From contig NZ_CP060697.1 in the NCBI RefSeq assembly GCF_014352855.1, forward strand, positions 2,004,001 to 2,068,000: a DNA stretch of 64,000 nucleotides. Direction: 5' to 3'. The translations under genes were made by a program, and so were the position numbers. Shown in pieces: positions 1 through 64,000 of this stretch. Under the pieces are notes generated by a model that worked only from the letters and a program-made list of their open reading frames with translations, did no database searches and was not told the DNA's origin. This DNA comes from Sphingomonas sabuli. Its GTDB lineage: Bacteria; Pseudomonadota; Alphaproteobacteria; Sphingomonadales; Sphingomonadaceae. Numbering within the stretch: position 1 is the stretch's first letter; each line of letters opens with the position of its first letter.

Positions 1-320
1 GCGAGGCGACGCCGTTCGACGAGAGCGTCCATTTCATGACGAGCTGGGCGCTGGCCTGCGGCCTGACATGGATTTTATTCGGTGCGGACCGGATCGTCCG
101 GCGTCCCGACCGCGCCTTCCTGGTTGCGGCGGCCATCGCCATCGGCACGAGCCTTGGCATCGTATGGGAGGGGATCGAACTGGCGCTCGGTATCCAGACC
201 GGGGTCCAGGACACGGTCGTCGACCTGCTGGCCGACCTGCTGGGGTCGGTCGCAGCCGGTACGTTCCTGGCCTGGGCTTCGGGGAAGGTCGGACCGCAGG
301 GCGCGGCCCGATCCGCTTAG
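1..320 (+). CDS. C-terminal part of a YjdF/DUF2238-like membrane protein (5' truncated)
   Basis: The reading frame is already open at the window edge (first full codon at base 3), so the start lies outside. The visible part of about 105 residues has hydrophobic segments around [12 protein letters not shown] and [19 protein letters not shown], then acidic residues in [13 protein letters not shown]. That Glu-rich helix followed by a DT..DL..D..G motif resembles the C-terminal half of YjdF/DUF2238 inner-membrane proteins of unknown function. An internal ATG at base 36 exists, but the frame continues upstream and the membrane domain would be incomplete. The last four bases overlap the end of the convergent rpmB gene. 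The family call is from memory and moderate; a coding membrane protein is likely. Confidence 0.6.
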
Positions 321-613
321 GCGGCGGCTTGCGCGGCGGCCTTCTTGACGATTTCGCGCTTCAGCTTCTGGGCTTTGAGCGACAGCTTGTCGTCGCTGGT
401 CTTCAACAGCCAGTTGTCGAGCCCGCCGACATGTTCGACCGAACGCAAGCCGTGGGTCGAAACCTTAAGCTTCACGCGCCGCTCGAGGGCGTCGGAAATC
501 AGCGTGACGTCCTGCAGGTTGGGCAGGAACACCCGCTTGGTCTTGTTATTGGCGTGGGAAACATTGTTACCCACCTGCCGGCCCTTGCCGGTCAGCTCGC
601 ATACGCGCGACAT
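317..613 (-). CDS. rpmB: 50S ribosomal protein L28
   Basis: The 98-residue protein begins [11 protein letters not shown] and continues with [14 protein letters not shown], the hallmark of bacterial L28, a protein of the large ribosomal subunit. It ends in the Lys/Ala-rich tail ([12 protein letters not shown]) seen in alphaproteobacterial L28. The frame stays open upstream to 706, but the ATG at 611-613 is chosen because the family starts there and an AGGA sits about eight bases upstream. There are no Cys pairs of a zinc-ribbon type. It is monocistronic here, and its stop overlaps the end of the preceding plus-strand gene by four bases. Confidence 0.97.
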
Positions 614-774
614 GGTCTTATCCTGAAAATTGGCGGGACCTGTAGGCCCTCGAATTTGCGCCGCCCCGTTAGCGTCTGAGGCAGTGCGCGTCAATGCGCG
701 GCGCAACCTCGGCGCTCCATTCGCGTTCTACCAGTCCGTCGTCTAGTCGACACTGCACAAACGAAAGATCCGGC

Positions 775-1068
775 ATGCGAGCGATTCTATTCATTTTGAT
801 TATTGCCGTCGTCGCGCTGATCATCGCGGTCGCGACAGGCTTTCTAGACATCAGCCAGACCCGTTCCGCGCAGGCGCCGGACCTTAGCGTCAACGGCGCG
901 TCGGTGACCGCGAAGGGCGGCCAGACCCCGGCGTTCGACGTAGAAACCGGTTCGGTTTCGGTCGGGACCCGCGAAACCAACGTCGCGGTGCCCAACCTGC
1001 GCGTGAACCCGCCCGACCAGCCCGCGGCGACCCAGGCCGACAACAGCGTTTCGAACGAGGCGTTCTAA
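775..1068 (+). CDS. Small membrane-anchored hypothetical protein
   Basis: A 97-residue protein. It begins with one strong transmembrane or uncleaved signal segment (MRAILFILIIAVVALIIAVA, residues 1-20). A hydrophilic, Pro/Thr/Val-rich tail of about 75 residues follows, with no Cys and no recognisable catalytic motif, so a single-pass protein with a periplasmic tail is likely. The ATG at 775 is chosen because it starts right at the hydrophobic helix; the same frame is open further upstream without a plausible N-terminus. It lies 6 bases before the first possible start of tadA and may be cotranscribed with it. Function is not recognised. Confidence 0.7.
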   Translation: MRAILFILIIAVVALIIAVATGFLDISQTRSAQAPDLSVNGASVTAKGGQTPAFDVETGSVSVGTRETNVAVPNLRVNPPDQPAATQADNSVSNEAF

Positions 1069-1110
1069 CGGGCAATGACAGCTTGGCGTGCGTGCGGTAC
1101 CGCACCGGCC

Positions 1111-1566
1111 ATGCCATTTCCCTTGCCACCGCCGATGCGCCGCGCGCTCGACCTGGCAGCCGCCGCTGCGGCGGCGGGCGAAGTGCCGGTTGGCGCGGTG
1201 ATCAGCAAAGACGGGAAGATCGTCGCCGAATCGCGCAATGCCATGCGCGGCAACCTTGACCCCACGGCGCATGCCGAGATGGTGGCGATCCGCGCCGCCG
1301 CCGAAGCGCTGGGCCAGCCGCGGCTGGACGGCTGCATCCTGTGGGTGACGCTGGAACCGTGCGCGATGTGCGCCGCCGCGGCCTCGCTCGCCCGGGTCGC
1401 CGCGGTGCATTACGGCGCCGACGATCCCAAGGGCGGCGGGGTAGCGCACGGACCGCGCATCTTCAGCCAGCCGACCTGTCATCACAGGCCCGACGTGCTT
1501 GGCGGGATCGGGGAAAGCGAATCGGCGGACCTGCTCAAACACTTTTTCGAACAGCGGCGGGCCTGA
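1111..1566 (+). CDS. tadA: tRNA-specific adenosine deaminase TadA
   Basis: Cytosine/adenosine deaminase fold that converts A34 to inosine in the anticodon of tRNA-Arg(ACG). The zinc and proton-shuttle motif HAEM and the paired ligands PCAMC about 30 residues later are both present, as is the N-terminal GEVPVGAVI strand. The protein is 151 residues from the ATG at 1111, typical for the family. The frame is also open from an ATG at 1075, which would add 12 residues (MTAWRACGTAPA) that do not look like the family N-terminus. Essential housekeeping gene in most bacteria. Confidence 0.93.
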   Translation: MPFPLPPPMRRALDLAAAAAAAGEVPVGAVISKDGKIVAESRNAMRGNLDPTAHAEMVAIRAAAEALGQPRLDGCILWVTLEPCAMCAAAASLARVAAVHYGADDPKGGGVAHGPRIFSQPTCHHRPDVLGGIGESESADLLKHFFEQRRA

Positions 1567-1645
1567 CGGTGACGGCTGCGCCTCGCCCCCCTTTCCGGTC
1601 GCTCGCTGCACGGCCGCGCTTGAAGCGGCGCGAATTTAGCGGCAG

Positions 1646-2995
1646 ATGCCGTCTGGCATGAGCATGGACCTGCTCCCGTTTCCCTGGCTAGACGTCGTCA
1701 TCATCCTCGCGCTGATTGCGCTCAACGGCGCGTTCGCGATGAGCGAACTGGCCATCGTGTCGTCGCGCGAGGCGCGGCTGAAGGGGCTGGCCAAGGCCGG
1801 CAGCAGTGGCGCCAAGGGCGCGCTCAAGCTTGCCTCGGACCCCGGCCGCTTCCTGTCGACCGTGCAGATCGGCATCACCCTCATCGGCATCCTCGCCGGT
1901 GCCTACTCGGGCGCCAGCCTCGGCACCCCGGTGGCGCAACGGCTGGTTCTGCTGGGCCTTGAGCCGGACACGGCGGAAAATGTCGGCTTCGGGCTGGTGA
2001 TCGTCGCTGTCACCTATCTCTCGCTGGTCATCGGCGAGATCGTACCCAAGCAGTTCGCGTTGCGCTCGCCCGAAGCCCTGGCGGTAATCGTGTCGCGGCC
2101 GATGCAGTGGCTGTCGCGGATCGCGGCGCCGATCGCTTGGCTTCTCGACCGCACCAGCGCGCTCATCTTCAAGACCCTTGGTCTCAACCGCGAATCGGAA
2201 AATGCGGTGACCGCGGAGGAGCTCCACATGGTCGTTGCGGAAGCGAAGACCGCGGGCGTGCTGGAAGAAAGCGAGCGGGCGATCATCTCCGGCATCGTCC
2301 GGCTGGCGGACCGGCCGGTGCGCGAGGTGATGACCCCCCGCACCGACGTCGACTGGGTCGATATCGATTCCACCGGCGAGCAGTTGCGCGCCGCGATCAA
2401 GCAGACGCCGCACAGCCGGTTGCCGGTGGCCGAAGGGTCGGTCGACAATATCGTAGGCGTGGTTCAGCTGCGCGACGTGCTGGAAGCGATGATGGACGCG
2501 CGGCCGCTGAACCTGCGCGAACTATCCAGCGCGGCGCCGGTCATTCCAGACCTGATGGACGCGATGGATGCGCTTGCCGTGCTGCGCTCGGCCAACGTCC
2601 CGCTGGCGTTCGTCCACGACGAATATGGGCATTTCGACGGCATCGTCACGCCGGGAAGCATCCTTGCCGCCCTCGCCGGCGCCTTTCACCACGATATCGA
2701 GGAAGGCGACGAGCCCGACTTTTTCGAGCGCGAGGACGGATCGTTCCTGCTGTCGGGCGCGGCCAATGCGGACGTGCTGGCCGACCGGCTTGGCGTCAGG
2801 CTGGCAGAGGATCGCGACTTTTCGACCGTTGCCGGCTTTGCTTTGCACGTCCTGAAGCGCCTTCCGGAGGTTGGCGAGACCTTCACCCGCGATGGCTGGA
2901 GCTTCGAAATCGTGGACTTGGACGGGCGCAAGATTGACAAACTGATCGCGACTCCGCCACGGCGGAAGCGGGCGCCGCCGACGGACGCCGGGTAA
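1646..2995 (+). CDS. CNNM/CBS-domain membrane protein (hemolysin/CorC-like)
   Basis: A 449-residue protein with the standard order of this family. An N-terminal CNNM (DUF21) transmembrane domain occupies residues ~10-190 (four helices; LALIALNGAFAMSELAIVSSREARLKGL is the usual first helix and loop). A CBS pair follows at ~205-340, including VREVMTPRTDVDWVD and VPLAFVHDEYGHFDGIVT. A C-terminal CorC/HlyC domain sits at ~355-435. Such proteins are linked to magnesium or cobalt export and stress tolerance; real haemolytic activity is doubtful. The start at 1646 is the first ATG; one at 1658 is an alternative. The 33-base gap to cydA carries cydA's ribosome-binding site. Confidence 0.9.
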   Translation: MPSGMSMDLLPFPWLDVVIILALIALNGAFAMSELAIVSSREARLKGLAKAGSSGAKGALKLASDPGRFLSTVQIGITLIGILAGAYSGASLGTPVAQRLVLLGLEPDTAENVGFGLVIVAVTYLSLVIGEIVPKQFALRSPEALAVIVSRPMQWLSRIAAPIAWLLDRTSALIFKTLGLNRESENAVTAEELHMVVAEAKTAGVLEESERAIISGIVRLADRPVREVMTPRTDVDWVDIDSTGEQLRAAIKQTPHSRLPVAEGSVDNIVGVVQLRDVLEAMMDARPLNLRELSSAAPVIPDLMDAMDALAVLRSANVPLAFVHDEYGHFDGIVTPGSILAALAGAFHHDIEEGDEPDFFEREDGSFLLSGAANADVLADRLGVRLAEDRDFSTVAGFALHVLKRLPEVGETFTRDGWSFEIVDLDGRKIDKLIATPPRRKRAPPTDAG

Positions 2996-3028
2996 GAAGG
3001 GGCCGCAGGGCCAAGAGGAGCGATCGGA

Positions 3029-4462
3029 GTGGACGATACCGCGCTGTTGCTTGCCCGACTGCAGTTCGCCTTTACCGTTTCCTTCCATTTCCTGTTTCCG
3101 TCCTTCACCATCGGCATCGCCAGCTATCTCGCGGTGCTCGAAGGGCTGTGGCTGAAAACGGGCCAGGCGCGGTTCTTCAACCTGTTTCGCTATTGGCTGA
3201 AGATCTTCGCCATCGTCTTCGCAATGGGCGTCGTGTCGGGCATCGTCATGTCCTATCAATTCGGGACCAACTGGTCGGTCTTCTCGGACAAGGCGGGGCC
3301 GGTGATCGGGCCGTTGATGGCCTATGAAGTGCTGACCGCCTTCTTCCTCGAAGCGGGCTTCCTCGGCGTCATGCTGTTCGGGCTCGACCGCGTCGGCAAG
3401 AAGCTGCACTTCTTCGCCACCTGCATGGTTGCCTTCGGCACCGTCATGTCGGCCTTCTGGATCCTGTCGGTGAACAGCTGGATGCACACGCCCACCGGCT
3501 ATGCGTTCAACGACGTTGGCCAGTTCGTGCCGGCGCGCGGCTGGCTGGAAATCATCTTCAACCCCAGCTTCCCCTATCGTCTCGCCCACACGGTCACCGC
3601 CGCCTATTTGACGACCGCCCTAGCGGTCGGCGGGGTTGCTGCCTGGCACCTGCTACGCGGACGCGGCACGCCGGAAGTCCGAACGATGTTCTCCATGGCG
3701 ATGTGGATGGCGGCCCTCGTCGCGCCGGTGCAGATCTTCCTCGGCGACCAGCACGGGCTCAACACGCTGGAGCATCAGCCGGCCAAGGTGATGGCCATGG
3801 AAGGGCATTTCCAAAGCCATCCCGACGGCGCTCCGCTGGCTCTGTTCGGAATTCCGAACCAGGACGAACAGCGGCTCGACTATGCGATCGAGATCCCGAA
3901 GCTGTCGTCGCTCATTCTCAAGCACAGCCTCGACGCGCCGCTGGCCGGGCTCGACACCGTGCCGCGCGCGGACCAGCCGCCGGTGGCGATCGTCTTCTGG
4001 TCGTTCAGGATCATGGTCGGGCTGGGCTTCCTGATGTTCGGCCTCGGGCTGCTCAGCCTGTGGGCGCGGTGGCGCGGGACGCTTTACACGTCGGGTTGGC
4101 TGCATCGTATCGCGCTGGCGATGGGGCCGGCGGGCTTCGTCGCGGTCATTGCCGGGTGGATCACCACCGAAGTCGGCCGCCAGCCTTTCGTCATCTACGG
4201 CCTGCTGCGTACCGCCGACGCGGTCGCGCCGGTCGGCGCACCGGCGGTCGCCATTTCGCTGCTCGCCTTCATCATCGTCTATTTCGCGGTCTTCGGCACG
4301 GGCGTGTGGTACCTGCTGAAGCTGATGAGCGACCCGCCAAGCGAGGGCGAGGAAGATCCGCTGGACGCGCCGATCCGAAGCGCCGGACTTACCGCAGCCG
4401 CGGCGGTCGGGACGGAAGATGGCCAGCCGCGCAGCGAGACCGCGGGCGAGGACAAGAGCTGA
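3029..4462 (+). CDS. cydA: Cytochrome bd ubiquinol oxidase subunit I (CioA-type)
   Basis: The 477-residue haem-bearing subunit of the quinol oxidase that reduces oxygen to water. It starts at GTG 3029, with AAGAGGAG ending about nine bases upstream. Nine or so membrane helices are visible. The N-terminal haem ligand region is ARLQFAFTVSFHFLFPS, a second conserved His lies in LAHTVTAAYL, and GRQPFVIYGLLRT is the quinol-oxidase signature in the cyanide-insensitive (CIO) flavour. The quinol-binding loop is the short type rather than the long E. coli CydA type. It overlaps cydB by one base as TGATG. No cydDC assembly genes are in this window. Confidence 0.95.
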   Translation: MDDTALLLARLQFAFTVSFHFLFPSFTIGIASYLAVLEGLWLKTGQARFFNLFRYWLKIFAIVFAMGVVSGIVMSYQFGTNWSVFSDKAGPVIGPLMAYEVLTAFFLEAGFLGVMLFGLDRVGKKLHFFATCMVAFGTVMSAFWILSVNSWMHTPTGYAFNDVGQFVPARGWLEIIFNPSFPYRLAHTVTAAYLTTALAVGGVAAWHLLRGRGTPEVRTMFSMAMWMAALVAPVQIFLGDQHGLNTLEHQPAKVMAMEGHFQSHPDGAPLALFGIPNQDEQRLDYAIEIPKLSSLILKHSLDAPLAGLDTVPRADQPPVAIVFWSFRIMVGLGFLMFGLGLLSLWARWRGTLYTSGWLHRIALAMGPAGFVAVIAGWITTEVGRQPFVIYGLLRTADAVAPVGAPAVAISLLAFIIVYFAVFGTGVWYLLKLMSDPPSEGEEDPLDAPIRSAGLTAAAAVGTEDGQPRSETAGEDKS

Positions 4463-5457
4463 TGGAACTGACGATCATCTGGGCCTTCTTCATCGCCTTC
4501 GGCATCGCGGCTTACGTGGTGATGGACGGCTTCGACCTTGGCATCGGCATCCTCTTTCCCTTCTTCCGGGTCGGCAAGGAACGCGACCAGGCGATGAACG
4601 CCATCGCCCCGGTCTGGGACGGCAATGAAACCTGGCTGGTGCTGGGCGGCGGCGGCCTGCTGGCGGCCTTTCCGCTGGCCTATGCGATCATCCTGCCGGC
4701 GCTTTACGCACCGCTGATCGCGATGCTGCTGGGCCTGGTGTTCCGCGGAGTCGCCTTCGAATTTCGCTGGCGCGACCCGGCCCACCGCGCGCGTTGGGAC
4801 GCGGGCTTTTTCATCGGCTCGCTGGTCGCGGCGCTGATGCAGGGGATCACGCTCGGCGCCCTGCTGCAGGGGATCGAGGTCGACGGCCGCGCCTACGCCG
4901 GCGGCTGGTGGGACTGGCTGTCGCCGTTCAGCCTGCTCACGGGTGTCAGCGTGGTCGCCGCTTATTCATTGCTCGGCGCGACCTGGCTGGTGTGGAAGAC
5001 GGAAGGGCGGCTGCACGAGGATGCGCGGCGCTTGGCGCGGATCGCGACGCCGGCAATGCTTGGCGCCATCGGCGCGGTCAGCCTGGCGACGCCGTTCCTG
5101 GAAGAACAATATTTTCACCGCTGGTTCGAATGGCCCGGCCTGTTGGTCGCGGTGCCGATGCCGATCGTGGTCACCGGCATCGCTGTATTGTTGTGGACCA
5201 AGCTTAAGCGCTGCGCCGACTGGCTGCCCTTCGTGCTTGCGCTGGCGATGTTTGCCCTGACCTTGGTCGGGCTGGGCATTTCGATCTGGCCCTATGTGAT
5301 CCCCGGCCGGGTGACGATCTGGGACGCCGCCGCGCCGGAAACCAGCCAGGCGTTCATGCTGGTTGGCGCTCTGGTCCTGGTACCGATCATCCTCGCCTAC
5401 ACCGCCTGGTCCTACTGGGTGTTCCGCGGCAAGGTCGGCGAGGAAGGCTACCACTAA
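4462..5457 (+). CDS. cydB: Cytochrome bd ubiquinol oxidase subunit II
   Basis: The 331-residue structural partner of CydA. The N-terminus MELTIIWAFFIAFGIAAYVV followed by MDGFDLGIG is the diagnostic start of CydB, including the conserved Asp in the first helix. Further motifs include WDGNETWLVLGGG and the FRGVAFEFRW loop. Around eight transmembrane helices alternate with short loops. Its ATG shares one base with the cydA stop, so the two are translationally coupled. A GTG for the small DUF2474-like ORF begins two bases after the cydB stop, giving a three-gene operon. Confidence 0.96.
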   Translation: MELTIIWAFFIAFGIAAYVVMDGFDLGIGILFPFFRVGKERDQAMNAIAPVWDGNETWLVLGGGGLLAAFPLAYAIILPALYAPLIAMLLGLVFRGVAFEFRWRDPAHRARWDAGFFIGSLVAALMQGITLGALLQGIEVDGRAYAGGWWDWLSPFSLLTGVSVVAAYSLLGATWLVWKTEGRLHEDARRLARIATPAMLGAIGAVSLATPFLEEQYFHRWFEWPGLLVAVPMPIVVTGIAVLLWTKLKRCADWLPFVLALAMFALTLVGLGISIWPYVIPGRVTIWDAAAPETSQAFMLVGALVLVPIILAYTAWSYWVFRGKVGEEGYH

Positions 5458-5459
5458 TC

Positions 5460-5567
5460 GTGGCCGGGACCGGCAAGCGCGTGGCGTGGTTCGTCGCTTT
5501 GTGGGCGGGAGGCGTGCTGGCCGTCGGCGCGGTCGGCGCGCTGATCAAGCTGGCGCTTGGCGCCTAG
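5460..5567 (+). CDS. DUF2474-like small subunit of the cytochrome bd operon
   Basis: A 35-residue ORF that starts at GTG 5460, two bases after the cydB stop. It has the layout of DUF2474 proteins, short single-helix proteins found after cydB in CIO-type operons: a short basic N-terminus, then KRVAWFVALWAGGVLAVGA and a small polar C-terminus. By analogy with CydX, which stabilises E. coli cytochrome bd, it probably joins the oxidase complex in the membrane. That role is inference; the helix, the KR..WF..LW..GV pattern and the operon position are seen. It overlaps the end of the convergent HhH gene by four bases. Standard annotation could miss it because of its length and GTG start. Confidence 0.75.
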   Translation: MAGTGKRVAWFVALWAGGVLAVGAVGALIKLALGA

Positions 5568-6067
5568 AGCTTGCCGAACCGCTGTTCGAAGCCGTCGGTG
5601 TCCCCGCGCGCCAGATAATCCGCCTGCAGCGGCACCTGGTCGCGCTGCAACCGGCCGCGGAAGGCACCCAGCTGCTGGTCGATCCGGTCGGTGTCGCCTT
5701 CCGACAGGCTGGCCAGCTGGTCGAACCGGACGATGCCCATCTGGTTGAGCATCGACGCGAACTTGGGACCGACACCCTTCAGGCGGGTGAGGTCGTCGGG
5801 CGGGCCGGACGCGCCCGGCAGGTTGGCGTGGACCGGGGCGTCGATAAACTGGCCGCTGATGTCGCTGACCGCCGCGGCGGCCTCCGACGCGAGGCCGCGG
5901 CCTTCATGAGCGCCGTCATCGGCCCGGGCGGCCATGTGCGGCCGCACCGGCGCGGTGTCGCGCGACAGTTCGACGCGCTGGCGCGGTCGCATGACCAGCA
6001 CCAGGACAAGAACCAAGATCGCTGCCGCGACCAGGATCAGCGGCCAATATTCCCGGATCATTTCCAT
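5564..6067 (-). CDS. Membrane-anchored helix-hairpin-helix protein
   Basis: A 167-residue protein. One N-terminal transmembrane helix (residues ~7-26, YWPLILVAAAILVLVLVLVM) is followed by a basic stretch, a variable linker, and a C-terminal domain from about residue 105. That domain begins LTRLKGVGPKFASMLNQMGI, a helix-hairpin-helix of the GVGPK type like those in DNA-binding and DUF4332-like proteins, and continues with LASLSEGDTDRIDQQLGAFRGR. Function is unknown; DNA or protein binding at the membrane is inference. Starts at 6067 and 6061 are both possible. It lies downstream of the BON-like and purD genes on the same strand with a 4-base gap, so cotranscription is likely. Confidence 0.75.
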   Translation of the reverse strand: MEMIREYWPLILVAAAILVLVLVLVMRPRQRVELSRDTAPVRPHMAARADDGAHEGRGLASEAAAAVSDISGQFIDAPVHANLPGASGPPDDLTRLKGVGPKFASMLNQMGIVRFDQLASLSEGDTDRIDQQLGAFRGRLQRDQVPLQADYLARGDTDGFEQRFGKL

Positions 6068-6071
6068 GCGT

Positions 6072-6563
6072 TCACCAACTCCATTGCGAATTGTAGCGGC
6101 GCCGAAGCTCGACCACATAAGCGAGCAACAGGCCGATTAGGAACCCCGCGATGGCGACCGCGAGGCCTTCGAGAATCATCGGCACGCCGCCGGACGTGTC
6201 CCACGTCGCCCGGCTGACGCCCGGGGTCATGCTCATGATCCGGACAAGCTCTTCGCGCTGGAATTCGTCGGCTTGGCCGGACAGCATCAGCCGGCGGGTC
6301 AGCGGGCCGCGGTGCAACGGCGCCTGCACCTGCGGCATTTCCCAGTCGACCAGGATGAAGCGTGCCGCGGGTTCGACCTGCGCGATAAAGCGGCCGGCGC
6401 CGCCCAGCGGGCCGTGCCACAGGCCGGTAAAGGCCAGCGCGATCACGCCCGACGCGATCAGGAAGGTTCGCTTGCTCCGCCGCAGCCACAGCGAACCGCC
6501 GATTGCACCAAGCACCAGCGCGACCGCGAAGATCGGCCAGAAATAGGTCAGGAGCGGGCTCAT
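6072..6563 (-). CDS. Membrane protein with BON-like central segment
   Basis: A 163-residue protein. Two N-terminal membrane helices (LLTYFWPIFAVALVLGAIGG and a second around FLIASGVIALAFTGLWHG) flank a soluble middle part, with a last helix near the C-terminus (LEGLAVAIAGFLIGLLLAYV). The middle segment, about residues 55-125, contains RRLMLSGQADEFQREELVRI and a following PGVSRATW. This resembles the BON fold (G.hxLsG.vd...., then PGV..v), which binds phospholipid surfaces in other proteins; the match is by eye and tentative. The ATG overlaps the purD stop as ATGA, so it is coupled to purD. Role unknown. Confidence 0.7.
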   Translation of the reverse strand: MSPLLTYFWPIFAVALVLGAIGGSLWLRRSKRTFLIASGVIALAFTGLWHGPLGGAGRFIAQVEPAARFILVDWEMPQVQAPLHRGPLTRRLMLSGQADEFQREELVRIMSMTPGVSRATWDTSGGVPMILEGLAVAIAGFLIGLLLAYVVELRRRYNSQWSW

Positions 6564-7816
6564 GCCGATTGCCTTTCCAGTTCGCGCCAGCCGATGTCGC
6601 GGCGGTGAAAGCCGTCGGCGAAGTCGATCTGGTCGACGGCGCGATAGGCGCGCGCGCGGGCATCCGCGAAATTGTCGGCGATGGCCGTGACCGCGAGCAC
6701 GCGGCCGCCGCTGGCGACCAGCGACCCGTCGCGTTCGGCGGTGCCGGCGTGGAAGACGGTGACGCCCTCGACCTGCTCGGCGACTTGCGTCGCACGGATG
6801 GCGCCGCCGCCGGCCGGGGTTCCGGGATAACCGCGCGCGGCGAGGATGACCGTGACCGTCGACCGGTCGGACAAGACCGGCCGTCCGTCGGCCAGCCGCC
6901 CCGACGCGACCGCCATCAGCAACTCGGCGAAATCGCCTTCGACGCGGGGCATGATCGCTTCGCATTCGGGGTCGCCGAAGCGCACGTTATACTCGATCAG
7001 CTTGGGTCCCTCGGCAGTCAGCATCAAGCCTGCGTAAAGCACGCCGGAGAAAGGCGTTCCCCGGTCCGCCAGAGCCCGGGCCGTGGGCAGGATGATTTCG
7101 TCCATCGCCCGCTGTTCCAGCGCGGCGGTCAGGACGGGGGCCGGGCTGTATGCGCCCATGCCGCCGGTGTTGGGGCCGGTATCGCCCTCGCCGACGCGTT
7201 TGTGGTCCTGCGCGGTGGCGAAGGACACGGCGGTCGTGCCGTCGACGAGCGCGAACAGGCTGGCTTCTTCACCCTCCAGAAACTCCTCGATCACCAGCGG
7301 ACCGTCGCCCGCGGCGCGGACCGCGTCTTCGGCCTCGGCGCGGGTCATGGCGACGGTGACGCCCTTGCCCGCGGCCAATCCGTCGGCCTTGATCACGACC
7401 GGGATGTCGAACCGGTCGAGTGCCTCGAGTGCATCCGTCACACGCTCGGTGCGGACATAGCCGGCGGTGGGAATGCCGTTGGCTTCGCACAGATCCTTGG
7501 TGAACCCCTTCGACCCTTCCAGCTGCGCGGCAGCGGCGTTAGGGCCGAATACGGCGATACCGGCAGCGCGCAGCGCGTCGCCGACCCCGGCCACGAGTGG
7601 TGCTTCCGGGCCGATCACGACCAGGTCGACGGCGCGATCGGCGGCAAGATCGGCCACCGCTTTTGGGTCGGCCGGGTCGATCCGCGCGCATTCGGCCCAG
7701 CGGGCGATGCCCGGATTGCCCGGAGCGGCGATCAATGTTTCGCAGGCCGGCGATTGCCTCAGCCGCCATGCGAGCGCATCTTCACGACCACCCGAACCAA
7801 GCAAAAGAATATTCAA
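6560..7816 (-). CDS. purD: Phosphoribosylamine-glycine ligase (GAR synthetase)
   Basis: ATP-grasp enzyme of purine synthesis: 5-phosphoribosylamine plus glycine plus ATP gives GAR. At 418 residues it is full length. The N-terminal fold begins [14 protein letters not shown]-grasp motifs include [14 protein letters not shown], and [13 protein letters not shown] and [16 protein letters not shown] are family signatures. Most PurD proteins have GGREHAL near the N-terminus; here it is GGREDAL, a His-to-Asp change. The start codon is TTG at 7814-7816, not ATG; GGGGAGG sits four bases upstream and the Rossmann strand leaves no later choice. That TTG shares base 7816 with the ATG of divergent xseA. 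Confidence 0.96.
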
Positions 7817-9222
7817 TGGACCTCCCCGACGACGCTCGCTCCGGCCTGTTAGCCAACGTGCCGCCCGGCGACAATTCGCCGGCGATGACCGTCGGCGAAC
7901 TTGCCGGATCGGTAAAGCGGGTCGTCGAGGATGCGTTCGGCAAGGTGCGCGTGCGCGGCGAGATCAGCGGATTCAAGCGGCACAGCTCCGGCCACTGCTA
8001 TTTTTCGCTCAAGGACGAGGACGCCTGCATCGACGCGGTGATCTGGCGCGGCAATGCCAACGGCCTGGCCTTTCGCCCGGAAGACGGCGCCGAAGTCATC
8101 GCCACCGGCAAGATGACGACCTATGCCGGACGTTCGAAATACCAATTGGTGATCGACCGGCTGGAACTGGCCGGGGAGGGCGCACTGATGGCGCTGCTCG
8201 AACGACGGCGGAAGGCGCTGGCGGCCGAAGGCCTGTTCGATTCGGCTCGCAAGCGCGCGCTGCCGTTCCTGCCGCGCGTCATCGGCGTCGTCACCTCGCC
8301 GACCGGCGCGGTCATCCGCGACATCCTCCACCGGCTGGCGGACCGTTGCCCGACGCACGTCATCGTCTGGCCGGTGCCGGTTCAGGGCGAAGGATCGGCG
8401 GCGAAGATCGCCGCGGCGATTCGCGGCTTCGGCAGTCTTGGCGGCGGGCTGCCACGGCCCGACCTGCTGATCGTCGCGCGCGGCGGCGGTTCGATCGAGG
8501 ATCTGTGGGCTTTCAACGAGGAAGAGGTGGTCCGTGCCGCCGCCGAGAGTCCGATTCCGCTGATTTCCGCCGTGGGTCACGAGACCGACACGACGCTTAT
8601 CGACCACGCGTCCGACCGTCGTGCGCCGACCCCGACCGCGGCCGCCGAGATGGCGGTTCCGGTGCGATCGGAACTGCTGGCCTATGTCGGCGAATTGTCG
8701 CGCCGGTCGCGCGATTGCCTGTCGCGCATGGCGGAGCGAGGACGGGAGCGATTCGACCTGACCGTGTGCCGCTGGCCGCAGCCGCAGGCGCTGTTCGCGC
8801 CGATGGCGCAGCGGCTGGACGAGCTTGGCGACCGGCTACCCCGGGCGCTGGCATCGCGCGCGGGCGATGCGCGCGCGGACCTGAACGGCGTTGCCCCGCG
8901 GCTTCGCCCGGAAATGCTGGCCGATCGGATCGAACGGTCGGTGGAGCGGCTCGCGGCGGTGTGGAAGATGGCCGAGCTGGTTCATCCCGAACGGCCGCTG
9001 TCGCGCGGCTTTGCCAGGGTGACCGACCGGTCGGGCAAGACTCTGGCGCGCAGCGCCGACGCGCGCGCCGCGGGTCTGCTGACGCTGCGCTTCGCCGACG
9101 GGGAAGTGGAGGCATCGGCCGGTCCATCCGCACCGCCGTCGCCGCGTGCCCGGGTTGAGCGCAAGCGCCGCCCTTCCTATGTCCCGGGCCAAGGCGGATT
9201 GTTCGACGACGTGGAGGATTGA
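7816..9222 (+). CDS. xseA: Exodeoxyribonuclease VII large subunit
   Basis: A 468-residue subunit of the bidirectional single-strand exonuclease that degrades DNA to short oligonucleotides. The N-terminal OB domain ([20 protein letters not shown]) and the catalytic core with VITSPTGA-like [30 protein letters not shown] and [17 protein letters not shown] are all intact. The C-terminus has [10 protein letters not shown] and a basic tail. The ATG at 7816 keeps an acidic N-terminal extension; an in-frame ATG at 7885 ([13 protein letters not shown]) would begin nearer the conserved core and is a real alternative. No strong ribosome-binding site precedes 7816. The small subunit xseB is not nearby. 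Confidence 0.95.
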
Positions 9223-9224
9223 CG

Positions 9225-9434
9225 ATGCTGATGGCTGGCGGCGGCACCCCCGCAAGGGTGCACTACATGGCCGGGACTTTTCGCGTGTTGAGCAGCGGCG
9301 ACCATGTCCTGTGCGCCGTCACCGGCGTTCGGATTCCGCTTCAGGAGTTGAAATATTGGAGCGTCGCCAGGCAGGAAGCCTATGTCGACGCCACGGCCAG
9401 CCTGGCGGGTGAGCAGCGCGCCGGCGCGATCTGA
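9225..9434 (+). CDS. DUF2093 family protein
   Basis: A 69-residue protein starting at ATG 9225, two bases after the xseA stop. The body YMAGTFRVLSSGDHVLCAVTG followed by RIPLQELKYWSVARQEAYVDA is the DUF2093 pattern, a short alphaproteobacterial family usually found next to xseA. The sequence suggests a small beta-rich domain with the conserved Leu-Lys-Tyr-Trp core; there is no signal peptide or membrane helix. Function is unknown. The tight spacing implies cotranscription with xseA. A second ATG six bases later is possible. Confidence 0.88.
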   Translation: MLMAGGGTPARVHYMAGTFRVLSSGDHVLCAVTGVRIPLQELKYWSVARQEAYVDATASLAGEQRAGAI

Positions 9435-9705
9435 ATTCCTTAGCATCGTCCGCTGCTTAGCAGTGGTGCGGGGGCCACAACCCGCACGGTCGGTCGCGAT
9501 CCGACTTAACCAAAGTCAGTAGATTCGCGCCGAAACCCTATGTTGCAATTTTGATACAGCGCGTCGGCATCTTCATTCGTCCCGCTCTGCCGACGTTGCT
9601 TCTCCGACTGGGCATCCCGTATCAGCATCGGTGGATCGGCAGGGTTGAAGCTGCCGCGTCATCGGTCGTGACCAAGGGGTGCGGCCAAAAATGGGGACGA
9701 AATAT

Positions 9706-13053
<3,348 letters not shown>

Positions 13054-13081
13054 GGCTTAAGCCAAGCTACGGTTGAGAATT

Positions 13082-13118
13082 GGGCGGCAGGTCGAAGGAC
13101 CTGCCGCCCTTTTCTTTT
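13082..13118 (+). terminator. Rho-independent terminator after the TonB receptor gene
   Basis: Twelve-base perfect stem GGGCGGCAGGTC / GACCTGCCGCCC with a GAAG tetraloop (13094-13097), followed by TTTTCTTTT at 13110-13118. It ends the receptor transcript before the sulfotransferase gene, so the two are probably separate transcription units. Confidence 0.92.
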
Positions 13119-13193
13119 GGCCACAGGCCACGGTTGGGGCGCGCATACGAACGGATATTTGCTGCACCGCGCGGCCGGCTCCCCTAAGACCTC

Positions 13194-15209
13194 ATGCCAA
13201 TGGCTACCAACCCTCTCGACACGATCACCGCTTCCGCCATCCGTGAGATGATGAGCGCCGCTTCCTCGGGCCGTCTTGACGATGCCGTGCGGACTGCCGA
13301 CGCCGCCCTTGCCAATGGCGGCGACACCGTTGCCCTCAATGCGCTGGTCGGCACGCTCCAGTGTCAGTCCGGCAACCTGGCCGAAGGCGCCCGGCGCCTG
13401 CGGATTGCCAACGCTGCCCGACCCGACGACCCGGTGATCGCGCTCAACCTGGCCACGGCGCTCCTCAACCAGGGCGAGGCCGAAGACGCATTGGCGGTCG
13501 TTCCCGAAAGCCTTGCCAACGCCGATGCCAGCCTGCGCTTGCTCCGGCTGCGCGCCTTTCTGGCGCAGCAGGTCGGCGATTACCCCGCGTCGATTGCGGC
13601 CTACGAGAGATTGGTCGAAATCAATCCGGGCGACGTCGAGGCGCTGAACAACCTCGGCAACAGCCGGCGCAGCAGTGGCGATTTCGACGGTGCGCTCGAC
13701 ATGCTGCGTCGGGCAGCCGAGCTTGACCCCAACGCGCCGCCGATCCGCTTCAACCTCGCCGGCGCGCTGCTCAGCGCAGGCCAGCACAAGGAAGCGGAAG
13801 CCGCCTTCAAGTCCATGGCCGACGACTTCGCCGACGACTGGCGGCCGCACCGCGAACTGCACCTGATCTATCGAATGCTGGGGCAGGAGGAAGCCGCGCT
13901 GGAGGCGATCGAGGAGGCAGTGCGCCGCTCGCCCGATGACATCCAATTGCTGTTGCCGCTCGCCAGCCAGCGGCTCATGGTCCTCGACGTCGAGGGCGCG
14001 CAGGCGGCTTACCGCGAAGTCATCAAGCGCGATCCGGCCAATGCCCCCGCCAACGTCGGCCTCGCCGTCGTGCTCGATGTTTCCAACCGCGATTCTGAAT
14101 TTCCGGCGCTGATCGACGAAGCGACGGCGCGCTCCGTCGACGATTCGGTGCTCAACTTCATCCGCGCGTACGATCATCGCCGGGCCAAGCGCTATCGTGA
14201 AGGTGTCGAGGCGCTCGAACAGGTACCCGACGAGCTCGAAGGCGCCCGTCGCGCGCATCTCTACGGTCAGCTGTGCGAAGGCGCCGGCGAGTATGAAAAG
14301 GCGTGGGCCGCGTTCGAACGCATGAACGAGATCCAGCGCGAGCTGCCGTCACAGCCGGAACTACGCGGGGAGAGCTACCGGGATCTGGTCCGCGCTCGAA
14401 CCGAGGCACTCACCCCGGACGCCGCGGCCCGGTGGACCGATGTCGCGCCCGCTGACGGCCGCCGCGCACCCGCTTTCCTGGTCGGCTTCCCGCGTTCGGG
14501 AACGACGCTCATCGACACCTTCCTGATGGGGCATCCGGACGTCACGGTGCTGGAGGAAGAGCCGTCGCTGGTCGGCGCTGGCCGGATCTTTCCCAATTTC
14601 GACGACATCGTAGAGGCTGGCGTCGACGACGTGCAACGCGCCCGCGACAGCTATTACGAGTTCGTCGATTCTCGCGATGGCGGGGCCTCGCCGGGTAAGC
14701 TGGTGGTCGACAAGAACCCGCTGGCGACCAACACGCTGCCGCTGATCCGGCGGCTGTTTCCCGATGCGCGGATCATCGTTGCGCTGCGCCATCCGTGCGA
14801 TGTCGTGCTCAGCTGCTTTGCGACCAACTTCAAGCTCAATGACGGCATGGCCAATTTCGTCCGTCTCGACACGACCGCGGAGCTGTACGACCTGACTTTC
14901 GCGCATCTGGAAAAGGTGCGCGAATTGCTGCCCATGCCGATGCACATGATCAAGTACGAAGCGCTGGTGGCCGATCCGGAAGCCGAGCTTCGCGCGCTGG
15001 TCGAGTTCGTCGGGCTGGATTGGCACGATGGTTTGGTCGATCACCAGAAGACGGCGCGCGAGCGCGGACGCATCAAGACCGCCAGCTACGCGCAAGTGGT
15101 CGAGCCGATCTATTCCCGCTCCACCGGCCGCTGGGAAAATTTCCGCGAGCAGATGGCGCCGGTGCTGCCCGTTCTGCAGCCCTGGATCGACAAGTTCGGA
15201 TACGCCTGA
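13194..15209 (+). CDS. TPR-repeat sulfotransferase
   Basis: A 671-residue cytoplasmic-looking protein with no signal peptide. Residues ~10-390 are tetratricopeptide repeats; a clear unit is GDVEALNNLGNSRRSSGDFD followed by GALDMLRRAAELDPNAPPIR. The C-terminal third is a PAPS-dependent sulfotransferase. The 5'-phosphosulfate loop FLVGFPRSGTTLIDTFL lies at about residue 425-441, and the 3'-phosphate site RIIVALRHPCDVVLSCF at about 526. Family members move sulfate from PAPS to a hydroxyl or amine. It heads a run of three TPR-fused enzymes; the next gene starts 34 bases on. Starts at 13194 and 13200 are both possible and lack a clear ribosome-binding site. The substrate is unknown. Confidence 0.9.
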   Translation: MPMATNPLDTITASAIREMMSAASSGRLDDAVRTADAALANGGDTVALNALVGTLQCQSGNLAEGARRLRIANAARPDDPVIALNLATALLNQGEAEDALAVVPESLANADASLRLLRLRAFLAQQVGDYPASIAAYERLVEINPGDVEALNNLGNSRRSSGDFDGALDMLRRAAELDPNAPPIRFNLAGALLSAGQHKEAEAAFKSMADDFADDWRPHRELHLIYRMLGQEEAALEAIEEAVRRSPDDIQLLLPLASQRLMVLDVEGAQAAYREVIKRDPANAPANVGLAVVLDVSNRDSEFPALIDEATARSVDDSVLNFIRAYDHRRAKRYREGVEALEQVPDELEGARRAHLYGQLCEGAGEYEKAWAAFERMNEIQRELPSQPELRGESYRDLVRARTEALTPDAAARWTDVAPADGRRAPAFLVGFPRSGTTLIDTFLMGHPDVTVLEEEPSLVGAGRIFPNFDDIVEAGVDDVQRARDSYYEFVDSRDGGASPGKLVVDKNPLATNTLPLIRRLFPDARIIVALRHPCDVVLSCFATNFKLNDGMANFVRLDTTAELYDLTFAHLEKVRELLPMPMHMIKYEALVADPEAELRALVEFVGLDWHDGLVDHQKTARERGRIKTASYAQVVEPIYSRSTGRWENFREQMAPVLPVLQPWIDKFGYA

Positions 15210-15243
15210 TGCCTGCAGGCGCGACAGTATCGTTGCGGCGGCG

Positions 15244-16410
15244 ATGACCGGCGAGGCCCAGTCTCCCCGGGATATTGCCGCAGCCGCGGACCGCGCCGCT
15301 GCGGGCGGCAATCTTGCCGAAGCCCGCTCTTTGCTCGCTCAAGCGGCGGGCGCACAAGGCGACGACGCTGGCTTGTGGCTTCGCCTGGCCGCCATTTGCC
15401 GGGCGCTACGCGATTTCCCCGCTGCCCTGGACGCAACGCACCGCGCGTTGGCAATCGCGCCACTCGACTTCACGGCGCTGATGCTTCGGGCCACCCTGCT
15501 CGACCGCGCAGATCCGGCCACTGCGGATGAAGCGTGGGAGCAGGCGCTGGCCCAAAGGCCGCCCGGCGACCTGCCGCCGCAATTGGAAGCCGTGCTCAGG
15601 CAAGGCGAGGCGCGAGTCCGCGACCGTCAGGCGCAGCAGGACGAGCGCCTGCGCGCCGCAGCCGCCGACGCGGAAATGCGCGCAACCCCCGACGAGAAGG
15701 CGCGGATCGACCGTTTCCGTACCAATGCGCTGCGGCAGACCCGGCCCTATCACAGCGAACCGACGCACTTTCACTTCCCGGGCCTGCGCGAATTCGAATT
15801 TCACCCTCGCTCGGCCTTCCCCTGGCTGTCCGAGCTTGAGGCAGCGACTGGCGACATCGCCGCCGAGTTGAAAGCCCTGCTGGCGGCGGAGCGGGCTGAT
15901 TTGGTGCCGTATGTTCAATACGATGCGCACGCGCCGCTCAATCAGTGGCGGGATCTCAATCACAATACCGACTGGTCGGCGATCCACCTGCTGCAGAACG
16001 GCGGTGCGATCGAAGCCCATGCGGAGGCGTGTCCGGTCACCATCGCGACTCTCGCCAGGTGCGGTCAGGCCCAGATCCCCGGTCGCTCTCCCAATGCGAT
16101 GTTTTCCCTGCTTGCGCCGCGCACCACCATCCCCGCGCATGTCGGGGTGAACAATGCCCGGCTGGTATGCCATTTGCCGCTGATCGTGCCGGAGGGCTGC
16201 TGGTTCCGGGTCGGCGCCGACAAGCGCTTCTGGAAGGAAGGCGAGGCGATGGTGTTCGACGACACCATCGAGCATGAAGCCAGCAACCCCAGCGACGAGC
16301 TTCGCGTGGTCCTGATCTTCGACGTCTGGCATCCCGACCTTTCGCCGGTGGAGCGCGATGCCGTGGCGGCGATGCTGGCGATCAGCAGCGGCGGCCAATC
16401 CGGCCTATGA
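15244..16410 (+). CDS. TPR-fused aspartyl/asparaginyl beta-hydroxylase-type dioxygenase
   Basis: A 388-residue protein. Residues ~1-110 are TPR-like helices. The C-terminal ~200 residues are an Asp/Asn beta-hydroxylase (AspH) domain, a 2-oxoglutarate/Fe(II) dioxygenase. The typical series is present: FSLLAPRTTIPAHVGVNNAR, then RLVCHLPLIVP, RVGADKRFWKEGEAMVFDDT and IEHEASN, ending VLIFDVWHP. The two metal His residues (PAHVG, IEHEA) and the Arg that holds 2-oxoglutarate are there; AspH lacks the usual acidic ligand, so its absence is normal. Mammalian AspH hydroxylates EGF domains, while bacterial targets are mostly unknown. The stop overlaps the next ATG as ATGA. Confidence 0.9.
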   Translation: MTGEAQSPRDIAAAADRAAAGGNLAEARSLLAQAAGAQGDDAGLWLRLAAICRALRDFPAALDATHRALAIAPLDFTALMLRATLLDRADPATADEAWEQALAQRPPGDLPPQLEAVLRQGEARVRDRQAQQDERLRAAAADAEMRATPDEKARIDRFRTNALRQTRPYHSEPTHFHFPGLREFEFHPRSAFPWLSELEAATGDIAAELKALLAAERADLVPYVQYDAHAPLNQWRDLNHNTDWSAIHLLQNGGAIEAHAEACPVTIATLARCGQAQIPGRSPNAMFSLLAPRTTIPAHVGVNNARLVCHLPLIVPEGCWFRVGADKRFWKEGEAMVFDDTIEHEASNPSDELRVVLIFDVWHPDLSPVERDAVAAMLAISSGGQSGL

Positions 16411-17900
16411 GCGGCGCTGCCGGGCACCAGCAACGCGACCCGGACGCCCTGGAAGATATGGCTCGTGCGGCGCTGGCCAGCGGCACGGAGGAACAGGCGC
16501 TGGAGGCGCTTGCACCAGCAGCGCAAGCCTCCGGCAGTTCACGGCTGTGGCAGTGGACGGGCCTGCTGCAGCGGGCGATCGACGATCACGGCGCGGCGCT
16601 ACGCTCGTTCGAGCAGGCGGCGGCGCTAGACCCGAACGACGCCGGCATTGCGCACGGCCGTGCCCGGGTCGCGCTGGAGGCGGGCGTTCCGGCGACGGAC
16701 CTGTTCCTGCAGGCGTTGCGTCTGTCGCCCGGCGCGCCCGACATCCTGCTGGGCTTTGCCGCGGCGCGCCTGGCGGATGGCGATGGCGAAGCTGCGGTGC
16801 GCGACCTTGAACGGATGCTGGCCGCGCAACCCTTATGGCTGGCGGGGCACCAGCAACTGGCACAGCTGCGCGCGATGCTCGGCCGGAAAGCGGACTATGC
16901 GGCCTCGCTTGACGCTGCGCTGGCCGCGCAGCCTGCCGCTCAGCCCTTGTGGGTCACGCTGTTCGACCTTGCGATCAAGTCCGACGATTTCGCCCGGCTC
17001 GATGTTGCGGTGAAGCGGGCAGGCGCGGCCGGCGTGCCGGAAGCCCTAACCTTGCCATACGCAGCCATCGCCGCGAGCGAGGGCGGCGAGACTGCGCAGG
17101 CCGACGCGCTGTTCGCCCGCATTCCGATGGGACCGTCCGATCCGCTGGGCCTGTGGCGCGTGCGGCACCTGTTGCGGACCGGGCGTGCGGACCAGGCGCT
17201 GGCGGCGATCGACGCCGGGCTGGCGAGCCCCGCGGCGTCCGGTTTCTGGCCTTACGCGAGCATAGCGTGGCGGCTGACGAACGATCCGCGTGCGGACTGG
17301 CTCGAAGGCGACGCCCGCTTGGTCCGCACCGCCGACCTCCCATTCGCGCTGGGAGAGCTTGCCGCGCTCGCGGCGCGGCTCCGCTCGCTGCATGTCGCCA
17401 AGGCCGAATATCTCGATCAGTCGGTGCGGGGCGGGACCCAGACTGACGGGCCGCTGTTCAGCCGGATCGATCCGGAAATCCGCACCCTGCGCGCCAAGGT
17501 CGTCGCGGCTGTCGAGACCTATGTCGCGGCCTTGCCGGCCCCTGATCCTGCGCATCCGCTCCTCGGTCGGCGCCGCGAACGGCCAATACGTTTTTCGGGC
17601 AGCTGGTCGGTCCGGCTGCGCGCGTCCGGACGGCACGTCAGCCATGTCCACCCGCAGGGTTGGATCAGCTCCGCTTTCTACGTTGCCCTTCCGCCGGGCC
17701 TTGGCGGGGAGGGCAAGGCGGGATGGCTGACCCTTGGCGCGCCGCCGGACGAAGTGGGCGTGCAATTGCCGCCGACTCGCGCAATCGAGCCGGTTGCGGG
17801 GCGCCTGGCGCTGTTCCCGTCGTGGATGTGGCACGGCACCGTTCCGTTCGAGGACGGGGAGCGGCTCACGGTGGCGTTCGATGTTCGCCCGCCGACCTGA
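16407..17900 (+). CDS. TPR-fused putative 2OG-Fe(II) oxygenase
   Basis: A 497-residue protein. Residues ~15-290 are degenerate TPR helices. The C-terminal ~200 residues match the putative 2OG-Fe(II) oxygenase family (PF13759-like). GGTQTDGPLF lies upstream, SWSVRLRASGRHVSHVHPQG supplies the first iron His, and FPSWMWHGTVPF with ERLTVAFDV supply the second His and the 2-oxoglutarate Arg. It is coupled to the AspH-like gene by an ATGA overlap, so the sulfotransferase and two dioxygenases form an operon. Some related phytanoyl/prolyl-type oxygenases act on proteins, but the substrate here cannot be read from the sequence. No signal peptide is seen. Confidence 0.85.
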   Translation: MSGAAGHQQRDPDALEDMARAALASGTEEQALEALAPAAQASGSSRLWQWTGLLQRAIDDHGAALRSFEQAAALDPNDAGIAHGRARVALEAGVPATDLFLQALRLSPGAPDILLGFAAARLADGDGEAAVRDLERMLAAQPLWLAGHQQLAQLRAMLGRKADYAASLDAALAAQPAAQPLWVTLFDLAIKSDDFARLDVAVKRAGAAGVPEALTLPYAAIAASEGGETAQADALFARIPMGPSDPLGLWRVRHLLRTGRADQALAAIDAGLASPAASGFWPYASIAWRLTNDPRADWLEGDARLVRTADLPFALGELAALAARLRSLHVAKAEYLDQSVRGGTQTDGPLFSRIDPEIRTLRAKVVAAVETYVAALPAPDPAHPLLGRRRERPIRFSGSWSVRLRASGRHVSHVHPQGWISSAFYVALPPGLGGEGKAGWLTLGAPPDEVGVQLPPTRAIEPVAGRLALFPSWMWHGTVPFEDGERLTVAFDVRPPT

Positions 17901-17909
17901 TTCCGCCGC

Positions 17910-17938
17910 TTGTCGAAAGCCCGCTTGACATGTATGAT
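17910..17938 (+). promoter_or_regulatory. Sigma70-type promoter for the small secreted protein gene
   Basis: TTGTCG (-35, 17910-17915), a 17-base spacer, and TATGAT (-10, 17933-17938), ending 45 bases before the ATG at 17984. A TTGACA at 17925-17930 is also present but has no good -10 at the right distance. Confidence 0.6.
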
Positions 17939-17983
17939 GTTCGCCGTCGAATCCCATTCAAGTGCATGAATTGGAGTGATTTT

Positions 17984-18244
17984 ATGAACCGTCTCGCTAT
18001 GATTGCAGTGGCTTCCGTGATGGCAGCGATCCCCGCATCCGCGTTCGCCCAGACGACGGCCGCACAGCCGCAGGCCGCGCGCGATCCCGGCGATCAGGTC
18101 ATTTGCGAAAAACAGGAAGTCATCGGCAGCCGGTTGGCGACCAAGAAGGTCTGCATGACCCGCAAGCAGTGGGCCGAACGCCAGCTCGCCGATCGCCAGG
18201 CGGTCGAAAAGAACCAGACGCAGGTTTACGTCCGCGGCCAGTAA
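17984..18244 (+). CDS. Small secreted hypothetical protein
   Basis: An 86-residue protein with a clean Sec signal peptide (MNRLAMIAVASVMAAIPASA, cleavage after FAQ near residue 23). The mature part is about 60 residues, with two cysteines (VICEKQEVIGSRLATKKVCM) about 16 apart that could form a disulfide, followed by TRKQWAERQLADRQAVEKNQ. This resembles small periplasmic proteins common in sphingomonads that carry a C..........C followed by TRxxW. GGAG lies about seven bases before the ATG. The frame is open far upstream, but only because the 2OG oxygenase region is GC-rich. It has its own promoter. Function unknown. Confidence 0.82.
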   Translation: MNRLAMIAVASVMAAIPASAFAQTTAAQPQAARDPGDQVICEKQEVIGSRLATKKVCMTRKQWAERQLADRQAVEKNQTQVYVRGQ

Positions 18245-18265
18245 TCGCAGCGGTAGTGCCGGACT

Positions 18266-18300
18266 CTAGCCAGGCAGCGGCGCGAGCCGCCCTGCGCTAG
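18266..18300. terminator. GC-rich hairpin between convergent genes, possible terminator
   Basis: CTAGC (18266-18270) pairs with GCTAG (18296-18300), and the inner arms GGCAGCGGC and GCCGCCCTGC pair imperfectly. It lies between the ends of the small secreted protein gene and clpB. There is no clear T-run on either side, so termination is only possible. Confidence 0.35.
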
Positions 18301-18309
18301 CCCGGCGCC

Positions 18310-20913
18310 TTATTCGGCGGCTTCGCTCAGCTTGCCTACCGGCTCCAGCTTCAATTGACCGTCGCCTTCGTCGACACGCACCGTGTCGCCGTCCTTGACC
18401 GTGCCCGACAGGATCGCGTCGGCCAGCGGGTCCTGCAAGTATTTCTGCACCGCGCGCTTCAGCGGTCGCGCGCCATAGACCGGGTCGTAGCCGACGCGGC
18501 CCAGCCAGTCGCGGGCCGCAGCGCTCAGGTCGATGCGGATCTTGCGGTCCTCCAACAGCTTTTGCAGCCGGCCGACCTGGATATCGACGATCGGTCCCAT
18601 GTGCGCCGCGCCAAGGCGGTGGAAGAGGATGATCTCGTCCAGCCGGTTGAGGAATTCCGGCCGGAAGTGCGCGCGCACCACTTCCATCACCTGCGGCTCG
18701 ACCTTGTCCGCCGCTTCGTCCTCGCCCAGCCCGGCCAGATATTGCGAACCCAGGTTCGAGGTCAGGATGATGATCGTATTGGTGAAATCGACCGTGCGGC
18801 CCTGGCCGTCCGTCAGGCGGCCGTCGTCGAGCACCTGTAGCAGCACGTTGAAGACGTCGGCGTGGGCTTTCTCGACCTCGTCGAACAGCACCACCTGATA
18901 GGGCCGCCGCCGGATCGCCTCGGTCAGCACACCGCCTTCGTCATAGCCGACGTAGCCTGGCGGCGCGCCGATCAGCCGCGCGACCGCATGCTTTTCCATG
19001 AACTCCGACATGTCGATGCGGACCATCGCGGTCGAATCGTCGAACAGGAATTCCGCCAGCGCCTTGGTCAGCTCGGTCTTGCCGACGCCGGTGGGGCCAA
19101 GGAACAGGAAGGATCCGAGCGGCCGGTTGGGGTCCTGCAGGCCGGCGCGCGCGCGGCGCACGGCAGCCGAAACCGCCTTCACCGCATCCGCCTGACCGAT
19201 GACCCGCGCGCCGATGGCGGATTCCATCTGCATCAGCTTGTCGCGTTCGCCCTCCATCATCCGTTCGACCGGAATCCCGGTCCAGCGGCTGACGACGGCG
19301 GCGATGTCCTGGTCGGTGACCTCCTCGCGCAGCATGGCGCCTTCGGAGGCGGCCTGCGCATCCGACAGCTGTTTTTCCAGCTTGGGGATCTCGCCGTATT
19401 GGAGCTCGCCGGCCTTGGCGAGGTCGCCGCCGCGCTGCGCCTGCTCAAGCTCGATCCGGGCAGCGTCGAGCTGTTCCTTGATCTTGGCTTCGCCGGCGAT
19501 CTTTTCCTTCTCGGCCTGCCAGCGCTGAGTCAGTCCGGCGGACTGCTCCTCAAGGTTGGCGAGGTCCTTTTCGATCTTCTCGAGCCGTTCCTGCGACGCG
19601 GCGTCGCTTTCCTTCTTCAGCGCCTCGCGCTCGATCTTCAGCTGGATGATCCGCCGGTCGAGATTCTCGATCTCCTCAGGCTTGGATTCGACCTCCATCC
19701 GGATTCGGCTGGCGGCCTCGTCCATCAGGTCGATCGCCTTGTCGGGCAGAAAGCGGTCGGTGATGTAGCGGTTGCTGAGCGTGGCCGCGGCAACGATCGC
19801 CGCGTCGGTGATGCGCACGCCGTGGTGAAGCTCGTATTTTTCCTTCAGCCCGCGGAGGATAGAAATGGTGTCGGGCACGGTCGGTTCGCCGACAAACACC
19901 GGTTGGAAGCGCCGCTCCAGCGCCGCGTCCTTTTCGACGTGCTTGCGATATTCGTCGAGCGTGGTCGCGCCGATGACGTGCAACTCGCCGCGCGACAGCG
20001 CCGGCTTGAGCAGATTGCCGGCGTCCATTGCGCCTTCGGCCTTCCCGGCGCCGACCAGCGTGTGCATCTCGTCGATGAACAGGATGATCTGCCCGTCCGA
20101 CTGCTTGACCTCGTCGATCACGCCCTTGAGCCGCTCTTCGAACTCGCCGCGATATTTCGCACCGGCGATGAGCGAGCCCATGTCGAGGCTGAGCAGCTTG
20201 CGATCCTTGAGCCCGTCGGGAACGTCGCCGTTGGCGATGCGCACGGCGAGACCTTCGGCGATGGCGGTCTTGCCTACGCCGGGTTCGCCGATCAGCACGG
20301 GATTGTTCTTGGTCCGGCGTGCCAGCACCTGGATGGTGCGGCGGATTTCCTCGTCGCGGCCGATGACCGGGTCCAGCTTGCCGTCGCGGGCCGCGGCGGT
20401 GAGGTCGCGGGTGTAGCGCTTGAGCGCGTCGTAGCGGTCCTCCGAACTTTGCGTGTCCGCGGTGCGGCCGCCGCGCAGCTTCTCGATCGCGGCGTTGAGG
20501 GCCTGCGGCTTCACGCCCGCCCGCTCCAACGCGGCGGCGACATCGGTGCCCTTGGCCAGCGTCATCGCCAGCAGCAGCCGTTCCACCGTCACATATTGAT
20601 CGCCCGCCTTCTTCGCGACCTGCTCGGCCTGGTCGAGCACGCGGATGGTATCGCCGTCGAGCGCGGGGGCGGACGTCGCGCCCGACCCGGTCACGGCGGG
20701 CACTTTTGCCACCAGCGCATCGACGTCGCGACGCGCGGCCTGCGCGTCGCCGCCCGCCGCCTGGATCAATCCCGCGGCCATGCCCTGATCGTCGTCAAGC
20801 AAGGCCTTGAGCAGGTGCGCCGGCGCGATCCGCTGGTGATGTTCGCGAACGGCGATCGTCTGCGCGGCCTGCAGGAAGCCCCGAGTGCGTTCGGTCAGTT
20901 TTTCAAAGTCCAT
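18310..20913 (-). CDS. clpB: ATP-dependent disaggregase ClpB
   Basis: An 867-residue Hsp100 chaperone that rescues aggregated proteins with DnaK. The order is complete. A Clp N-domain begins [21 protein letters not shown]1 has Walker [10 protein letters not shown] and ends with the middle coiled coil (residues ~400-525, Glu/Lys-rich, the ClpB hallmark missing from ClpA). NBD2 has [14 protein letters not shown] and arginine-finger region LNRLDEII. The start at 20913 matches the family N-terminus. A perfect inverted repeat sits 30 bases upstream of the ATG and may be an operator; I do not see a convincing sigma32 promoter. Confidence 0.97.
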
Positions 20914-20942
20914 GCCAGTCCCTCACTTACCGGCCATGTGGT

Positions 20943-20960
20943 GTGTTACCGCTATAACAC
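20943..20960. promoter_or_regulatory. Inverted repeat GTGTTA-N6-TAACAC upstream of clpB
   Basis: Perfect six-base arms GTGTTA (20943-20948) and TAACAC (20955-20960) around CCGCTA. It lies between the stop of the M15-like peptidase gene and the clpB start, in the space where a clpB promoter should be. The size and symmetry suit a LacI- or TetR-type dimer, but no regulator gene is next to it. Confidence 0.5.
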
Positions 20961-20969
20961 AAGTGCGGC

Positions 20970-21752
20970 TCATTGGACGGGTGCCGGTTGCACCGGCTGC
21001 GGCGATTGCGGTTGCAACTGCGGCTGCGGCTGCGGCTGCGGCTGCGGCTGCGGCTGCGGCTGGACCGGCGGCTGTGCCAGCGGAACCTGCGACAAAGGCT
21101 GGCCGACGTTGCCGGCATCCTTGTCGCGGACGATCGGCGGGCAGGCGGCGGACAGCGCCGGGTCGATACCCCAGCGCCGGTAGCCCATCGAATCGACGTG
21201 GAAACGGATGAACGGATAAAAGCCCAAGCCCACGTCATAGGCCTTTCCGCGCCGGTTATGGATCGTGCACAGCCGTTCCATCAACACCGCCCGCGGCAGT
21301 TCGTGCACCGGCACCATGTCGATCGCGTAAAAGCCAAGGTGGGCGCTCGCCCGCGCTCCTCCGGCGCAGGTGTTGAGCAACGGATTGCGATAAGCGGAGA
21401 CGGCCTCGACCCCGCCGACCGCCGGCACCACCACCTCGCGGATATAGCGCAAGGTCTGCACGACGTGCGGCCATTCGCTGGTCGGAGGGACCTGGAAGGC
21501 CGGCTGCCCGCAGCGCTGCCAGTCGCTGGCCGTGCGGATGACCTGCCATGTCGGCAGAACGTCGGCGACGCCCGCATCTTCCAGATAGCGGTTGAGCGCC
21601 GCGACCTCGATCGGGTTGCGCGGCGAGGCCATGTACCAGCCGCGATATCCCGGCTCGTCCTGTCCGGCAGTCACATAACGCTCGGTCGGGTTGTAGGTCT
21701 GGGCGGAAACGCCGGACGACAAGGCGGCGGCAAGCAGCAGGAAACAACGCAT
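20970..21752 (-). CDS. Secreted M15A-like (D-Ala-D-Ala carboxypeptidase-type) protein with Pro-Gln tail
   Basis: A 260-residue protein with a Sec signal peptide (MRCFLLLAAALSSGVSAQ). The central domain shows the peptidase M15 zinc pattern: SAYRNPLLN, then ASAHLGFYAIDMVP with His and Asp seven apart, and a later FHVD. Family relatives cleave D-Ala-D-Ala bonds in peptidoglycan or are linked to cell-wall remodelling. The last ~35 residues are a (Pro-Gln)n tail encoded by a six-base tandem repeat; its length may vary. It starts at 21752, divergent from the PHA-region gene. Substrate and activity are inferred only. Confidence 0.8.
   Translation of the reverse strand: MRCFLLLAAALSSGVSAQTYNPTERYVTAGQDEPGYRGWYMASPRNPIEVAALNRYLEDAGVADVLPTWQVIRTASDWQRCGQPAFQVPPTSEWPHVVQTLRYIREVVVPAVGGVEAVSAYRNPLLNTCAGGARASAHLGFYAIDMVPVHELPRAVLMERLCTIHNRRGKAYDVGLGFYPFIRFHVDSMGYRRWGIDPALSAACPPIVRDKDAGNVGQPLSQVPLAQPPVQPQPQPQPQPQPQPQLQPQSPQPVQPAPVQ
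21021..21062 (-). repeat. (CGGCTG)7 tandem hexanucleotide encoding Pro-Gln repeats
   Basis: Seven perfect CGGCTG units, flanked by degenerate copies, read as CAGCCG on the coding strand of the M15-like gene. Each copy gained or lost adds or removes Gln-Pro without a frameshift. Confidence 0.95.
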
Positions 21753-21803
21753 CGCCGCTCACCCTACTTGAAAAGCGCCCCCGTGCCAGCCACACCTATC
21801 CGC

Positions 21804-22121
21804 ATGGCCCAACCGATCGACGTCGACCTGCCCCACAAGCTGGGCAAAGAAGAAGCCAAGCGCCGCATCGGCGGGAACATCCACAAGCTGCACGACCAGA
21901 TCCCGGGCGGCGCTAACGTCCAGTCGCGCTGGGAAGGCGACACGATAAAGCTGGCGGTGGCGGCGATGGGTGACACCATAAATGCCGACATCACCGTCCA
22001 GGAATCGAACGTGCACTGCCATTTCGAGCTGCCCGGCCTGCTCGGTATGTTTGCCGGGCCGATCGCGGCGATGCTCAAGGCGAAGGGCGGCGACCTGCTG
22101 CTTGAGGACAAGCGCAGCTGA
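21804..22121 (+). CDS. Polyhydroxyalkanoic acid system family protein
   Basis: A 105-residue protein matching the PHA granule-region family (PF09650-like). It begins with a beta strand and the LPHKLGKEEAKRRI helix, then VQSRWEGDTIKLAVAAMGDT and ITVQESNVHCHFELPGLLGM, ending in a Gly/Leu helix and a short charged tail. The family was named for genes near PHA synthase loci, but many members, like this one, lie elsewhere and have no proven role. There is no signal peptide. It is coupled to the downstream ferredoxin reductase by a TGATG one-base overlap. Confidence 0.82.
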   Translation: MAQPIDVDLPHKLGKEEAKRRIGGNIHKLHDQIPGGANVQSRWEGDTIKLAVAAMGDTINADITVQESNVHCHFELPGLLGMFAGPIAAMLKAKGGDLLLEDKRS

Positions 22122-23431
22122 TGCGCCACTTCGCCGTCGTCGGGTCGGGGCCATCGGGCTTCTACACCGCGGAGGCGCTCAACAAGACGTACGGCGACAA
22201 GGCGCGGGTCGACGTCATCGACCGCTACCCGGTGCCCTACGGGCTGGTCCGGTTCGGCGTCGCGCCCGATCATCAGTCGCTCAAGGCCGTGTCGAAGCGT
22301 TACGATTCCACCGCCGACAGCGCGGGCGTCGATTTCATCGGCAACGTGTGCGTGGGCAAGGACGTGACCGTCGCCGAGCTGCTCGTACTTTACGATGCTG
22401 TGGTGCTGGCGACCGGCGCCCCCAACGACCGCAACCTTGGCATCGAGGGGGAGGACCTGCCGGGCGTCATCGGCTCGGCAGCGTTCGTCGGCTGGTACAA
22501 CGGCCATCCCGAATTTGCCGACCTCGACCCGGATCTGTCCGGCGCGACCGCGGCAGTGATCGGCAACGGCAATGTCGCGCTCGACTGCGCCCGCATTCTG
22601 TCCAAGACCCGCGCCGAGCTGGAAAGCGGCGACATCGTCAATCACGCCCTCGGCGCGCTCGAAGCGTCGCACATCGAGTCCGTCTCCATCCTCGGCCGCC
22701 GCGGTCCTCTGCAGATCAGCATGACGCCCAAGGAACTGGGCGAACTCGGGCGGCTGGAGGGCGCGACGCCCGTGGTCGAGCCGGACGACTTTCCACAGGC
22801 GAGCGCCGACGACGAACTGGATCCGGGCCAGCGCAAATCGGTCACCCTGCTTCGGGAATTCGCAGCCAGCGGTGCAGACCCGGGCAAATCACGGCGGATC
22901 ATCTTCGACTTCTATGCCAAGCCGCTGCGCATCGAGGGCGAGGGCAAGGCCGAACGGATCATCGTCGAACGCACGCGGCTGGACGGCGACAATCGCGCCA
23001 TCGGCACCGGCGAGACCTACGCGGTGCCGGCGTCGCTGGTGATCAGTTCGATCGGCTATGCCACCCCGCCGATGGACGGGGTCCCGTATGACGAACGCGG
23101 GGGCAAGTTCCTCAACGACGGCGGCAAGATCGCCGACCGACTTTACTGCGTCGGCTGGGCGCGGCGGGGGCCGTCCGGCACGATCGGCACCAATCGCCCC
23201 GACGGCTATGAAGTCGCCGACCTGATCGCCGCGGCGATGCTTGCGGAAGGCGGGGACGATCGCGCCGGCGCGGACGGCCTCAAGGCGCTGCTCGAGGCCC
23301 GCGGCGTGATGGCCACCGATTATGACGACTGGCGCCGGATCGACGAAATGGAGACCGCCAACGCTCGCCTCGGCGCCCCGCGCGAGAAGTTCGTCCGCCA
23401 CGACGACTGGCTGGGGACGCTCGGCCGTTAA
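22121..23431 (+). CDS. Ferredoxin-NADP(+) reductase, adrenodoxin-reductase type
   Basis: A 436-residue FAD/NADP oxidoreductase that moves electrons between NADPH and ferredoxin. The N-terminal FAD motif is FAVVGSGPSGFYTAEAL and the next signature is YPVPYGLVRFGVAPDH, typical of FprA/adrenodoxin reductase rather than plant-type FNR. The NADP site is AVIGNGNVALDCARIL, and GTIGTNRPDGYEVAD lies near the end. Such enzymes often feed P450s or [2Fe-2S] ferredoxins in sphingomonads; no P450 is in this window. It follows the PHA-region gene with an overlap. A tRNA-Pro gene lies 90 bases after its stop. Confidence 0.92.
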   Translation: MRHFAVVGSGPSGFYTAEALNKTYGDKARVDVIDRYPVPYGLVRFGVAPDHQSLKAVSKRYDSTADSAGVDFIGNVCVGKDVTVAELLVLYDAVVLATGAPNDRNLGIEGEDLPGVIGSAAFVGWYNGHPEFADLDPDLSGATAAVIGNGNVALDCARILSKTRAELESGDIVNHALGALEASHIESVSILGRRGPLQISMTPKELGELGRLEGATPVVEPDDFPQASADDELDPGQRKSVTLLREFAASGADPGKSRRIIFDFYAKPLRIEGEGKAERIIVERTRLDGDNRAIGTGETYAVPASLVISSIGYATPPMDGVPYDERGGKFLNDGGKIADRLYCVGWARRGPSGTIGTNRPDGYEVADLIAAAMLAEGGDDRAGADGLKALLEARGVMATDYDDWRRIDEMETANARLGAPREKFVRHDDWLGTLGR

Positions 23432-23521
23432 TTGCGGTTGCGCTCCCGCCAACCCCCATCTATCTAGCCGCGGCCTTGGCTCCCGCCTGCGACCCTCGTG
23501 TCGCGTCAAGCGGGTTCCGGT

Positions 23522-23598
23522 CGGGGAGTAGCTCAGCCTGGTAGAGCACTGTCTTCGGGAGGCAGGGGCCGGAGGTTCGAATCCTCTCTCCCCGACCA
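23522..23598 (+). tRNA. tRNA-Pro (anticodon CGG)
   Basis: A 77-base cloverleaf: acceptor arms CGGGGAG/CTCCCCG, D stem GCTC/GAGC, anticodon stem CTGTC/GGCAG with loop TTCGGGA giving anticodon CGG, T stem GGAGG/CCTCT with TTCGAAT, and an encoded CCA. It decodes CCG, the most used Pro codon in this genome. Confidence 0.97.
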
Positions 23599-23721
23599 TT
23601 TTCTTCGCCCGCGTTGCGCGAGGCGCGGGCACTTACGGACGATAGGCAAGACAGCGACGGCCAAAACCGTTACGCTGCCGACCTACCCCGCACCTTCGGT
23701 GCCAGTCTCCGGGGGCCGTCC

Positions 23722-24720
23722 ATGTACCGATTAGCGAATTACGACATTCCAGCGCGCTTCTCCGCTCCGCGGACCGCGGGGCGGGCGGTCGTCATCTTCG
23801 CCTTCGGCCTGGGATGTGCGCTGCTGATGATCGGCACCCGCTCAATCGTCGATATCTGGTTGCCGGGGGCCGGGCCATTCGCCCTGGTCTATCCCGCGGT
23901 CATGCTGTCGGCGCTCTACGGCCGATGGGAATCGGCGATGGTTACTTTTGCTGTCTGCTTCCTGTGGGCCTGGTGGTGGATTTTGCCGGAAACCCGGTCT
24001 TTTACCTTCGAGACGCAGGCTGACGCATCGCGCGTCGCCGTAAACGCGGCGTGCGGACTGATCACGATCCTGTTCGCCGAGATTTTTCGCGTCGCGGTGC
24101 AACGCGCGAGTGAAGAGCGCGACCTGGAGATCGAACGCCGCATCCAGCTGATGGCCGAGCTTGGCCACCGCACGAAGAACAACTTCGCATTGGTCGCGAG
24201 CCTGCTGCACACGCAGCGCCGCCGGGAAACCGACCGCACGCTTCAGCTTGCTTTCGACACCGCCATCGGCCGCGTGCAGTCCTTTGCCCACGCCTATGAA
24301 ATGCTGTCGGACGACGCCGAGTTCGGCACGCGTGTGGCCATGGACCGCTACATCCAACGGCTGCTCGACACGGTCGCACCGGCGCTGTTCGCCGGCAAGG
24401 TTGCGGTCGATCTCGCCATCGAACCGATCGAATTCGGACGGGAAAAGGCCGTCGCGGTGGGCCTAGTGTGCAACGAGGCGCTGACCAATGCCGCCAAATA
24501 CGCCTTTGTCGGGAGGCAGGCCGGCGAAGTTTCAATCAGCCTGACCGGCGATGAGCGGAGCTGGGTCTTTGAAGTCGCGGACAATGGCGTGGGGATGGCC
24601 AAGGAGAAGCTCGAAGGTCTGGGCTCGCGCCTGCTCGATGCCTTTTCCGCCCAGGCCGATGCCCGGCTCAAGGTCGACTCATCGGATCGCGGAACACGGG
24701 TGGTGCTGAAGTCCCGCTAG
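23722..24720 (+). CDS. Membrane histidine kinase (DUF4118 + HisKA_2)
   Basis: A 332-residue sensor kinase. Residues ~15-130 hold about four membrane helices of DUF4118 type, like the KdpD sensor core. A HisKA_2 box follows, with the phospho-accepting His in LMAELGHRTKNNFALVASLL, then an HATPase with N-box EALTNAAKYAF and G-box DNGVGM. HisKA_2/HWE kinases in alphaproteobacteria often feed the general stress response through PhyR-type receivers. No response regulator is next to it, so it is an orphan. The start at 23722 places the first helix near the N-terminus; the frame is open back to 23614. Confidence 0.88.
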   Translation: MYRLANYDIPARFSAPRTAGRAVVIFAFGLGCALLMIGTRSIVDIWLPGAGPFALVYPAVMLSALYGRWESAMVTFAVCFLWAWWWILPETRSFTFETQADASRVAVNAACGLITILFAEIFRVAVQRASEERDLEIERRIQLMAELGHRTKNNFALVASLLHTQRRRETDRTLQLAFDTAIGRVQSFAHAYEMLSDDAEFGTRVAMDRYIQRLLDTVAPALFAGKVAVDLAIEPIEFGREKAVAVGLVCNEALTNAAKYAFVGRQAGEVSISLTGDERSWVFEVADNGVGMAKEKLEGLGSRLLDAFSAQADARLKVDSSDRGTRVVLKSR

Positions 24721-24741
24721 CCGGCGCGGCGCGATGCTGCG

Positions 24742-26523
24742 TCACCCAGCGCGGGCGGTGGCTTCCAACCTGTCGACAATCGGCTGGTAGCGCGGGTTGC
24801 CGCGAAGGGGAGCAAGGTCGGGGTCGCTATTGATCGCGAAAATGACCGAGGAGGACGGTTTCCGCACGGTCTCGAGCATGTCGAGCGCCGCTTCCACTTC
24901 GCCAAGATCCGACAGGCAGCAGGCAAGGTTGTAGCGCAGGATATCGTTGTCCGGACACATCAGCTGCGCCCGGGCGATCCATTCGCGGGCACGGTCGTTC
25001 TGGCCGAGTGCGGCAAGGCCCGCGACCCCGCTGATGATGGCCGCGCCGTTGGTCGGATCCTGCATCAGCGCGCGTTCGGATTCGGCGATCGCCATCTCGG
25101 CCGCGTGCTGGCGACGTTCGGGCATTCCCACGACCGGGTAGATGCCAACCAGCATGCCCCAGGTGTAGAAGTCCTTGGGATCGATCTCGACCGCGCGGGC
25201 GAAATGAACCGCGGACTGCTCGATCTCGCCGCGATGATAGGCCAGGCGCGCCGCTTCTTTCTGCACGGCCCAGCTGTCGGGATCGAGTTCCAGCGCCCGT
25301 GCAACCGACGCTTCCGCACCGGCGATGTCGCCATCCTCGAACTTCCGCCGGGCGATCACGCAATGCGGCTCGGCCAGCGACGGGTCGATGGCCAGGGCCC
25401 GTTCGGCGGCCGCGGTGCCGTCCTCGTCCGATTGATTGAAGGCGTTGTGCAGCGTGTTCAGGACGATCGCCATCAGTCCCAGCGCTCGGGCGTAGGACGG
25501 ATCGATGTCGATCGCGCGCTGGCACAGCTTCACCACCAGTTCGAGCTGGCGGATGTCGCCCCAATTCCCCTGGATCCAATATTGATGCGCCATCAGGTAC
25601 AGATTGTACGCTTCGGCGCTGGTCGTGCCGCGCTGCGCGATCGCCGACTTTTCCTTCGGCAGCAGCTTCAGTTTCAGTGCGGCGACGATCGCCCGGCTGA
25701 TCTCGTCCTGGATGGCGAAAATGTCGTCGAGGTCGCGGTCGTAGCGTTCGGCCCACAGATGGTCGCCCGCCTTGCCGTCGATCAGCTGGGCGGTGATCCG
25801 CACCCGGCTGCCGGCCTTGCGCACGCTGCCTTCGAGGACGTGAGAGACGCCGAGCTGGCGCGCGACGTCCTTGATGTCGACCGATTGCCCCTTGAACGCG
25901 AAGGCGGTGTTGCGGGCGATCACCGACAGGGACGACACCTTGGACAGATCGGTGATGATGTCCTCGCTGATCCCGTCGCTGAAATAATCCTGTTCCACAT
26001 CCCCGCTCATGTTGAGGAAGGGCAGGACGCAGACCGCGATACGGTTGGCGGCCGCGGTCTTGACCGGTGCGGCCGGTGCCGGTGCGCCGCTTTTGGTCAG
26101 CCGGCCCAGCGCATCGTCCAGCTCGGCCGGCAATTCCGTGCCCGCCGTCCAATGACCAATGTCGATCGACTGATATTGGCGAAAGCCAAGCGGCGGGCGG
26201 AATTCTCCGAGCGTGATGGGGACCAGCTTCCCGGCGTCGCGGCCTTCCGCAGCCTCGTCCAGTACCCAGGTCGAGGCGGCGGCTGCGGGCGACCACAGGA
26301 CGACGACCGCGTCGCAATCGCGCAGGGCGGCGTCGATTTCCTCGCTGAAACGCGTGCCGCCGCCGATCTGGCGGTCCCACCAGACGTCGTGACCGGCGCC
26401 GAACAAGGCCGCCGCCAGCCCCTCGATCGAGGCGCGGTCTTCACGCGCATAACTGAGGAAAATCCTGGCCAGCCCGACACTCCCACATGACCGCGGCGTC
26501 GGCGGCGCCCGGCGATGCGACAT
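24742..26523 (-). CDS. TIR domain - FlgO/TolB-N-like - TPR protein
   Basis: A 593-residue multidomain protein. A TIR domain spans residues ~18-130 (ARIFLSYAREDRASIEGLAA; WWDRQIGGGTRFSEEIDAAL; STWVLDEAAEG), with the Glu used by NAD-cleaving TIRs still present in VLDEAAE. Next, about residues 160-290, comes a domain seen in CadC-like and adenylate-cyclase-linked proteins: VLPFLNMSGDVEQDYFSDGI with FAFKGQSVDIKDVARQLGV. The rest is TPR repeats. There is no signal peptide. It stands alone, converging on the kinase gene. Signalling, scaffold or NADase roles are all open; defence cannot be claimed from context. Confidence 0.85.
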   Translation of the reverse strand: MSHRRAPPTPRSCGSVGLARIFLSYAREDRASIEGLAAALFGAGHDVWWDRQIGGGTRFSEEIDAALRDCDAVVVLWSPAAAASTWVLDEAAEGRDAGKLVPITLGEFRPPLGFRQYQSIDIGHWTAGTELPAELDDALGRLTKSGAPAPAAPVKTAAANRIAVCVLPFLNMSGDVEQDYFSDGISEDIITDLSKVSSLSVIARNTAFAFKGQSVDIKDVARQLGVSHVLEGSVRKAGSRVRITAQLIDGKAGDHLWAERYDRDLDDIFAIQDEISRAIVAALKLKLLPKEKSAIAQRGTTSAEAYNLYLMAHQYWIQGNWGDIRQLELVVKLCQRAIDIDPSYARALGLMAIVLNTLHNAFNQSDEDGTAAAERALAIDPSLAEPHCVIARRKFEDGDIAGAEASVARALELDPDSWAVQKEAARLAYHRGEIEQSAVHFARAVEIDPKDFYTWGMLVGIYPVVGMPERRQHAAEMAIAESERALMQDPTNGAAIISGVAGLAALGQNDRAREWIARAQLMCPDNDILRYNLACCLSDLGEVEAALDMLETVRKPSSSVIFAINSDPDLAPLRGNPRYQPIVDRLEATARAG

Positions 26524-26589
26524 TCGCCCAACCGGCGGGGCAACGCAAGCAAGCGACCGCCCTTCAGTCTGGCGATGACAACCTTCGGC

Positions 26590-27738
26590 TTAAGGCTGTT
26601 CGAGTGTGTCCGGGCCGATGTCGGCGATGCGCGTGCTGCCGGTGAGCGCCATGGCCACGCGGATCTCGGCTTCGATTAGCTCCAGCACGTGCGCCACGCC
26701 GCGTTGACCACCGCCGGCCAGCGCGTAGGCCCAGGCCCGGCCCAGAAGGACGAAGTTTGCGCCCAGCGCCAGCATCCGTACCACGTCGAGACCGGATCGC
26801 ACGCCGCCGTCGGCCAGTACCGGCATTCGCCCGCCGACCGCTTCGGCAATGCGCGGCAGGGCGCGCGCGGTGGACATGGTCCCGTCAAGCTGGCGCCCGC
26901 CATGGTTGGACACGACGATGCCGTCCATGCCCGCACTGACGGCCGCGCGCGCGTCGTCGGGGTCGAGAATGCCCTTGATAACCAGGGGTCCGTCCCATTG
27001 CCGGCGGACCCAGTCGACGTCGTCCCAGGTCACGCTGGCATCGAAGTTCCTGCCTACCCAGCCCATCAGGTCGCCGAGCGCGGCGTTGGCGCCGAGCAGG
27101 GGTTCAAGGTTGCCCAGCGTCAGCGGCCGGCCGTGCAGCGCGACGTCCCACAACCAGCCGGGCCGGCCGACCAGTTGCGACACGCGCTTCGATCCGCCTT
27201 TTTCGCCCGGCGGCGTGGACAGGCCCGCCCGATAGTCGCGGTAACGCGTGCCGGGCACGGCCAGGTCGACCGTCAGCAGCAGGGCGCTGCACCCAGCCTC
27301 CTTGGCGCGGGCGATCATGTCGGACACGAACGCGCGGTCCTTGACGATGTACAGCTGGAACCAGAAGCCGGCGCCGCCGTCGCGCGCGATCTCCCCGATC
27401 GGACAACCGCTCAGCGTCGACAGGGTAAAGGGCACGTTGGCGGCCGCCGCCGCCTTGCGCGCCTGCACTTCGCCCCGCCGGGCATAGAGACCCGACAGAC
27501 CGACCGGGCCAAGCCCGACCGGCATCGCGAACGTCCGGCCGAACAATTGGGTGGAAATCTGCACGTCCGACACGTCGCGCAGCACGCGCTGGCGCAGGGC
27601 GAGCGCGCGCAGATCCTCGACGTTCCGTTCCAGCGTGACTTCGTCGTACGACCCGCCGTCGAGATATTCGAACAGGAAATGCGGCAGCCGCGCCTTGGCG
27701 AGCGCGCGATAATCCGAAACGCTGGCCGCTCGCCGCAA
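26590..27738 (-). CDS. lldD: FMN-dependent alpha-hydroxy acid dehydrogenase (LldD-like)
   Basis: A 382-residue FMN enzyme. It aligns along its length, from memory, with E. coli L-lactate dehydrogenase LldD: FLFEYLDGGSYDEVTLERNV, LGPVGLSGLYARRGEVQA and the FMN/active-site signature VVSNHGGRQLDGTMSTARAL. Catalytic His is in SNHGGRQ. It would oxidise L-lactate or a similar 2-hydroxy acid and pass electrons to quinone. The start is TTG at 27736-27738, seven bases after the upstream aldolase stop; no ATG fits, since SVSDYRALAKARLP is already the family N-terminus. It is the last gene of a six-gene operon. Confidence 0.9.
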   Translation of the reverse strand: MRRAASVSDYRALAKARLPHFLFEYLDGGSYDEVTLERNVEDLRALALRQRVLRDVSDVQISTQLFGRTFAMPVGLGPVGLSGLYARRGEVQARKAAAAANVPFTLSTLSGCPIGEIARDGGAGFWFQLYIVKDRAFVSDMIARAKEAGCSALLLTVDLAVPGTRYRDYRAGLSTPPGEKGGSKRVSQLVGRPGWLWDVALHGRPLTLGNLEPLLGANAALGDLMGWVGRNFDASVTWDDVDWVRRQWDGPLVIKGILDPDDARAAVSAGMDGIVVSNHGGRQLDGTMSTARALPRIAEAVGGRMPVLADGGVRSGLDVVRMLALGANFVLLGRAWAYALAGGGQRGVAHVLELIEAEIRVAMALTGSTRIADIGPDTLEQP

Positions 27739-27745
27739 CGTCAGC

Positions 27746-28555
27746 TCAGGTCGCGAAGCTCGGGTCGAGGCGGTAGGCCTTGCGCTTGAGCGCCGGCCAG
27801 GCGAGCAGATTGGCGGCGACCTTGAGGCCCGTCATGCCCTGTTCGGCGGCCAGTTCCGGCGTGCCTTGCGGCGGATTGCTGCACGCGCCCGACAGCGCCA
27901 TGATCTGCGCCTGGCACGCCCGCTCGATGAAATAGAGCTTGATGAAGCACTCGCCGACGTTGCCGCCGACCGCCAGCGTGCCGTGGTTGCGCAGGATCAT
28001 GCCGCCCTTGTCGCCAAGGTCCGCGACCAGCCGCTCGCGCTCGTCGAGGTCGGTCGCGACGCCTTCGTAATCGTGGAAGGCAAGGTCGCTGCGCACCAGC
28101 ATCGCGGTCTGGGTCAGCGGCATCAGCCCGTCTTCATGCGCGCTGACTGCCTGCCCGGCGGGCGTGTGCAGGTGCATCACCGCCTGCGCATCCTCGCGCG
28201 CCATGTGGATTGCGCTGTGGATGGTGAACCCGGCCGGATTGGTGATGAACGGGGTCGGGTCGACGGGATTGCCGTGGATGTCGACCTTGACCAGCGAACT
28301 GGCCGTCACTTCCTCGAACATGAGTTGGTAGGGATTGAGCAGGAAATGATGCTCCGGCCCCGGTACCCGCGCCGATAGATGGGTGAAGATGAGGTCGTCC
28401 CAGCCGTAGTGCGCGACCATCCGGTACGCGCAGGCCAGGTCGACGCGGATCGCCCATTCCTCGTCGCTGACCTTGCTTTCCAGCGAGGGGATGTCGACGG
28501 ACTGCAGCGGCGCAGTGCCGGAAATCCCGCGGTTCATGGTCTCGACCCGGTTCAT
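27746..28555 (-). CDS. Class II aldolase/adducin family protein
   Basis: A 269-residue protein with the class II aldolase fold. LACAYRMVAHYGWDDLIFTH, then the zinc His pair in AVMHLHTPAGQAVSA, and a third His in GGMILRNHGTLAVGGNVGE. Family members cleave or epimerise sugar phosphates, while adducin-like homologues may be decarboxylases or have no known reaction. The substrate is not evident. Its ATG overlaps the maiA-like stop as ATGA, which supports the start at 28555 over the in-frame ATG at 28537. It lies seven bases before lldD. Confidence 0.85.
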   Translation of the reverse strand: MNRVETMNRGISGTAPLQSVDIPSLESKVSDEEWAIRVDLACAYRMVAHYGWDDLIFTHLSARVPGPEHHFLLNPYQLMFEEVTASSLVKVDIHGNPVDPTPFITNPAGFTIHSAIHMAREDAQAVMHLHTPAGQAVSAHEDGLMPLTQTAMLVRSDLAFHDYEGVATDLDERERLVADLGDKGGMILRNHGTLAVGGNVGECFIKLYFIERACQAQIMALSGACSNPPQGTPELAAEQGMTGLKVAANLLAWPALKRKAYRLDPSFAT

Positions 28556-29193
28556 TGGCTCTCCTCCACCCGGTCAGGGTGCGCTCTTGCGAACCCCTCC
28601 AGCTTGTTCGCATTCTCTTCCGCGCGCAACAGCGTCGGATAATCGTTCAGCGGCACGTCGAACCGGCGCGCGTTGTACATTTGCGGGATCAAGCAGACGT
28701 CGGCCACGGTGGGTGCATCGCCATAGAGGAACTTGCCGGCCTGCGGCGCGGCCATCGCTTCGAGCGCGGGGAAGCCTTCGCCGATCCAGTGCGCATACCA
28801 GCGGTCGACCTCTTCCTGCGAATGGCCCAGTTCGGTTTTCAGGTAATTGAGCACGCGCAGATTGTTGAGCGGATGAATGTCGCAGGCCACCGTCAGGCAC
28901 AGGGCAACGACATGCGCACGATCGCTCTTCATCGCCGGGATCAGCGGCTGGTTGGGATAGCGCAGGTCCAGATAATTGACGATCGCCAGGCTCTGGACGA
29001 GCTTTTGCCCGTCGATCTCCAGCATCGGCACGAAGCCCATCGGGTTGAGTGCGCGATAGTCGTCGGACCGTTGCTCTCCGGTGCGCAGGTCGACTTCCCG
29101 GCTCTCGTAGTCGACCTGTTTCAGGTTGAGCGCGATTCGCACCCGGTAAGCGGCTGAGGAGCGGAAATAATCGTAAAGGATGGGGCGGGTCAT
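28552..29193 (-). CDS. maiA: Zeta-class glutathione transferase, maleylacetoacetate isomerase
   Basis: A 213-residue zeta GST. The thioredoxin-fold N-terminus holds YDYFRSSAAYRVRIALNLK, the SSCS-like Ser motif of the family (here SSAA), and NPMGFVPML. QSLAIVNYLDLRYP and the C-terminal helical domain follow. Zeta GSTs isomerise maleylacetoacetate in tyrosine breakdown or maleylpyruvate in gentisate breakdown. No hmgA or fahA lies nearby, so the pathway is uncertain. Ser-Ser-Ala-Ala instead of the usual Ser-Ser-Cys-Ser/Ala is worth noting. Ten bases separate it from the thioesterase gene. Confidence 0.85.
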   Translation of the reverse strand: MTRPILYDYFRSSAAYRVRIALNLKQVDYESREVDLRTGEQRSDDYRALNPMGFVPMLEIDGQKLVQSLAIVNYLDLRYPNQPLIPAMKSDRAHVVALCLTVACDIHPLNNLRVLNYLKTELGHSQEEVDRWYAHWIGEGFPALEAMAAPQAGKFLYGDAPTVADVCLIPQMYNARRFDVPLNDYPTLLRAEENANKLEGFARAHPDRVEESQ

Positions 29194-29203
29194 TGCCCCC
29201 TGC

Positions 29204-29611
29204 TTACTCGCCAGAGAGGAAGGGCGCTATCACTTCGGAGGGGACCCGGACCGGCCGCCCGGCCGCCTTGTCGATAATCGCCCAGACGGTGCGGGCGCGC
29301 ACCCGCGCCTTGCCGTCGGCACCGGTGAACTCGACGAAGCGGTCGAAGCGCGCGCCCTGGGGCGCTTCCCCTACCCAGGTCCGTGCCCGGACCGTTTCGC
29401 CCTCAACTGCCGAGCGCAGGTAATCGACCTCGTGGCGGACGATGACCCAGAAATAGGCGCTGTCATGGGCCGGGTCGGCGACCGAGCGCCAATGGGCCAC
29501 GGCGATCCGTTCGATCCATTGCACCCAGACCGCGTTATTGACGTGGCCAAGCTCGTCGATGTCCGCCGCCGCCGCAGTGAAATCCATGGCGAAGGCCGGC
29601 CGGCCGGTCAT
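29204..29611 (-). CDS. Acyl-CoA thioesterase, 4HBT (hot-dog) family
   Basis: A 135-residue hot-dog protein. DIDELGHVNNAVWVQWIERI carries the catalytic Asp region of the 4-hydroxybenzoyl-CoA/YbgC-type thioesterases, and EVDYLRSAVEGETVRARTWV is the typical second strand. It likely hydrolyses a short or aromatic acyl-CoA. The frame is open upstream to 29758, but the ATG at 29609-29611 gives the family start and overlaps the stop of the upstream peptidase as ATGA. There is no signal peptide. Coupled member of the six-gene minus-strand operon. Confidence 0.88.
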   Translation of the reverse strand: MTGRPAFAMDFTAAAADIDELGHVNNAVWVQWIERIAVAHWRSVADPAHDSAYFWVIVRHEVDYLRSAVEGETVRARTWVGEAPQGARFDRFVEFTGADGKARVRARTVWAIIDKAAGRPVRVPSEVIAPFLSGE

Positions 29612-30978
29612 TGCGGCGCGAACCGGTCGGCGATGCCGGCGGCGGCGATGAAACGGTCGAGCGCCGCCGCGCCGTCGGCATGGGGCTTGTCGAGCAATTC
29701 GGCCACGGCGGCGGGCAGCCCGCGTCGCGGCGCCTTTTGCTCCAACAGGGCGAGCCACTCGGCGCGTGTGACGACGCCGTCATCGCGGTTGCGGTCGATC
29801 AGCGTCTTCACGAACGTGCTGAAGTCGCCGCCGCTGGCCTGCTCCGCCGCAAGCGCGATCACCACGCCGCACGCATAATAAGCGCGAAAATCGTCCGGCC
29901 GCCGGTAGGCGCCTTCCACGCCTCCGTTCGCCAGGAAAGGCTCGCACTCCCTGCGCGCCCGGGTCAGCCGTGCCTTGACGTCGTAGGTGCGATCGACGGC
30001 GGCGGCGGCGCGGAAGGCGAGCAGTTCGGCACCCCCTTCGGTGATCCAGCTTACCGCCGGCGACGAATAACGCACCGCCTGACCCAACCAGAAATGCGCA
30101 GCCTCGTGCGACACCAGCCAACGCGCGTAATTGCTCACCCCTTTGTCGGCGGTCAGCGTCTGCTGGCCGCCGATCGTCATCACCACCGTCGCGGGAAGGA
30201 CGCTGCCGCCGAAGCTGCTCCCTTCCTTCGTCGCGCCGCCCCACGACACCATCAGCATCGGCCTGCCGACCGGCGCGGGGCCCAGTTGCTGCCGGTACCG
30301 CTCCAGCACTGGCGGCAATTCGGAAAGGATGAAGTCGTGCAGCCATTGCGGTAGCTTGGGATCGATGATCGTCGCCATCGCTTCGCCCACCTGCGGCCGG
30401 GCGTCGCCGAACAGCACGTAGGCGTCGTAATCGTCGACGATCGCCGCGTCGGTGCGCTCGCCCATGAAGAAGACGTCGCCCGCCGCGTCGCGTATTTCGA
30501 TGTGGGTCGGGCGGCCGGCGCCTTCGATCTGGTCGGGATCGGTTGGTGCGGCCGCGGCGACGGCGCGCGATGCGACGGGCAACAGCTTGAATTGCGAGGT
30601 GTAGAGCGCGACCGACCCGTCGCCGAACGCCATCGCGGCGTCATACCCGGCCTCGATATCCTCGAAAAACGGAGTGAACGACAGCCGGACCTTGCGCGGC
30701 ACGCTGCCCGACTGTGCGACCAGCGCGTCATAGTCGCCGATCCGCTCCAGCCGAACGCCGGGGGTCAGCACCCTGACCGTGCCCAGCCGCCACGACGTCT
30801 TCGATCCTCGCGGCAGCACCGACTTGGCGAACAGCCACACCGGCGCGTCCTCGCCAAGCACATAGTCCGCGGTCCAGCTATCGCCGCTGCGCTGGACCGT
30901 GGCGCTTGCCACCGGGTCGCGCTGGGCGACGGCAGGCGACGCTATCGCCAGCGCAGCCAGGGCCAGCGCCAGACGCAT
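29608..30978 (-). CDS. Secreted M1-like gluzincin peptidase
   Basis: A 456-residue protein with a Sec signal peptide (MRLALALAALAIASPAVAQ). The C-terminal half holds the zinc motif HEAAHFWLG followed about 19 residues later by WITEGGAELLA, which supplies the third ligand Glu as in family M1 (HExxH...E). The N-terminal half is beta-rich, like the M1 saddle domain. There is no GAMEN exopeptidase motif, so an aminopeptidase role is not assured. It sits between a prolyl oligopeptidase-type gene and a thioesterase, with ATGA overlaps on both sides. Confidence 0.82.
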   Translation of the reverse strand: MRLALALAALAIASPAVAQRDPVASATVQRSGDSWTADYVLGEDAPVWLFAKSVLPRGSKTSWRLGTVRVLTPGVRLERIGDYDALVAQSGSVPRKVRLSFTPFFEDIEAGYDAAMAFGDGSVALYTSQFKLLPVASRAVAAAAPTDPDQIEGAGRPTHIEIRDAAGDVFFMGERTDAAIVDDYDAYVLFGDARPQVGEAMATIIDPKLPQWLHDFILSELPPVLERYRQQLGPAPVGRPMLMVSWGGATKEGSSFGGSVLPATVVMTIGGQQTLTADKGVSNYARWLVSHEAAHFWLGQAVRYSSPAVSWITEGGAELLAFRAAAAVDRTYDVKARLTRARRECEPFLANGGVEGAYRRPDDFRAYYACGVVIALAAEQASGGDFSTFVKTLIDRNRDDGVVTRAEWLALLEQKAPRRGLPAAVAELLDKPHADGAAALDRFIAAAGIADRFAPQ

Positions 30979-33035
30979 CACCGCACCTGCGTCAGCATGA
31001 AGGCGTAGGTTTCCGCCACTTCGCGCAAATGCTCCCAGCGGCCGGACTTGCCGCCGTGTCCCGCACCCATGTTGGTCTTGAGCAGCAATAGGTTGTCGTC
31101 GGTCTTGTAGTCGCGCAGCTTGGCCGCCCACTTGGCCGGCTCCCAATAGGTTACGCGCGGGTCGTTGAGACCGCCGGTGATCAGCATCGGCGGATAATCC
31201 TGCCGCTGCACATTGTCGTAGGGGCTGTAGCTGCGGATCAGCTCGAACGCTGCCTTGTCAGTCAACGGATTGCCCCATTCGGGCCATTCGCCCGGGGTCA
31301 GCGGGAGGCTGTCGTCGAGCATCGTGTTGAGCACGTCGACAAAGGGGACGTCGGCGACCACCGCGCCCCACAATTCGGGGTCGGTGTTGGCGACCACGCC
31401 CATCAGTTCGCCGCCCGCCGAACCGCCGTTGATGGCGATGCGGCCGGCGCGGCTGAATTTCGCGTCGATCAGCCCCTTCGCCGCGTCGACGAAATCGGTG
31501 AAGGCATTGGTCCGCTTGTCCAGCTTGCCTTCGAGATACCAATTGTAGCCAAGGTCGTCGCCACCGCGGATGTGGGCGATGGCAAACGCCCAGCCCCGGT
31601 CGAGCAGGCTAATCCGTGCGCTCGAAAAGCCGGGCGGGATGGCATGGCCGTAAGCGCCGTAGGCGTAGAGGAACAGCTTGCCCTCGCCGTCCTTTTCGAA
31701 GCCCTTCTTGTAGACCACGGACACCGGCACCTGCTTGCCGTCGCGGGCCGGGATCATCAGCCGCTCGGTCGCATACTGACCGGCATCGTAGCCCGACGGG
31801 ATCTCCTGCACCTTGAGCGTTTCCAGCTCACCGCTTTCCGGGTGGTAATCGAACACGCTGAGCGGCGAGACCATCGACGAATAGCCGATGCGATAGGCGT
31901 CCGGCGCGAACTCCGGATTGCCCGCGAACCCGGCGGAATAGCTCGCCTCGCCGAACGGGATGCGCGTCTCCTTGCCGTCGTAGGTGCGCAGGATCAGCTG
32001 GTCCAACCCGTCTTCCCGCCGGTGCATGGCGATATGATCGCGATAACTGGCCGCGCCCATCAGATAGACGCTGTCCGACCCCGGGATGACAGTCGTCCAT
32101 TTACCGGGGTTGGCGACATCGGCCTCGGCAAGGCGGAAGTTCACATGATCGTCGTTGGTGACGATCCACAATTTTCCATGCGCGGCGTCGGGCGAATATT
32201 CGCGGCCGGCCTGGCGCGGCGCGATCAGCACCGGCTCGGCCAGCGGGTCGTCGGCGGGCACGAAGCGGACTTCGCTGGTCGTATTGTCGCCGGTGGCGAT
32301 GAAGATCAGGCTGCGGTCCTGCGAATCGTCGACGCCGACCGAAAAGCCCAGGTCCTCGGTCTCCTCGTACAGGGTCCGTTCGTCGCCGACCGGCGTGCCG
32401 AGCCGGTGATAGCGCGCGCGATAGCTGCGCCAATTGTCGTTGACCTCGGTGAAGACCAGGCCCGCGCTGTCGCTGGTCCATACGGGCGATCCAATGCCGA
32501 CGTCGGTGACCGTTTCCAGCGTCTCGCCCGTCGCCAGGTCGCGGACCTTGAGCGTGAACCGCTCCGACCCGTTGGCGTCGATCATCGTCGCCAGCAACTT
32601 GCCGTCCGGGCTGACCTCCAGCGCACCGAGGCGGAAATATTCGACGCCCTCGGCTTCCGCTGGCTCGTCGAAGATCAGTTCGTCGGGTCCGCCATCGACT
32701 TTCCTGCGGTACCAGTGGCGATATTGCGCGCCGGGCTTGAACGCCCACCAGTATAGCCAGTCCCCGTCGCGGATCGGGACCGAGCTTTCGTCTTCCTTGA
32801 TCCGCCCCTTCATCTCTTCGAACAGGGTGTCGATTAGCTTTTTGTGTGGCTCCATCGCCGCTTCGAAATAGGCGTTCTCCGCCTTCAGATAGCCGAGCAC
32901 ATTCTCGTCGGTGACGGCGGGATAGCCGGCGTCGCGCAGCCAGGCGTAGGGGTCCTCGACCCGGTGGCCGTGAAATTCGAAGCTGTGGGGGCGCTGCTCG
33001 GCGCGGGGCGGCGGGGAAAGCGTTTGTTGGTTCAT
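30978..33035 (-). CDS. Prolyl oligopeptidase family serine peptidase (oligopeptidase B-like)
   Basis: A 685-residue S9A peptidase, first gene of the operon. The N-terminal part (~70-390) is a beta propeller and the C-terminal ~280 residues are the alpha/beta hydrolase. Catalytic Ser lies in INGGSAGGELMGVV, Asp in GGLNDPRVTYWEP, and His in MGAGHGGKSGR. VEDPYAWLRD at the N-terminus is a family mark. Oligopeptidase B cleaves short peptides after basic residues in the cytoplasm; no signal peptide is seen, which agrees. A protease gene cluster with the secreted M1-like gene is suggested by the shared operon. Confidence 0.93.
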   Translation of the reverse strand: MNQQTLSPPPRAEQRPHSFEFHGHRVEDPYAWLRDAGYPAVTDENVLGYLKAENAYFEAAMEPHKKLIDTLFEEMKGRIKEDESSVPIRDGDWLYWWAFKPGAQYRHWYRRKVDGGPDELIFDEPAEAEGVEYFRLGALEVSPDGKLLATMIDANGSERFTLKVRDLATGETLETVTDVGIGSPVWTSDSAGLVFTEVNDNWRSYRARYHRLGTPVGDERTLYEETEDLGFSVGVDDSQDRSLIFIATGDNTTSEVRFVPADDPLAEPVLIAPRQAGREYSPDAAHGKLWIVTNDDHVNFRLAEADVANPGKWTTVIPGSDSVYLMGAASYRDHIAMHRREDGLDQLILRTYDGKETRIPFGEASYSAGFAGNPEFAPDAYRIGYSSMVSPLSVFDYHPESGELETLKVQEIPSGYDAGQYATERLMIPARDGKQVPVSVVYKKGFEKDGEGKLFLYAYGAYGHAIPPGFSSARISLLDRGWAFAIAHIRGGDDLGYNWYLEGKLDKRTNAFTDFVDAAKGLIDAKFSRAGRIAINGGSAGGELMGVVANTDPELWGAVVADVPFVDVLNTMLDDSLPLTPGEWPEWGNPLTDKAAFELIRSYSPYDNVQRQDYPPMLITGGLNDPRVTYWEPAKWAAKLRDYKTDDNLLLLKTNMGAGHGGKSGRWEHLREVAETYAFMLTQVR

Positions 33036-33073
33036 GCCCGCTTACTTAGCGCACCCGGGCGCGACGAAAAGGC

Positions 33074-33601
33074 CTAGGCCTTCACCCTGTCGATCGCTTC
33101 CATCACGATCTTGCGCGCATCGTCGGCATTGCCCCACTGCCCGACGCGGACCCATTTTTCGGGCTCCAGATCCTTATAGTGCGTGAAGAAATGCTCGATC
33201 TGCTGCAGCACGATCGACGGCAGGTCCTGCCGCTCCCCGACGTCGGCGTAATAGGGAAAGGTCGTATCGACCGGCACGCAGATCAGCTTTTCGTCGCCGC
33301 CATGCTCGTCTTCCAGGTTGAGCACGCCGATCGGCCGGGCGCGGACGACGCAGCCGGGGACGAAGGGGGAGCGGGCGATGACCAGCGCGTCGAGCGGATC
33401 GCCGTCGGGCGACAGCGTGTGGGGGATGAAGCCGTAATTGGCCGGATAGCGCATCGGCGTATGCAGGATGCGGTCGACGAACAGCGCACCCGACGCCTTG
33501 TCGAATTCATATTTCACCGGTTCGCCGCCGGTCGGCACTTCGATGATGACGTTGATGTTGGCGGGCGGGTCGGCGCCAACCGGGATCAGGTCGATGTTCA
33601 T
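33074..33601 (-). CDS. ppa: Inorganic pyrophosphatase
   Basis: A 175-residue family I pyrophosphatase that hydrolyses PPi. VIIEVPTGGEPVKYEFDK, the active-site signature DGDPLDALV with its Asp metal ligands, and YPANYGFIPHT are all present, and the length is typical for bacteria. The frame is open upstream, but the ATG at 33599-33601 is the family start. It is 38 bases downstream of the prolyl oligopeptidase gene start region, on the same strand but upstream of it, so it may share a promoter region with that operon. Confidence 0.96.
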   Translation of the reverse strand: MNIDLIPVGADPPANINVIIEVPTGGEPVKYEFDKASGALFVDRILHTPMRYPANYGFIPHTLSPDGDPLDALVIARSPFVPGCVVRARPIGVLNLEDEHGGDEKLICVPVDTTFPYYADVGERQDLPSIVLQQIEHFFTHYKDLEPEKWVRVGQWGNADDARKIVMEAIDRVKA

Positions 33602-33632
33602 GGGCTCGGGTCTCTGCTGTTGGGGTTCGGGA

Positions 33633-34397
33633 TCAACGCGGACGCGCGACGATAATGTCCTGGCTATGCCGGGCGCCCTTGCCGTCGCCGCGCCAGGCGC
33701 CGCGGTGAAGGTCGCACGAAAGGCCGGCATCGCCGAAATAACGCTGGATCGCGCTCCAGTCGTGCCCGACCGCCGCGGCAATGGCATCCGCATGTTCGTA
33801 GGCAACGCCGTCCGCATCGCGGTGAGGGAAGCCGAAGCGCGACGTGCCGGCCTCAATCGCCTTCGGAAACCCCTCGTCGATGACGAACCAGGTCGACAGG
33901 AAGGTGCCGCGCGTCACCCGTGCGGCCTCGCGGACGTAATGCGCGCTGTCGGCGGCGAACAAATGCGTGAAAATGCTGGTCGCGAAGCAGAAATCGATGC
34001 TGCGGTCGTCGGCGGGAAAGCGCACCGCGGTCGGCTCGACCTTGCCCAGCGGATTATACTGGACGTTGTAGGCGTCGATGTGGACGAACTCGAAGGTCGG
34101 GTGGGCTTTCGAAATCGTCCGCCGGGCAAAGGCAACGTCGTCGCGCACGATCTCGAACCCGGTATAATCATTGCGCCAGTCGAAGCGGTCGCCGATGGCG
34201 ATCGCCATTCGTCCCGGACCGCAGCCGATGTCGAGAATCGCCTGGTCCGGCCCAAGCCCACCGAGCAGTTCGAAGGTCTCGGCCCACTTGGCGCCGATCT
34301 TGCGCGCTTCCTCCGGGGTCCCGCCGTGATTGATGGTGAGCGGCTGGGGGATATCGATCTTGTCCCCGGCCTTGCGCTTCCGACCGAAACTCCACAC
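33633..34397 (-). CDS. Class I SAM-dependent methyltransferase
   Basis: A 254-residue protein with motif I ILDIGCGPGRMAIAIG, motif II-like YTGFEIVRDDV, and a central FVHIDAYNVQYNP segment. These are the hallmarks of a class I methyltransferase; the substrate is unknown. The start needs a choice. The frame first offers GTG at 34406, but AAGGAG ends directly against it, while GTG at 34395-34397 (MWSFGRKRK) has the same AAGGAG eight bases upstream. I therefore use 34397. It lies 31 bases from ppa on the same strand. Confidence 0.82.
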   Translation of the reverse strand: MWSFGRKRKAGDKIDIPQPLTINHGGTPEEARKIGAKWAETFELLGGLGPDQAILDIGCGPGRMAIAIGDRFDWRNDYTGFEIVRDDVAFARRTISKAHPTFEFVHIDAYNVQYNPLGKVEPTAVRFPADDRSIDFCFATSIFTHLFAADSAHYVREAARVTRGTFLSTWFVIDEGFPKAIEAGTSRFGFPHRDADGVAYEHADAIAAAVGHDWSAIQRYFGDAGLSCDLHRGAWRGDGKGARHSQDIIVARPR

Positions 34398-34465
34398 GCG
34401 AGCCACTCCTTCAAGCGCGCGCTCCTAGCCGCAAGCCGCACAACGGGCAAACCGCCGCGCTCTCT

Positions 34466-34681
34466 TCAGCTCCCGAACCGCCCGCCAAGCGCCATGACCG
34501 CCGCCACCGCGCTCAGCCCGAAGGCGATGACGATGACCATTGCCGCCTTGCTCGACCGTTCGAGGTTGCGCTTCGTCGGCGGGCTCGAATCGGGCTTGCG
34601 AAGCATCCTGATGCCGGCGACGATTCCGGCCGCGAGGAACAGGCTGGCAAGGATGGCGAGGGCGAAGCTGGCGTCACGCAT
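34466..34681 (-). CDS. Small two-helix membrane protein
   Basis: A 71-residue protein with two predicted membrane helices (ASFALAILASLFLAAGIVAG at ~4-23 and AAMVIVIAFGLSAVAAVMALG at ~46-66) joined by a Lys/Arg/Ser/Pro loop (RMLRKPDSSPPTKRN), giving a hairpin. No family is recognised. It sits between the methyltransferase and a 48-residue charged ORF on the same strand. Coding is supported by the clear hydrophobic layout rather than by homology. Confidence 0.6.
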   Translation of the reverse strand: MRDASFALAILASLFLAAGIVAGIRMLRKPDSSPPTKRNLERSSKAAMVIVIAFGLSAVAAVMALGGRFGS

Positions 34682-34705
34682 GACGTCTGCCGCCGATCAC
34701 CCTGC

Positions 34706-34852
34706 TTATGGTCCGTACATGCTGATGTTGCGCGAAATCATGGCGTCGATGGCATCGTCGGCCTTGCGGGTCTCGCGCTCCCGCTCCGCCGTTTCGCGCT
34801 TCAGGCGCGCGTCATGCTGGTCGTTCGTCTCGATCGGTGGTTTTTGTCGCAT
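34706..34852 (-). CDS. Small highly charged hypothetical protein (48 aa)
   Basis: ATG at 34850-34852 to TAA at 34706-34708 encodes a 48-residue helical protein rich in Arg, Glu and Asp (DARLKRETAERERETRKADD), ending AMISRNISMYGP. GAAGAGG lies three bases before the ATG. It is followed after 24 bases by the two-helix membrane protein gene. Similar short charged proteins occur near the pepP gene in sphingomonads, but I cannot name a family. Confidence 0.5.
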   Translation of the reverse strand: MRQKPPIETNDQHDARLKRETAERERETRKADDAIDAMISRNISMYGP

Positions 34853-34941
34853 GCCTCTTCAACGCAGGGGCGACCACTTCGGCGCCAAGCGGCCGCCACG
34901 CCGGTCTTGTTGCGCCTCACCGGCGAGCCTAGGTTGCGGGC

Positions 34942-36738
34942 ATGTCCAGCCATGCAGACCGGCTCGCGGCGCTTCGCGAGCAATTGAAAGCCGACCGTCT
35001 CGACGGTTTCGTCGTCCCGCTCACCGACGAGCATATGAGCGAATATGTCGGAAGCTACGCCCAGCGATTGCAGTGGCTGACCGGCTTCCAGGGTTCGGCC
35101 GGTAGCGCCGCCGTGCTGCCGCAGGACGCCGCCATCTTCACCGACGGCCGCTACACCATCCAGGTCCGACAGCAGGTGTCGGAGAAGGAATGGAGCTATC
35201 AGTCGGTGCCGGAAACGAGCATCGCCAAATGGCTCAGGGAGAAGGCACCGGACGGCGCGAAGATCGGCTACGACCCGTGGCTCCACACCCCCGACTGGGT
35301 GAAGAGCGCGACCAAGGCGCTGGCGGAAAAGGGCGCGGATCTAGTCGCCGTCGGACAGAACCCGATCGACAAGATCTGGTCGGACCAGCCGCAACCGTCG
35401 CCGGCCCGGCTTGAAGCGCATTCGCAGAACCTTGCCGGGAAGAGCAGCGCCGACAAGCGGCAGGACATCGCCGACTGGCTGGGCACGGTCCATGGCGACG
35501 CGGTAGTCATCGCTGCCCTCGATTCCATTGCCTGGGCGCTGAACATCCGCGGCAAGGACGTGACTCATACGCCGGTCGCGCTGGCGTTCCTCATCGTCAA
35601 CAAGGACGCGACCGCCGACCTCTACGTCGACCCGCGCAAGATCGACGACGACTTGCGCAACGTGCTTGGCGCGGACGTGCGCGTCCACGACCGCACCGCG
35701 TTCGAAGGCGATTTGCGCGCCAGCTTCAACGGCAAATCAGTGGCGGTCGATCCGGAACGGTCGGTCGCGGCGATCTTCCAGGCGCTGGAAGAGGGCGGGG
35801 CGCGGATCCTGCGCCTGCGCGATCCCGCGGTGCTGGCAAAGGCGATCAAGAACGAAGCGGAGATTGCCGGGCAGAAAGCGGCGCAGGCGCGCGACGGCGC
35901 GGCGGTCTCGCGCTTCCTCAAGTGGGTGGCGGACGAAGCCCCGGCAGGCGAACTCGACGAGATCGTCGCCGCCGACCGGCTCGAGGCCTTTCGCAAGGAG
36001 CATGGCGACCTTCGCGACCTCAGCTTCGATACCATCTCGGCCTACGGGCCCAACGGCGCGCTGCCGCACTACAAGGGCACCGAAGCGACCAATCACAAGT
36101 TCGCGCCCGGCACGCTGTATCTCGTCGATTCGGGCGGCCAGTATGAAGACGGCACCACCGATATCACCCGCACCGTGCCGATCGGCACGCCGACGGCAGA
36201 GATGATCGACCGCTTCACGCGCGTTCTGCAGGGCCATATCGCCATCGCTACCGCCGTCTTTCCCAAGGGCGTGCGCGGCTCGCAACTCGACGCCTTCGCG
36301 CGCCGCCCGCTGTGGGAAGCGGGTTGCGACTATGCCCACGGCACCGGCCACGGCGTCGGCAGCTTCCTTGCCGTCCACGAAGGGCCCCAGCGGATTTCGC
36401 CGCCGGGATCGAGCCAGTCGGGTGGCGACGAGCCGCTGCAGGCGGGCATGATCCTGTCCAACGAGCCCGGCTATTACAAATCGGGCGAATACGGCATCCG
36501 CATCGAGAATCTGGTGCTGGTGGTCGAGCACCCGGTCGAGGGCGGCGACAAGGATACGCTGGGCTTCGAAACGCTGACCTTCGTGCCGATCGACAAGAGC
36601 CTGATCGACGCGTCGATGCTAAGCGATGGCGAGCGCCGGTGGCTGAACGACTATCACGCCCAGGTGGTGGAAAAGATCGCCCCGCAGCTGCAGGGCGACG
36701 ACCTCGCCTGGCTCAAGGACGCCTGCGCGCCGCTTTGA
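34942..36738 (+). CDS. Xaa-Pro aminopeptidase, M24B with creatinase N-domains
   Basis: A 598-residue enzyme of the three-domain aminopeptidase P type. Two creatinase-like N-domains span ~1-310 (LKADRLDGFVVPLTDEHMSE; AAIFTDGRYTIQVRQQV). A pita-bread M24 domain follows with the metal ligands in YLVDSGGQYEDGTTDITRTV (two Asp), GTGHGVGSFLAVHEGP (His) and NEPGYYKSGEYGIRIENLVL (two Glu). It removes the N-terminal residue before Pro. The length fits the large cytoplasmic form seen in eukaryotes and alphaproteobacteria rather than the 440-residue E. coli PepP. The stop overlaps the cupin ATG as TGATG. Confidence 0.95.
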   Translation: MSSHADRLAALREQLKADRLDGFVVPLTDEHMSEYVGSYAQRLQWLTGFQGSAGSAAVLPQDAAIFTDGRYTIQVRQQVSEKEWSYQSVPETSIAKWLREKAPDGAKIGYDPWLHTPDWVKSATKALAEKGADLVAVGQNPIDKIWSDQPQPSPARLEAHSQNLAGKSSADKRQDIADWLGTVHGDAVVIAALDSIAWALNIRGKDVTHTPVALAFLIVNKDATADLYVDPRKIDDDLRNVLGADVRVHDRTAFEGDLRASFNGKSVAVDPERSVAAIFQALEEGGARILRLRDPAVLAKAIKNEAEIAGQKAAQARDGAAVSRFLKWVADEAPAGELDEIVAADRLEAFRKEHGDLRDLSFDTISAYGPNGALPHYKGTEATNHKFAPGTLYLVDSGGQYEDGTTDITRTVPIGTPTAEMIDRFTRVLQGHIAIATAVFPKGVRGSQLDAFARRPLWEAGCDYAHGTGHGVGSFLAVHEGPQRISPPGSSQSGGDEPLQAGMILSNEPGYYKSGEYGIRIENLVLVVEHPVEGGDKDTLGFETLTFVPIDKSLIDASMLSDGERRWLNDYHAQVVEKIAPQLQGDDLAWLKDACAPL

Positions 36739-37127
36739 TGCCATCGCTTTTAACGCACCCCATCCATCTTGGCCTTGGCGCGCGCGCCCTCGCGCAGCCC
36801 GAATTCGACGGGATGGAATGGTATGCGGACTATGAACAGCGCAGCACGGAAGATGGCGTAGAGGGTCGGCTGGTCTCCCTCCACCGGTTCGAAAAGAGCT
36901 GGGACATGTGGGAAATGCACCCGTCGGGCGACGAGGTGGTGTGCTGTCTCGAAGGAACGCTGACGCTCCACCAGCAGCTGGCCGACGGGGATGAGCAGAG
37001 CGTGACGCTGGGGCCCGGCGATTATGCGATCAATCCGCCCGGCGCCTGGCACACGGCGGATTGCGACGGTTCAGTCCTCGCCCTGTTCATCACCGCCGGG
37101 GTCGGCACCCGGCATCGGCCCCGCTGA
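36738..37127 (+). CDS. Cupin-domain protein
   Basis: A 129-residue small cupin. The body has RFEKSWDMWEMHPSGDEVVC and GPGDYAINPPGAWHTADCDG. In these the usual metal residues are His (EMHP), Glu (GDE) and a later His (AWHTAD), matching the two short cupin motifs. The start at 36738 is fixed by the TGATG overlap with the upstream peptidase. Function is unknown; small cupins bind metal and often act as enzymes on small acids or as sensors. Its 3' end overlaps a small convergent ORF on the opposite strand. Confidence 0.8.
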   Translation: MPSLLTHPIHLGLGARALAQPEFDGMEWYADYEQRSTEDGVEGRLVSLHRFEKSWDMWEMHPSGDEVVCCLEGTLTLHQQLADGDEQSVTLGPGDYAINPPGAWHTADCDGSVLALFITAGVGTRHRPR

Positions 37128-37220
37128 ACGCAGGTCGCGCGCCTGCGCCTTGCGCCGCCGCAAATTCTCGCGCAGCGCCTCGGCCAGTTTTTCTTCCTTG
37201 GACCTGTCCTTGCCGCTCAT
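37071..37220 (-). CDS. Small charged hypothetical protein overlapping the cupin gene
   Basis: A 49-residue ORF from ATG 37218-37220 to TGA 37071-37073. The N-terminal half, MSGKDRSKEEKLAEALRENL followed by RRRKAQARD, is a clean amphipathic Lys/Arg/Glu helix typical of short sphingomonad hypothetical proteins; the C-terminal part is Pro/Gly/Asp-rich. Its last 57 bases are antisense to the end of the cupin gene. The coding call rests on this helix pattern, known from similar short proteins. Confidence 0.55.
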   Translation of the reverse strand: MSGKDRSKEEKLAEALRENLRRRKAQARDLRSAGPMPGADPGGDEQGED

Positions 37221-37311
37221 CCCCGCATTCTGGATCGGGCGCCCGGCGGGGGCAAGGGCGGGTTGACGATGCCGGGCCGCTTGGCCATAGCGCCGCGTCT
37301 TCCGGACATAT

Positions 37312-37389
<78 letters not shown>

Positions 37390-37483
37390 CTTCGCGTTGA
37401 TATTGCGAGAAATTTTGCGTAAATGAACACCCGAGCTGCGCTGCCCCCAATCGAGAGGGGCCGCTCCGGGGCCGCTGGATCAC

Positions 37484-38785
37484 TTATGCGGCTCTTCTTC
37501 GCTCGTTTGCTGAAGGCTCCCCTCGGCAGCAATCCTTACCAGCGTCCTGTCCAACCTCGCTGCTCTGAGGACAAGCGGCCAAATGCTCGATCACAGCGCG
37601 GCCTACTGATGCTGCCAGTGGCACGGGCACCGCGTTGCCCACTTGCTCATACTGCGCACCGAGGCTCTCGCCGGCGAACCTAAACTTATCCGGGAAGCCT
37701 TGGAGGCGAGCCGCTTCGCGAACAGAGATCGTGCGGTTCTGAGTCGGATGAAGGTAGGCACCCCAGTGGGGATCACACTTGGTCAGAAGAGTTGAAGCGA
37801 AACCTCGTCTCGCTAACCGGCCGTAGCGTTTTGTATGGTCGGTCAGCTTTGCCCGCTGCATCCCTGCCGGAAGCAGGTCGCGTGGAATGTCCCGCCAGTT
37901 TCCGCCCTCGGGGACGTGGATAACCCGGTTTAGGTTCACCGAGGTTAGTCCGTGACAAACGTGGTTGTAGAGCTTTCGGCATCCCCTCCGGGCTTGCCGC
38001 TGGAATCCTGTGAATGCAGAAATTCCGGCGCGATCCGCCACTTGCGAACCGCCTCCGCTCTGCAGCGGCGGCAAATCGCCAATCGCGTCCAGCACGGTGA
38101 CGGTCTTCTTGAGCCCTTTGAGGTCGTGCGTCTTCCGCTTGCGAGGGTTCGCCGGTCTATGAGTGGGCCGCGGCAGCATCGATGCTGGCTCACCCGCTCG
38201 TGTTGCGACGATGAAGACGCGCCTGCGAACTTGCGGCGTGCCGAACTCCTCAGCTGACAGCACATCGAGCGTGGTCTGGTACCCCATACTTCCGAGTTCT
38301 GCGCGAATCGCTGCGACTACGCTGCCGCCGCCAATCGTGAGAATCCCGGGTACGTTTTCCATGACCAGAGTTTTGGGTTTGAGGCCTCTCACAATGCGCA
38401 AATAGTGCTCGAAAAGACGTGCACGATCATCGCTGTCTGAGCGCTGATGGTTGTTGTAGCTGAACGATTGGCAGGGCGGCCCGCCGATTAGACAATCCAG
38501 CTCGCCTTCCGCCAGCGCACACTTCTCGAGAACGAGCCTCGGAGTTAGCTCGGTAACCGAGCCCTCGAAGAACACGGCCTCAGGGAAGTTCAACCTGAAA
38601 GTCGCCGAAGCATTGCTGTCCACGTCGTTCCCGCCGACTACTGTCCAGCCAGCCTGTTTGAAGCCGACGGCCAACCCACCTGCGCCCGCGAACAGGTCAA
38701 GACACAGAGGCCCTCGCGCATCATGTCGGGACTGGGCCGGGTATACAACCATACTCCCGCCGAGCGGGCCGCAAGCAGATTTCAC
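37484..38785 (-). CDS. DNA (cytosine-5-) methyltransferase
   Basis: A 433-residue 5mC methyltransferase with all key motifs. Motif I LDLFAGAGGLAVGFKQAG binds SAM, motif IV GGPPCQSFS has the catalytic Cys, motif VI MENVPGIL has the Glu, motif VIII has QVRRRVFIVATR, and motif X has YEQVGNAVPVPLA. The region from about residue 215 to 350 is the target recognition domain. It starts at GTG 38783-38785 with GGGGGGA four bases upstream; an ATG at 38752 is possible. It is divergent from the ParB-like/SNF2/Vsr/PLD operon, the arrangement of a restriction-modification locus. Target sequence unknown. Confidence 0.95.
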   Translation of the reverse strand: MKSACGPLGGSMVVYPAQSRHDARGPLCLDLFAGAGGLAVGFKQAGWTVVGGNDVDSNASATFRLNFPEAVFFEGSVTELTPRLVLEKCALAEGELDCLIGGPPCQSFSYNNHQRSDSDDRARLFEHYLRIVRGLKPKTLVMENVPGILTIGGGSVVAAIRAELGSMGYQTTLDVLSAEEFGTPQVRRRVFIVATRAGEPASMLPRPTHRPANPRKRKTHDLKGLKKTVTVLDAIGDLPPLQSGGGSQVADRAGISAFTGFQRQARRGCRKLYNHVCHGLTSVNLNRVIHVPEGGNWRDIPRDLLPAGMQRAKLTDHTKRYGRLARRGFASTLLTKCDPHWGAYLHPTQNRTISVREAARLQGFPDKFRFAGESLGAQYEQVGNAVPVPLAASVGRAVIEHLAACPQSSEVGQDAGKDCCRGEPSANERRRAA

Positions 38786-38885
38786 ACCGTCCCCCCAGAG
38801 CTCACATCAGAACAAACATAGAACGATTAGGCGCGGAAGTATAGCCGAACAACGGCGGCCGTCGAGAGCATGTCGAGGTGGCTTG

Positions 38886-38914
38886 CAACACGTGAATGGA
38901 TTTGATACGTGTTG
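38886..38914. promoter_or_regulatory. Inverted repeat CAACACGT-N13-ACGTGTTG, likely operator
   Basis: Perfect eight-base arms (38886-38893 and 38907-38914) in the intergenic space between the divergent methyltransferase and ParB-like genes, 23 bases before the latter's ATG. The position suits control of the divergent defence promoters by a dimeric regulator or by the ParB-like protein itself. Confidence 0.6.
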
Positions 38915-38937
38915 AGCAATCAAAACAGGAGACTTTC

Positions 38938-40164
38938 ATGGCGACCGCAGTTCAAGACGTGGAGATGGCTCCGCAGGTGTTCCGCGAGAAGATCGGAGAC
39001 GTAGAGTGGCTGCTCGAGGAGACGACGCTCGACGTAAATGACGATGTGACCTTGTGGGTAGGCAACCCGCGGCTACGGGCGGTGATCCCCACTGGTCACC
39101 TTCCGGATGAGATTGAGCTTGAAAGTCTGCTGCAGAAGTCGTCGGGGTACGCCGGCTTAGCCAAATCGATCAAAGGGCTCGGGCAGATGGAAGCCATCTA
39201 CGCGTGGCGACCAAACAACAGCTCCAAATACCACGTGTGGGAAGGCGCTACACGCGTGACGATTTTGCGAGATCTCAATCGCAAAGACACGAAGGGCACC
39301 GGCGAGTTTCGTCGGGTGCGCGCCAAGATTCTTCCGCCGAACTTCAGCAAAGCCGAGCGCGCCCTATTGCTGGCGAAGATTCACGTGCGTGGGCCCAACG
39401 TCCGCGGCTGGGGTCGCTTCGAGCAGGCGCAGTTCGTCTACGAGACGACCGAGGGCGTCGGAACTGAGCCGGCCTTGATGACGGCAACCAAGCTTGCCGC
39501 ACAAATGGGTAAGTCCGTTGGATGGGTCACGAAGCTGCGGCAAGCGTACGAATTTGCATGCAAATTCGTCGACCACGTTGACCAAGATGACGGTCAGAAG
39601 ATGGCCGCGGACAATTTCAGCATCCTCGAAGAGATCAGCAATGCGCCAAAGGTCGGGCCAATGCTCCGTGAGTATCACAACTCGCAACACGATGAGCTGC
39701 GGGCTGACGTCTTCGACATGGTGCGCAACGACGTGTTCAAGGAATACCGCAATGCGCGCTTCATGCGCGAGTTCTACGAGGACGGCGACAAGTGGGCACA
39801 GCTTAAAAGCGGTGAGAAGCACATCGCCGATAAATTGGCGGCTGAGCTGAAGGCAAACGCCAGCAGCATGAAAGCCAAGATCGCTGGCCTCGAGAAGCAG
39901 GTTCAGCGTGCGATCGAGCGTAACTCGGCCGAGCTCGATGATACTGATGCCGATATCCTGCGTCGCTGCTCGGCGATGATCGAAGATCAGATCCATGCCG
40001 ACGTGCCGAAGTTCAAACTTGAACTTAAGCGGATAACGCAGGTGCTGACGAGCGCCAGCAAGGCCGACGTGCTCGAACTGTCGACGGCGGAGCTCCAGGA
40101 GTTCAAGGCCGCGCAAGACTATTTCGAGGTGATCCTCGGATTGGCCGCGAAGGTCTCCGCGTGA
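38938..40164 (+). CDS. ParB-like protein of the defence operon
   Basis: A 408-residue protein. Residues ~40-110 resemble the ParB/Srx N-domain: SGYAGLAKSIKGLGQMEAIY, then VWEGATRVTILRDL, matching the V.eG.rRl.Al motif. A helix-turn-helix-like stretch follows (AALMTATKLAAQMGKSVGWV region), and the C-terminal half is long and helical, probably coiled-coil. The ATG at 38938 has CAGGAG eight bases upstream; the frame is open from 38896 (MDLIRVEQ). ParB-type proteins bind and slide on DNA using CTP; some act as nucleases. Its GTGA overlap with the SNF2 gene argues for one machine. Confidence 0.8.
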   Translation: MATAVQDVEMAPQVFREKIGDVEWLLEETTLDVNDDVTLWVGNPRLRAVIPTGHLPDEIELESLLQKSSGYAGLAKSIKGLGQMEAIYAWRPNNSSKYHVWEGATRVTILRDLNRKDTKGTGEFRRVRAKILPPNFSKAERALLLAKIHVRGPNVRGWGRFEQAQFVYETTEGVGTEPALMTATKLAAQMGKSVGWVTKLRQAYEFACKFVDHVDQDDGQKMAADNFSILEEISNAPKVGPMLREYHNSQHDELRADVFDMVRNDVFKEYRNARFMREFYEDGDKWAQLKSGEKHIADKLAAELKANASSMKAKIAGLEKQVQRAIERNSAELDDTDADILRRCSAMIEDQIHADVPKFKLELKRITQVLTSASKADVLELSTAELQEFKAAQDYFEVILGLAAKVSA

Positions 40165-41564
40165 CCACCGCGCTAATGGATCACCAAAAAGAGGGGGTCA
40201 CGTTCCTGACCAATGGTCGGGCAGGCCTCCTCGCCTTCGAACAAGGTCTAGGCAAAACATTAGTCGCTATCGATGCATTTCGTCGGCTGCGAGAAGCCGG
40301 CGAGGCAGAGCGGATGCTTGTGATCTGCCCGAACTCTCTCAAGCGCAATTGGGTCGCGGAGATTGGCAAGTTCGCGCCTGGCTTAACTGTGGAACTTGCT
40401 GAAGGTACGCCTAAGACTCGGCGCCAAACGTTCAGCGCAAGCACGGCTCACGTCCTCGTAACGAGCTATGAAACGGCCAGAACGGAGGTGACTTCGGTTC
40501 TAGCCTTCACGACTGTGAATCGGGTTGTGCTGGTGCTGGACGAATCTCACACTGCAAAGAATTGGCGGTCACTCACCTCAACGGCAATGCGTCACTTCGC
40601 TCCACGCTGCGACTTCCGTTGGCTCCTTTCCGGGACGCCAGTCACGAACACGCCGGCTGATCTTTTTACTCAGATTGAGATTGTCGCGCCGGGAGAGCGG
40701 TCGCTAGGGTCTCTTGAAACTTTTCTGGCACAGGTGGACGCCGACCCGGCCGCTTCATTCGCAAAGCCGGTGCTGGATCGCTTGGTCCTGCGGCGAACGA
40801 AAGACCAGTGCCTCGACCTCCCCGACAAAATATTCAGTGATGTTCTCGTCGACTTGCCGCCCTGGCAGCGAAAATTGTATGATGACATGCGAACGCAGAT
40901 GGTCTGCGAAATCCAGGGAATGTCCGGTGAGCAGTACCGCGCATTTGCGTCCACAGCTCTCGCAAGGCTCACTCGCCTTAGCCAGCTAGCTAGCAATCCT
41001 GCGCTGCTACTTCCTCAGTCGCCGCACGATCCGGCTAAATTTGAAGTGCTTGATGGTCTTTTAGAGGACATTCTGTCGGTACCGGACCGTAAGGTCATCA
41101 TCTGGTCGGCCTATGTCCGGAACATCGAGACACTCCTGCAGCGGTATGCGCACCACCGCGCCGTCGCCCTGTACGGAGCGATCGAAAACTCTGACCGGCA
41201 AGTGCTCGCTGATCGCTTTCAGACCGATGATGACACGCGCGTTTTGATCGCCAACGCGGCCGCCGCTGGTACCGGCTTCACGCTAACAGCCGCCAGCTTC
41301 ACGATCTACGAGTCCATGTCGTGGCGCTACGACCACTATGCCCAGAGTCAGGACCGGAATCATCGGATCGGCCAGTCTCTGCCGGTAAATTATCTCCGGC
41401 TGATAGCGGCTGACACGATCGACGAAGCCGTAGCCCAGGCGCTTGAGCGTAAGGCGGGAATGGCTCGCAACCTGCTGTCCGACGCTGATGTTGGTGCAGC
41501 CTTGAGCCGCCTGTCACCAGAAGAAATGTGCAGCTTGATCGCGACTAGCAGGCTGCCGGAATAA
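40161..41564 (+). CDS. SNF2-family helicase/translocase
   Basis: A 467-residue superfamily II ATPase of the SNF2 type. Motif I is FEQGLGKTLVAIDAF, motif II LDESH, motif III SGTPVTNTP. In the second half, GTGFTLTAASFTIYESMSW and QDRNHRIGQ (motif VI) close the core. There are no extra large domains, so it is a compact translocase. It starts at GTG 40161, overlapping the ParB-like stop. SNF2 translocases power several antiphage systems (DISARM DrmD, BREX-like). In this operon it would move DNA for the PLD nuclease; inference. Confidence 0.92.
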   Translation: MTTALMDHQKEGVTFLTNGRAGLLAFEQGLGKTLVAIDAFRRLREAGEAERMLVICPNSLKRNWVAEIGKFAPGLTVELAEGTPKTRRQTFSASTAHVLVTSYETARTEVTSVLAFTTVNRVVLVLDESHTAKNWRSLTSTAMRHFAPRCDFRWLLSGTPVTNTPADLFTQIEIVAPGERSLGSLETFLAQVDADPAASFAKPVLDRLVLRRTKDQCLDLPDKIFSDVLVDLPPWQRKLYDDMRTQMVCEIQGMSGEQYRAFASTALARLTRLSQLASNPALLLPQSPHDPAKFEVLDGLLEDILSVPDRKVIIWSAYVRNIETLLQRYAHHRAVALYGAIENSDRQVLADRFQTDDDTRVLIANAAAAGTGFTLTAASFTIYESMSWRYDHYAQSQDRNHRIGQSLPVNYLRLIAADTIDEAVAQALERKAGMARNLLSDADVGAALSRLSPEEMCSLIATSRLPE

Positions 41565-41567
41565 CAA

Positions 41568-42002
41568 ATGGCAGACCGCATTTCCGCTCCACAGCGCAGC
41601 GAAAACATGCGCAGAATAAAGGGCGCGCACACGAAGCCCGAGATGATCGTGCGCCGAATGGTCCATTCGATGGGTCGGCGCTACAGACTGCATCGCAAGC
41701 ATCTTCCCGGAAATCCCGACCTGGTGTTCGGGCCGAGCCGCAAGGTCATCTTCGTCCACGGATGCTTCTGGCATCAGCACACTGCCTGCAAAGCCGGGCG
41801 AGTACCCAGTTCAAACTCGCACTACTGGCACGACAAATTGCGCAGGAACGTGTCTCGAGACGCGAAAGCCCAGGAAGAGCTGAAGCGACTTGGTTGGGAA
41901 GTCCTTACCGTGTGGGATTGTGAAACACGGAACACATCGGCGCTCCATGCTCGGTTGGAAGCCTTTTTGTCCTCGTCAACCGAACCAGGAGCAAAGCGAT
42001 GA
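41568..42002 (+). CDS. vsr: Very short patch repair endonuclease
   Basis: A 144-residue Vsr protein. In Vsr order it has RSENMRRIKGAHTKPEM, LPGNPDLVFG with the catalytic Asp, VIFVHGCFWHQH with the zinc/active-site His residues, and RRNVSRDAKAQEELKRLGWE. Vsr nicks next to T:G mismatches left by deaminated 5-methylcytosine, so it normally accompanies a 5mC methyltransferase. Here that is the gene at 37484-38785. Three bases separate it from the SNF2 stop, and it overlaps the PLD gene by four. C-rich motifs fit the zinc site. Confidence 0.94.
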   Translation: MADRISAPQRSENMRRIKGAHTKPEMIVRRMVHSMGRRYRLHRKHLPGNPDLVFGPSRKVIFVHGCFWHQHTACKAGRVPSSNSHYWHDKLRRNVSRDAKAQEELKRLGWEVLTVWDCETRNTSALHARLEAFLSSSTEPGAKR

Positions 42003-43252
42003 GCCCAACGGTCCGAATGTTGTTCGATACACCCCAGCGAGAGATCGCACCTACGCTCCGCGACCTTTATCGCCGTTGTAGCTCTGCTTCGATGATAACG
42101 GGCTTCATGACTGTAGAGGGCGCCAAGGCACTCCATGAGGTTCTCGCTGCCGAACCAGCGAAGCTCAAATCCTTGGTCGTCGGCGCAGGAACCTGGCGGG
42201 CGTTTGATGCCTTTGAAAGCTTGCTCGGCGTCGGGGTCCCAAAAGATCGTCTGCGCGTTCACTTGGGCCACAGCCGGCCCACGGGAGCGTCTGCCAAATT
42301 CGGATTTTACCGCTATCATCCGATGTTGCACTCGAAGGTGTATTATTTCGAGCTGCCGAACAGTCAGTGCGCCGCTGTGGTTGGCTCGCACAATCTTACC
42401 GGTTTCGCTCTGCACGGGCTCAACGGCGAGGCTGCGACTTTGATCGAAGGCCCGGCGGACCATGACGTGTTCGTCGACATTCGCGAGCATATCTCGACCG
42501 CAGATCGCAGCGCTGTCGAATACGATCCGACGCAACGTGAAGCTTATGCGTGGTGGGCCGCTGAATTCATGGAGGGCCTCGCGTCAAAGTTTGACGATCT
42601 TCCGCGTGAAGGCGAGTTCCAAAGAACCATTATTATCGTAGCAGAGGCTGAGCGCAGCCTGCCTTCTCGGGGCGATACAATTTACTTTGAGCTGCCAGCG
42701 GTGCTCGGAAAGATGCAGTCACTCCGTGCCGAGGTGCACCTGTACGTGTTCGACCAACTTCCAAGCGATCCGTCCACCGCCCTCGAGCAGCTGTCGAACG
42801 CGCGGAAAGCGTTCTGGTGCAAAACGGTCGGGATCGAAGATGATCAAGGCGGTCGCGAGTTTCGTGCCGATTGGCACATAACCGATAGCCTGCACCCGAT
42901 AGTGCGCAGAACCGTTCGACCCTTCAGGCCACAGCCGGCGCCCGACATGCAGCAGGTCCGCGTAAAAGTAGTCAACAAGCTATTTGGCGCCTTCGACTAC
43001 GTATTCGACATCAAAGGGCGTGACTTTGAACCATTGTTCGACACTTCGTCGACCGTTCAGGTGGCGCCGGCCGTGCGCGAGGAACTTCATGAGCTGGAAC
43101 TTATCCCGCCCGAAGACCAACCTTGGTTCAAGGTGGTCGGGTTTCAGCCGAAGGTGAGGGACGAAGATGCTGCTTACAAAGAAGCTTTGAGCGCTCTTAC
43201 TCCCGAATCCGGTCGATACGTGCTCATGTCCGCGCTGCGTAGGAAGAAGTAA
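41999..43252 (+). CDS. PLD-superfamily nuclease-like protein (restriction-type)
   Basis: A 417-residue protein with a phospholipase-D-type half-site in its N-terminal third. HPMLHSKVYYFELPNSQ gives H-x-K, and CAAVVGSHNLTGFALHGLNG gives the GSxN and following residues; an acidic E (NGEAATLIEG) is near. A single site implies a dimer, as in BfiI and NgoFVII-type restriction enzymes. The second half (~200-417) has no domain I recognise and may recognise DNA. It ends the ParB-like/SNF2/Vsr operon, with an ATGA overlap to vsr. Role as the cutting subunit is inference. Confidence 0.82.
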   Translation: MSPTVRMLFDTPQREIAPTLRDLYRRCSSASMITGFMTVEGAKALHEVLAAEPAKLKSLVVGAGTWRAFDAFESLLGVGVPKDRLRVHLGHSRPTGASAKFGFYRYHPMLHSKVYYFELPNSQCAAVVGSHNLTGFALHGLNGEAATLIEGPADHDVFVDIREHISTADRSAVEYDPTQREAYAWWAAEFMEGLASKFDDLPREGEFQRTIIIVAEAERSLPSRGDTIYFELPAVLGKMQSLRAEVHLYVFDQLPSDPSTALEQLSNARKAFWCKTVGIEDDQGGREFRADWHITDSLHPIVRRTVRPFRPQPAPDMQQVRVKVVNKLFGAFDYVFDIKGRDFEPLFDTSSTVQVAPAVREELHELELIPPEDQPWFKVVGFQPKVRDEDAAYKEALSALTPESGRYVLMSALRRKK

Positions 43253-43258
43253 CCAACG

Positions 43259-44212
43259 CTAAGCCATGAAGACCTTGCTGCGGTGGTGTTCGAAATATCC
43301 CAAGCTCGCATCGTGCAGCGGCTTGGCCGGCGGTCGCTGGCTATGGTGCAACCCCAGCTTGATGCCATCCGCCTCGGTTAGCCTGGAAGAAAACAAGGTC
43401 GTGCCGTCGTTGGCAAATCCGATGAGTCCGCGATCGAATAGAAAATCCGCATGCGGGGTTAGCATAAGTCCGTTGAAGCCATCGAGCCGTTCAGCGGCCG
43501 TCTCACAAGCGCGCCACGGTTTCACGTGGCTTGCAATCAGCAAGGTGGGTGTTCTGACCCCAGTGACGCGACAAGCCGGTTCTTTGGACAAGACGCGCCT
43601 TCGGAAGAGCCCCTGACCTCGCCGTGCGCGCGTCAACTGATCGCGCGTCGTTTGGTCTAGGTCCTGATCCGCTCGAATTTGCGCTTCAACTGCATCATCA
43701 AATTGCGCGGCAAAGTCCGCGATGGTGATTGTTGGTGTCTCAATCTCGAAGTCCCCAACAGCGAGACCGACCGCCGCGAAAACTATTTCGAAAACTGCTC
43801 GGTCGACCTCGGCGAGATATGCCTTTTGATTGCCGGCTCCGGTTGCGGCTCTGATCGGCGAATGTGTTTGAGGCAAGACGCCGGCGAGCCGACCGATGAT
43901 CGCCTTTGGTTGGACACTAATCTGTTGCTCTAGCCACTGCACGGGAAGCAGCCATCCGGCATCCTGCCAGTACGACCCGATGGATCCGAACTCTGACGGC
44001 TTCGGCGCACTTATGGCAAAGTCGCCGACCACGCCAATGCGACCGATCTTCCCATTCGCGTACGATAGAACCAGATCACCCGGGGACGCCTCCCGCATAT
44101 TGTCGTAAAACTGACTCCGGGCGCCATTCGCTTCGACTACGGGCGACCACAAATAGCCGCCGGTGATCTCCTGCCGGACCGTCTGCGCGTGATTGACCCA
44201 CCAGTAGCGCAT
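43259..44212 (-). CDS. EVE-HNH modification-dependent endonuclease
   Basis: A 317-residue two-domain protein. The N-terminal ~140 residues form an EVE/PUA-like domain: RYWWVNHAQTVRQEITGGYL, then SPGDLVLSYANGKIGRIGVV. These bind modified bases in related enzymes. The C-terminus is an HNH_2-type nuclease: ACRVTGVRTPTLLIASHVKP (Cys/His), NGLMLTPHADFLFDRGLI (Asn, His) and a final helix. EVE-HNH proteins are known or predicted type IV restriction enzymes that cut DNA with modified cytosine. It converges on the PLD gene with a 6-base gap, and is divergent from the RES gene. Confidence 0.88.
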   Translation of the reverse strand: MRYWWVNHAQTVRQEITGGYLWSPVVEANGARSQFYDNMREASPGDLVLSYANGKIGRIGVVGDFAISAPKPSEFGSIGSYWQDAGWLLPVQWLEQQISVQPKAIIGRLAGVLPQTHSPIRAATGAGNQKAYLAEVDRAVFEIVFAAVGLAVGDFEIETPTITIADFAAQFDDAVEAQIRADQDLDQTTRDQLTRARRGQGLFRRRVLSKEPACRVTGVRTPTLLIASHVKPWRACETAAERLDGFNGLMLTPHADFLFDRGLIGFANDGTTLFSSRLTEADGIKLGLHHSQRPPAKPLHDASLGYFEHHRSKVFMA

Positions 44213-44308
44213 GCTTGCCTCTGGCGCATCATCGCCGATTACTGCTCGTTAGCAAAGCGTGATCACCCGGAGCTTGTGCTAGGTAGATTGAGCAGGAAGG
44301 GCTGGAGC

Positions 44309-45751
44309 GTGGCCGAAGAGGATGAAGACGAGAGCGCGCGTGTTTGCAGCAAGTGCATCGCGGAGGATGTGCTGGCCGCAGAAATTCGGTCCGTTGGCCG
44401 GTCGGCCGAATGCGATTACTGCGGCCAGCAGCGCCGGCGGACGGTGACCATCGAGTGGCTCGCCACCCGAGTAGATCCAGTTTTCCAAGCTGTTGTGGGT
44501 CCGGCGCGGGAAGGTTTCATCATGCGTGGCGGTCGCCCGGACTTCGGTCCGGACGGAGACCCCCCGAGCGTTCTAATGAACGAGATGATTGAGGCTGAGT
44601 ACGAAAGTATCGGCGAGGATATCGTCAGTGAGCTTTCCGGTCGGCACGGCTGGGACGTCCACGATGGGGGCTATGACTACTACGATCAAAGCCAGGACAG
44701 CTATGCGATACAGGATGCTGATTCTGGCATTCTCAGGCACCGCTGGAATAGATTCTGTGAAGACTTGAAGCAGGAGAGGCGCTTCTTCATTGATGATGGC
44801 GCCGCTGTTCTCGACGAAGTCCTCGGGCCGCTCGTGGACGGAAATTGGCCCCATGGCGGCGCAATCCGCACCCTCGGTGAGGATGACGCCACGCGATACG
44901 TTTATCGTGCACGACCGGCGAATGACGATGCAGCTTGCCGACCCATCTTCGAGCAGCGTCTGAACCGTCTAGCTGCGCCGCCGCCCGGCGTAGCTGGCGG
45001 CGGTCGAATGAACGCTCCTGGAATCAGCGTGTTCTATGGCGCTTTCGATGCGGAGACGTGCGTTGCCGAATTGCGAGTGCCTGTGGGTGGCGCGGCGATC
45101 GTCGGGCGGTTCGAAATAATCCGCCCGCTGCGAGTGCTGGACCTCACACGACTAGAAGCCGCGCAGCGGCGACTGAGCTACTTCGAGGAAGATTTCGAAC
45201 GGTTACGAAGCTACGCGAGCTTTCTAAGAGGCTTCCACGACGAGATTAAGAAACCAGTGTTGCCGGAGCGCGAGACGCTTGAATATCTGCCGACACAGGT
45301 GGTTGCGGAGTATCTATGGACCCGCGTGGACCCGCCCTTTGACGGCCTTGTGTTTGGGTCGGCGCAGATCAGCGGCGGTCGTTCTAATCTCGTACTCTTT
45401 CCTCATGCATCGGTCGTCGAGGGAGCTGCTGACGAACCGCAACGAGAGGTGAAGTTCAGCTATGAGAGCGGCCCGAACGAGGACGACGAGGATCGTCCAC
45501 TAGAGTTGCACGTGTTCTTTGAGCCGCTTGCGCCGCCGCCCGAACCGGAGAAGCGGGAGCGGTGGCAAGGCATCTTCTCAGAGGAAGACGATGAGTGGTT
45601 CAGCAGCGCTGATAGCGGCGCGGGTGTGCCGCCTCAGCCAGCGCTGAAGCTTGCTGAGGAAGGCGTATCACGGTTGCGCGCGAGTTCGATCCGCTACACC
45701 TTCGAAACCACCGCTGTGACATTCGACGATTGGGACGAGCCGCATTTCTGA
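44309..45751 (+). CDS. HEPN/RES-type toxin-like protein
   Basis: A 480-residue protein. The N-terminus has a zinc-ribbon pair (VCSKCIAED and CDYCGQQR), an arrangement seen in HEPN/RES N-terminal domains, and residues ~60-190 are acidic and helical. The C-terminal RES domain spans ~215-360. It contains GGGRMNAPGISVFYGAFDAE and TCVAELRVPVGG, holding the Arg, Tyr and Glu typical of RES enzymes that destroy NAD+. There is no Xre-like antitoxin next to it. The frame opens at GTG 44189, but GTG 44309 has AGGAAGGG eight bases upstream, avoids overlapping the EVE-HNH start, and leaves room for promoters. Confidence 0.8.
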   Translation: MAEEDEDESARVCSKCIAEDVLAAEIRSVGRSAECDYCGQQRRRTVTIEWLATRVDPVFQAVVGPAREGFIMRGGRPDFGPDGDPPSVLMNEMIEAEYESIGEDIVSELSGRHGWDVHDGGYDYYDQSQDSYAIQDADSGILRHRWNRFCEDLKQERRFFIDDGAAVLDEVLGPLVDGNWPHGGAIRTLGEDDATRYVYRARPANDDAACRPIFEQRLNRLAAPPPGVAGGGRMNAPGISVFYGAFDAETCVAELRVPVGGAAIVGRFEIIRPLRVLDLTRLEAAQRRLSYFEEDFERLRSYASFLRGFHDEIKKPVLPERETLEYLPTQVVAEYLWTRVDPPFDGLVFGSAQISGGRSNLVLFPHASVVEGAADEPQREVKFSYESGPNEDDEDRPLELHVFFEPLAPPPEPEKRERWQGIFSEEDDEWFSSADSGAGVPPQPALKLAEEGVSRLRASSIRYTFETTAVTFDDWDEPHF

Positions 45752-45872
45752 AGGGCGGCCCGTGGGTTCCGGTCGGAATGATCTGAGGCACGTCTCAGCA
45801 GGAGCTTGAACACGGCTCTGGGCTGAACTCCAGGTGGCTAGTAGGCGCAGGTGCAAACCACAGCCTAGGTTA

Positions 45873-45938
45873 GTTAGAAGAGCTTTTTGAAGGGTTAGTG
45901 CTAACCGTATGTGAAACTATGAGTTTAGCTTCTCTAAC
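45873..45938. repeat. Nested inverted repeats in AT-rich intergenic segment
   Basis: An outer imperfect pair GTTAGAAGAGCT (45873-45884) / AGCTTCTCTAAC (45927-45938) encloses a perfect GGTTAG-TG-CTAACC (45893-45906). It lies in the 259-base gap between the convergent RES and primase genes. This gap is AT-rich and carries several GTTAG/CTAAC words. It could be a terminator region or a replication signal for the nearby primase-polymerase. Confidence 0.5.
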
Positions 45939-46010
45939 TCTTTTAACCTCGCCGTTGCTGTCGCTTCTATTCAACTCTCCCCCCGGTGAGCAGTTTTAGC
46001 GAGAGGAGCG

Positions 46011-48356
46011 TTAGAAGGGCGTCGCCGCTCCCGTGACCGGCTGCCACTCCGTAACGTCACTGTCCCAAGGCAGCTTACAATACATGCGTTCGAACGCGCG
46101 CCTTGCCTCTGCAAGGGCCGGGAACTTCCAGCCACGCGGCGGCCCGTTCTCGCGTTCAGCGCCGATTGCCTTCAAACCTCTCCAGAGGGCCCGTTCGCCA
46201 TCTCGGATGATGCTAGGAACTCGACGCCGAGCATCCTCTGCCAGTCCATAGGTGCCGGGGCCGCCGTGCGTGAAAGCGAAATTTGCGCGTCCGCGCACGT
46301 TGTTCGGCAATTCACCTGCGTCCAGGAGCAACCAGAGGTACTGAGCCACAGGATCCAAGCTCGCCATCTTCTGCTCTTCGAGTGCGGTCGTCCACGGCAC
46401 GTCGCGAGGGTCGAAGTCGGACAGATCACGGCTTCGCAGGAAATGCAGTAAATTCTCACGCCCGCCGTCGGCTAACTCCGAGGCAATTGCATCGAACTGC
46501 GACCGCCCACTCGATCGGTTGAGGCGGGCGTTGAGGACACAGTAGCGGCGCTCGTCGGCCGAAGCAGGAACGACCCAATCATCGTTCGAGGCGACGCCGA
46601 TGTGCAGGAAGTTCGGCGCGGGCTCTGCGTCTATGCCCTTGGCCTCTATAGTCAGGGTAGGCTCGGTGATGAGCGCCTTCAGGATGCTCTCGTGCTTCTT
46701 GTCCCCAGCGAAGAACGCCTCGTCAGCGAACAGGAACACGCAGTCACGTAGGTGTGCGTTGAAGTCGCCAACGAGAAACTTTGGATTGCTCACCTGCATG
46801 AAATGCTGTCCGAAAAGCGAGCCAAGGGTGCGGAAGAAGAAGCCCTTCCCGGTGCCCTTCTCACCCCGGATAACCAATGCAACCTCCCCCGGGGCGTCCG
46901 GGTGCTGCACCATCCTACTTGCCCAGTTCATCACGTAGTCGAATAGCTGCTGGTCGCCGCCGCAGAGATTTTCGCGGACGTGGCGGAGAAATCCCTCATG
47001 ACGGTCGCCCGGGCGGGCATCACAGCCGAAGCCGCGCCACAGGTTGTACTGGTCCGGCGGGACGTCGCGGTTCGGCCAAAAGACGATCTTGCGGTATTGC
47101 CGCCTGTGCTCGTGCATTAGCCACCACTTGCCCAGGGGCATGGTGATAGCGTTGCCCGCCTTGTCTCGACCTATTTCGACGGGACGATGCATGTACCGAT
47201 TACGAAAAGCCTCGAAGCTTTGGTACTTGATGTGCCACCGGCCCATCACGTCATCCCAATCCTCCTCAGCCACCACGCAGCGGCCACCTCGGTCACTCTC
47301 GATAACTGCGTGGCGGGCGTTGAGCTCACGCAAGGCGGGGTTGATCGCCTCCTCACGTGCGGCCGCGATCTGTTCCGCGGCGTATGCTTCAGGTCGAGGC
47401 TTATCGAGAACTGAGGCGCTGATACGGAAGTCTGGGTCCAGGATGACCGCCGCCATGGTGTCGTCGTCGGCCCGGGCGCGGACCATGTCGCACAGGACGC
47501 GCCACAGCACCTCAGATCGGCTGGGGTACTTGGTGGGGTTCTCCGGGTCCTCACCGTTGACGATGAGCATGACCGTGTAGTCCTGCAGCTTGACCGGCAG
47601 GTCGTCCGTGGAGGCGAAGCGGGGCAGGTTACCCCTGATCTCCACCTTTCCGCGGCGGGCGGTGGTGGAGCCAGCCTGCTGCATTTGCGGAGCCGGCGTG
47701 AAGGCGCTGAGCGGGTGCTTCGCCCAGTTCGTCAGCTTCTCTACGAGGCAGGCCGGGGCCTCCGTGCGGCCCTTGGCCTTCTTCTTCTTGTTCGGCACAT
47801 TGATGGTGCCGGGGCAGCGCATGATGCGGTCGACGTTGAAGCAGCTGTCGGCGGCGTACTGCCCCTGGATGGCGCGGTTGTACGCCTCGATCTTCTCCCA
47901 AGCCTCCGGAGTGCCGTCCAGCGTCACCGGCTCGTCCAACAGCCAGAAAGCCTGTATCCCATTTCCAGAATCGAGGACTACACTCGGCGGCGGTTCGTGC
48001 TTGGCTAGTGCCACTATCGCGCGTGCCTTGCAGGCCTCAGGAGCCTCATTCTTGCGCGGGTCGATGTCGACGTGGAGCGCTCGGACGGTGCGAATGTCCT
48101 TCTTCTCCGCCCGCTTGTCGAGCGCCCACCCCGGCTGGTTGACGTGAAAATACAGGTTCTTCTTTGCGGCAACTTCCTTCCGCAGCCAGTCGTGAAGCTC
48201 CGCGGGGTTCTGCGGCCACAGGCACTTAGACGCGATGGCGCCATCGGGCACGATCGAAACTAACTGGCGGGGTGCGTCGCCGTACCAGCGATTCAGGAAG
48301 TCAATCGCAGCTTCGACGTTTCGAGTTGACGCCGCAACGTTGTCAGCGTCGCTCAC
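46011..48356 (-). CDS. Primase-polymerase/helicase replication protein
   Basis: A 781-residue replication protein of mobile elements. The N-terminal ~220 residues look like an archaeo-eukaryotic primase (RepB/PrimPol type): VRALHVDIDPRKNE gives the acidic metal motif, VVLDSGNGIQAFWLLDEPV and DRIMRCPGTINVPNKKKK follow. The C-terminal half is a DUF5906-like SF3 helicase, with Walker A IRGEKGTGKGFFF (about residue 495), Walker B FLFADEAFF and sensor SNDDWVVPASADERRY. It starts at GTG 48354-48356, overlapping the AlpA stop as GTGA. It would replicate the excised element. Confidence 0.9.
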   Translation of the reverse strand: MSDADNVAASTRNVEAAIDFLNRWYGDAPRQLVSIVPDGAIASKCLWPQNPAELHDWLRKEVAAKKNLYFHVNQPGWALDKRAEKKDIRTVRALHVDIDPRKNEAPEACKARAIVALAKHEPPPSVVLDSGNGIQAFWLLDEPVTLDGTPEAWEKIEAYNRAIQGQYAADSCFNVDRIMRCPGTINVPNKKKKAKGRTEAPACLVEKLTNWAKHPLSAFTPAPQMQQAGSTTARRGKVEIRGNLPRFASTDDLPVKLQDYTVMLIVNGEDPENPTKYPSRSEVLWRVLCDMVRARADDDTMAAVILDPDFRISASVLDKPRPEAYAAEQIAAAREEAINPALRELNARHAVIESDRGGRCVVAEEDWDDVMGRWHIKYQSFEAFRNRYMHRPVEIGRDKAGNAITMPLGKWWLMHEHRRQYRKIVFWPNRDVPPDQYNLWRGFGCDARPGDRHEGFLRHVRENLCGGDQQLFDYVMNWASRMVQHPDAPGEVALVIRGEKGTGKGFFFRTLGSLFGQHFMQVSNPKFLVGDFNAHLRDCVFLFADEAFFAGDKKHESILKALITEPTLTIEAKGIDAEPAPNFLHIGVASNDDWVVPASADERRYCVLNARLNRSSGRSQFDAIASELADGGRENLLHFLRSRDLSDFDPRDVPWTTALEEQKMASLDPVAQYLWLLLDAGELPNNVRGRANFAFTHGGPGTYGLAEDARRRVPSIIRDGERALWRGLKAIGAERENGPPRGWKFPALAEARRAFERMYCKLPWDSDVTEWQPVTGAATPF

Positions 48357-48541
48357 GATTTCGCTCGCGTGTCGAGCCAGTCATTGATGTCAGACTGGCG
48401 CCATGCCACCCGTCGCTCGCTTAACCTTAGCGGCCGCGGGAACTGCTTACCCGCGATCATCCGGTAGATTGTGCTCTTTCCGAGCGATGTCATTTCTCGA
48501 ACTCGCTTCAGTCCGAGCAAATTGTTTTCTGGTGTGCTCAA
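48353..48541 (-). CDS. AlpA-family regulator/excisionase
   Basis: A 62-residue MerR-like winged-helix protein. NLLGLKRVREMTSLGKSTIY, then RMIAGKQFPRPLRLSERRVA and WRQSDINDWLDTRA, which is the AlpA pattern. AlpA proteins switch on integrase/excision genes in P4-like elements or act as excision factors. The start is TTG at 48539-48541 with AGGAGGT five bases before it; the ORF has no ATG. A hairpin covers this start. It is coupled to the primase gene by a GTGA overlap. Confidence 0.92.
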   Translation of the reverse strand: MSTPENNLLGLKRVREMTSLGKSTIYRMIAGKQFPRPLRLSERRVAWRQSDINDWLDTRAKS

Positions 48542-48572
48542 GACGACCTCCTAAGTCTTTGCGGGTCGTCTT
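48540..48572 (-). promoter_or_regulatory. Inverted repeat over the AlpA ribosome-binding site and start
   Basis: AAGACGACC (48540-48548) and GGTCGTCTT (48564-48572) are perfect nine-base arms with a 15-base loop. Read in the AlpA direction, the downstream arm contains the end of the AGGAGGT site and the first two bases of the TTG start codon. The stem could hide the start (translation control) or be a protein-binding operator. Confidence 0.55.
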
Positions 48573-48575
48573 CGG

Positions 48576-49181
48576 CTATCTGGAGGCCGGCGGGGTCTCT
48601 TCCCTTTGATTAGAAACCTGCGTTCGGTGGATGACCGCCCGAATGATTGCCGGAGTCACTCGCGGCTCAATCTTTGATAGTGACTGTAGGAGCCAACGTT
48701 CAGCGGCCGTAGATTCAGCGTCATGCCCGCCGTATGACCAAGCGTGCGGGCACTCCGTCCGGAGCACGAGCGCTGCTGCGTCCAGGGCCCGGGTGCTTAG
48801 CTCATCATATTTCGTGACTTCTCTCGCCCCCCGATGGGCGCCCCTCGATCCCTGACACCCCCGAGCCAATGCTGCTGTCGAGATCGGTGGCCCCGAAAGA
48901 GCGTGACAATCGCCGTATGGATTACTTCGATTCCAATCCTTCATGAGCTCTTCTGCTGCCGCACAAATGCGCCCATCTCCCGGCAGCCGACCGATGGACA
49001 CAGCATAGTCTGCAAGCCGCTCAACAACTGACACAGGAAGGCTCTTCTGCCGACCAATCGAAATTCGCCGAAGCTGCCGCAGGACGTCTTGATCGCTCAA
49101 CCACTCGGCGCGGCGGGTTGCGTCAGCTAGTTCGGCGTATACTGCCGCGGCGCGCTTATGCACCGCCTGATCGTTCTGCAT
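48576..49181 (-). CDS. Hypothetical protein of the island
   Basis: A 201-residue protein of unknown function. The N-terminal half is helical and charged (KRAAAVYAELADATRRAEWL; RQLRRISIGRQKSLPVSVVE). The C-terminal half contains RTECPHAWSYGGHDAESTAA, with one Cys and two His that are too few for a clear zinc site. There is no signal peptide or membrane helix. It lies upstream of AlpA with a 34-base gap that holds the AlpA hairpin, on the same strand, so it may belong to the replication module. Confidence 0.6.
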   Translation of the reverse strand: MQNDQAVHKRAAAVYAELADATRRAEWLSDQDVLRQLRRISIGRQKSLPVSVVERLADYAVSIGRLPGDGRICAAAEELMKDWNRSNPYGDCHALSGPPISTAALARGCQGSRGAHRGAREVTKYDELSTRALDAAALVLRTECPHAWSYGGHDAESTAAERWLLQSLSKIEPRVTPAIIRAVIHRTQVSNQREETPPASR

Positions 49182-49256
49182 TCGCCTGTCGTTTAGCTGG
49201 ACAGAAAACAGTAATGTGGAGCCTGATCAGCGGCACCGGACTGAAGCGACTCAGCA

Positions 49257-50267
49257 TCAGATTAGATCAAGGAAGGCGTGCGCAGCGGGGCCGTTGAGCT
49301 GCTTTTCCCGAAGAAACCAGCAACTGCTTAAAACAGCGGGATCCTGATCCTGCAGGGCTCGGAGGATTCGTAGCCGGTCCATCAAAATGACGTTGTCTGC
49401 AGCGGCCTTGTTGACCCACTCGCCGTTTGTTTGTCGGAAGCAGCCTGGAACGAACAGCACACTTTGCGTTCGGACCTTGGTGTGAAAGCGCGAACGATGA
49501 TAATCGAGGTCCGCTTCGGCCCTCTTCTTCTTCCAGCTGTCGTGCTTCTCATGTGCTGCACACTGGCCCAGAAAGACGTTCCAGCCTCCTTGACCGTCGT
49601 CCAACTTCTGGACGCCGACCAGATCGATGCTCGCATCTCCCTGAGCAGCTTCGTCTTCCGACTTCCAGTCCGGAGCCATCTGCATTCCCATGAACTTGGC
49701 GAGCATCGGGAGAGCAGTACGCAAATCCGTATGGAACCGTTTACGGCGGTCGTCTGAGTTTGGTCCGAACATGATCACGTCGGCAGCCGACGGCATCAGT
49801 TTTCGGAGCACATCGCGACTGATCAATTCGAAATAATCAGCTAATTCCTGCGCTAATCCGCGGGTGTTGCGAAAGGTGCGCGTGCGAGATGCGTACAGGA
49901 GGAAAAGATAAAGGCACTGCAGGGGATTGTAGCGCTCCGAAAGCTTTAAGAGGTTTCCATCAACCTGGAATGGGTATGCTGCGCCGAAGGCTCCGCCCCT
50001 GTATTCGAGCTGGCGGAAACACTCCTCCACATAGATCGCGTGCCGTTCGGCCGTGATTGAGGTTGCCTCTTCGTCTGGCACCCCATCGTCATTTAGGTCT
50101 GGTTCGTCTCTGCTGAGGCCTTCCTCGGCAGGTGCGACCGAAGTTGCTATTAACCCCATCGCGTCCGTTGCGGAGACCGGGCCGCCTGTGGCAACGCACA
50201 CTATTTCTAGCGTGTCAGCGAACAGATGAGGTTGAGTCTTATCGACTCGACCGAGGTCAATCTGCAT
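49257..50267 (-). CDS. Island protein with possible variant PD-(D/E)XK nuclease core
   Basis: A 336-residue protein, no close family name known to me. The middle, residues ~205-245, reads DASIDLVGVQKLDDGQGGWN then VFLGQCAAHEKHDSW. This fits the D...(E/Q)xK layout of restriction-type nucleases (strand-D-V, then strand-Q-x-residue), but the usual Lys is Cys in GQC. The C-terminal part is helical with RLRILRALQDQDPA. Its ATG overlaps the ParB-like stop by 11 bases, so the two are translationally linked. A nuclease or recognition role is inference. Confidence 0.62.
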   Translation of the reverse strand: MQIDLGRVDKTQPHLFADTLEIVCVATGGPVSATDAMGLIATSVAPAEEGLSRDEPDLNDDGVPDEEATSITAERHAIYVEECFRQLEYRGGAFGAAYPFQVDGNLLKLSERYNPLQCLYLFLLYASRTRTFRNTRGLAQELADYFELISRDVLRKLMPSAADVIMFGPNSDDRRKRFHTDLRTALPMLAKFMGMQMAPDWKSEDEAAQGDASIDLVGVQKLDDGQGGWNVFLGQCAAHEKHDSWKKKRAEADLDYHRSRFHTKVRTQSVLFVPGCFRQTNGEWVNKAAADNVILMDRLRILRALQDQDPAVLSSCWFLREKQLNGPAAHAFLDLI

Positions 50268-51318
50268 TGTTCTCGTCGAACGCAGTTTTGAGGTTCCGCG
50301 CCTGTCTCTCGATCGATGTGACAGTCGCGGCGCGCGGCTCAGAGTAATGTACTTCCGCGACGATCGAGTTTGCGGTTCTTAGAGAACTCTGAACCGACAC
50401 GATTATGGAGTCGAATTCCTCGTCAATGCCGTCTGTGAATCTATATGCTTGATCTAGATCCATACCCCGGCGAAATTTCTCAAGTGCGTCGGGATTCGAA
50501 ACGACCCTAGACAACTGAACGAGGTTTCGTGACTCTCCTAAACGTGTTCTTCCTTGTTCGTGCTTGACGAACATCCAAGAGAATAGTTCGCGAAGCCGAT
50601 CCTGATTGATTACTCGCTGATCGACCGGGTCATCGGGGTTATCGTACACAAAGTTCTGAATACCATCGTAATCTAAAGCGGTGGACAAAAGTGAGAACTT
50701 AACAGACTCCTCGTCCACATCTGGAAGATCGAAGAACTCATGGTGCGCCGCGACTTCGTATGCATCGTGCGCCTTAAGGGCGCGCGTAATAAAATCGGTT
50801 CTACTCCCAATGGTTCGAGCGACAGCTCTGGCACGTTCGTTGAAGTCGGCTCCATTGGCAACCTCGAAGAGCTGCCTTGCATAGCGCGCCTTCGCAAGCG
50901 CCCCCCATGGTTTCACGCCGGCGATGTGTTTGTTGCCCAGATAATTTAGAACATCCGCGCGCGCATCGTATATAGCAACGGGGACGATTGCCGGACGGTG
51001 CGCAGCCCGTTCAACGGCCTGTGCAATGCGCGCGGGCATATCATCGAAGCGCTCGCCCAAGAGAAGTTTAAGAGCAGTAAGGCGCCGGTTGCCCTCGATG
51101 ATGGTGATTCTGCCCTCGGCTGTAGCGACACCGATTAGAGGCTCCGACTCGAAGTAACCATTTGAACCTATGGCGGAGACTATCTCATCAATTGAAGATG
51201 TCAGAGCGAGGTATCGAAGCATCTCGTCAGGTGCGCGGGGCAAGCCGCTAGGAAGCCTTGGATTTTCTGGGTCCAAGTCGAGCTGATCTACCGGTAATTG
51301 TTCTAGAGTTCTGAACAT
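50257..51318 (-). CDS. ParB/Srx-domain protein, second in the island
   Basis: A 353-residue protein from ATG 51318. Residues ~5-80 hold a ParB/Srx domain: LPVDQLDLDPENPRLPSGLP, then ITIIEGNRRLTALKLLLGER, the vieGnrRltAlk motif. The remainder is helical with a conserved-looking GNKHIAGVKPWGALAKARYA segment. GC content here is clearly lower than in the flanks. TTG 51399 is an alternative that adds 27 residues, but has no ribosome-binding site, while AGG lies five bases before ATG 51318. It overlaps the variant-nuclease gene, so they form a two-gene module. Confidence 0.8.
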   Translation of the reverse strand: MFRTLEQLPVDQLDLDPENPRLPSGLPRAPDEMLRYLALTSSIDEIVSAIGSNGYFESEPLIGVATAEGRITIIEGNRRLTALKLLLGERFDDMPARIAQAVERAAHRPAIVPVAIYDARADVLNYLGNKHIAGVKPWGALAKARYARQLFEVANGADFNERARAVARTIGSRTDFITRALKAHDAYEVAAHHEFFDLPDVDEESVKFSLLSTALDYDGIQNFVYDNPDDPVDQRVINQDRLRELFSWMFVKHEQGRTRLGESRNLVQLSRVVSNPDALEKFRRGMDLDQAYRFTDGIDEEFDSIIVSVQSSLRTANSIVAEVHYSEPRAATVTSIERQARNLKTAFDENNAD

Positions 51319-51429
51319 GAGTGCCTGGATTTCTGAATCTGCGTGGAGGTCCGCTAGCGCGAGCCGCCCGTTCGTTGAAAGCCGTTCGCCCTCGGGCAAG
51401 TCGCGGTGCCAATCCGAGTCGGCGCCAAG

Positions 51430-52584
51430 CTAGCTTTTACTAGGCTCCTTTAGCAACTTCGCCCAGGTCGCCAATGCCAAGCGCCGCTCCTTCATCCGCT
51501 CATAGCGATCGTACACCCCGAGCAAGCCTGACAGCTGGTGACCCAGGACGAGCTCAGCAGTCATCGCGTCCACACCCGCTCTCGATAGCTGCGTACGGAC
51601 CGTCCTCCGGAAGTCGTGGATGACGAAGGTCGCAAAGTCTTGCGGGAGCGACTTGTCCAGCTTCTTCTTCGCCTTCGAGAATCCCGACACCGGCCGCGCG
51701 CCATTTGTTGTCGAGAATAGGTAAGGTCCCTCTTGTGACGGCAGTGAACTCATGATTTTTGCAGCCGCTGGGGGAAGTGGCACCACATGCGGTCGGCCGT
51801 TTTTCCGTTCGCTCCCTGGTACGATCAGCTCGTCACCATGCAGCCAGCCGCGCCTGGCGCTTGCGATCTCTCGTAAGCGGCAACCTGTCAGCAACAAGAG
51901 CTGGTAAATGGGCCCGAAGGGGTAACCCAGCTGAGCAGCGGCAGCGTAAACCTGCTTTGCCTCTCCGAGCGTGAGGGCCCTTTCCCGCGGCTTCATAGCG
52001 ATCCTGAGACGCATGCCGGCAAACGGATTGACCTCCACAAAGCCGTGGTCGGCGGCCCAGTTGAACATCGCGACAACTTGCTTGCGGACCTCAAACTGCC
52101 GAGATGGCGCAAGCGGCTGTAGCAGCTGAGCGAGTTCTCCGCGGGACAGGCTGCTGAGGTCGCGTCGACCCCATTTTGGCTCAACATAGTTCTCCAGAAG
52201 GCGCCTCTTTTCACGCAGCAGCTTCACCTTCACGTTGTCGCAGTAGGCGGCGATCAACTCCTTTACGGTCGTCGGCTGTCGACTCGACGGCGGGCGGGGC
52301 TCACTGCCGCTGAGTGCCTTGGCCCGAATTGCCAACGCAGCAGCTCGGGCTTCGGCCAAGGTCATTGCCGGCCAATAGCCCAGAGTGATACGCCGTTTAG
52401 CGCCGGCTCTGTTCCTGCCAAGAACCGGATCGAAGTCACCTCCGGCGGCCACCCGATACGTCACGCTCCAGCTCTTGCGTCCATCTGGCGACACTCTCAG
52501 GGTCAGGCCATGGCCGTCCGGCAGTTCAACACGCTTTCCAGGCAGAGGTCGAGCATTCCGAACCTTCACATCAGTCAAAAGCAT
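51430..52584 (-). CDS. int: Tyrosine-type integrase, P4-like
   Basis: A 384-residue integrase. The N-terminal DUF4102 arm-binding domain (LPDGHGLTLRVSPDGRKSWS) is followed by the core-binding SAM-like domain and the catalytic domain. The active residues are Arg in LLLTGCRLREIASAR, His-x-x-Arg in IHDFRRTVRTQLSRAG, His in ELVLGHQLSG, and Tyr in GVYDRYERM. The frame opens at TTG 52632, but the ATG at 52584 gives MLLTDVKVRNARPLPGK, the standard N-terminus, with GGAAGGG upstream. It lies 141 bases from the right repeat and should recombine the two att sites. Confidence 0.95.
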   Translation of the reverse strand: MLLTDVKVRNARPLPGKRVELPDGHGLTLRVSPDGRKSWSVTYRVAAGGDFDPVLGRNRAGAKRRITLGYWPAMTLAEARAAALAIRAKALSGSEPRPPSSRQPTTVKELIAAYCDNVKVKLLREKRRLLENYVEPKWGRRDLSSLSRGELAQLLQPLAPSRQFEVRKQVVAMFNWAADHGFVEVNPFAGMRLRIAMKPRERALTLGEAKQVYAAAAQLGYPFGPIYQLLLLTGCRLREIASARRGWLHGDELIVPGSERKNGRPHVVPLPPAAAKIMSSLPSQEGPYLFSTTNGARPVSGFSKAKKKLDKSLPQDFATFVIHDFRRTVRTQLSRAGVDAMTAELVLGHQLSGLLGVYDRYERMKERRLALATWAKLLKEPSKS

Positions 52585-52725
52585 TTCGGGGGCCCTTCCG
52601 GGGCCGTTTGAGCTAGGCTGTCGCGGGCTCAAACGGGTCTTCGAGAGACCCTATAGCTATCCAACTGATTGAAATCTATAGACAGGAAGAGACGTGGAGA
52701 AACGCAGTGGGATTTCGGGCCTGCG

Positions 52726-52775
52726 CCTTGGTAAGGCTGAGGTCGTGAGTTCAATCCTCACCGGCAGCACCATTT
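52726..52775 (+). repeat. attR: second 50-bp direct repeat of the tRNA-Thr 3' part
   Basis: Identical to 37340-37389. No tRNA 5' half precedes it, so this copy is only the displaced 3' end. A hairpin CCCGCTT-GCC-AAGCGGG follows at 52796-52812; it has a T-run only for the minus strand. Confidence 0.95.
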
Positions 52776-52835
52776 TCTCTTGACCGTGAAAAACCCCCGC
52801 TTGCCAAGCGGGCATCATTACGGTTGAGCGCGACG

Positions 52836-53837
52836 ATGCGTTTCTTCTCCGACAATGCCGCGCCGGCGCACCCCAGGGTGCTGCAGGCTATCGAGCGCGC
52901 CAATCGGCTCGACACCGCTTATGACGGCGACGGCTGGAGCCGGCAGCTCGACGGCGCTTTCTCCGACCTGTTCGGAACGCCGGCCCGGGCGCTGTGGGTA
53001 ACGACCGGCACGGCTGCCAACTGCCTTGCGCTGGCCGCCCTGTGCCCGCCGTTCGGCGCCATCGTCTGCCACAAGGATGCGCATATCGAGAATGACGAGG
53101 CCGGGGCCCCGGCCTTCTTCACGCACGGTGCGAAGCTGATGTTGGTCGACGGGCCCGGAGCCAAAGTGACGCCCGACGCCGTCAATGCCGCCTGCGACCG
53201 GGTGCGTGCCGACGTCCATCAGGTCCAGCCGCGCGCGCTGTCGATCACCAACGCCACCGAATATGGGCTCGCTTATGTACCCGACGAGGTGGCGGCATTG
53301 GGCGATATCGCTCGGGCGCGCGGGCTCGGCTTCCACATGGACGGGGCGCGCTTCGCCAACGCCATCGTCAGCACCGGTGCCGACCCCGCCGACGTGACCT
53401 GGCGGGCCGGCGTCGACGCCTTGTCTTTCGGCTTCGTCAAGAACGGCGGGCTCAACGCCGAAGCGCTGGTCCTGTTCGACATGGACCTGGCCGACGAAAT
53501 CGCCGTCCGCCGCAAGCGGGCGGGCCACTTGCTGTCCAAGGGCCGGATGCTTGCGGCACAGATCCTGGCAATGCTCGACGACGGGCTGTGGCTCGACACC
53601 GCGCGGGCCGCCAACGCCGCGGCCCATATGCTGGCCGATGCCGCGCCGGACCGGCTGGTCTACCCGGTCGAAGCCAACGAGATCTTCCTTAACGTGTCGG
53701 CGGACGAAGCCGCGTCGCTGCGCGCCGCGGGTTTCGACTTCTACGACTGGGCGCCGGGCGAAATCCGGTTGGTGACCAGCTGGGACCAGTCGGGCGAGCC
53801 GGTGGAAAAGCTCGCCGCGGCGATTGCCGCCTTGTGA
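52836..53837 (+). CDS. ltaE: Low-specificity L-threonine aldolase
   Basis: A 333-residue PLP enzyme that splits threonine or allo-threonine to glycine and acetaldehyde. The N-terminal FFSDNAAPAHPRVLQAI, the substrate loop and HMDGARFANA are family marks, and the PLP Lys lies in SFGFVKNGGLNAEALVLFD, the FxKNG variant of the family. The start at 52836 is an ATG; a TTG 12 bases upstream is possible. It is the first core gene after attR. The stop overlaps the transporter GTG as GTGA. Confidence 0.88.
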   Translation: MRFFSDNAAPAHPRVLQAIERANRLDTAYDGDGWSRQLDGAFSDLFGTPARALWVTTGTAANCLALAALCPPFGAIVCHKDAHIENDEAGAPAFFTHGAKLMLVDGPGAKVTPDAVNAACDRVRADVHQVQPRALSITNATEYGLAYVPDEVAALGDIARARGLGFHMDGARFANAIVSTGADPADVTWRAGVDALSFGFVKNGGLNAEALVLFDMDLADEIAVRRKRAGHLLSKGRMLAAQILAMLDDGLWLDTARAANAAAHMLADAAPDRLVYPVEANEIFLNVSADEAASLRAAGFDFYDWAPGEIRLVTSWDQSGEPVEKLAAAIAAL

Positions 53838-54757
53838 GCCGACCGCGCGTCGACCTGTCGGTCGTCGTTCCATTCATCATTTTCACCGTCATCTGGGGAT
53901 CGACCTGGATCGTCATCCGCGATCAGCTGGGCACCGTCCCGGCGCAATGGTCGATCGCCTACCGCTTCATCATCGCCGGACTGGCGATGGCCGCGGTGGC
54001 GGTGTGGAAGGGCCATTCGCTGCGGCTCGACCGCGCCGGCTTCGCCGCGGCGGCCGTACTTGGCGTGCTCCAGTTCGTGATCAACTTTCACGCCGTCTAC
54101 GCCGCCGAACATCACATCACGTCGGGGCTGGTGGCGACGGTGTTCGCGCTGTTGCTGATTCCCAACAGCCTGCTTGCCTGGGCAGTGCTGGGCCAGCGGC
54201 CGGGCGCGCGGTTCGCGATCAGCTCGCTGGTCGCGGTCGCCGGCATCGCCTTGCTGTTCGCGCACGAACTGGGCGAAAATCCCGACCGGTCGGCCGGCAT
54301 CCTGATCGGCATTGCCCTGACCCTTGGCGGGATGCTCGGTGCGTCGGCGGCCAATGTCTTTCAGGCGATCGATCGCGTCCGGCGCTACCCGCTGTTCGCG
54401 CTGCTCGCCTGGGCAATGCTGTTTGGCGCCCTGTTCGACAGCATCATTGCGCTGGCCGTCGCCGGCCCGCCGGTCATCGAAACCCGGTTCGGCTACTGGC
54501 TCGGGCTCGTCTACCTCGCGCTGTTCGCCTCCGCGCTGGCGTTCAGCCTGTATCTGCCGGTGGTGCGCAAGATCGGGCCGGGCAAGGCGGCCTATTCCAG
54601 CGTGCTGGTGCCGATCATTGCGATGGGTTTCTCGACTTGGCTCGAAGGCTATCGCTGGACCCCGGTCGCCGCGGCGGGCGCCCTGCTTGCGCTCGGCGGA
54701 ATGGTCGGAGCGCTAAGCCGGAGCCGCGCGGTTGTGGCGGCGCCCGACGCCGCCTAA
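53834..54757 (+). CDS. DMT-superfamily transporter (EamA family)
   Basis: A 307-residue integral membrane protein with about ten helices, in two EamA halves. The first begins VPFIIFTVIWGSTWIVIRDQ and the second LAWAMLFGALFDSIIALAVA, with a C-terminal helix and short basic tail. Members export or import small metabolites such as amino acids; the substrate is unknown. It starts at GTG 53834, overlapping ltaE. Coupling to threonine aldolase hints at amino-acid traffic, but this is weak inference. Confidence 0.9.
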   Translation: MSRPRVDLSVVVPFIIFTVIWGSTWIVIRDQLGTVPAQWSIAYRFIIAGLAMAAVAVWKGHSLRLDRAGFAAAAVLGVLQFVINFHAVYAAEHHITSGLVATVFALLLIPNSLLAWAVLGQRPGARFAISSLVAVAGIALLFAHELGENPDRSAGILIGIALTLGGMLGASAANVFQAIDRVRRYPLFALLAWAMLFGALFDSIIALAVAGPPVIETRFGYWLGLVYLALFASALAFSLYLPVVRKIGPGKAAYSSVLVPIIAMGFSTWLEGYRWTPVAAAGALLALGGMVGALSRSRAVVAAPDAA

Positions 54758-54767
54758 GTCCCTGGCC

Positions 54768-57365
54768 ATGGACGTCAGAATGAACGCGGAAGCCCCGCAG
54801 AACCCAACCCACACAGAATTCCGCCGCCAGGATTACCGCCCGCCCGACTGGCTGGTGCCGGCCATCGCGCTGGACTTCGACCTGGGGATCGAAACGACGC
54901 GGGTGAAAGCGACGCTGACTGTTGAACGCAACGGCGGGCACGACCGCCCGCTGCGGCTCGACGGGGACGAGATCCAGCCGCTGGCGGTCCGTGTGGATGG
55001 CCAGGATGCGGACTGGTCGATGGACGGCGACACATTGGTCGTCGCCGTCGCCGGCGATCGGGCGAGGGTCGAAACCGAAGTCGCCATTTACCCGGCCAGC
55101 AACAGCAAGCTGATGGGGCTTTACGCCTCCAACGGCATGCTGTGCACGCAGTGCGAGGCCGAAGGCTTCCGCCGCATCACCTTCTTCCCCGATCGTCCCG
55201 ACGTGCTGAGCCGATATGCGGTGCGCATGACGGGCGACAAGGCGGCGTTCCCGATCCTGCTGACCAACGGCAATCCGCTGCGCACGGGCGAGGACGGGGC
55301 GCGCCATTGGGCGGAATGGGAAGACCCGTTCCCCAAGCCGTCCTATCTGTTCGCGCTGGTCGCGGGCGATCTCAAGCCGAACCATGACAGCTTCACGACC
55401 AGGAGCGGCCGCAAGGTCGATCTCAACATCTGGGTGCGCGAAGCGGACCTGCCGCGGACCGGCCATGCGATGGCTGCGCTCAAGCAATCGATGGCCTGGG
55501 ACGAGGAAACCTACGGCCGCGAATACGACCTCGACCTGTTCAACATCGTTGCCGTCAGCGATTTCAACATGGGCGCGATGGAGAACAAGGGCCTGAACGT
55601 CTTCAACACGGCGTATGTGCTGGCCGACCCCGACACCGCGACCGACACCGATTTCGACAATATCGCGCGGGTCGTCGCCCACGAATATTTCCACAATTGG
55701 TCTGGCAACCGGGTCACCTGCCGCGACTGGTTCCAGCTGAGCCTGAAAGAAGGCTTCACGGTCTTCCGCGACCAAGGATTCTCCGCCGACACCGGCAGCC
55801 CCGCGGTCAAGCGCATCGACGACGTGCGCACGCTGCGCGCGATCCAGTTTCCGGAAGATTCGGGGCCGCTGGCCCATTCGGTACGGCCCGACAGCTATGT
55901 GGAAATTTCGAACTTCTACACCGCCACCGTCTACAACAAGGGCGCCGAGCTGATCCGGATGATGCGGACCATCCTTGGTCCCGACAAATTCCGCGCCGGC
56001 ACCGACCTTTATTTCGACCGCCATGACGGCGAAGCCGCGACCTGCGACGATTTCGTCAAGGCGCTGGAAGATGCCAGCGGTGTCGATCTGACCCACCTCA
56101 AGCTATGGTATTCGCAGGCCGGCACGCCGAAGGTGACGGCCAGCCTCGACCAGGATGGCGGCACGGCGGTGCTGAAGCTGGCCCAGACGGTCCCGCCGAC
56201 GCCCGGCCACCCGGTCAAACAACCGATGCCGATCCCGCTCAAAGTGGCGCTGATCGGCGAGCGCAGCGGTGCGGAGATCGCGCCGGAACGGCTGGTGATC
56301 CTCGACGCCGCCGACGACACGGTCGAATTCGACGGTCTGGATGAACCCGCGTTGCTGTCAATCAACCGCGGCTTCTCCGCCCCGGTGGACTTGCAGGTCG
56401 ATCGCCGGGCCGGGGAGCTGGAGAAGCTCGCGGCCAGCGATAGCGATCCGTTCGCCCGCTACGAAGCGATCCAGGAACTGATGATGCGCTGGCTGATCGC
56501 CGCCGCGCAGGGTGAGGTAGCGGATATCGAACCCGTCATCCGCGCCGTGGGCGACACGTTGCGATCCAACCAGCTCGACGCCGCGCTGAAGGCAGAAGCG
56601 ATCCTGCCGCCGAGCGAGGCGGTGATCGGCGACCGCATGGACCGGGTCGATCCCGATGCCATTCACGGCGCGCGTGAGAGGCTGCGCGCGGCGATCGGCG
56701 CGCGCCTGTCCGACGAATTGTCGAGCGCCCAGCGCGAAGGCGGCGCCCCGGGCAGCGACCTGTCGTCGCGGGCGAAGGGTACCCGCCGCCTGCGCTCGAT
56801 CGCGCTCGATTTCCTCGCCGCGGCCGACGCCCAGGCCGGCGCCCGGCTGGCCAAGGTGCAATTCGATGCTGCCGACAACATGACGGACCGGTCCGGCGCG
56901 CTGCGCGTGCTGGCGTCGCTCGACATGCCGGAGCGGGTCGCGGCGCTGGAAGCCTTCTATCGCCGCCACGCGGACGATCCGCTGGTGATCGACAAATGGT
57001 TCGGGGTGCAGGCGATGGCGCAGCGGCCGGATGCCCTGGACCAGGTCCGCGAGCTGATCCGTCACGAGCGGTTCACGTTCGCCAATCCCAACCGGCTGCG
57101 TTCGGTCGCGGGCGTGTTCGGGATGAACCAGTGGGCGCTGCATCACGCGTCGGGCGAAGGCTATCGCTTCCTCACCGACCTCATTCTCGAAGCCGACAAG
57201 GTCAATCCGCAAGTCGCCGCCAGAATGGTCCCGCCGCTCGGACGCTGGAAGCGTTTCGACGACCAGCGCCAGGCGCTGATGCGCGAGCAGCTGGAACGCA
57301 TCGTCGCCACGCCGGGACTGTCCAAGGACGTCCACGAGCAGGCGAGTAAAAGCTTGGGGGGGTAA
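54768..57365 (+). CDS. pepN: Aminopeptidase N (M1)
   Basis: An 865-residue M1 aminopeptidase of the E. coli PepN type. Exopeptidase motif GAMENKGLN, zinc motif VAHEYFHNWSGNRVTCRDW and the third ligand Glu in LSLKEGFTVFRDQ are intact. The C-terminal half is the helical bowl. The start at 54768 (MDVRMNAEA) or 54780 is possible. The protein ends SKSLGG with its last codons in a G7 tract (57356-57362) just before TAA. One base fewer there would let the frame run on into a 56-residue membrane segment. Confidence 0.95.
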   Translation: MDVRMNAEAPQNPTHTEFRRQDYRPPDWLVPAIALDFDLGIETTRVKATLTVERNGGHDRPLRLDGDEIQPLAVRVDGQDADWSMDGDTLVVAVAGDRARVETEVAIYPASNSKLMGLYASNGMLCTQCEAEGFRRITFFPDRPDVLSRYAVRMTGDKAAFPILLTNGNPLRTGEDGARHWAEWEDPFPKPSYLFALVAGDLKPNHDSFTTRSGRKVDLNIWVREADLPRTGHAMAALKQSMAWDEETYGREYDLDLFNIVAVSDFNMGAMENKGLNVFNTAYVLADPDTATDTDFDNIARVVAHEYFHNWSGNRVTCRDWFQLSLKEGFTVFRDQGFSADTGSPAVKRIDDVRTLRAIQFPEDSGPLAHSVRPDSYVEISNFYTATVYNKGAELIRMMRTILGPDKFRAGTDLYFDRHDGEAATCDDFVKALEDASGVDLTHLKLWYSQAGTPKVTASLDQDGGTAVLKLAQTVPPTPGHPVKQPMPIPLKVALIGERSGAEIAPERLVILDAADDTVEFDGLDEPALLSINRGFSAPVDLQVDRRAGELEKLAASDSDPFARYEAIQELMMRWLIAAAQGEVADIEPVIRAVGDTLRSNQLDAALKAEAILPPSEAVIGDRMDRVDPDAIHGARERLRAAIGARLSDELSSAQREGGAPGSDLSSRAKGTRRLRSIALDFLAAADAQAGARLAKVQFDAADNMTDRSGALRVLASLDMPERVAALEAFYRRHADDPLVIDKWFGVQAMAQRPDALDQVRELIRHERFTFANPNRLRSVAGVFGMNQWALHHASGEGYRFLTDLILEADKVNPQVAARMVPPLGRWKRFDDQRQALMREQLERIVATPGLSKDVHEQASKSLGG

Positions 57366-57534
57366 CGACCCGCAAAACAAGACACCGGGGACGCTAATTC
57401 TAATCGTTCTCGGGGCCGCTGTCCTTATTGGCGGGATCCTCTACCAAGTGGGGCGCATCAAGCGCTGCTGGAAGAGCGGCAACTCGGCCATCGGCCCGGC
57501 GGCATTACGACAATATTGCGTCCCGAAGGAATGA
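57364..57534 (+). pseudogene. Start-less short membrane ORF after the pepN G7 tract
   Basis: From 57364 to the TGA at 57532-57534 a frame encodes 56 residues: a polar NDPQNKTPG start, one strong helix (TLILIVLGAAVLIGGILYQ), a basic stop-transfer RIKRCWK and a C-terminal tail ending YCVPKE. The layout is that of a real single-pass protein. No ATG, GTG or TTG lies in frame upstream before pepN. A shift of one G in the G7 tract would fuse it to the end of PepN or supply a TTG start. It may be a slippage product, a broken gene or a sequencing error. Confidence 0.4.
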
Positions 57535-57566
57535 CAGCGCGCGCTGCCGCCAGCACGCTCGCTCGA

Positions 57567-58157
57567 TCACCCCCCGATCCAGGCCGCCACTTCGGTCGCC
57601 ACGCGGTTGGCGGCGGCGTTTAGCATGGTGCCGACGTTGGCGGCGTCGGGGCTGGACGGGATCGTGCTTTCGAAGCGGCGGTTTTCGACATGGGTGCCGC
57701 CCTGCGTCGCCATGGCCGCGTCATACTGGACGACGACCATGCCGGTCTGCGCGTCATAGCCGAAGCGGTTGAGTTCGCCGGTCACGACCAGACCGGGATC
57801 GAGCGAGGCCTGGGCTGGATCGAGCACCACGCGCGCGGTCTTGCGGCGAACCGTCTCTTCAACCAGCTTCTGGAACAGCTTGTCCGGCGTATCGACCCAT
57901 TGCAGGTCGGTCACATATTCGACGTTGGTCGGGCTCACCTGCACCGGCACGCGCAGCACTCGCAGTTCCTTCGGCACGACCGGCGTGCGGATGGTCACGG
58001 TCTGACCGACCGCGACCGACCGGGTCTGCGCGGTGAACGGCGCTTCGGGGGTCAGGGTATAGAGCGTGTCCGGGGTCTTGCCGCCGCCAAGCAGCGAACA
58101 TCCGCAAACCGACGCCGCGAGCGCAAGCGCCGTTCCGATACGCAGAAGCCTCGTCAT
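57567..58157 (-). CDS. ABC-type transport auxiliary lipoprotein (PqiC/MlaA-system-like)
   Basis: A 196-residue lipoprotein with a signal peptide and lipobox VCGC near residue 20, then LLGGGKTPDTLYTLTPEAPF. The body fits the ABC_trans_aux (DUF330) family that pairs with MlaD-type proteins. YVTDLQWVDTPDKLFQKLVE is the usual segment. It would sit in the outer membrane or periplasm and help lipid transfer. Last gene of the mlaE-mlaF-mlaD operon, with its ATG overlapping the mlaD stop. Confidence 0.88.
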   Translation of the reverse strand: MTRLLRIGTALALAASVCGCSLLGGGKTPDTLYTLTPEAPFTAQTRSVAVGQTVTIRTPVVPKELRVLRVPVQVSPTNVEYVTDLQWVDTPDKLFQKLVEETVRRKTARVVLDPAQASLDPGLVVTGELNRFGYDAQTGMVVVQYDAAMATQGGTHVENRRFESTIPSSPDAANVGTMLNAAANRVATEVAAWIGG

Positions 58158-59107
58158 TTCGTCTTCCCCGGTTTGTAGTCAGGCAGCTTTTCTGGACCCA
58201 GCGCGCCGCTGATCCCGCCCTGCTCGACGCGGTTGGTCACGCCTTCCAGCGAGGTCGTCAGCCCGCGCATGTCGCGCACCAGCCGATTGATTTCGGGCAA
58301 TGTCGACTTGCTGAAATTCTGGACGCCCGGCCGCGTGTCGGCGATCATCGCGTCGAGATTGTCCGCCGCGCGCTGCACGGAAGCGATCGCCACGCGCAGG
58401 TCCTTGGCCGCAGGTTCGCCCTGTTCGATGACCAGCCGGTTGGTGCTGTCCGCCAGCGTGCTGACCTGGCCCGCAGCCTCGCCGGCGTTGCGCACCGCGA
58501 TGCGCGCGTCGGCGATGGCGTCGCCCAGTTCCGGCGCGCGGTCGGCCAGCACCTGGCTGGTGCGCTCGATATTCTCGAGGATGTCGGCGACCGCATTCTG
58601 GTTCTTGTCGCTGAGCAATTCGGTCAGCCGCTCGGTCAGCCGCTGGATGCGGTCCATCAGCTCCGGCGCGCTGTTGAGCAGGGCGCCAAGGCCGCTGGTG
58701 CTCGACGGGATGACCGGGCAGCCCTGCGGGCCGGTCTCGGTGATCGCCTGGGCGCCGCGGGCGCCGCCGGCCAGCTGGATCTCGCTGACGCCGGTGAAGC
58801 CGACGCCGTGGATTTCCGCGGTCGTGCCGCGCAGTACCGGCGTGTCTTCCTCAACCTCGATGCGGACGTGCACGAATTCCGGCCGCTGCGGCATCAGCGA
58901 AATCTGCTGCACCTGGCCGACCGGGACGCCGGAGTAGCTGACGGCCGACCCCTTGTTGAGGCCGCCGACGGCCTGCGCGAAGTAGATGTCGAAGCATTTG
59001 GTCTCGCGGTCCGAAAGCCCGGCAAGCCAGACCGCGAACACCAGCAGGCCCGCCAGCATCGCCAGCGTCACTGCACCGACCAGCACGTAATTCGAGCGCG
59101 TTTCCAT
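58154..59107 (-). CDS. mlaD: MlaD-family (MCE) lipid-binding protein
   Basis: A 317-residue inner-membrane protein with one N-terminal helix (YVLVGAVTLAMLAGLLVFAV) and an MCE domain at ~40-120 (LNKGSAVSYSGVPVGQVQQI). A helical C-terminal part with coiled-coil character follows. MlaD hexamers form the periplasmic ring that moves phospholipids between membranes with MlaFE. The C-terminal region is longer than E. coli MlaD (183 aa), as in many alphaproteobacteria. ATGA overlaps link it to mlaF and to the lipoprotein gene. Confidence 0.92.
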   Translation of the reverse strand: METRSNYVLVGAVTLAMLAGLLVFAVWLAGLSDRETKCFDIYFAQAVGGLNKGSAVSYSGVPVGQVQQISLMPQRPEFVHVRIEVEEDTPVLRGTTAEIHGVGFTGVSEIQLAGGARGAQAITETGPQGCPVIPSSTSGLGALLNSAPELMDRIQRLTERLTELLSDKNQNAVADILENIERTSQVLADRAPELGDAIADARIAVRNAGEAAGQVSTLADSTNRLVIEQGEPAAKDLRVAIASVQRAADNLDAMIADTRPGVQNFSKSTLPEINRLVRDMRGLTTSLEGVTNRVEQGGISGALGPEKLPDYKPGKTK

Positions 59108-59910
59108 CAGGCGTCGACTTTCTTAGCGGTATCCGCCGCGGAGCGGCCCCGGGGGCCGTTGAAATATTCCTGAATCCACGGATGGTCCGTGGCCAATAGT
59201 TCGGGGATCGTCCCGACCGCTATCACTTTCTTGTCGGCAAGCACGGCGACACGGTCGCAGATGGCGTAGAGCGTGTCGAGGTCATGCGTGATCAGGAACA
59301 CGGTCAGGCCCAGCTTTTTCTGCAACGACCGGATCAGCTCATCGAACGCTGCCGCCGAGATCGGGTCGAGGCCAGCGGTCGGTTCGTCGAGGAACAGCAG
59401 CTCCGGATCGAGCGCGAGTGCGCGGGCGAGGCCGGCGCGCTTGATCATGCCGCCCGACAGTTCGGACGGGAATTTTGGCCCGGCGTCGGGCGGAAGCCCG
59501 CTCATCGCGATCTTGAATCCCGCAATCTCGTCCATCAGCTCCTTGCTGATGAACGGGAAATATTCACGGATCGGCACTTCGACGTTTTCCGCGGTGGTCA
59601 GCGTCGAAAACAGCGCACCGGCCTGGAACAGGATGCCCCAGCGGCGGCGAATGTTCTTGGCCTCGTCCTCGTCGCGGTCGATCATGCTCTCGCCGAGCAC
59701 TTCGATTTCGCCGGATTCGGGGCTCTGCAGGCCGATGACCGATCGCATCAGCACCGACTTGCCGGTGCCCGACCCGCCGACGACGCCAAGGATCTCACCC
59801 TTGCATACGGTCAGGTCGAGATTTTCGTGGATAACGGCCTCGCCGAAGCTGTTGCGCAATCCGCGGATGGTGATGACCGGCTCGCAGTCCTTGGATTCGT
59901 GGGCTGTCAT
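59107..59910 (-). CDS. mlaF: Phospholipid ABC transporter ATP-binding protein
   Basis: A 267-residue ABC ATPase. Walker A GGSGTGKSVLMRSVI, Q-loop ILFQAGALFSTLT, signature LSGGMIKRAGLARAL and Walker B LLFLDEPTAGLDP are intact; FQAGALF is typical of MlaF. The frame is open far upstream, but ATG 59908-59910 (MTAHESKDCEP) is the family start and overlaps the mlaE stop as ATGA. It energises MlaE to move lipids across the inner membrane side of the Mla system. Confidence 0.95.
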   Translation of the reverse strand: MTAHESKDCEPVITIRGLRNSFGEAVIHENLDLTVCKGEILGVVGGSGTGKSVLMRSVIGLQSPESGEIEVLGESMIDRDEDEAKNIRRRWGILFQAGALFSTLTTAENVEVPIREYFPFISKELMDEIAGFKIAMSGLPPDAGPKFPSELSGGMIKRAGLARALALDPELLFLDEPTAGLDPISAAAFDELIRSLQKKLGLTVFLITHDLDTLYAICDRVAVLADKKVIAVGTIPELLATDHPWIQEYFNGPRGRSAADTAKKVDA

Positions 59911-61001
59911 CGCCACCCCAGCGAGCTGAAGAAGACGGCGAAGATCGCGTCGATAACGATCACCAGGAAGATCGACTGGACCACCGCCGTGGTGGTGCGC
60001 AGGCCGACCTCTTCGGAATTGCTTTCGACCATCATGCCCTGGAAGCAGCCGGCGAGCGCGATGATGAAGCCGAACACCGGCGCCTTGATCAGCCCGATCC
60101 ACAAATCGGTCGGCGGGACCACTTCCTGCAGTCGGCGGATGTAGGTGAACGGCGGGATTCCGAGCACCAGCCAGACGAAGATGCCGCCGCCGATCAGCGC
60201 GGTGAACATCGCCCAGAAGGCGAGCAGCGGCATCATGATCACCGACGCGATCATCCGCGGAATGACGAGCGCTTCGATCGGCGACACGCCGATGGTCCGC
60301 ATGGCGTCGATTTCCTCGGTGATCTTCATCGTCCCGATCTGCGCGGCGAAAGCGGAGCCGGACCGGCCGGCGACCATGATCGCGGTCATCAGCGTACCCA
60401 GTTCGCGCACCGTGATCCGGCCGATCAGGTTGATGGTGTAAATCTCGGCGCCGAACTGCTGCAGCTGCACCGCGCCCTGCTGGGCGACGACGATGCCGAT
60501 AAGGAAGCTCATCAGGCCGATGATGCCGAGCGCGCGGACTCCGACGACGTCGAACCGCTGGACCACGGCGTTGATGCGAAAGCGCTTGGGCCGGCGAATG
60601 AGGTTGGCGAAGGCAATGAGCGTCGCGCCGAGGAAGCCGACCAGGCCGACCAGCGTGACCCCCGTTTCGGCGACCCATTCGCCCAGTTCGCGCAGCACGC
60701 GAATGAAGCCGGCGCGTTCCTCGGGCCGGACTTTGACCGGCTTGTCCGATTCCGCGACCTGGTCGAGCAGGCTGCGAATTTCGTCGCTGACGCCGATGAC
60801 GCGGGCGCCGCGGTCGCGGACGGTGCGATAGACCAGCCAGGCGCCGACGGTGTCCATGCGCTTGACCCCGCTAAGGTCGATGGTCAACGGATCGGGCTCG
60901 TGATCGATCTCTCGAGCGGTGCTGGCGGCGCGCGCAATGGTGATCGCCCCCGCCAAGCGGTAGGTCGCACCGTCTCCCTCTTCATCCCCGTGGCGGCTCA
61001 T
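59907..61001 (-). CDS. mlaE: Phospholipid ABC permease MlaE with N-terminal STAS-like domain
   Basis: A 364-residue protein. Residues ~10-110 form a STAS-like domain (TIDLSGVKRMDTVGAWLVYR), a fusion seen in alphaproteobacterial MlaE, where the separate MlaB is absent. The permease domain has the MlaE signatures GAVQLQQFGAEIYTINLIGR, then VRELGTLMTAIMVAGRSGSA and EIDAMRTIGVSPIEALVIPR. The frame opens at GTG 61064, but ATG 61001 (MSRHGDEEG) removes a stretch that does not look coding. It heads the mlaE-mlaF-mlaD-lipoprotein operon. Confidence 0.9.
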   Translation of the reverse strand: MSRHGDEEGDGATYRLAGAITIARAASTAREIDHEPDPLTIDLSGVKRMDTVGAWLVYRTVRDRGARVIGVSDEIRSLLDQVAESDKPVKVRPEERAGFIRVLRELGEWVAETGVTLVGLVGFLGATLIAFANLIRRPKRFRINAVVQRFDVVGVRALGIIGLMSFLIGIVVAQQGAVQLQQFGAEIYTINLIGRITVRELGTLMTAIMVAGRSGSAFAAQIGTMKITEEIDAMRTIGVSPIEALVIPRMIASVIMMPLLAFWAMFTALIGGGIFVWLVLGIPPFTYIRRLQEVVPPTDLWIGLIKAPVFGFIIALAGCFQGMMVESNSEEVGLRTTTAVVQSIFLVIVIDAIFAVFFSSLGWR

Positions 61002-61096
61002 CGCGGGGGAGACTGTCCGAAAACGTGGGTTCCCACAAGCGTCAGTCGACACTGCCACTTTCACGCGGCGCTGGCGGTGCCTAAGAAGCGCGCCAG

Positions 61097-62203
61097 ATGA
61101 CCGCGACCGAAAACCCTGCCTTCCGACCCGTTGGCGCCAACCCGACCTTGCTGTTCGGGATGGATTCGACCGAGCGTGCGCGCCGTATCGCCGCCAATGC
61201 CGGCTTCGGCGATGCGGGCAACGGCGCCGTTCTGCTGGCCAATATGGATTTCGCCTGGGACCCGGCGTGGCTGAAGGAAATCGCCCGCCGGCCCGGCACC
61301 GTACTGGTCAGCGGCAGTCAGCCCGTACTGGCACATGTACCGGAAGGGACCGATCCCGCGCCGGTCGAACAGGCGATGCTGGGCAGCGGCGGCAGCCTCG
61401 CCGCCCTTGAGGCGGTCGACAGCGAGACTGCCGAGGTCAATTATCACGAGTTGCGCAAGCGCGAGCGGCCGTTCGTCCTGCCGCTCGGACCGGACAGCGC
61501 CGACGCGGTCGAACGCGCCGCTTATGACGCGTCCTACAAGGGCGTCACCGACGTGCTGACGCTCTACCTGTGGCGCAAACCGGCCTTCTACATGACCCGC
61601 TGGGCAGCGCAGATGGGCCTTGCGCCGAACGCGGTCACCGGGGTCGGCGCGGCGCTGTGCGCACTGGCGTTCTTCTACTTCTGGTTCGGCAATTACTGGC
61701 TCGGGATGGCCGCGGGCTTCATCTTCATGGTGCTCGACACCGTCGACGGAAAGCTGGCGCGCTGTACCGGCGCCTCGTCCAAATGGGGCAACGTCTTCGA
61801 CCATGGCATCGACCTCGTGCACCCGCCGTTCTGGTGGTGGGCATGGGCGCACGGCCTCGGCGCATACGGAACGCCGCTGGAGCCGGTTTATGCGACGATG
61901 CTCCTGGCGGCGATCGTCGTCGGCTATGTCGCGCAACGGGTCATCGAAGGCCTGTTCATGGCCCGGTTCGGCATGCACATCCACGTGTGGCGGCGTATCG
62001 ACAGCCAGTTCCGGCTGATCACCGCCCGCCGCAACCCCAACATGGTGATCCTGTTCTTCGCGCTGCTCGCCGGCCGGCCCGACGTCGGGCTCGAACTGCT
62101 GGCGCTGTGGACCATCGTCAGCCTGATCTTCCACGGCGTGCGGCTGGCGCAGGCGGAAATGCAGGCGTGGCGCGGCAAGACGCCGGTTTCCTGGCTGACG
62201 TGA
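61097..62203 (+). CDS. CDP-alcohol phosphatidyltransferase
   Basis: A 368-residue membrane enzyme. A soluble N-terminal domain of ~140 residues precedes about six helices. The CDP-alcohol phosphotransferase signature is complete: DTVDGKLAR then G...D...D in GNVFDHGIDL. Such enzymes join an alcohol phosphate or inositol phosphate to a CDP-diacylglycerol or swap CDP-alcohols. The neighbouring nucleotidyltransferase and HAD phosphatase fit a head-group pathway. It starts at ATG 61097, 95 bases from divergent mlaE. Its stop overlaps the nucleotidyltransferase GTG as GTGA. Confidence 0.9.
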   Translation: MTATENPAFRPVGANPTLLFGMDSTERARRIAANAGFGDAGNGAVLLANMDFAWDPAWLKEIARRPGTVLVSGSQPVLAHVPEGTDPAPVEQAMLGSGGSLAALEAVDSETAEVNYHELRKRERPFVLPLGPDSADAVERAAYDASYKGVTDVLTLYLWRKPAFYMTRWAAQMGLAPNAVTGVGAALCALAFFYFWFGNYWLGMAAGFIFMVLDTVDGKLARCTGASSKWGNVFDHGIDLVHPPFWWWAWAHGLGAYGTPLEPVYATMLLAAIVVGYVAQRVIEGLFMARFGMHIHVWRRIDSQFRLITARRNPNMVILFFALLAGRPDVGLELLALWTIVSLIFHGVRLAQAEMQAWRGKTPVSWLT

Positions 62204-62973
62204 GCAAGCCGACGGCCATCGTCCTTGCGGGGTCGCGGCCGGGCAGCGATCCGCTTGCCGCCGCCTTCGGCACCGACCTCAAGGCGCTGGTATCCGTCGG
62301 CGGCAAGCCGATGGTCCGCTGGCCGGTCGACGCGCTGCTGGATTCCGGACGCTTCGGCCAGGTGCGCGTGCTGGCGCAGGAACCCGAACGGATCGGCGCG
62401 GCCCTGCCGGCGCATCCCGACCTGGTCGTCGCGGCGTCCGGACCAAGCATTGCGGCGACGCTCGAAACATTGCTGTTCGACGGTTCGGTCGACTGGCCGT
62501 TGTTCGTCACCACGGCCGACCATGTCCTGCTCGATCGCGAGATGATCGACGAATTCTGCGACCTGTCGGAAGTCGCCGACATCGCCGTCGGCGTGGTCGA
62601 GCGCGAGACGCTAATGGCGCGCCTGCCCGAATCGCAGCGGACATGGATCCCGTTCCGGTCCGGTGCCTACAGCGGGGCGAACATGTTCATGCTCAGCGGC
62701 AAGAAAGTGCTTCCGGCGCTGGAATTATGGCGGTCGGTCGAACAGGACCGCAAGAAGGCCTGGTCGTTGCTATGGGCGCTGGGCCCAACCAATTTCCTCG
62801 GCGCGGCGCTCCGGCTCCGCACCATCCACCAGACGCTGGATGCGGTCGGCGAACGGCTTGGCGCGAAGGTCGAGGCGATCGACCTGTCCGACCCGCTGGC
62901 CGCAGTCGATGTCGACAAGCTGGCCGATCATTATCTGGTCGAACGCCTGCTGGCGGAGCGTACCGATGGCTGA
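62200..62973 (+). CDS. MobA-like nucleotidyltransferase
   Basis: A 257-residue NTP transferase. The N-terminal TAIVLAGSRPGSDPLAAAFG is the nucleotide loop in a variant form, ALVSVGGKPMVRWPVDALL the substrate loop, and PLFVTTADHVLLDREMID has the metal Asp. It would make a CDP-type or NDP-type activated alcohol, matching the CDP-alcohol phosphatidyltransferase next to it. It starts at GTG 62200, overlapping the upstream stop, and overlaps the HAD gene by eight bases. Substrate unknown. Confidence 0.82.
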   Translation: MSKPTAIVLAGSRPGSDPLAAAFGTDLKALVSVGGKPMVRWPVDALLDSGRFGQVRVLAQEPERIGAALPAHPDLVVAASGPSIAATLETLLFDGSVDWPLFVTTADHVLLDREMIDEFCDLSEVADIAVGVVERETLMARLPESQRTWIPFRSGAYSGANMFMLSGKKVLPALELWRSVEQDRKKAWSLLWALGPTNFLGAALRLRTIHQTLDAVGERLGAKVEAIDLSDPLAAVDVDKLADHYLVERLLAERTDG

Positions 62974-63637
62974 CCTTGCCGTTTACGACCTCGACCGGAC
63001 GATCACCCGACTGCCGACCTACACGCCGTTCCTGATCCATTGCGCGCTTCGCCGGCAGCAATGGCGGCTGCTGTTCCTGCCGCTCGTGGCGCTGGCGATG
63101 CTTGGCTATCTGCTCAAACTCTACGACCGCGGCCGGCTGAAGGAGATGTGCCAGGCGCTGCTGGTCGGGCGGCATATCAGCGCCGCGACGCTCAAGCCGC
63201 TGGCCGACAGCTTCGCCGACCAGACCGTGGCCGGCAACGTCCGTCCCGGCGCGCGCCGGGCGATCGACCGCGACCGCGGGCAAGGCCGGCGGCTGGTGCT
63301 CGCGACCGCGTCCTACCGCTTATACGCCGACGCCATCGCGCAGCGGCTCGGCTTCGACGATGTCATCGCCACCGGCTCGGTGATCGGTCTCGACGACCGC
63401 GTCGCCGCCAAGATCGACGGCGACAATTGCTATGGCCCGGCCAAGCTGTGGATGATTTCCGAATGGGTCGAACGCTCTGGGCTGCTCGGCAAGCACGGCC
63501 ATGTCCGCTTCTACTCCGACCATGCGTCCGACGCTCCGACATTCGAATGGGCGGACGAGCCGGTGGCGGTGAACCCGCACGACAAGCTCAAGCGCCTCGC
63601 GCAGCGTCGCGGCTGGGCGATCGAGGACTGGAGTTGA
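62966..63637 (+). CDS. HAD-IB family phosphatase
   Basis: A 223-residue HAD phosphatase. Motif I VYDLDRTIT has the two Asp residues, motif II is LATASYR, motif III contains the Lys in VAAKIDGDN, and motif IV is YSDHASD. One hydrophobic segment (LLFLPLVALAMLGYLL) in the cap may touch the membrane. Placement after the CDP-alcohol enzyme suggests it removes a phosphate from a lipid or head-group intermediate. ATG 62966 lies inside the end of the nucleotidyltransferase gene (8-base overlap). Confidence 0.88.
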   Translation: MADLAVYDLDRTITRLPTYTPFLIHCALRRQQWRLLFLPLVALAMLGYLLKLYDRGRLKEMCQALLVGRHISAATLKPLADSFADQTVAGNVRPGARRAIDRDRGQGRRLVLATASYRLYADAIAQRLGFDDVIATGSVIGLDDRVAAKIDGDNCYGPAKLWMISEWVERSGLLGKHGHVRFYSDHASDAPTFEWADEPVAVNPHDKLKRLAQRRGWAIEDWS

Positions 63638-63676
63638 TCGAAAAGCGTTCGCGCAGTTCGGTAATTGCGAAGCCGA

Positions 63677-64000
63677 CTAGCGCAGCGAGGCGAGCTGCAT
63701 CCTTGCGCCGCTGCTGAGGTAGGTGACGGTCACCGGAACCATCCGCTTCAGCGACACGCGCTGCTCGGGGGCGGACGCGTCAGGCGCGCCATTCTCGCCC
63801 AGCAGCCACTGCGCAAAGCGCGGAGCGTCCTCAAGGCGGATACAACCGGCGCTAAGGCTACGGTTTTCCTTCTCGAACAGCGCCTTGCGCGGCGTGTCGT
63901 GCAGGTAGATGCCGTTGGCATTCAGCAGGCTGAATTTCATCTTGCCCATCGAGTTGGCGGGTCCCGGCCGCTGGCGGACCAGAACGGTCTCCTGACCATC
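63677..64000 (-). CDS. L,D-transpeptidase (YcbB-like), C-terminal part
   Basis: Only the 3' 324 bases are present; the start lies beyond the window. The visible 107 residues hold the YkuD catalytic region. LVRQRPGPANSMGKMKFSLL precedes GIYLHDTPRKALFEKENRSL, and SAGCIRLED supplies the catalytic Cys. It links peptidoglycan through 3-3 crosslinks or attaches lipoproteins. The pattern HDTP...SxGCIR and the upstream RQRPGPxNSMG match the larger YcbB-type enzymes. Confidence 0.9.
   Translation of the reverse strand, partial: DGQETVLVRQRPGPANSMGKMKFSLLNANGIYLHDTPRKALFEKENRSLSAGCIRLEDAPRFAQWLLGENGAPDASAPEQRVSLKRMVPVTVTYLSSGARMQLASLR

Follow-up and report, generated by a model that had tools for sequence, protein, structure and literature searches.

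A putative restriction-modification-type defence cassette with a ParB-like protein, a compact SNF2 ATPase and interchangeable nucleases on a tRNA-integrated island of Sphingomonas sabuli

The analysed DNA, referred to as the window, is a stretch of 64,000 nucleotides from Sphingomonas sabuli. It carries an island of 15.4 kb inserted in a tRNA-Thr gene (37312-37386), with an integrase and perfect 50-bp direct repeats, the left one being 100% identical to the right one (Table 1). The first-pass annotation had described a 5mC methyltransferase divergent from four genes on the opposite strand, joined by overlaps or a 3-base gap. All five genes are present in the window as intact open reading frames at the reported positions, the parB/snf2/vsr/PLD junctions comprise a 4-base overlap, a 3-base gap and a 4-base overlap, and the domains of the methyltransferase, the SNF2 protein and Vsr were matched, so that this description was confirmed. 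For parB a longer reading frame starting with an ATG at 38896 is possible, but the start at 38938 is favoured because the homologues comprise about 408 amino acids.

Table 1. Positions of the island boundaries and of the cassette genes within the window.
Feature	Position	Strand	Remarks
Left 50-bp direct repeat of the island	37340..37389		3' part of tRNA-Thr and 3 further bases
5-cytosine DNA methyltransferase	37484..38785	-	divergent from the parB operon
Divergent intergenic region	38786..38937		holds an 8-bp inverted repeat
ParB-superfamily-like protein	38938..40164	+	ParB-like domain at the N-terminus (EGxTR motif), then a helix-turn-helix region and a long C-terminal part
Compact SNF2-family ATPase	40161..41564	+	SNF2-rel_dom and Helicase_C
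Vsr mismatch endonuclease	41568..42002	+	Vsr domain, TIGR00632
Single-HKD PLD nuclease-like protein (nuclease slot)	41999..43252	+	
HNH_2 nuclease	43259..44212	-	adjacent to the PLD gene
Tyrosine integrase of the island	51430..52632	-	
Right 50-bp direct repeat of the island	52726..52775		matches the left repeat

The methyltransferase matched DNA_methylase with 2.7e-65 (Pfam) and, by Pfam and NCBIfam, is a DNA methyltransferase as also required in a type II R-M system; its closest PDB entries by sequence are DNMT1, followed by the HaeIII and HhaI methylases. Vsr was identified by its Pfam domain (8.8e-26) and by TIGR00632 (vsr) with 139.6 bits against a cut-off of 97.85 (NCBIfam), and aligns to the Vsr structure 1cw0. 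The SNF2 protein showed matches to SNF2-rel_dom (3.4e-35) and Helicase_C (1.6e-13) in Pfam, while no nuclease domain was matched in it. The match of the PLD protein to RE_NgoFVII was weak (8e-4, 19.2 bits, below the Pfam cut-off of 23.8). The same family was matched at E<=0.01 by all 25 members of the PLD alignment, the window protein included (best 4.1e-9), and the residues H111, K113, S130, N132 and E144 are invariant across these 25 sequences. NgoFVII/BfiI enzymes possess a B3-like C-terminal domain for DNA recognition; besides the two PLD families, no Pfam family was matched at E<=0.01 in the 25 PLD proteins.

The ParB superfamily is familiar chiefly from chromosome segregation. For the window ParB-like protein no significant match was obtained in Pfam or NCBIfam, and a comparison with the PDB gave no ParB among the matches and nothing useful. 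Of 22 aligned ParB-like sequences, five matched KorB (best 0.0046) and three matched ParB_N (best 0.11) in Pfam at E<=1; E102, G103 and R106 of the EGxTR motif are invariant across all 22. A profile of nine ParB-like sequences aligned by hhalign to 21 canonical ParB proteins with an E of 2.4e-4 and a probability of 43%, compared to an E of 0.46-0.52 for two control profiles. The same profile reached 96-98% against seven plasmid ParB-like proteins, one of which matches HTH_ParB above the cut-off. Altogether, the sequence comparisons provide moderate evidence for a ParB fold. The protein may bind CTP or another NTP.

Conservation of the neighbourhood was determined at 17 ParB-anchored loci, comprising 16 from species genomes and one viral-collection contig (L024). 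In 15 of the 16 species-genome loci SNF2 directly follows ParB in the same direction with a C5-methyltransferase nearby; adding the viral contig, which also carries ParB-SNF2 and a C5-methyltransferase, the linkage amounts to 16/17. Since it recurs in these 15 loci, whose ParB is 46-52% identical to that of the window, the linkage is beyond chance. The ParB of the remaining locus (L017) shows 40% identity and lacks the SNF2 and methyltransferase partners. A 3.2-kb contig (L013) was included for the linkage and left out of the nuclease-slot counts. Duplicates are not independent: G294, L018 and L022 score as L002, and G176 and L020 score as L017. The SNF2 survey of 385 genomes of the class (E<=1e-70) recovered the window genome and G294, and lends little independent support because G294 is apparently the genome of L002. 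In 61 relatives no SNF2 beyond the window's own was found at E<=1e-60. Of 72 SNF2 loci in the viral contigs, one is close (L027, on the same contig as L024), and identity does not exceed 38% for the remaining 71. The plasmid and phage collections gave no ParB match.

The first-pass annotation had proposed to test whether SNF2, PLD and the 5mC methyltransferase accompany the ParB-like gene in other genomes. This held true for SNF2 and the methyltransferase, which together with the ParB-like gene and usually Vsr occur in mostly fixed order in the 15 loci, but failed for PLD: within the sequence stretches examined, none of the 17 other loci carries a PLD gene. Vsr is frequent, yet not present in all loci, and is thus an optional member of the cassette. 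PLD as a core component was rejected, as other nucleases occupy the slot and the PLD family is also found in other contexts, for example downstream of a GmrSD gene. In 398 genomes of the phylum only the window copy was found at E<=1e-30, and the plasmid collection gave no PLD match.

Ten of the 15 usable loci have a nuclease inside the cassette or next to it, and this nuclease differs between loci on a conserved ParB-SNF2 pair. Five loci carry a GIY-YIG-like nuclease (L003, L005, L006, L014 and L024), for which Pfam was run on L005 and L003 and exceeded the cut-off in L005 alone, the others being assigned by similarity to L005. Further loci showed HNH_2 in the slot (L008), Mrr_cat (L002), NotI-family nucleases (L010 with 5.7e-97, L015 with 1.2e-12) and an HNH-like protein recognised by our own reading only (L007). 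No recognised nuclease was present in the slot of L004, L009, L011, L012 and L016; a GmrSD_N gene lies near the cassette of L004 and a DUF3800 gene near that of L012. The nuclease of L008 is 51% identical to the HNH_2 protein next to the PLD gene of the window, which is possibly a second effector.

The recognition regions of the methyltransferases are alike in the 13 non-NotI loci, where residues 241-330, picked by us as the recognition stretch, are 56-71% identical to the window, compared to 44-46% in the two NotI loci (L010, L015). Residues 201-240, beyond this stretch, are more variable (33-56% identity and gaps). The L010 methyltransferase shares 63% identity with its L015 counterpart and 49-55% with the remaining 14, whereas the L010 ParB groups with that of L007 (100/99) and the L010 SNF2 is 65-77% identical to other loci and 54% to L015. 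Long branches were observed for the L010 methyltransferase and for ParB and SNF2 of L015. In this single case, methyltransferase, Vsr and nuclease seem, judged from sequence, to have been jointly replaced by a NotI-type set with ParB-SNF2 retained.

Upstream of parB the palindrome TTGCN4GCAA was found in 11 of the 17 loci, against a mean of 0.05 and a maximum of 1 in 300 shuffles, a figure that is flattering because the motif was picked after viewing the same sequences. It is absent from the window and from L015. In each of 8 genomes searched in full there were 0-4 strict matches, compared to 0-11 for a control pattern; four of the matches coincide in position with the cassette (L003, L010, L011, L012). 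The palindrome of the relatives is a probable operator: with about one copy per cassette it looks like a single operator and not like a dispersed family of loading sites, and a regulatory role would suit it as well as a loading role. The first-pass suggestion that ParB would recruit or slide on DNA gains no support from it. The window has an 8-bp inverted repeat, CAACACGT (38886-38893) and ACGTGTTG (38907-38914), which is a possible operator but weak alone, since 56 of 2000 shuffles show a similar repeat.

No named system with exactly this gene set was found in Pfam, NCBIfam, PADLOC 2023 or the literature searched, in agreement with the first-pass annotation. On our best reading, the cassette is near the SNF2/methylase/Vsr systems of Iyer 2008, with ParB replacing the MORC ATPase, and is not DISARM. 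The MORC/paraMORC operons, as described in the main text of that paper (PMC2292703), comprise a SWI2/SNF2 helicase, mostly a cytosine methylase, Vsr and an HNH or EcoRII-like nuclease; SNF2 helicase, cytosine methylase, Vsr and a nuclease are also combined here, whereas the GHKL ATPase there contrasts with the ParB-like protein here; that main text does not mention ParB. No GHKL/MORC ATPase was matched by Pfam among the 12 island proteins. DndB is a ParB-superfamily protein and a proposed ATP-dependent regulator according to PMC10853773, and Dnd phosphorothioate systems likewise pair such a protein with a modification module and nucleases. No Dnd genes were recognised in the island, while in another genome of the same genus a ParB-like relative lies beside HNH- and DndB/C/D-like genes. 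The DarB-type MTase-SNF2 and DdrB-type ParB polyvalent proteins, as portrayed in PMC5512222, combine the same three classes, but as large fused proteins of phages and mobile elements with an adenine methylase, in contrast to the separate genes, C5-methyltransferase and nuclease slot observed here.

The retention of a three-gene core while the nuclease varies or is missing suggests a restriction-type defence with an unusual shared core. We consider it probable that the cassette is an R-M-type defence on a tRNA-integrated island, built from a ParB-SNF2 chassis and interchangeable nucleases. A relative of DISARM is extremely unlikely. DISARM, defined by drmB (DUF1998) and the drmA helicase, has the classes of C5-methyltransferase, SNF2-type helicase and PLD in common with the island, and among the PADLOC matches listed the methyltransferase matches DrmMII and the SNF2 protein weakly DrmD; in these same matches, MTase_II and DruM outscore DrmMII, and ZorD and DpdE outscore DrmD. 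DrmA and DrmB/DUF1998 gave no Pfam match among the 12 island proteins and none in PADLOC for 8 island proteins among the matches listed (best 25 of 64 for the methyltransferase, best 25 of 40 for SNF2). Their absence, as claimed before, was borne out within these searches, and DISARM was rejected. PADLOC also gave a weak match to PD-Lambda-5_A (4.1e-5). An ordinary type II R-M system is improbable. In it, PLD would be an NgoFVII/BfiI-like enzyme that cuts specific sequences and pairs with the methyltransferase, and ParB and SNF2 would lie nearby with no relation to it: the RE_NgoFVII matches of the PLD alignment and the NotI-family enzymes of two relatives fit it, but here such enzymes are linked to ParB-SNF2, this linkage persists in 15/16 loci despite the change of nuclease, PLD is confined to the window among the locus stretches examined, and it has no second Pfam domain.

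Somewhat less remote, though still unlikely, is a mainly methylating system, in which ParB would merely be a regulator like DndB/C proteins, SNF2 would aid the access of the methyltransferase, and the nucleases would be loose passengers. The pairing of HELLS/DDM1 with DNMT1 is a parallel for SNF2 helping a methyltransferase to reach its sites, and the best PDB match of the methyltransferase, the operator-like palindrome at about one per cassette (11/17 loci) and the 5/15 usable loci without a recognised nuclease would agree with it. Against it stand the nucleases in or beside 10/15 cassettes (one by our reading), the apparent joint swap of methyltransferase, Vsr and NotI in L010 on unchanged ParB-SNF2, and plasmids in which ParB-like relatives lie beside SNF2, a small PD-(D/E)XK-like protein (our reading) and a DndB-like gene. 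These plasmid contexts cover five of 7 records (L023, L130-L133), without H8 or H5, the latter nearly duplicating H4; no C5-methyltransferase is annotated in the five stretches, for which the gene table is incomplete.

In the favoured R-M-type defence, the methyltransferase would, by its family, mark self DNA at one type of site and Vsr would repair T:G mismatches from deaminated 5mC. At the centre would stand a conserved chassis of two genes: the ParB-like protein would be a DNA-binding switch that responds to a nucleotide, the compact SNF2 ATPase would translocate on dsDNA, and both together would license or position the interchangeable nuclease on unmethylated DNA; in the window this would be the PLD protein, perhaps with the HNH protein as well. 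In most relatives ParB probably also controls its own operon via the palindromic operator. It is in this sense that we infer defence function, complex formation, nucleotide binding, direction of control and seat of specificity.

More tentatively, ParB-like proteins, often with SNF2, could serve prokaryotic restriction in general as a chassis of switch and motor that itself stays the same, into which PLD, GIY-YIG-like, HNH, Mrr, NotI and small PD-(D/E)XK-like nucleases are plugged along with 5-methylcytosine, Dnd-like phosphorothioation or DndB/radical-SAM/GHKL marking, and in which the chassis and not the nuclease would pick the DNA to be cut. If the favoured reading is true, the cassette would be a restriction architecture with a ParB-like protein and an SNF2 motor as the fixed core for replaceable nucleases. 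The relatives offer natural swap comparisons, namely similar methyltransferases with different nucleases and, in one case, the same ParB-SNF2 with a different methyltransferase-nuclease set. It would also be a bacterial cluster pairing an SNF2 ATPase with a methyltransferase that, among proteins of solved structure, is closest in sequence to DNMT1.

The five genes that the first-pass annotation had described as a possible new restriction-like system, a 5mC methyltransferase divergent from a ParB-like/SNF2/Vsr/PLD operon, were present as described and matched the expected domains. To follow their co-occurrence, 84,980 species genomes were scanned with profile A1, built from 22 sequences of the ParB-like protein (that of the window and 21 from the best 120 of 239 homologues). 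At least 16 ParB loci were recovered, a lower bound since only two peptide patterns were used. The expected association was borne out, as 15 of the 16 loci comprised the methyltransferase and SNF2 of the system; in all 15, SNF2 comes after ParB on the same strand. Both genes were likewise present in L024, a contig from a viral collection, while the most divergent of the 16 loci, L017, carried neither. For arrangement, Vsr and nuclease, 15 uncut loci were counted (L013, a 3.2-kb contig, was left out). The methyltransferase was the immediate divergent neighbour in 13 of them; the remaining two, L010 and L015, have a NotI-family gene in between, and L015 one further gene as well. Vsr was found in 10 of the 15 (L003-L008, L010, L011, L014, L024), the contig of L015 ending soon after SNF2. 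A survey of 385 genomes of the class adds little to this case: ParB was detected in three and SNF2 (E<=1e-70) in two, each time including the genome of the window; G294 and G176 are apparently the source genomes of L002 and L017.

The inclusion of PLD in the gene set did not hold, as it was absent from all 17 other loci within the sequence around each. Nonetheless, the PLD version of the cassette may recur elsewhere, judging from equal sizes of the longest source sequences (13,990 and 7,228) of two close PLD and two ParB homologues, compared by eye among the best 120 homologues listed for each protein. Other PLD family members lie after a GmrSD gene (L025) or near genes resembling type I R-M by inspection (L026). 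In 10 of the 15 uncut loci, other nucleases or candidates for one lie at or beside the cassette position of PLD. The protein of L005 showed a MUG113/T5orf172 (GIY-YIG-like) match above the Pfam cut-off and that of L003 one below it, while those of L006, L014 and L024 were assigned to this class by 71-76% similarity to L005. L008 carries an HNH_2 protein, 51% identical to the HNH protein of the window, L010 and L015 carry NotI, and L002 has an Mrr_cat nuclease beyond the methyltransferase. The sole candidate in L007 is a protein without family match, read as HNH-like by inspection; L005 and L006 also carry such a protein. No nuclease family was recognised at this position in L004, L009 (with less than 1 kb of sequence beyond the methyltransferase), L011, L012 and L016; a GmrSD_N gene lies nearby in L004 and a DUF3800 gene in L012.

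The cassette is enclosed by an island between perfect 50-bp repeats, with a tyrosine integrase at its far end and a G+C of 0.586 compared to 0.665 in the remaining window.

Features of the island in the window
Feature	Position	Remark
Left 50-bp repeat	37340-37389	3' part of tRNA-Thr; perfect copy of right repeat
Methyltransferase	37484-38785	minus strand; among PDB entries, closest in sequence to eukaryotic DNMT1, not to a bacterial enzyme
8-bp inverted repeat	38886-38914	equalled by 56 of 2000 shuffles
HNH protein	43259-44212	
HEPN/RES-domain protein	44189-45751	start overlaps HNH gene start, divergent
DUF5906/VapE-like protein	46011-48356	
Unmatched gene	49257-50267	overlaps ParB2
ParB2 (second ParB-like gene)	50257-51399	
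Right 50-bp repeat	52726-52775	perfect copy of left repeat

When 30 further genomes of the genus, not all of them complete, were searched for the ParB family at E<=1e-10, a single remote relative in G752 (60 bits) was the only match. In G765, G770 and G773 the matches to the left and right flank adjoin, tens of bases apart, and mark an empty site. L005, L008 and L024 have partial homologues of the DUF5906/VapE-like protein (29-39% identity) close to their cassettes, suggesting that the carrier elements of these loci and the window are related. ParB2 showed an hhalign probability of 88% to the first ParB family and 7% to canonical ParB. Beside the cassette of L004 (13474-15637) a ParB2 homologue (29% identity) also overlaps an unmatched gene of similar size. 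Both genes possibly form a separate two-gene unit.

Immediately upstream of parB, the palindrome TTGCN4GCAA was found in 11 of 17 loci; 300 single-base shuffles gave 0.05 on average and at most 1. As the motif had been chosen from these very sequences, the figure describes the loci more than it tests the motif. A slightly wider look gave a perfect copy in 12 of 16 loci, and the consensus of the region showed an additional half-site 10 bp upstream; L015 and the window lack the motif. Since strict matches in eight genomes were few (0-4 per genome, no more than the 0-11 of a control pattern) and four of them were cassette sites, the palindrome looks like an operator and not a dispersed loading site.

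Against 21 canonical ParB proteins, a nine-sequence profile of the ParB-like family aligned weakly but collinearly, at E 2.4e-4 and a probability of 43%, where controls gave E 0.46-0.52. Its matches to seven ParB-like proteins of Bradyrhizobium, Rhizobium and Roseomonas plasmids were strong (probability 96-98%), and one of these proteins reached 97.5% with A1. Five plasmids (L130-L133, L023) carry an SNF2 gene and a gene for a small protein, flanked or preceded by genes that are ParB-like or annotated as ParB. The small protein shows a PD...EAK pattern (PD-(D/E)XK-like) in the three read by inspection and no Pfam match in the two examined. A DGQHR (DndB-like) gene lies near these modules, as do ATP-binding genes and others that are unnamed or annotated as radical-SAM; in the one examined, the ATP-binding protein is a GHKL ATPase and the radical-SAM match falls below cut-off. 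The modules possibly represent another modification-linked defence system. In L135 (7454-15054), from the genus of the window, genes resembling DndB, DndC, DndD and a cysteine desulfurase adjoin a ParB relative and an HNH-like gene, all named by inspection of translations.

The open-access literature, with subscription journals mostly outside its scope, yielded no description of this gene set. The nearest system found (Iyer 2008, PMC2292703) pairs a MORC-type ATPase with SNF2, a cytosine methylase, Vsr and a nuclease of HNH or EcoRII-like type; ParB is not named in its main text, nor is SNF2 in that of a 2025 ParB-fold survey (PMC12704722).

In L010, Vsr, methyltransferase and NotI lie on one strand and ParB and SNF2 on the opposite one. 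Its methyltransferase most resembles the one in L015, which also carries NotI (63% identity compared to 49-55% for the other 14), while its SNF2 is closer to the remaining loci (65-77%) than to L015 (54%) and its ParB groups with L007 (100/99). The simplest reading of this single case, in which the methyltransferase forms a long branch, is that methyltransferase, Vsr and nuclease were exchanged jointly and ParB-SNF2 was retained. In the recognition region chosen by eye (methyltransferase residues 241-330), 13 non-NotI loci showed 56-71% identity to the window despite differing nucleases, compared to 44-46% for the NotI loci; residues 201-240 were more variable. From this similarity we infer that these 13 loci methylate a similar site and that specificity is not fixed by the nuclease alone.

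Based on family membership, the methyltransferase would methylate self DNA and Vsr would act in repair, while the superfamilies point to a nucleotide-responsive DNA-binding switch for ParB and a dsDNA translocase for SNF2. Alternatively, ParB could be purely a regulator and SNF2 stand in the service of methylation. Joint action of both on the nuclease is proposed because of their linkage and the swapping of nucleases; accepting this, ParB and SNF2 would form the part that acts on whichever nuclease the cassette carries.
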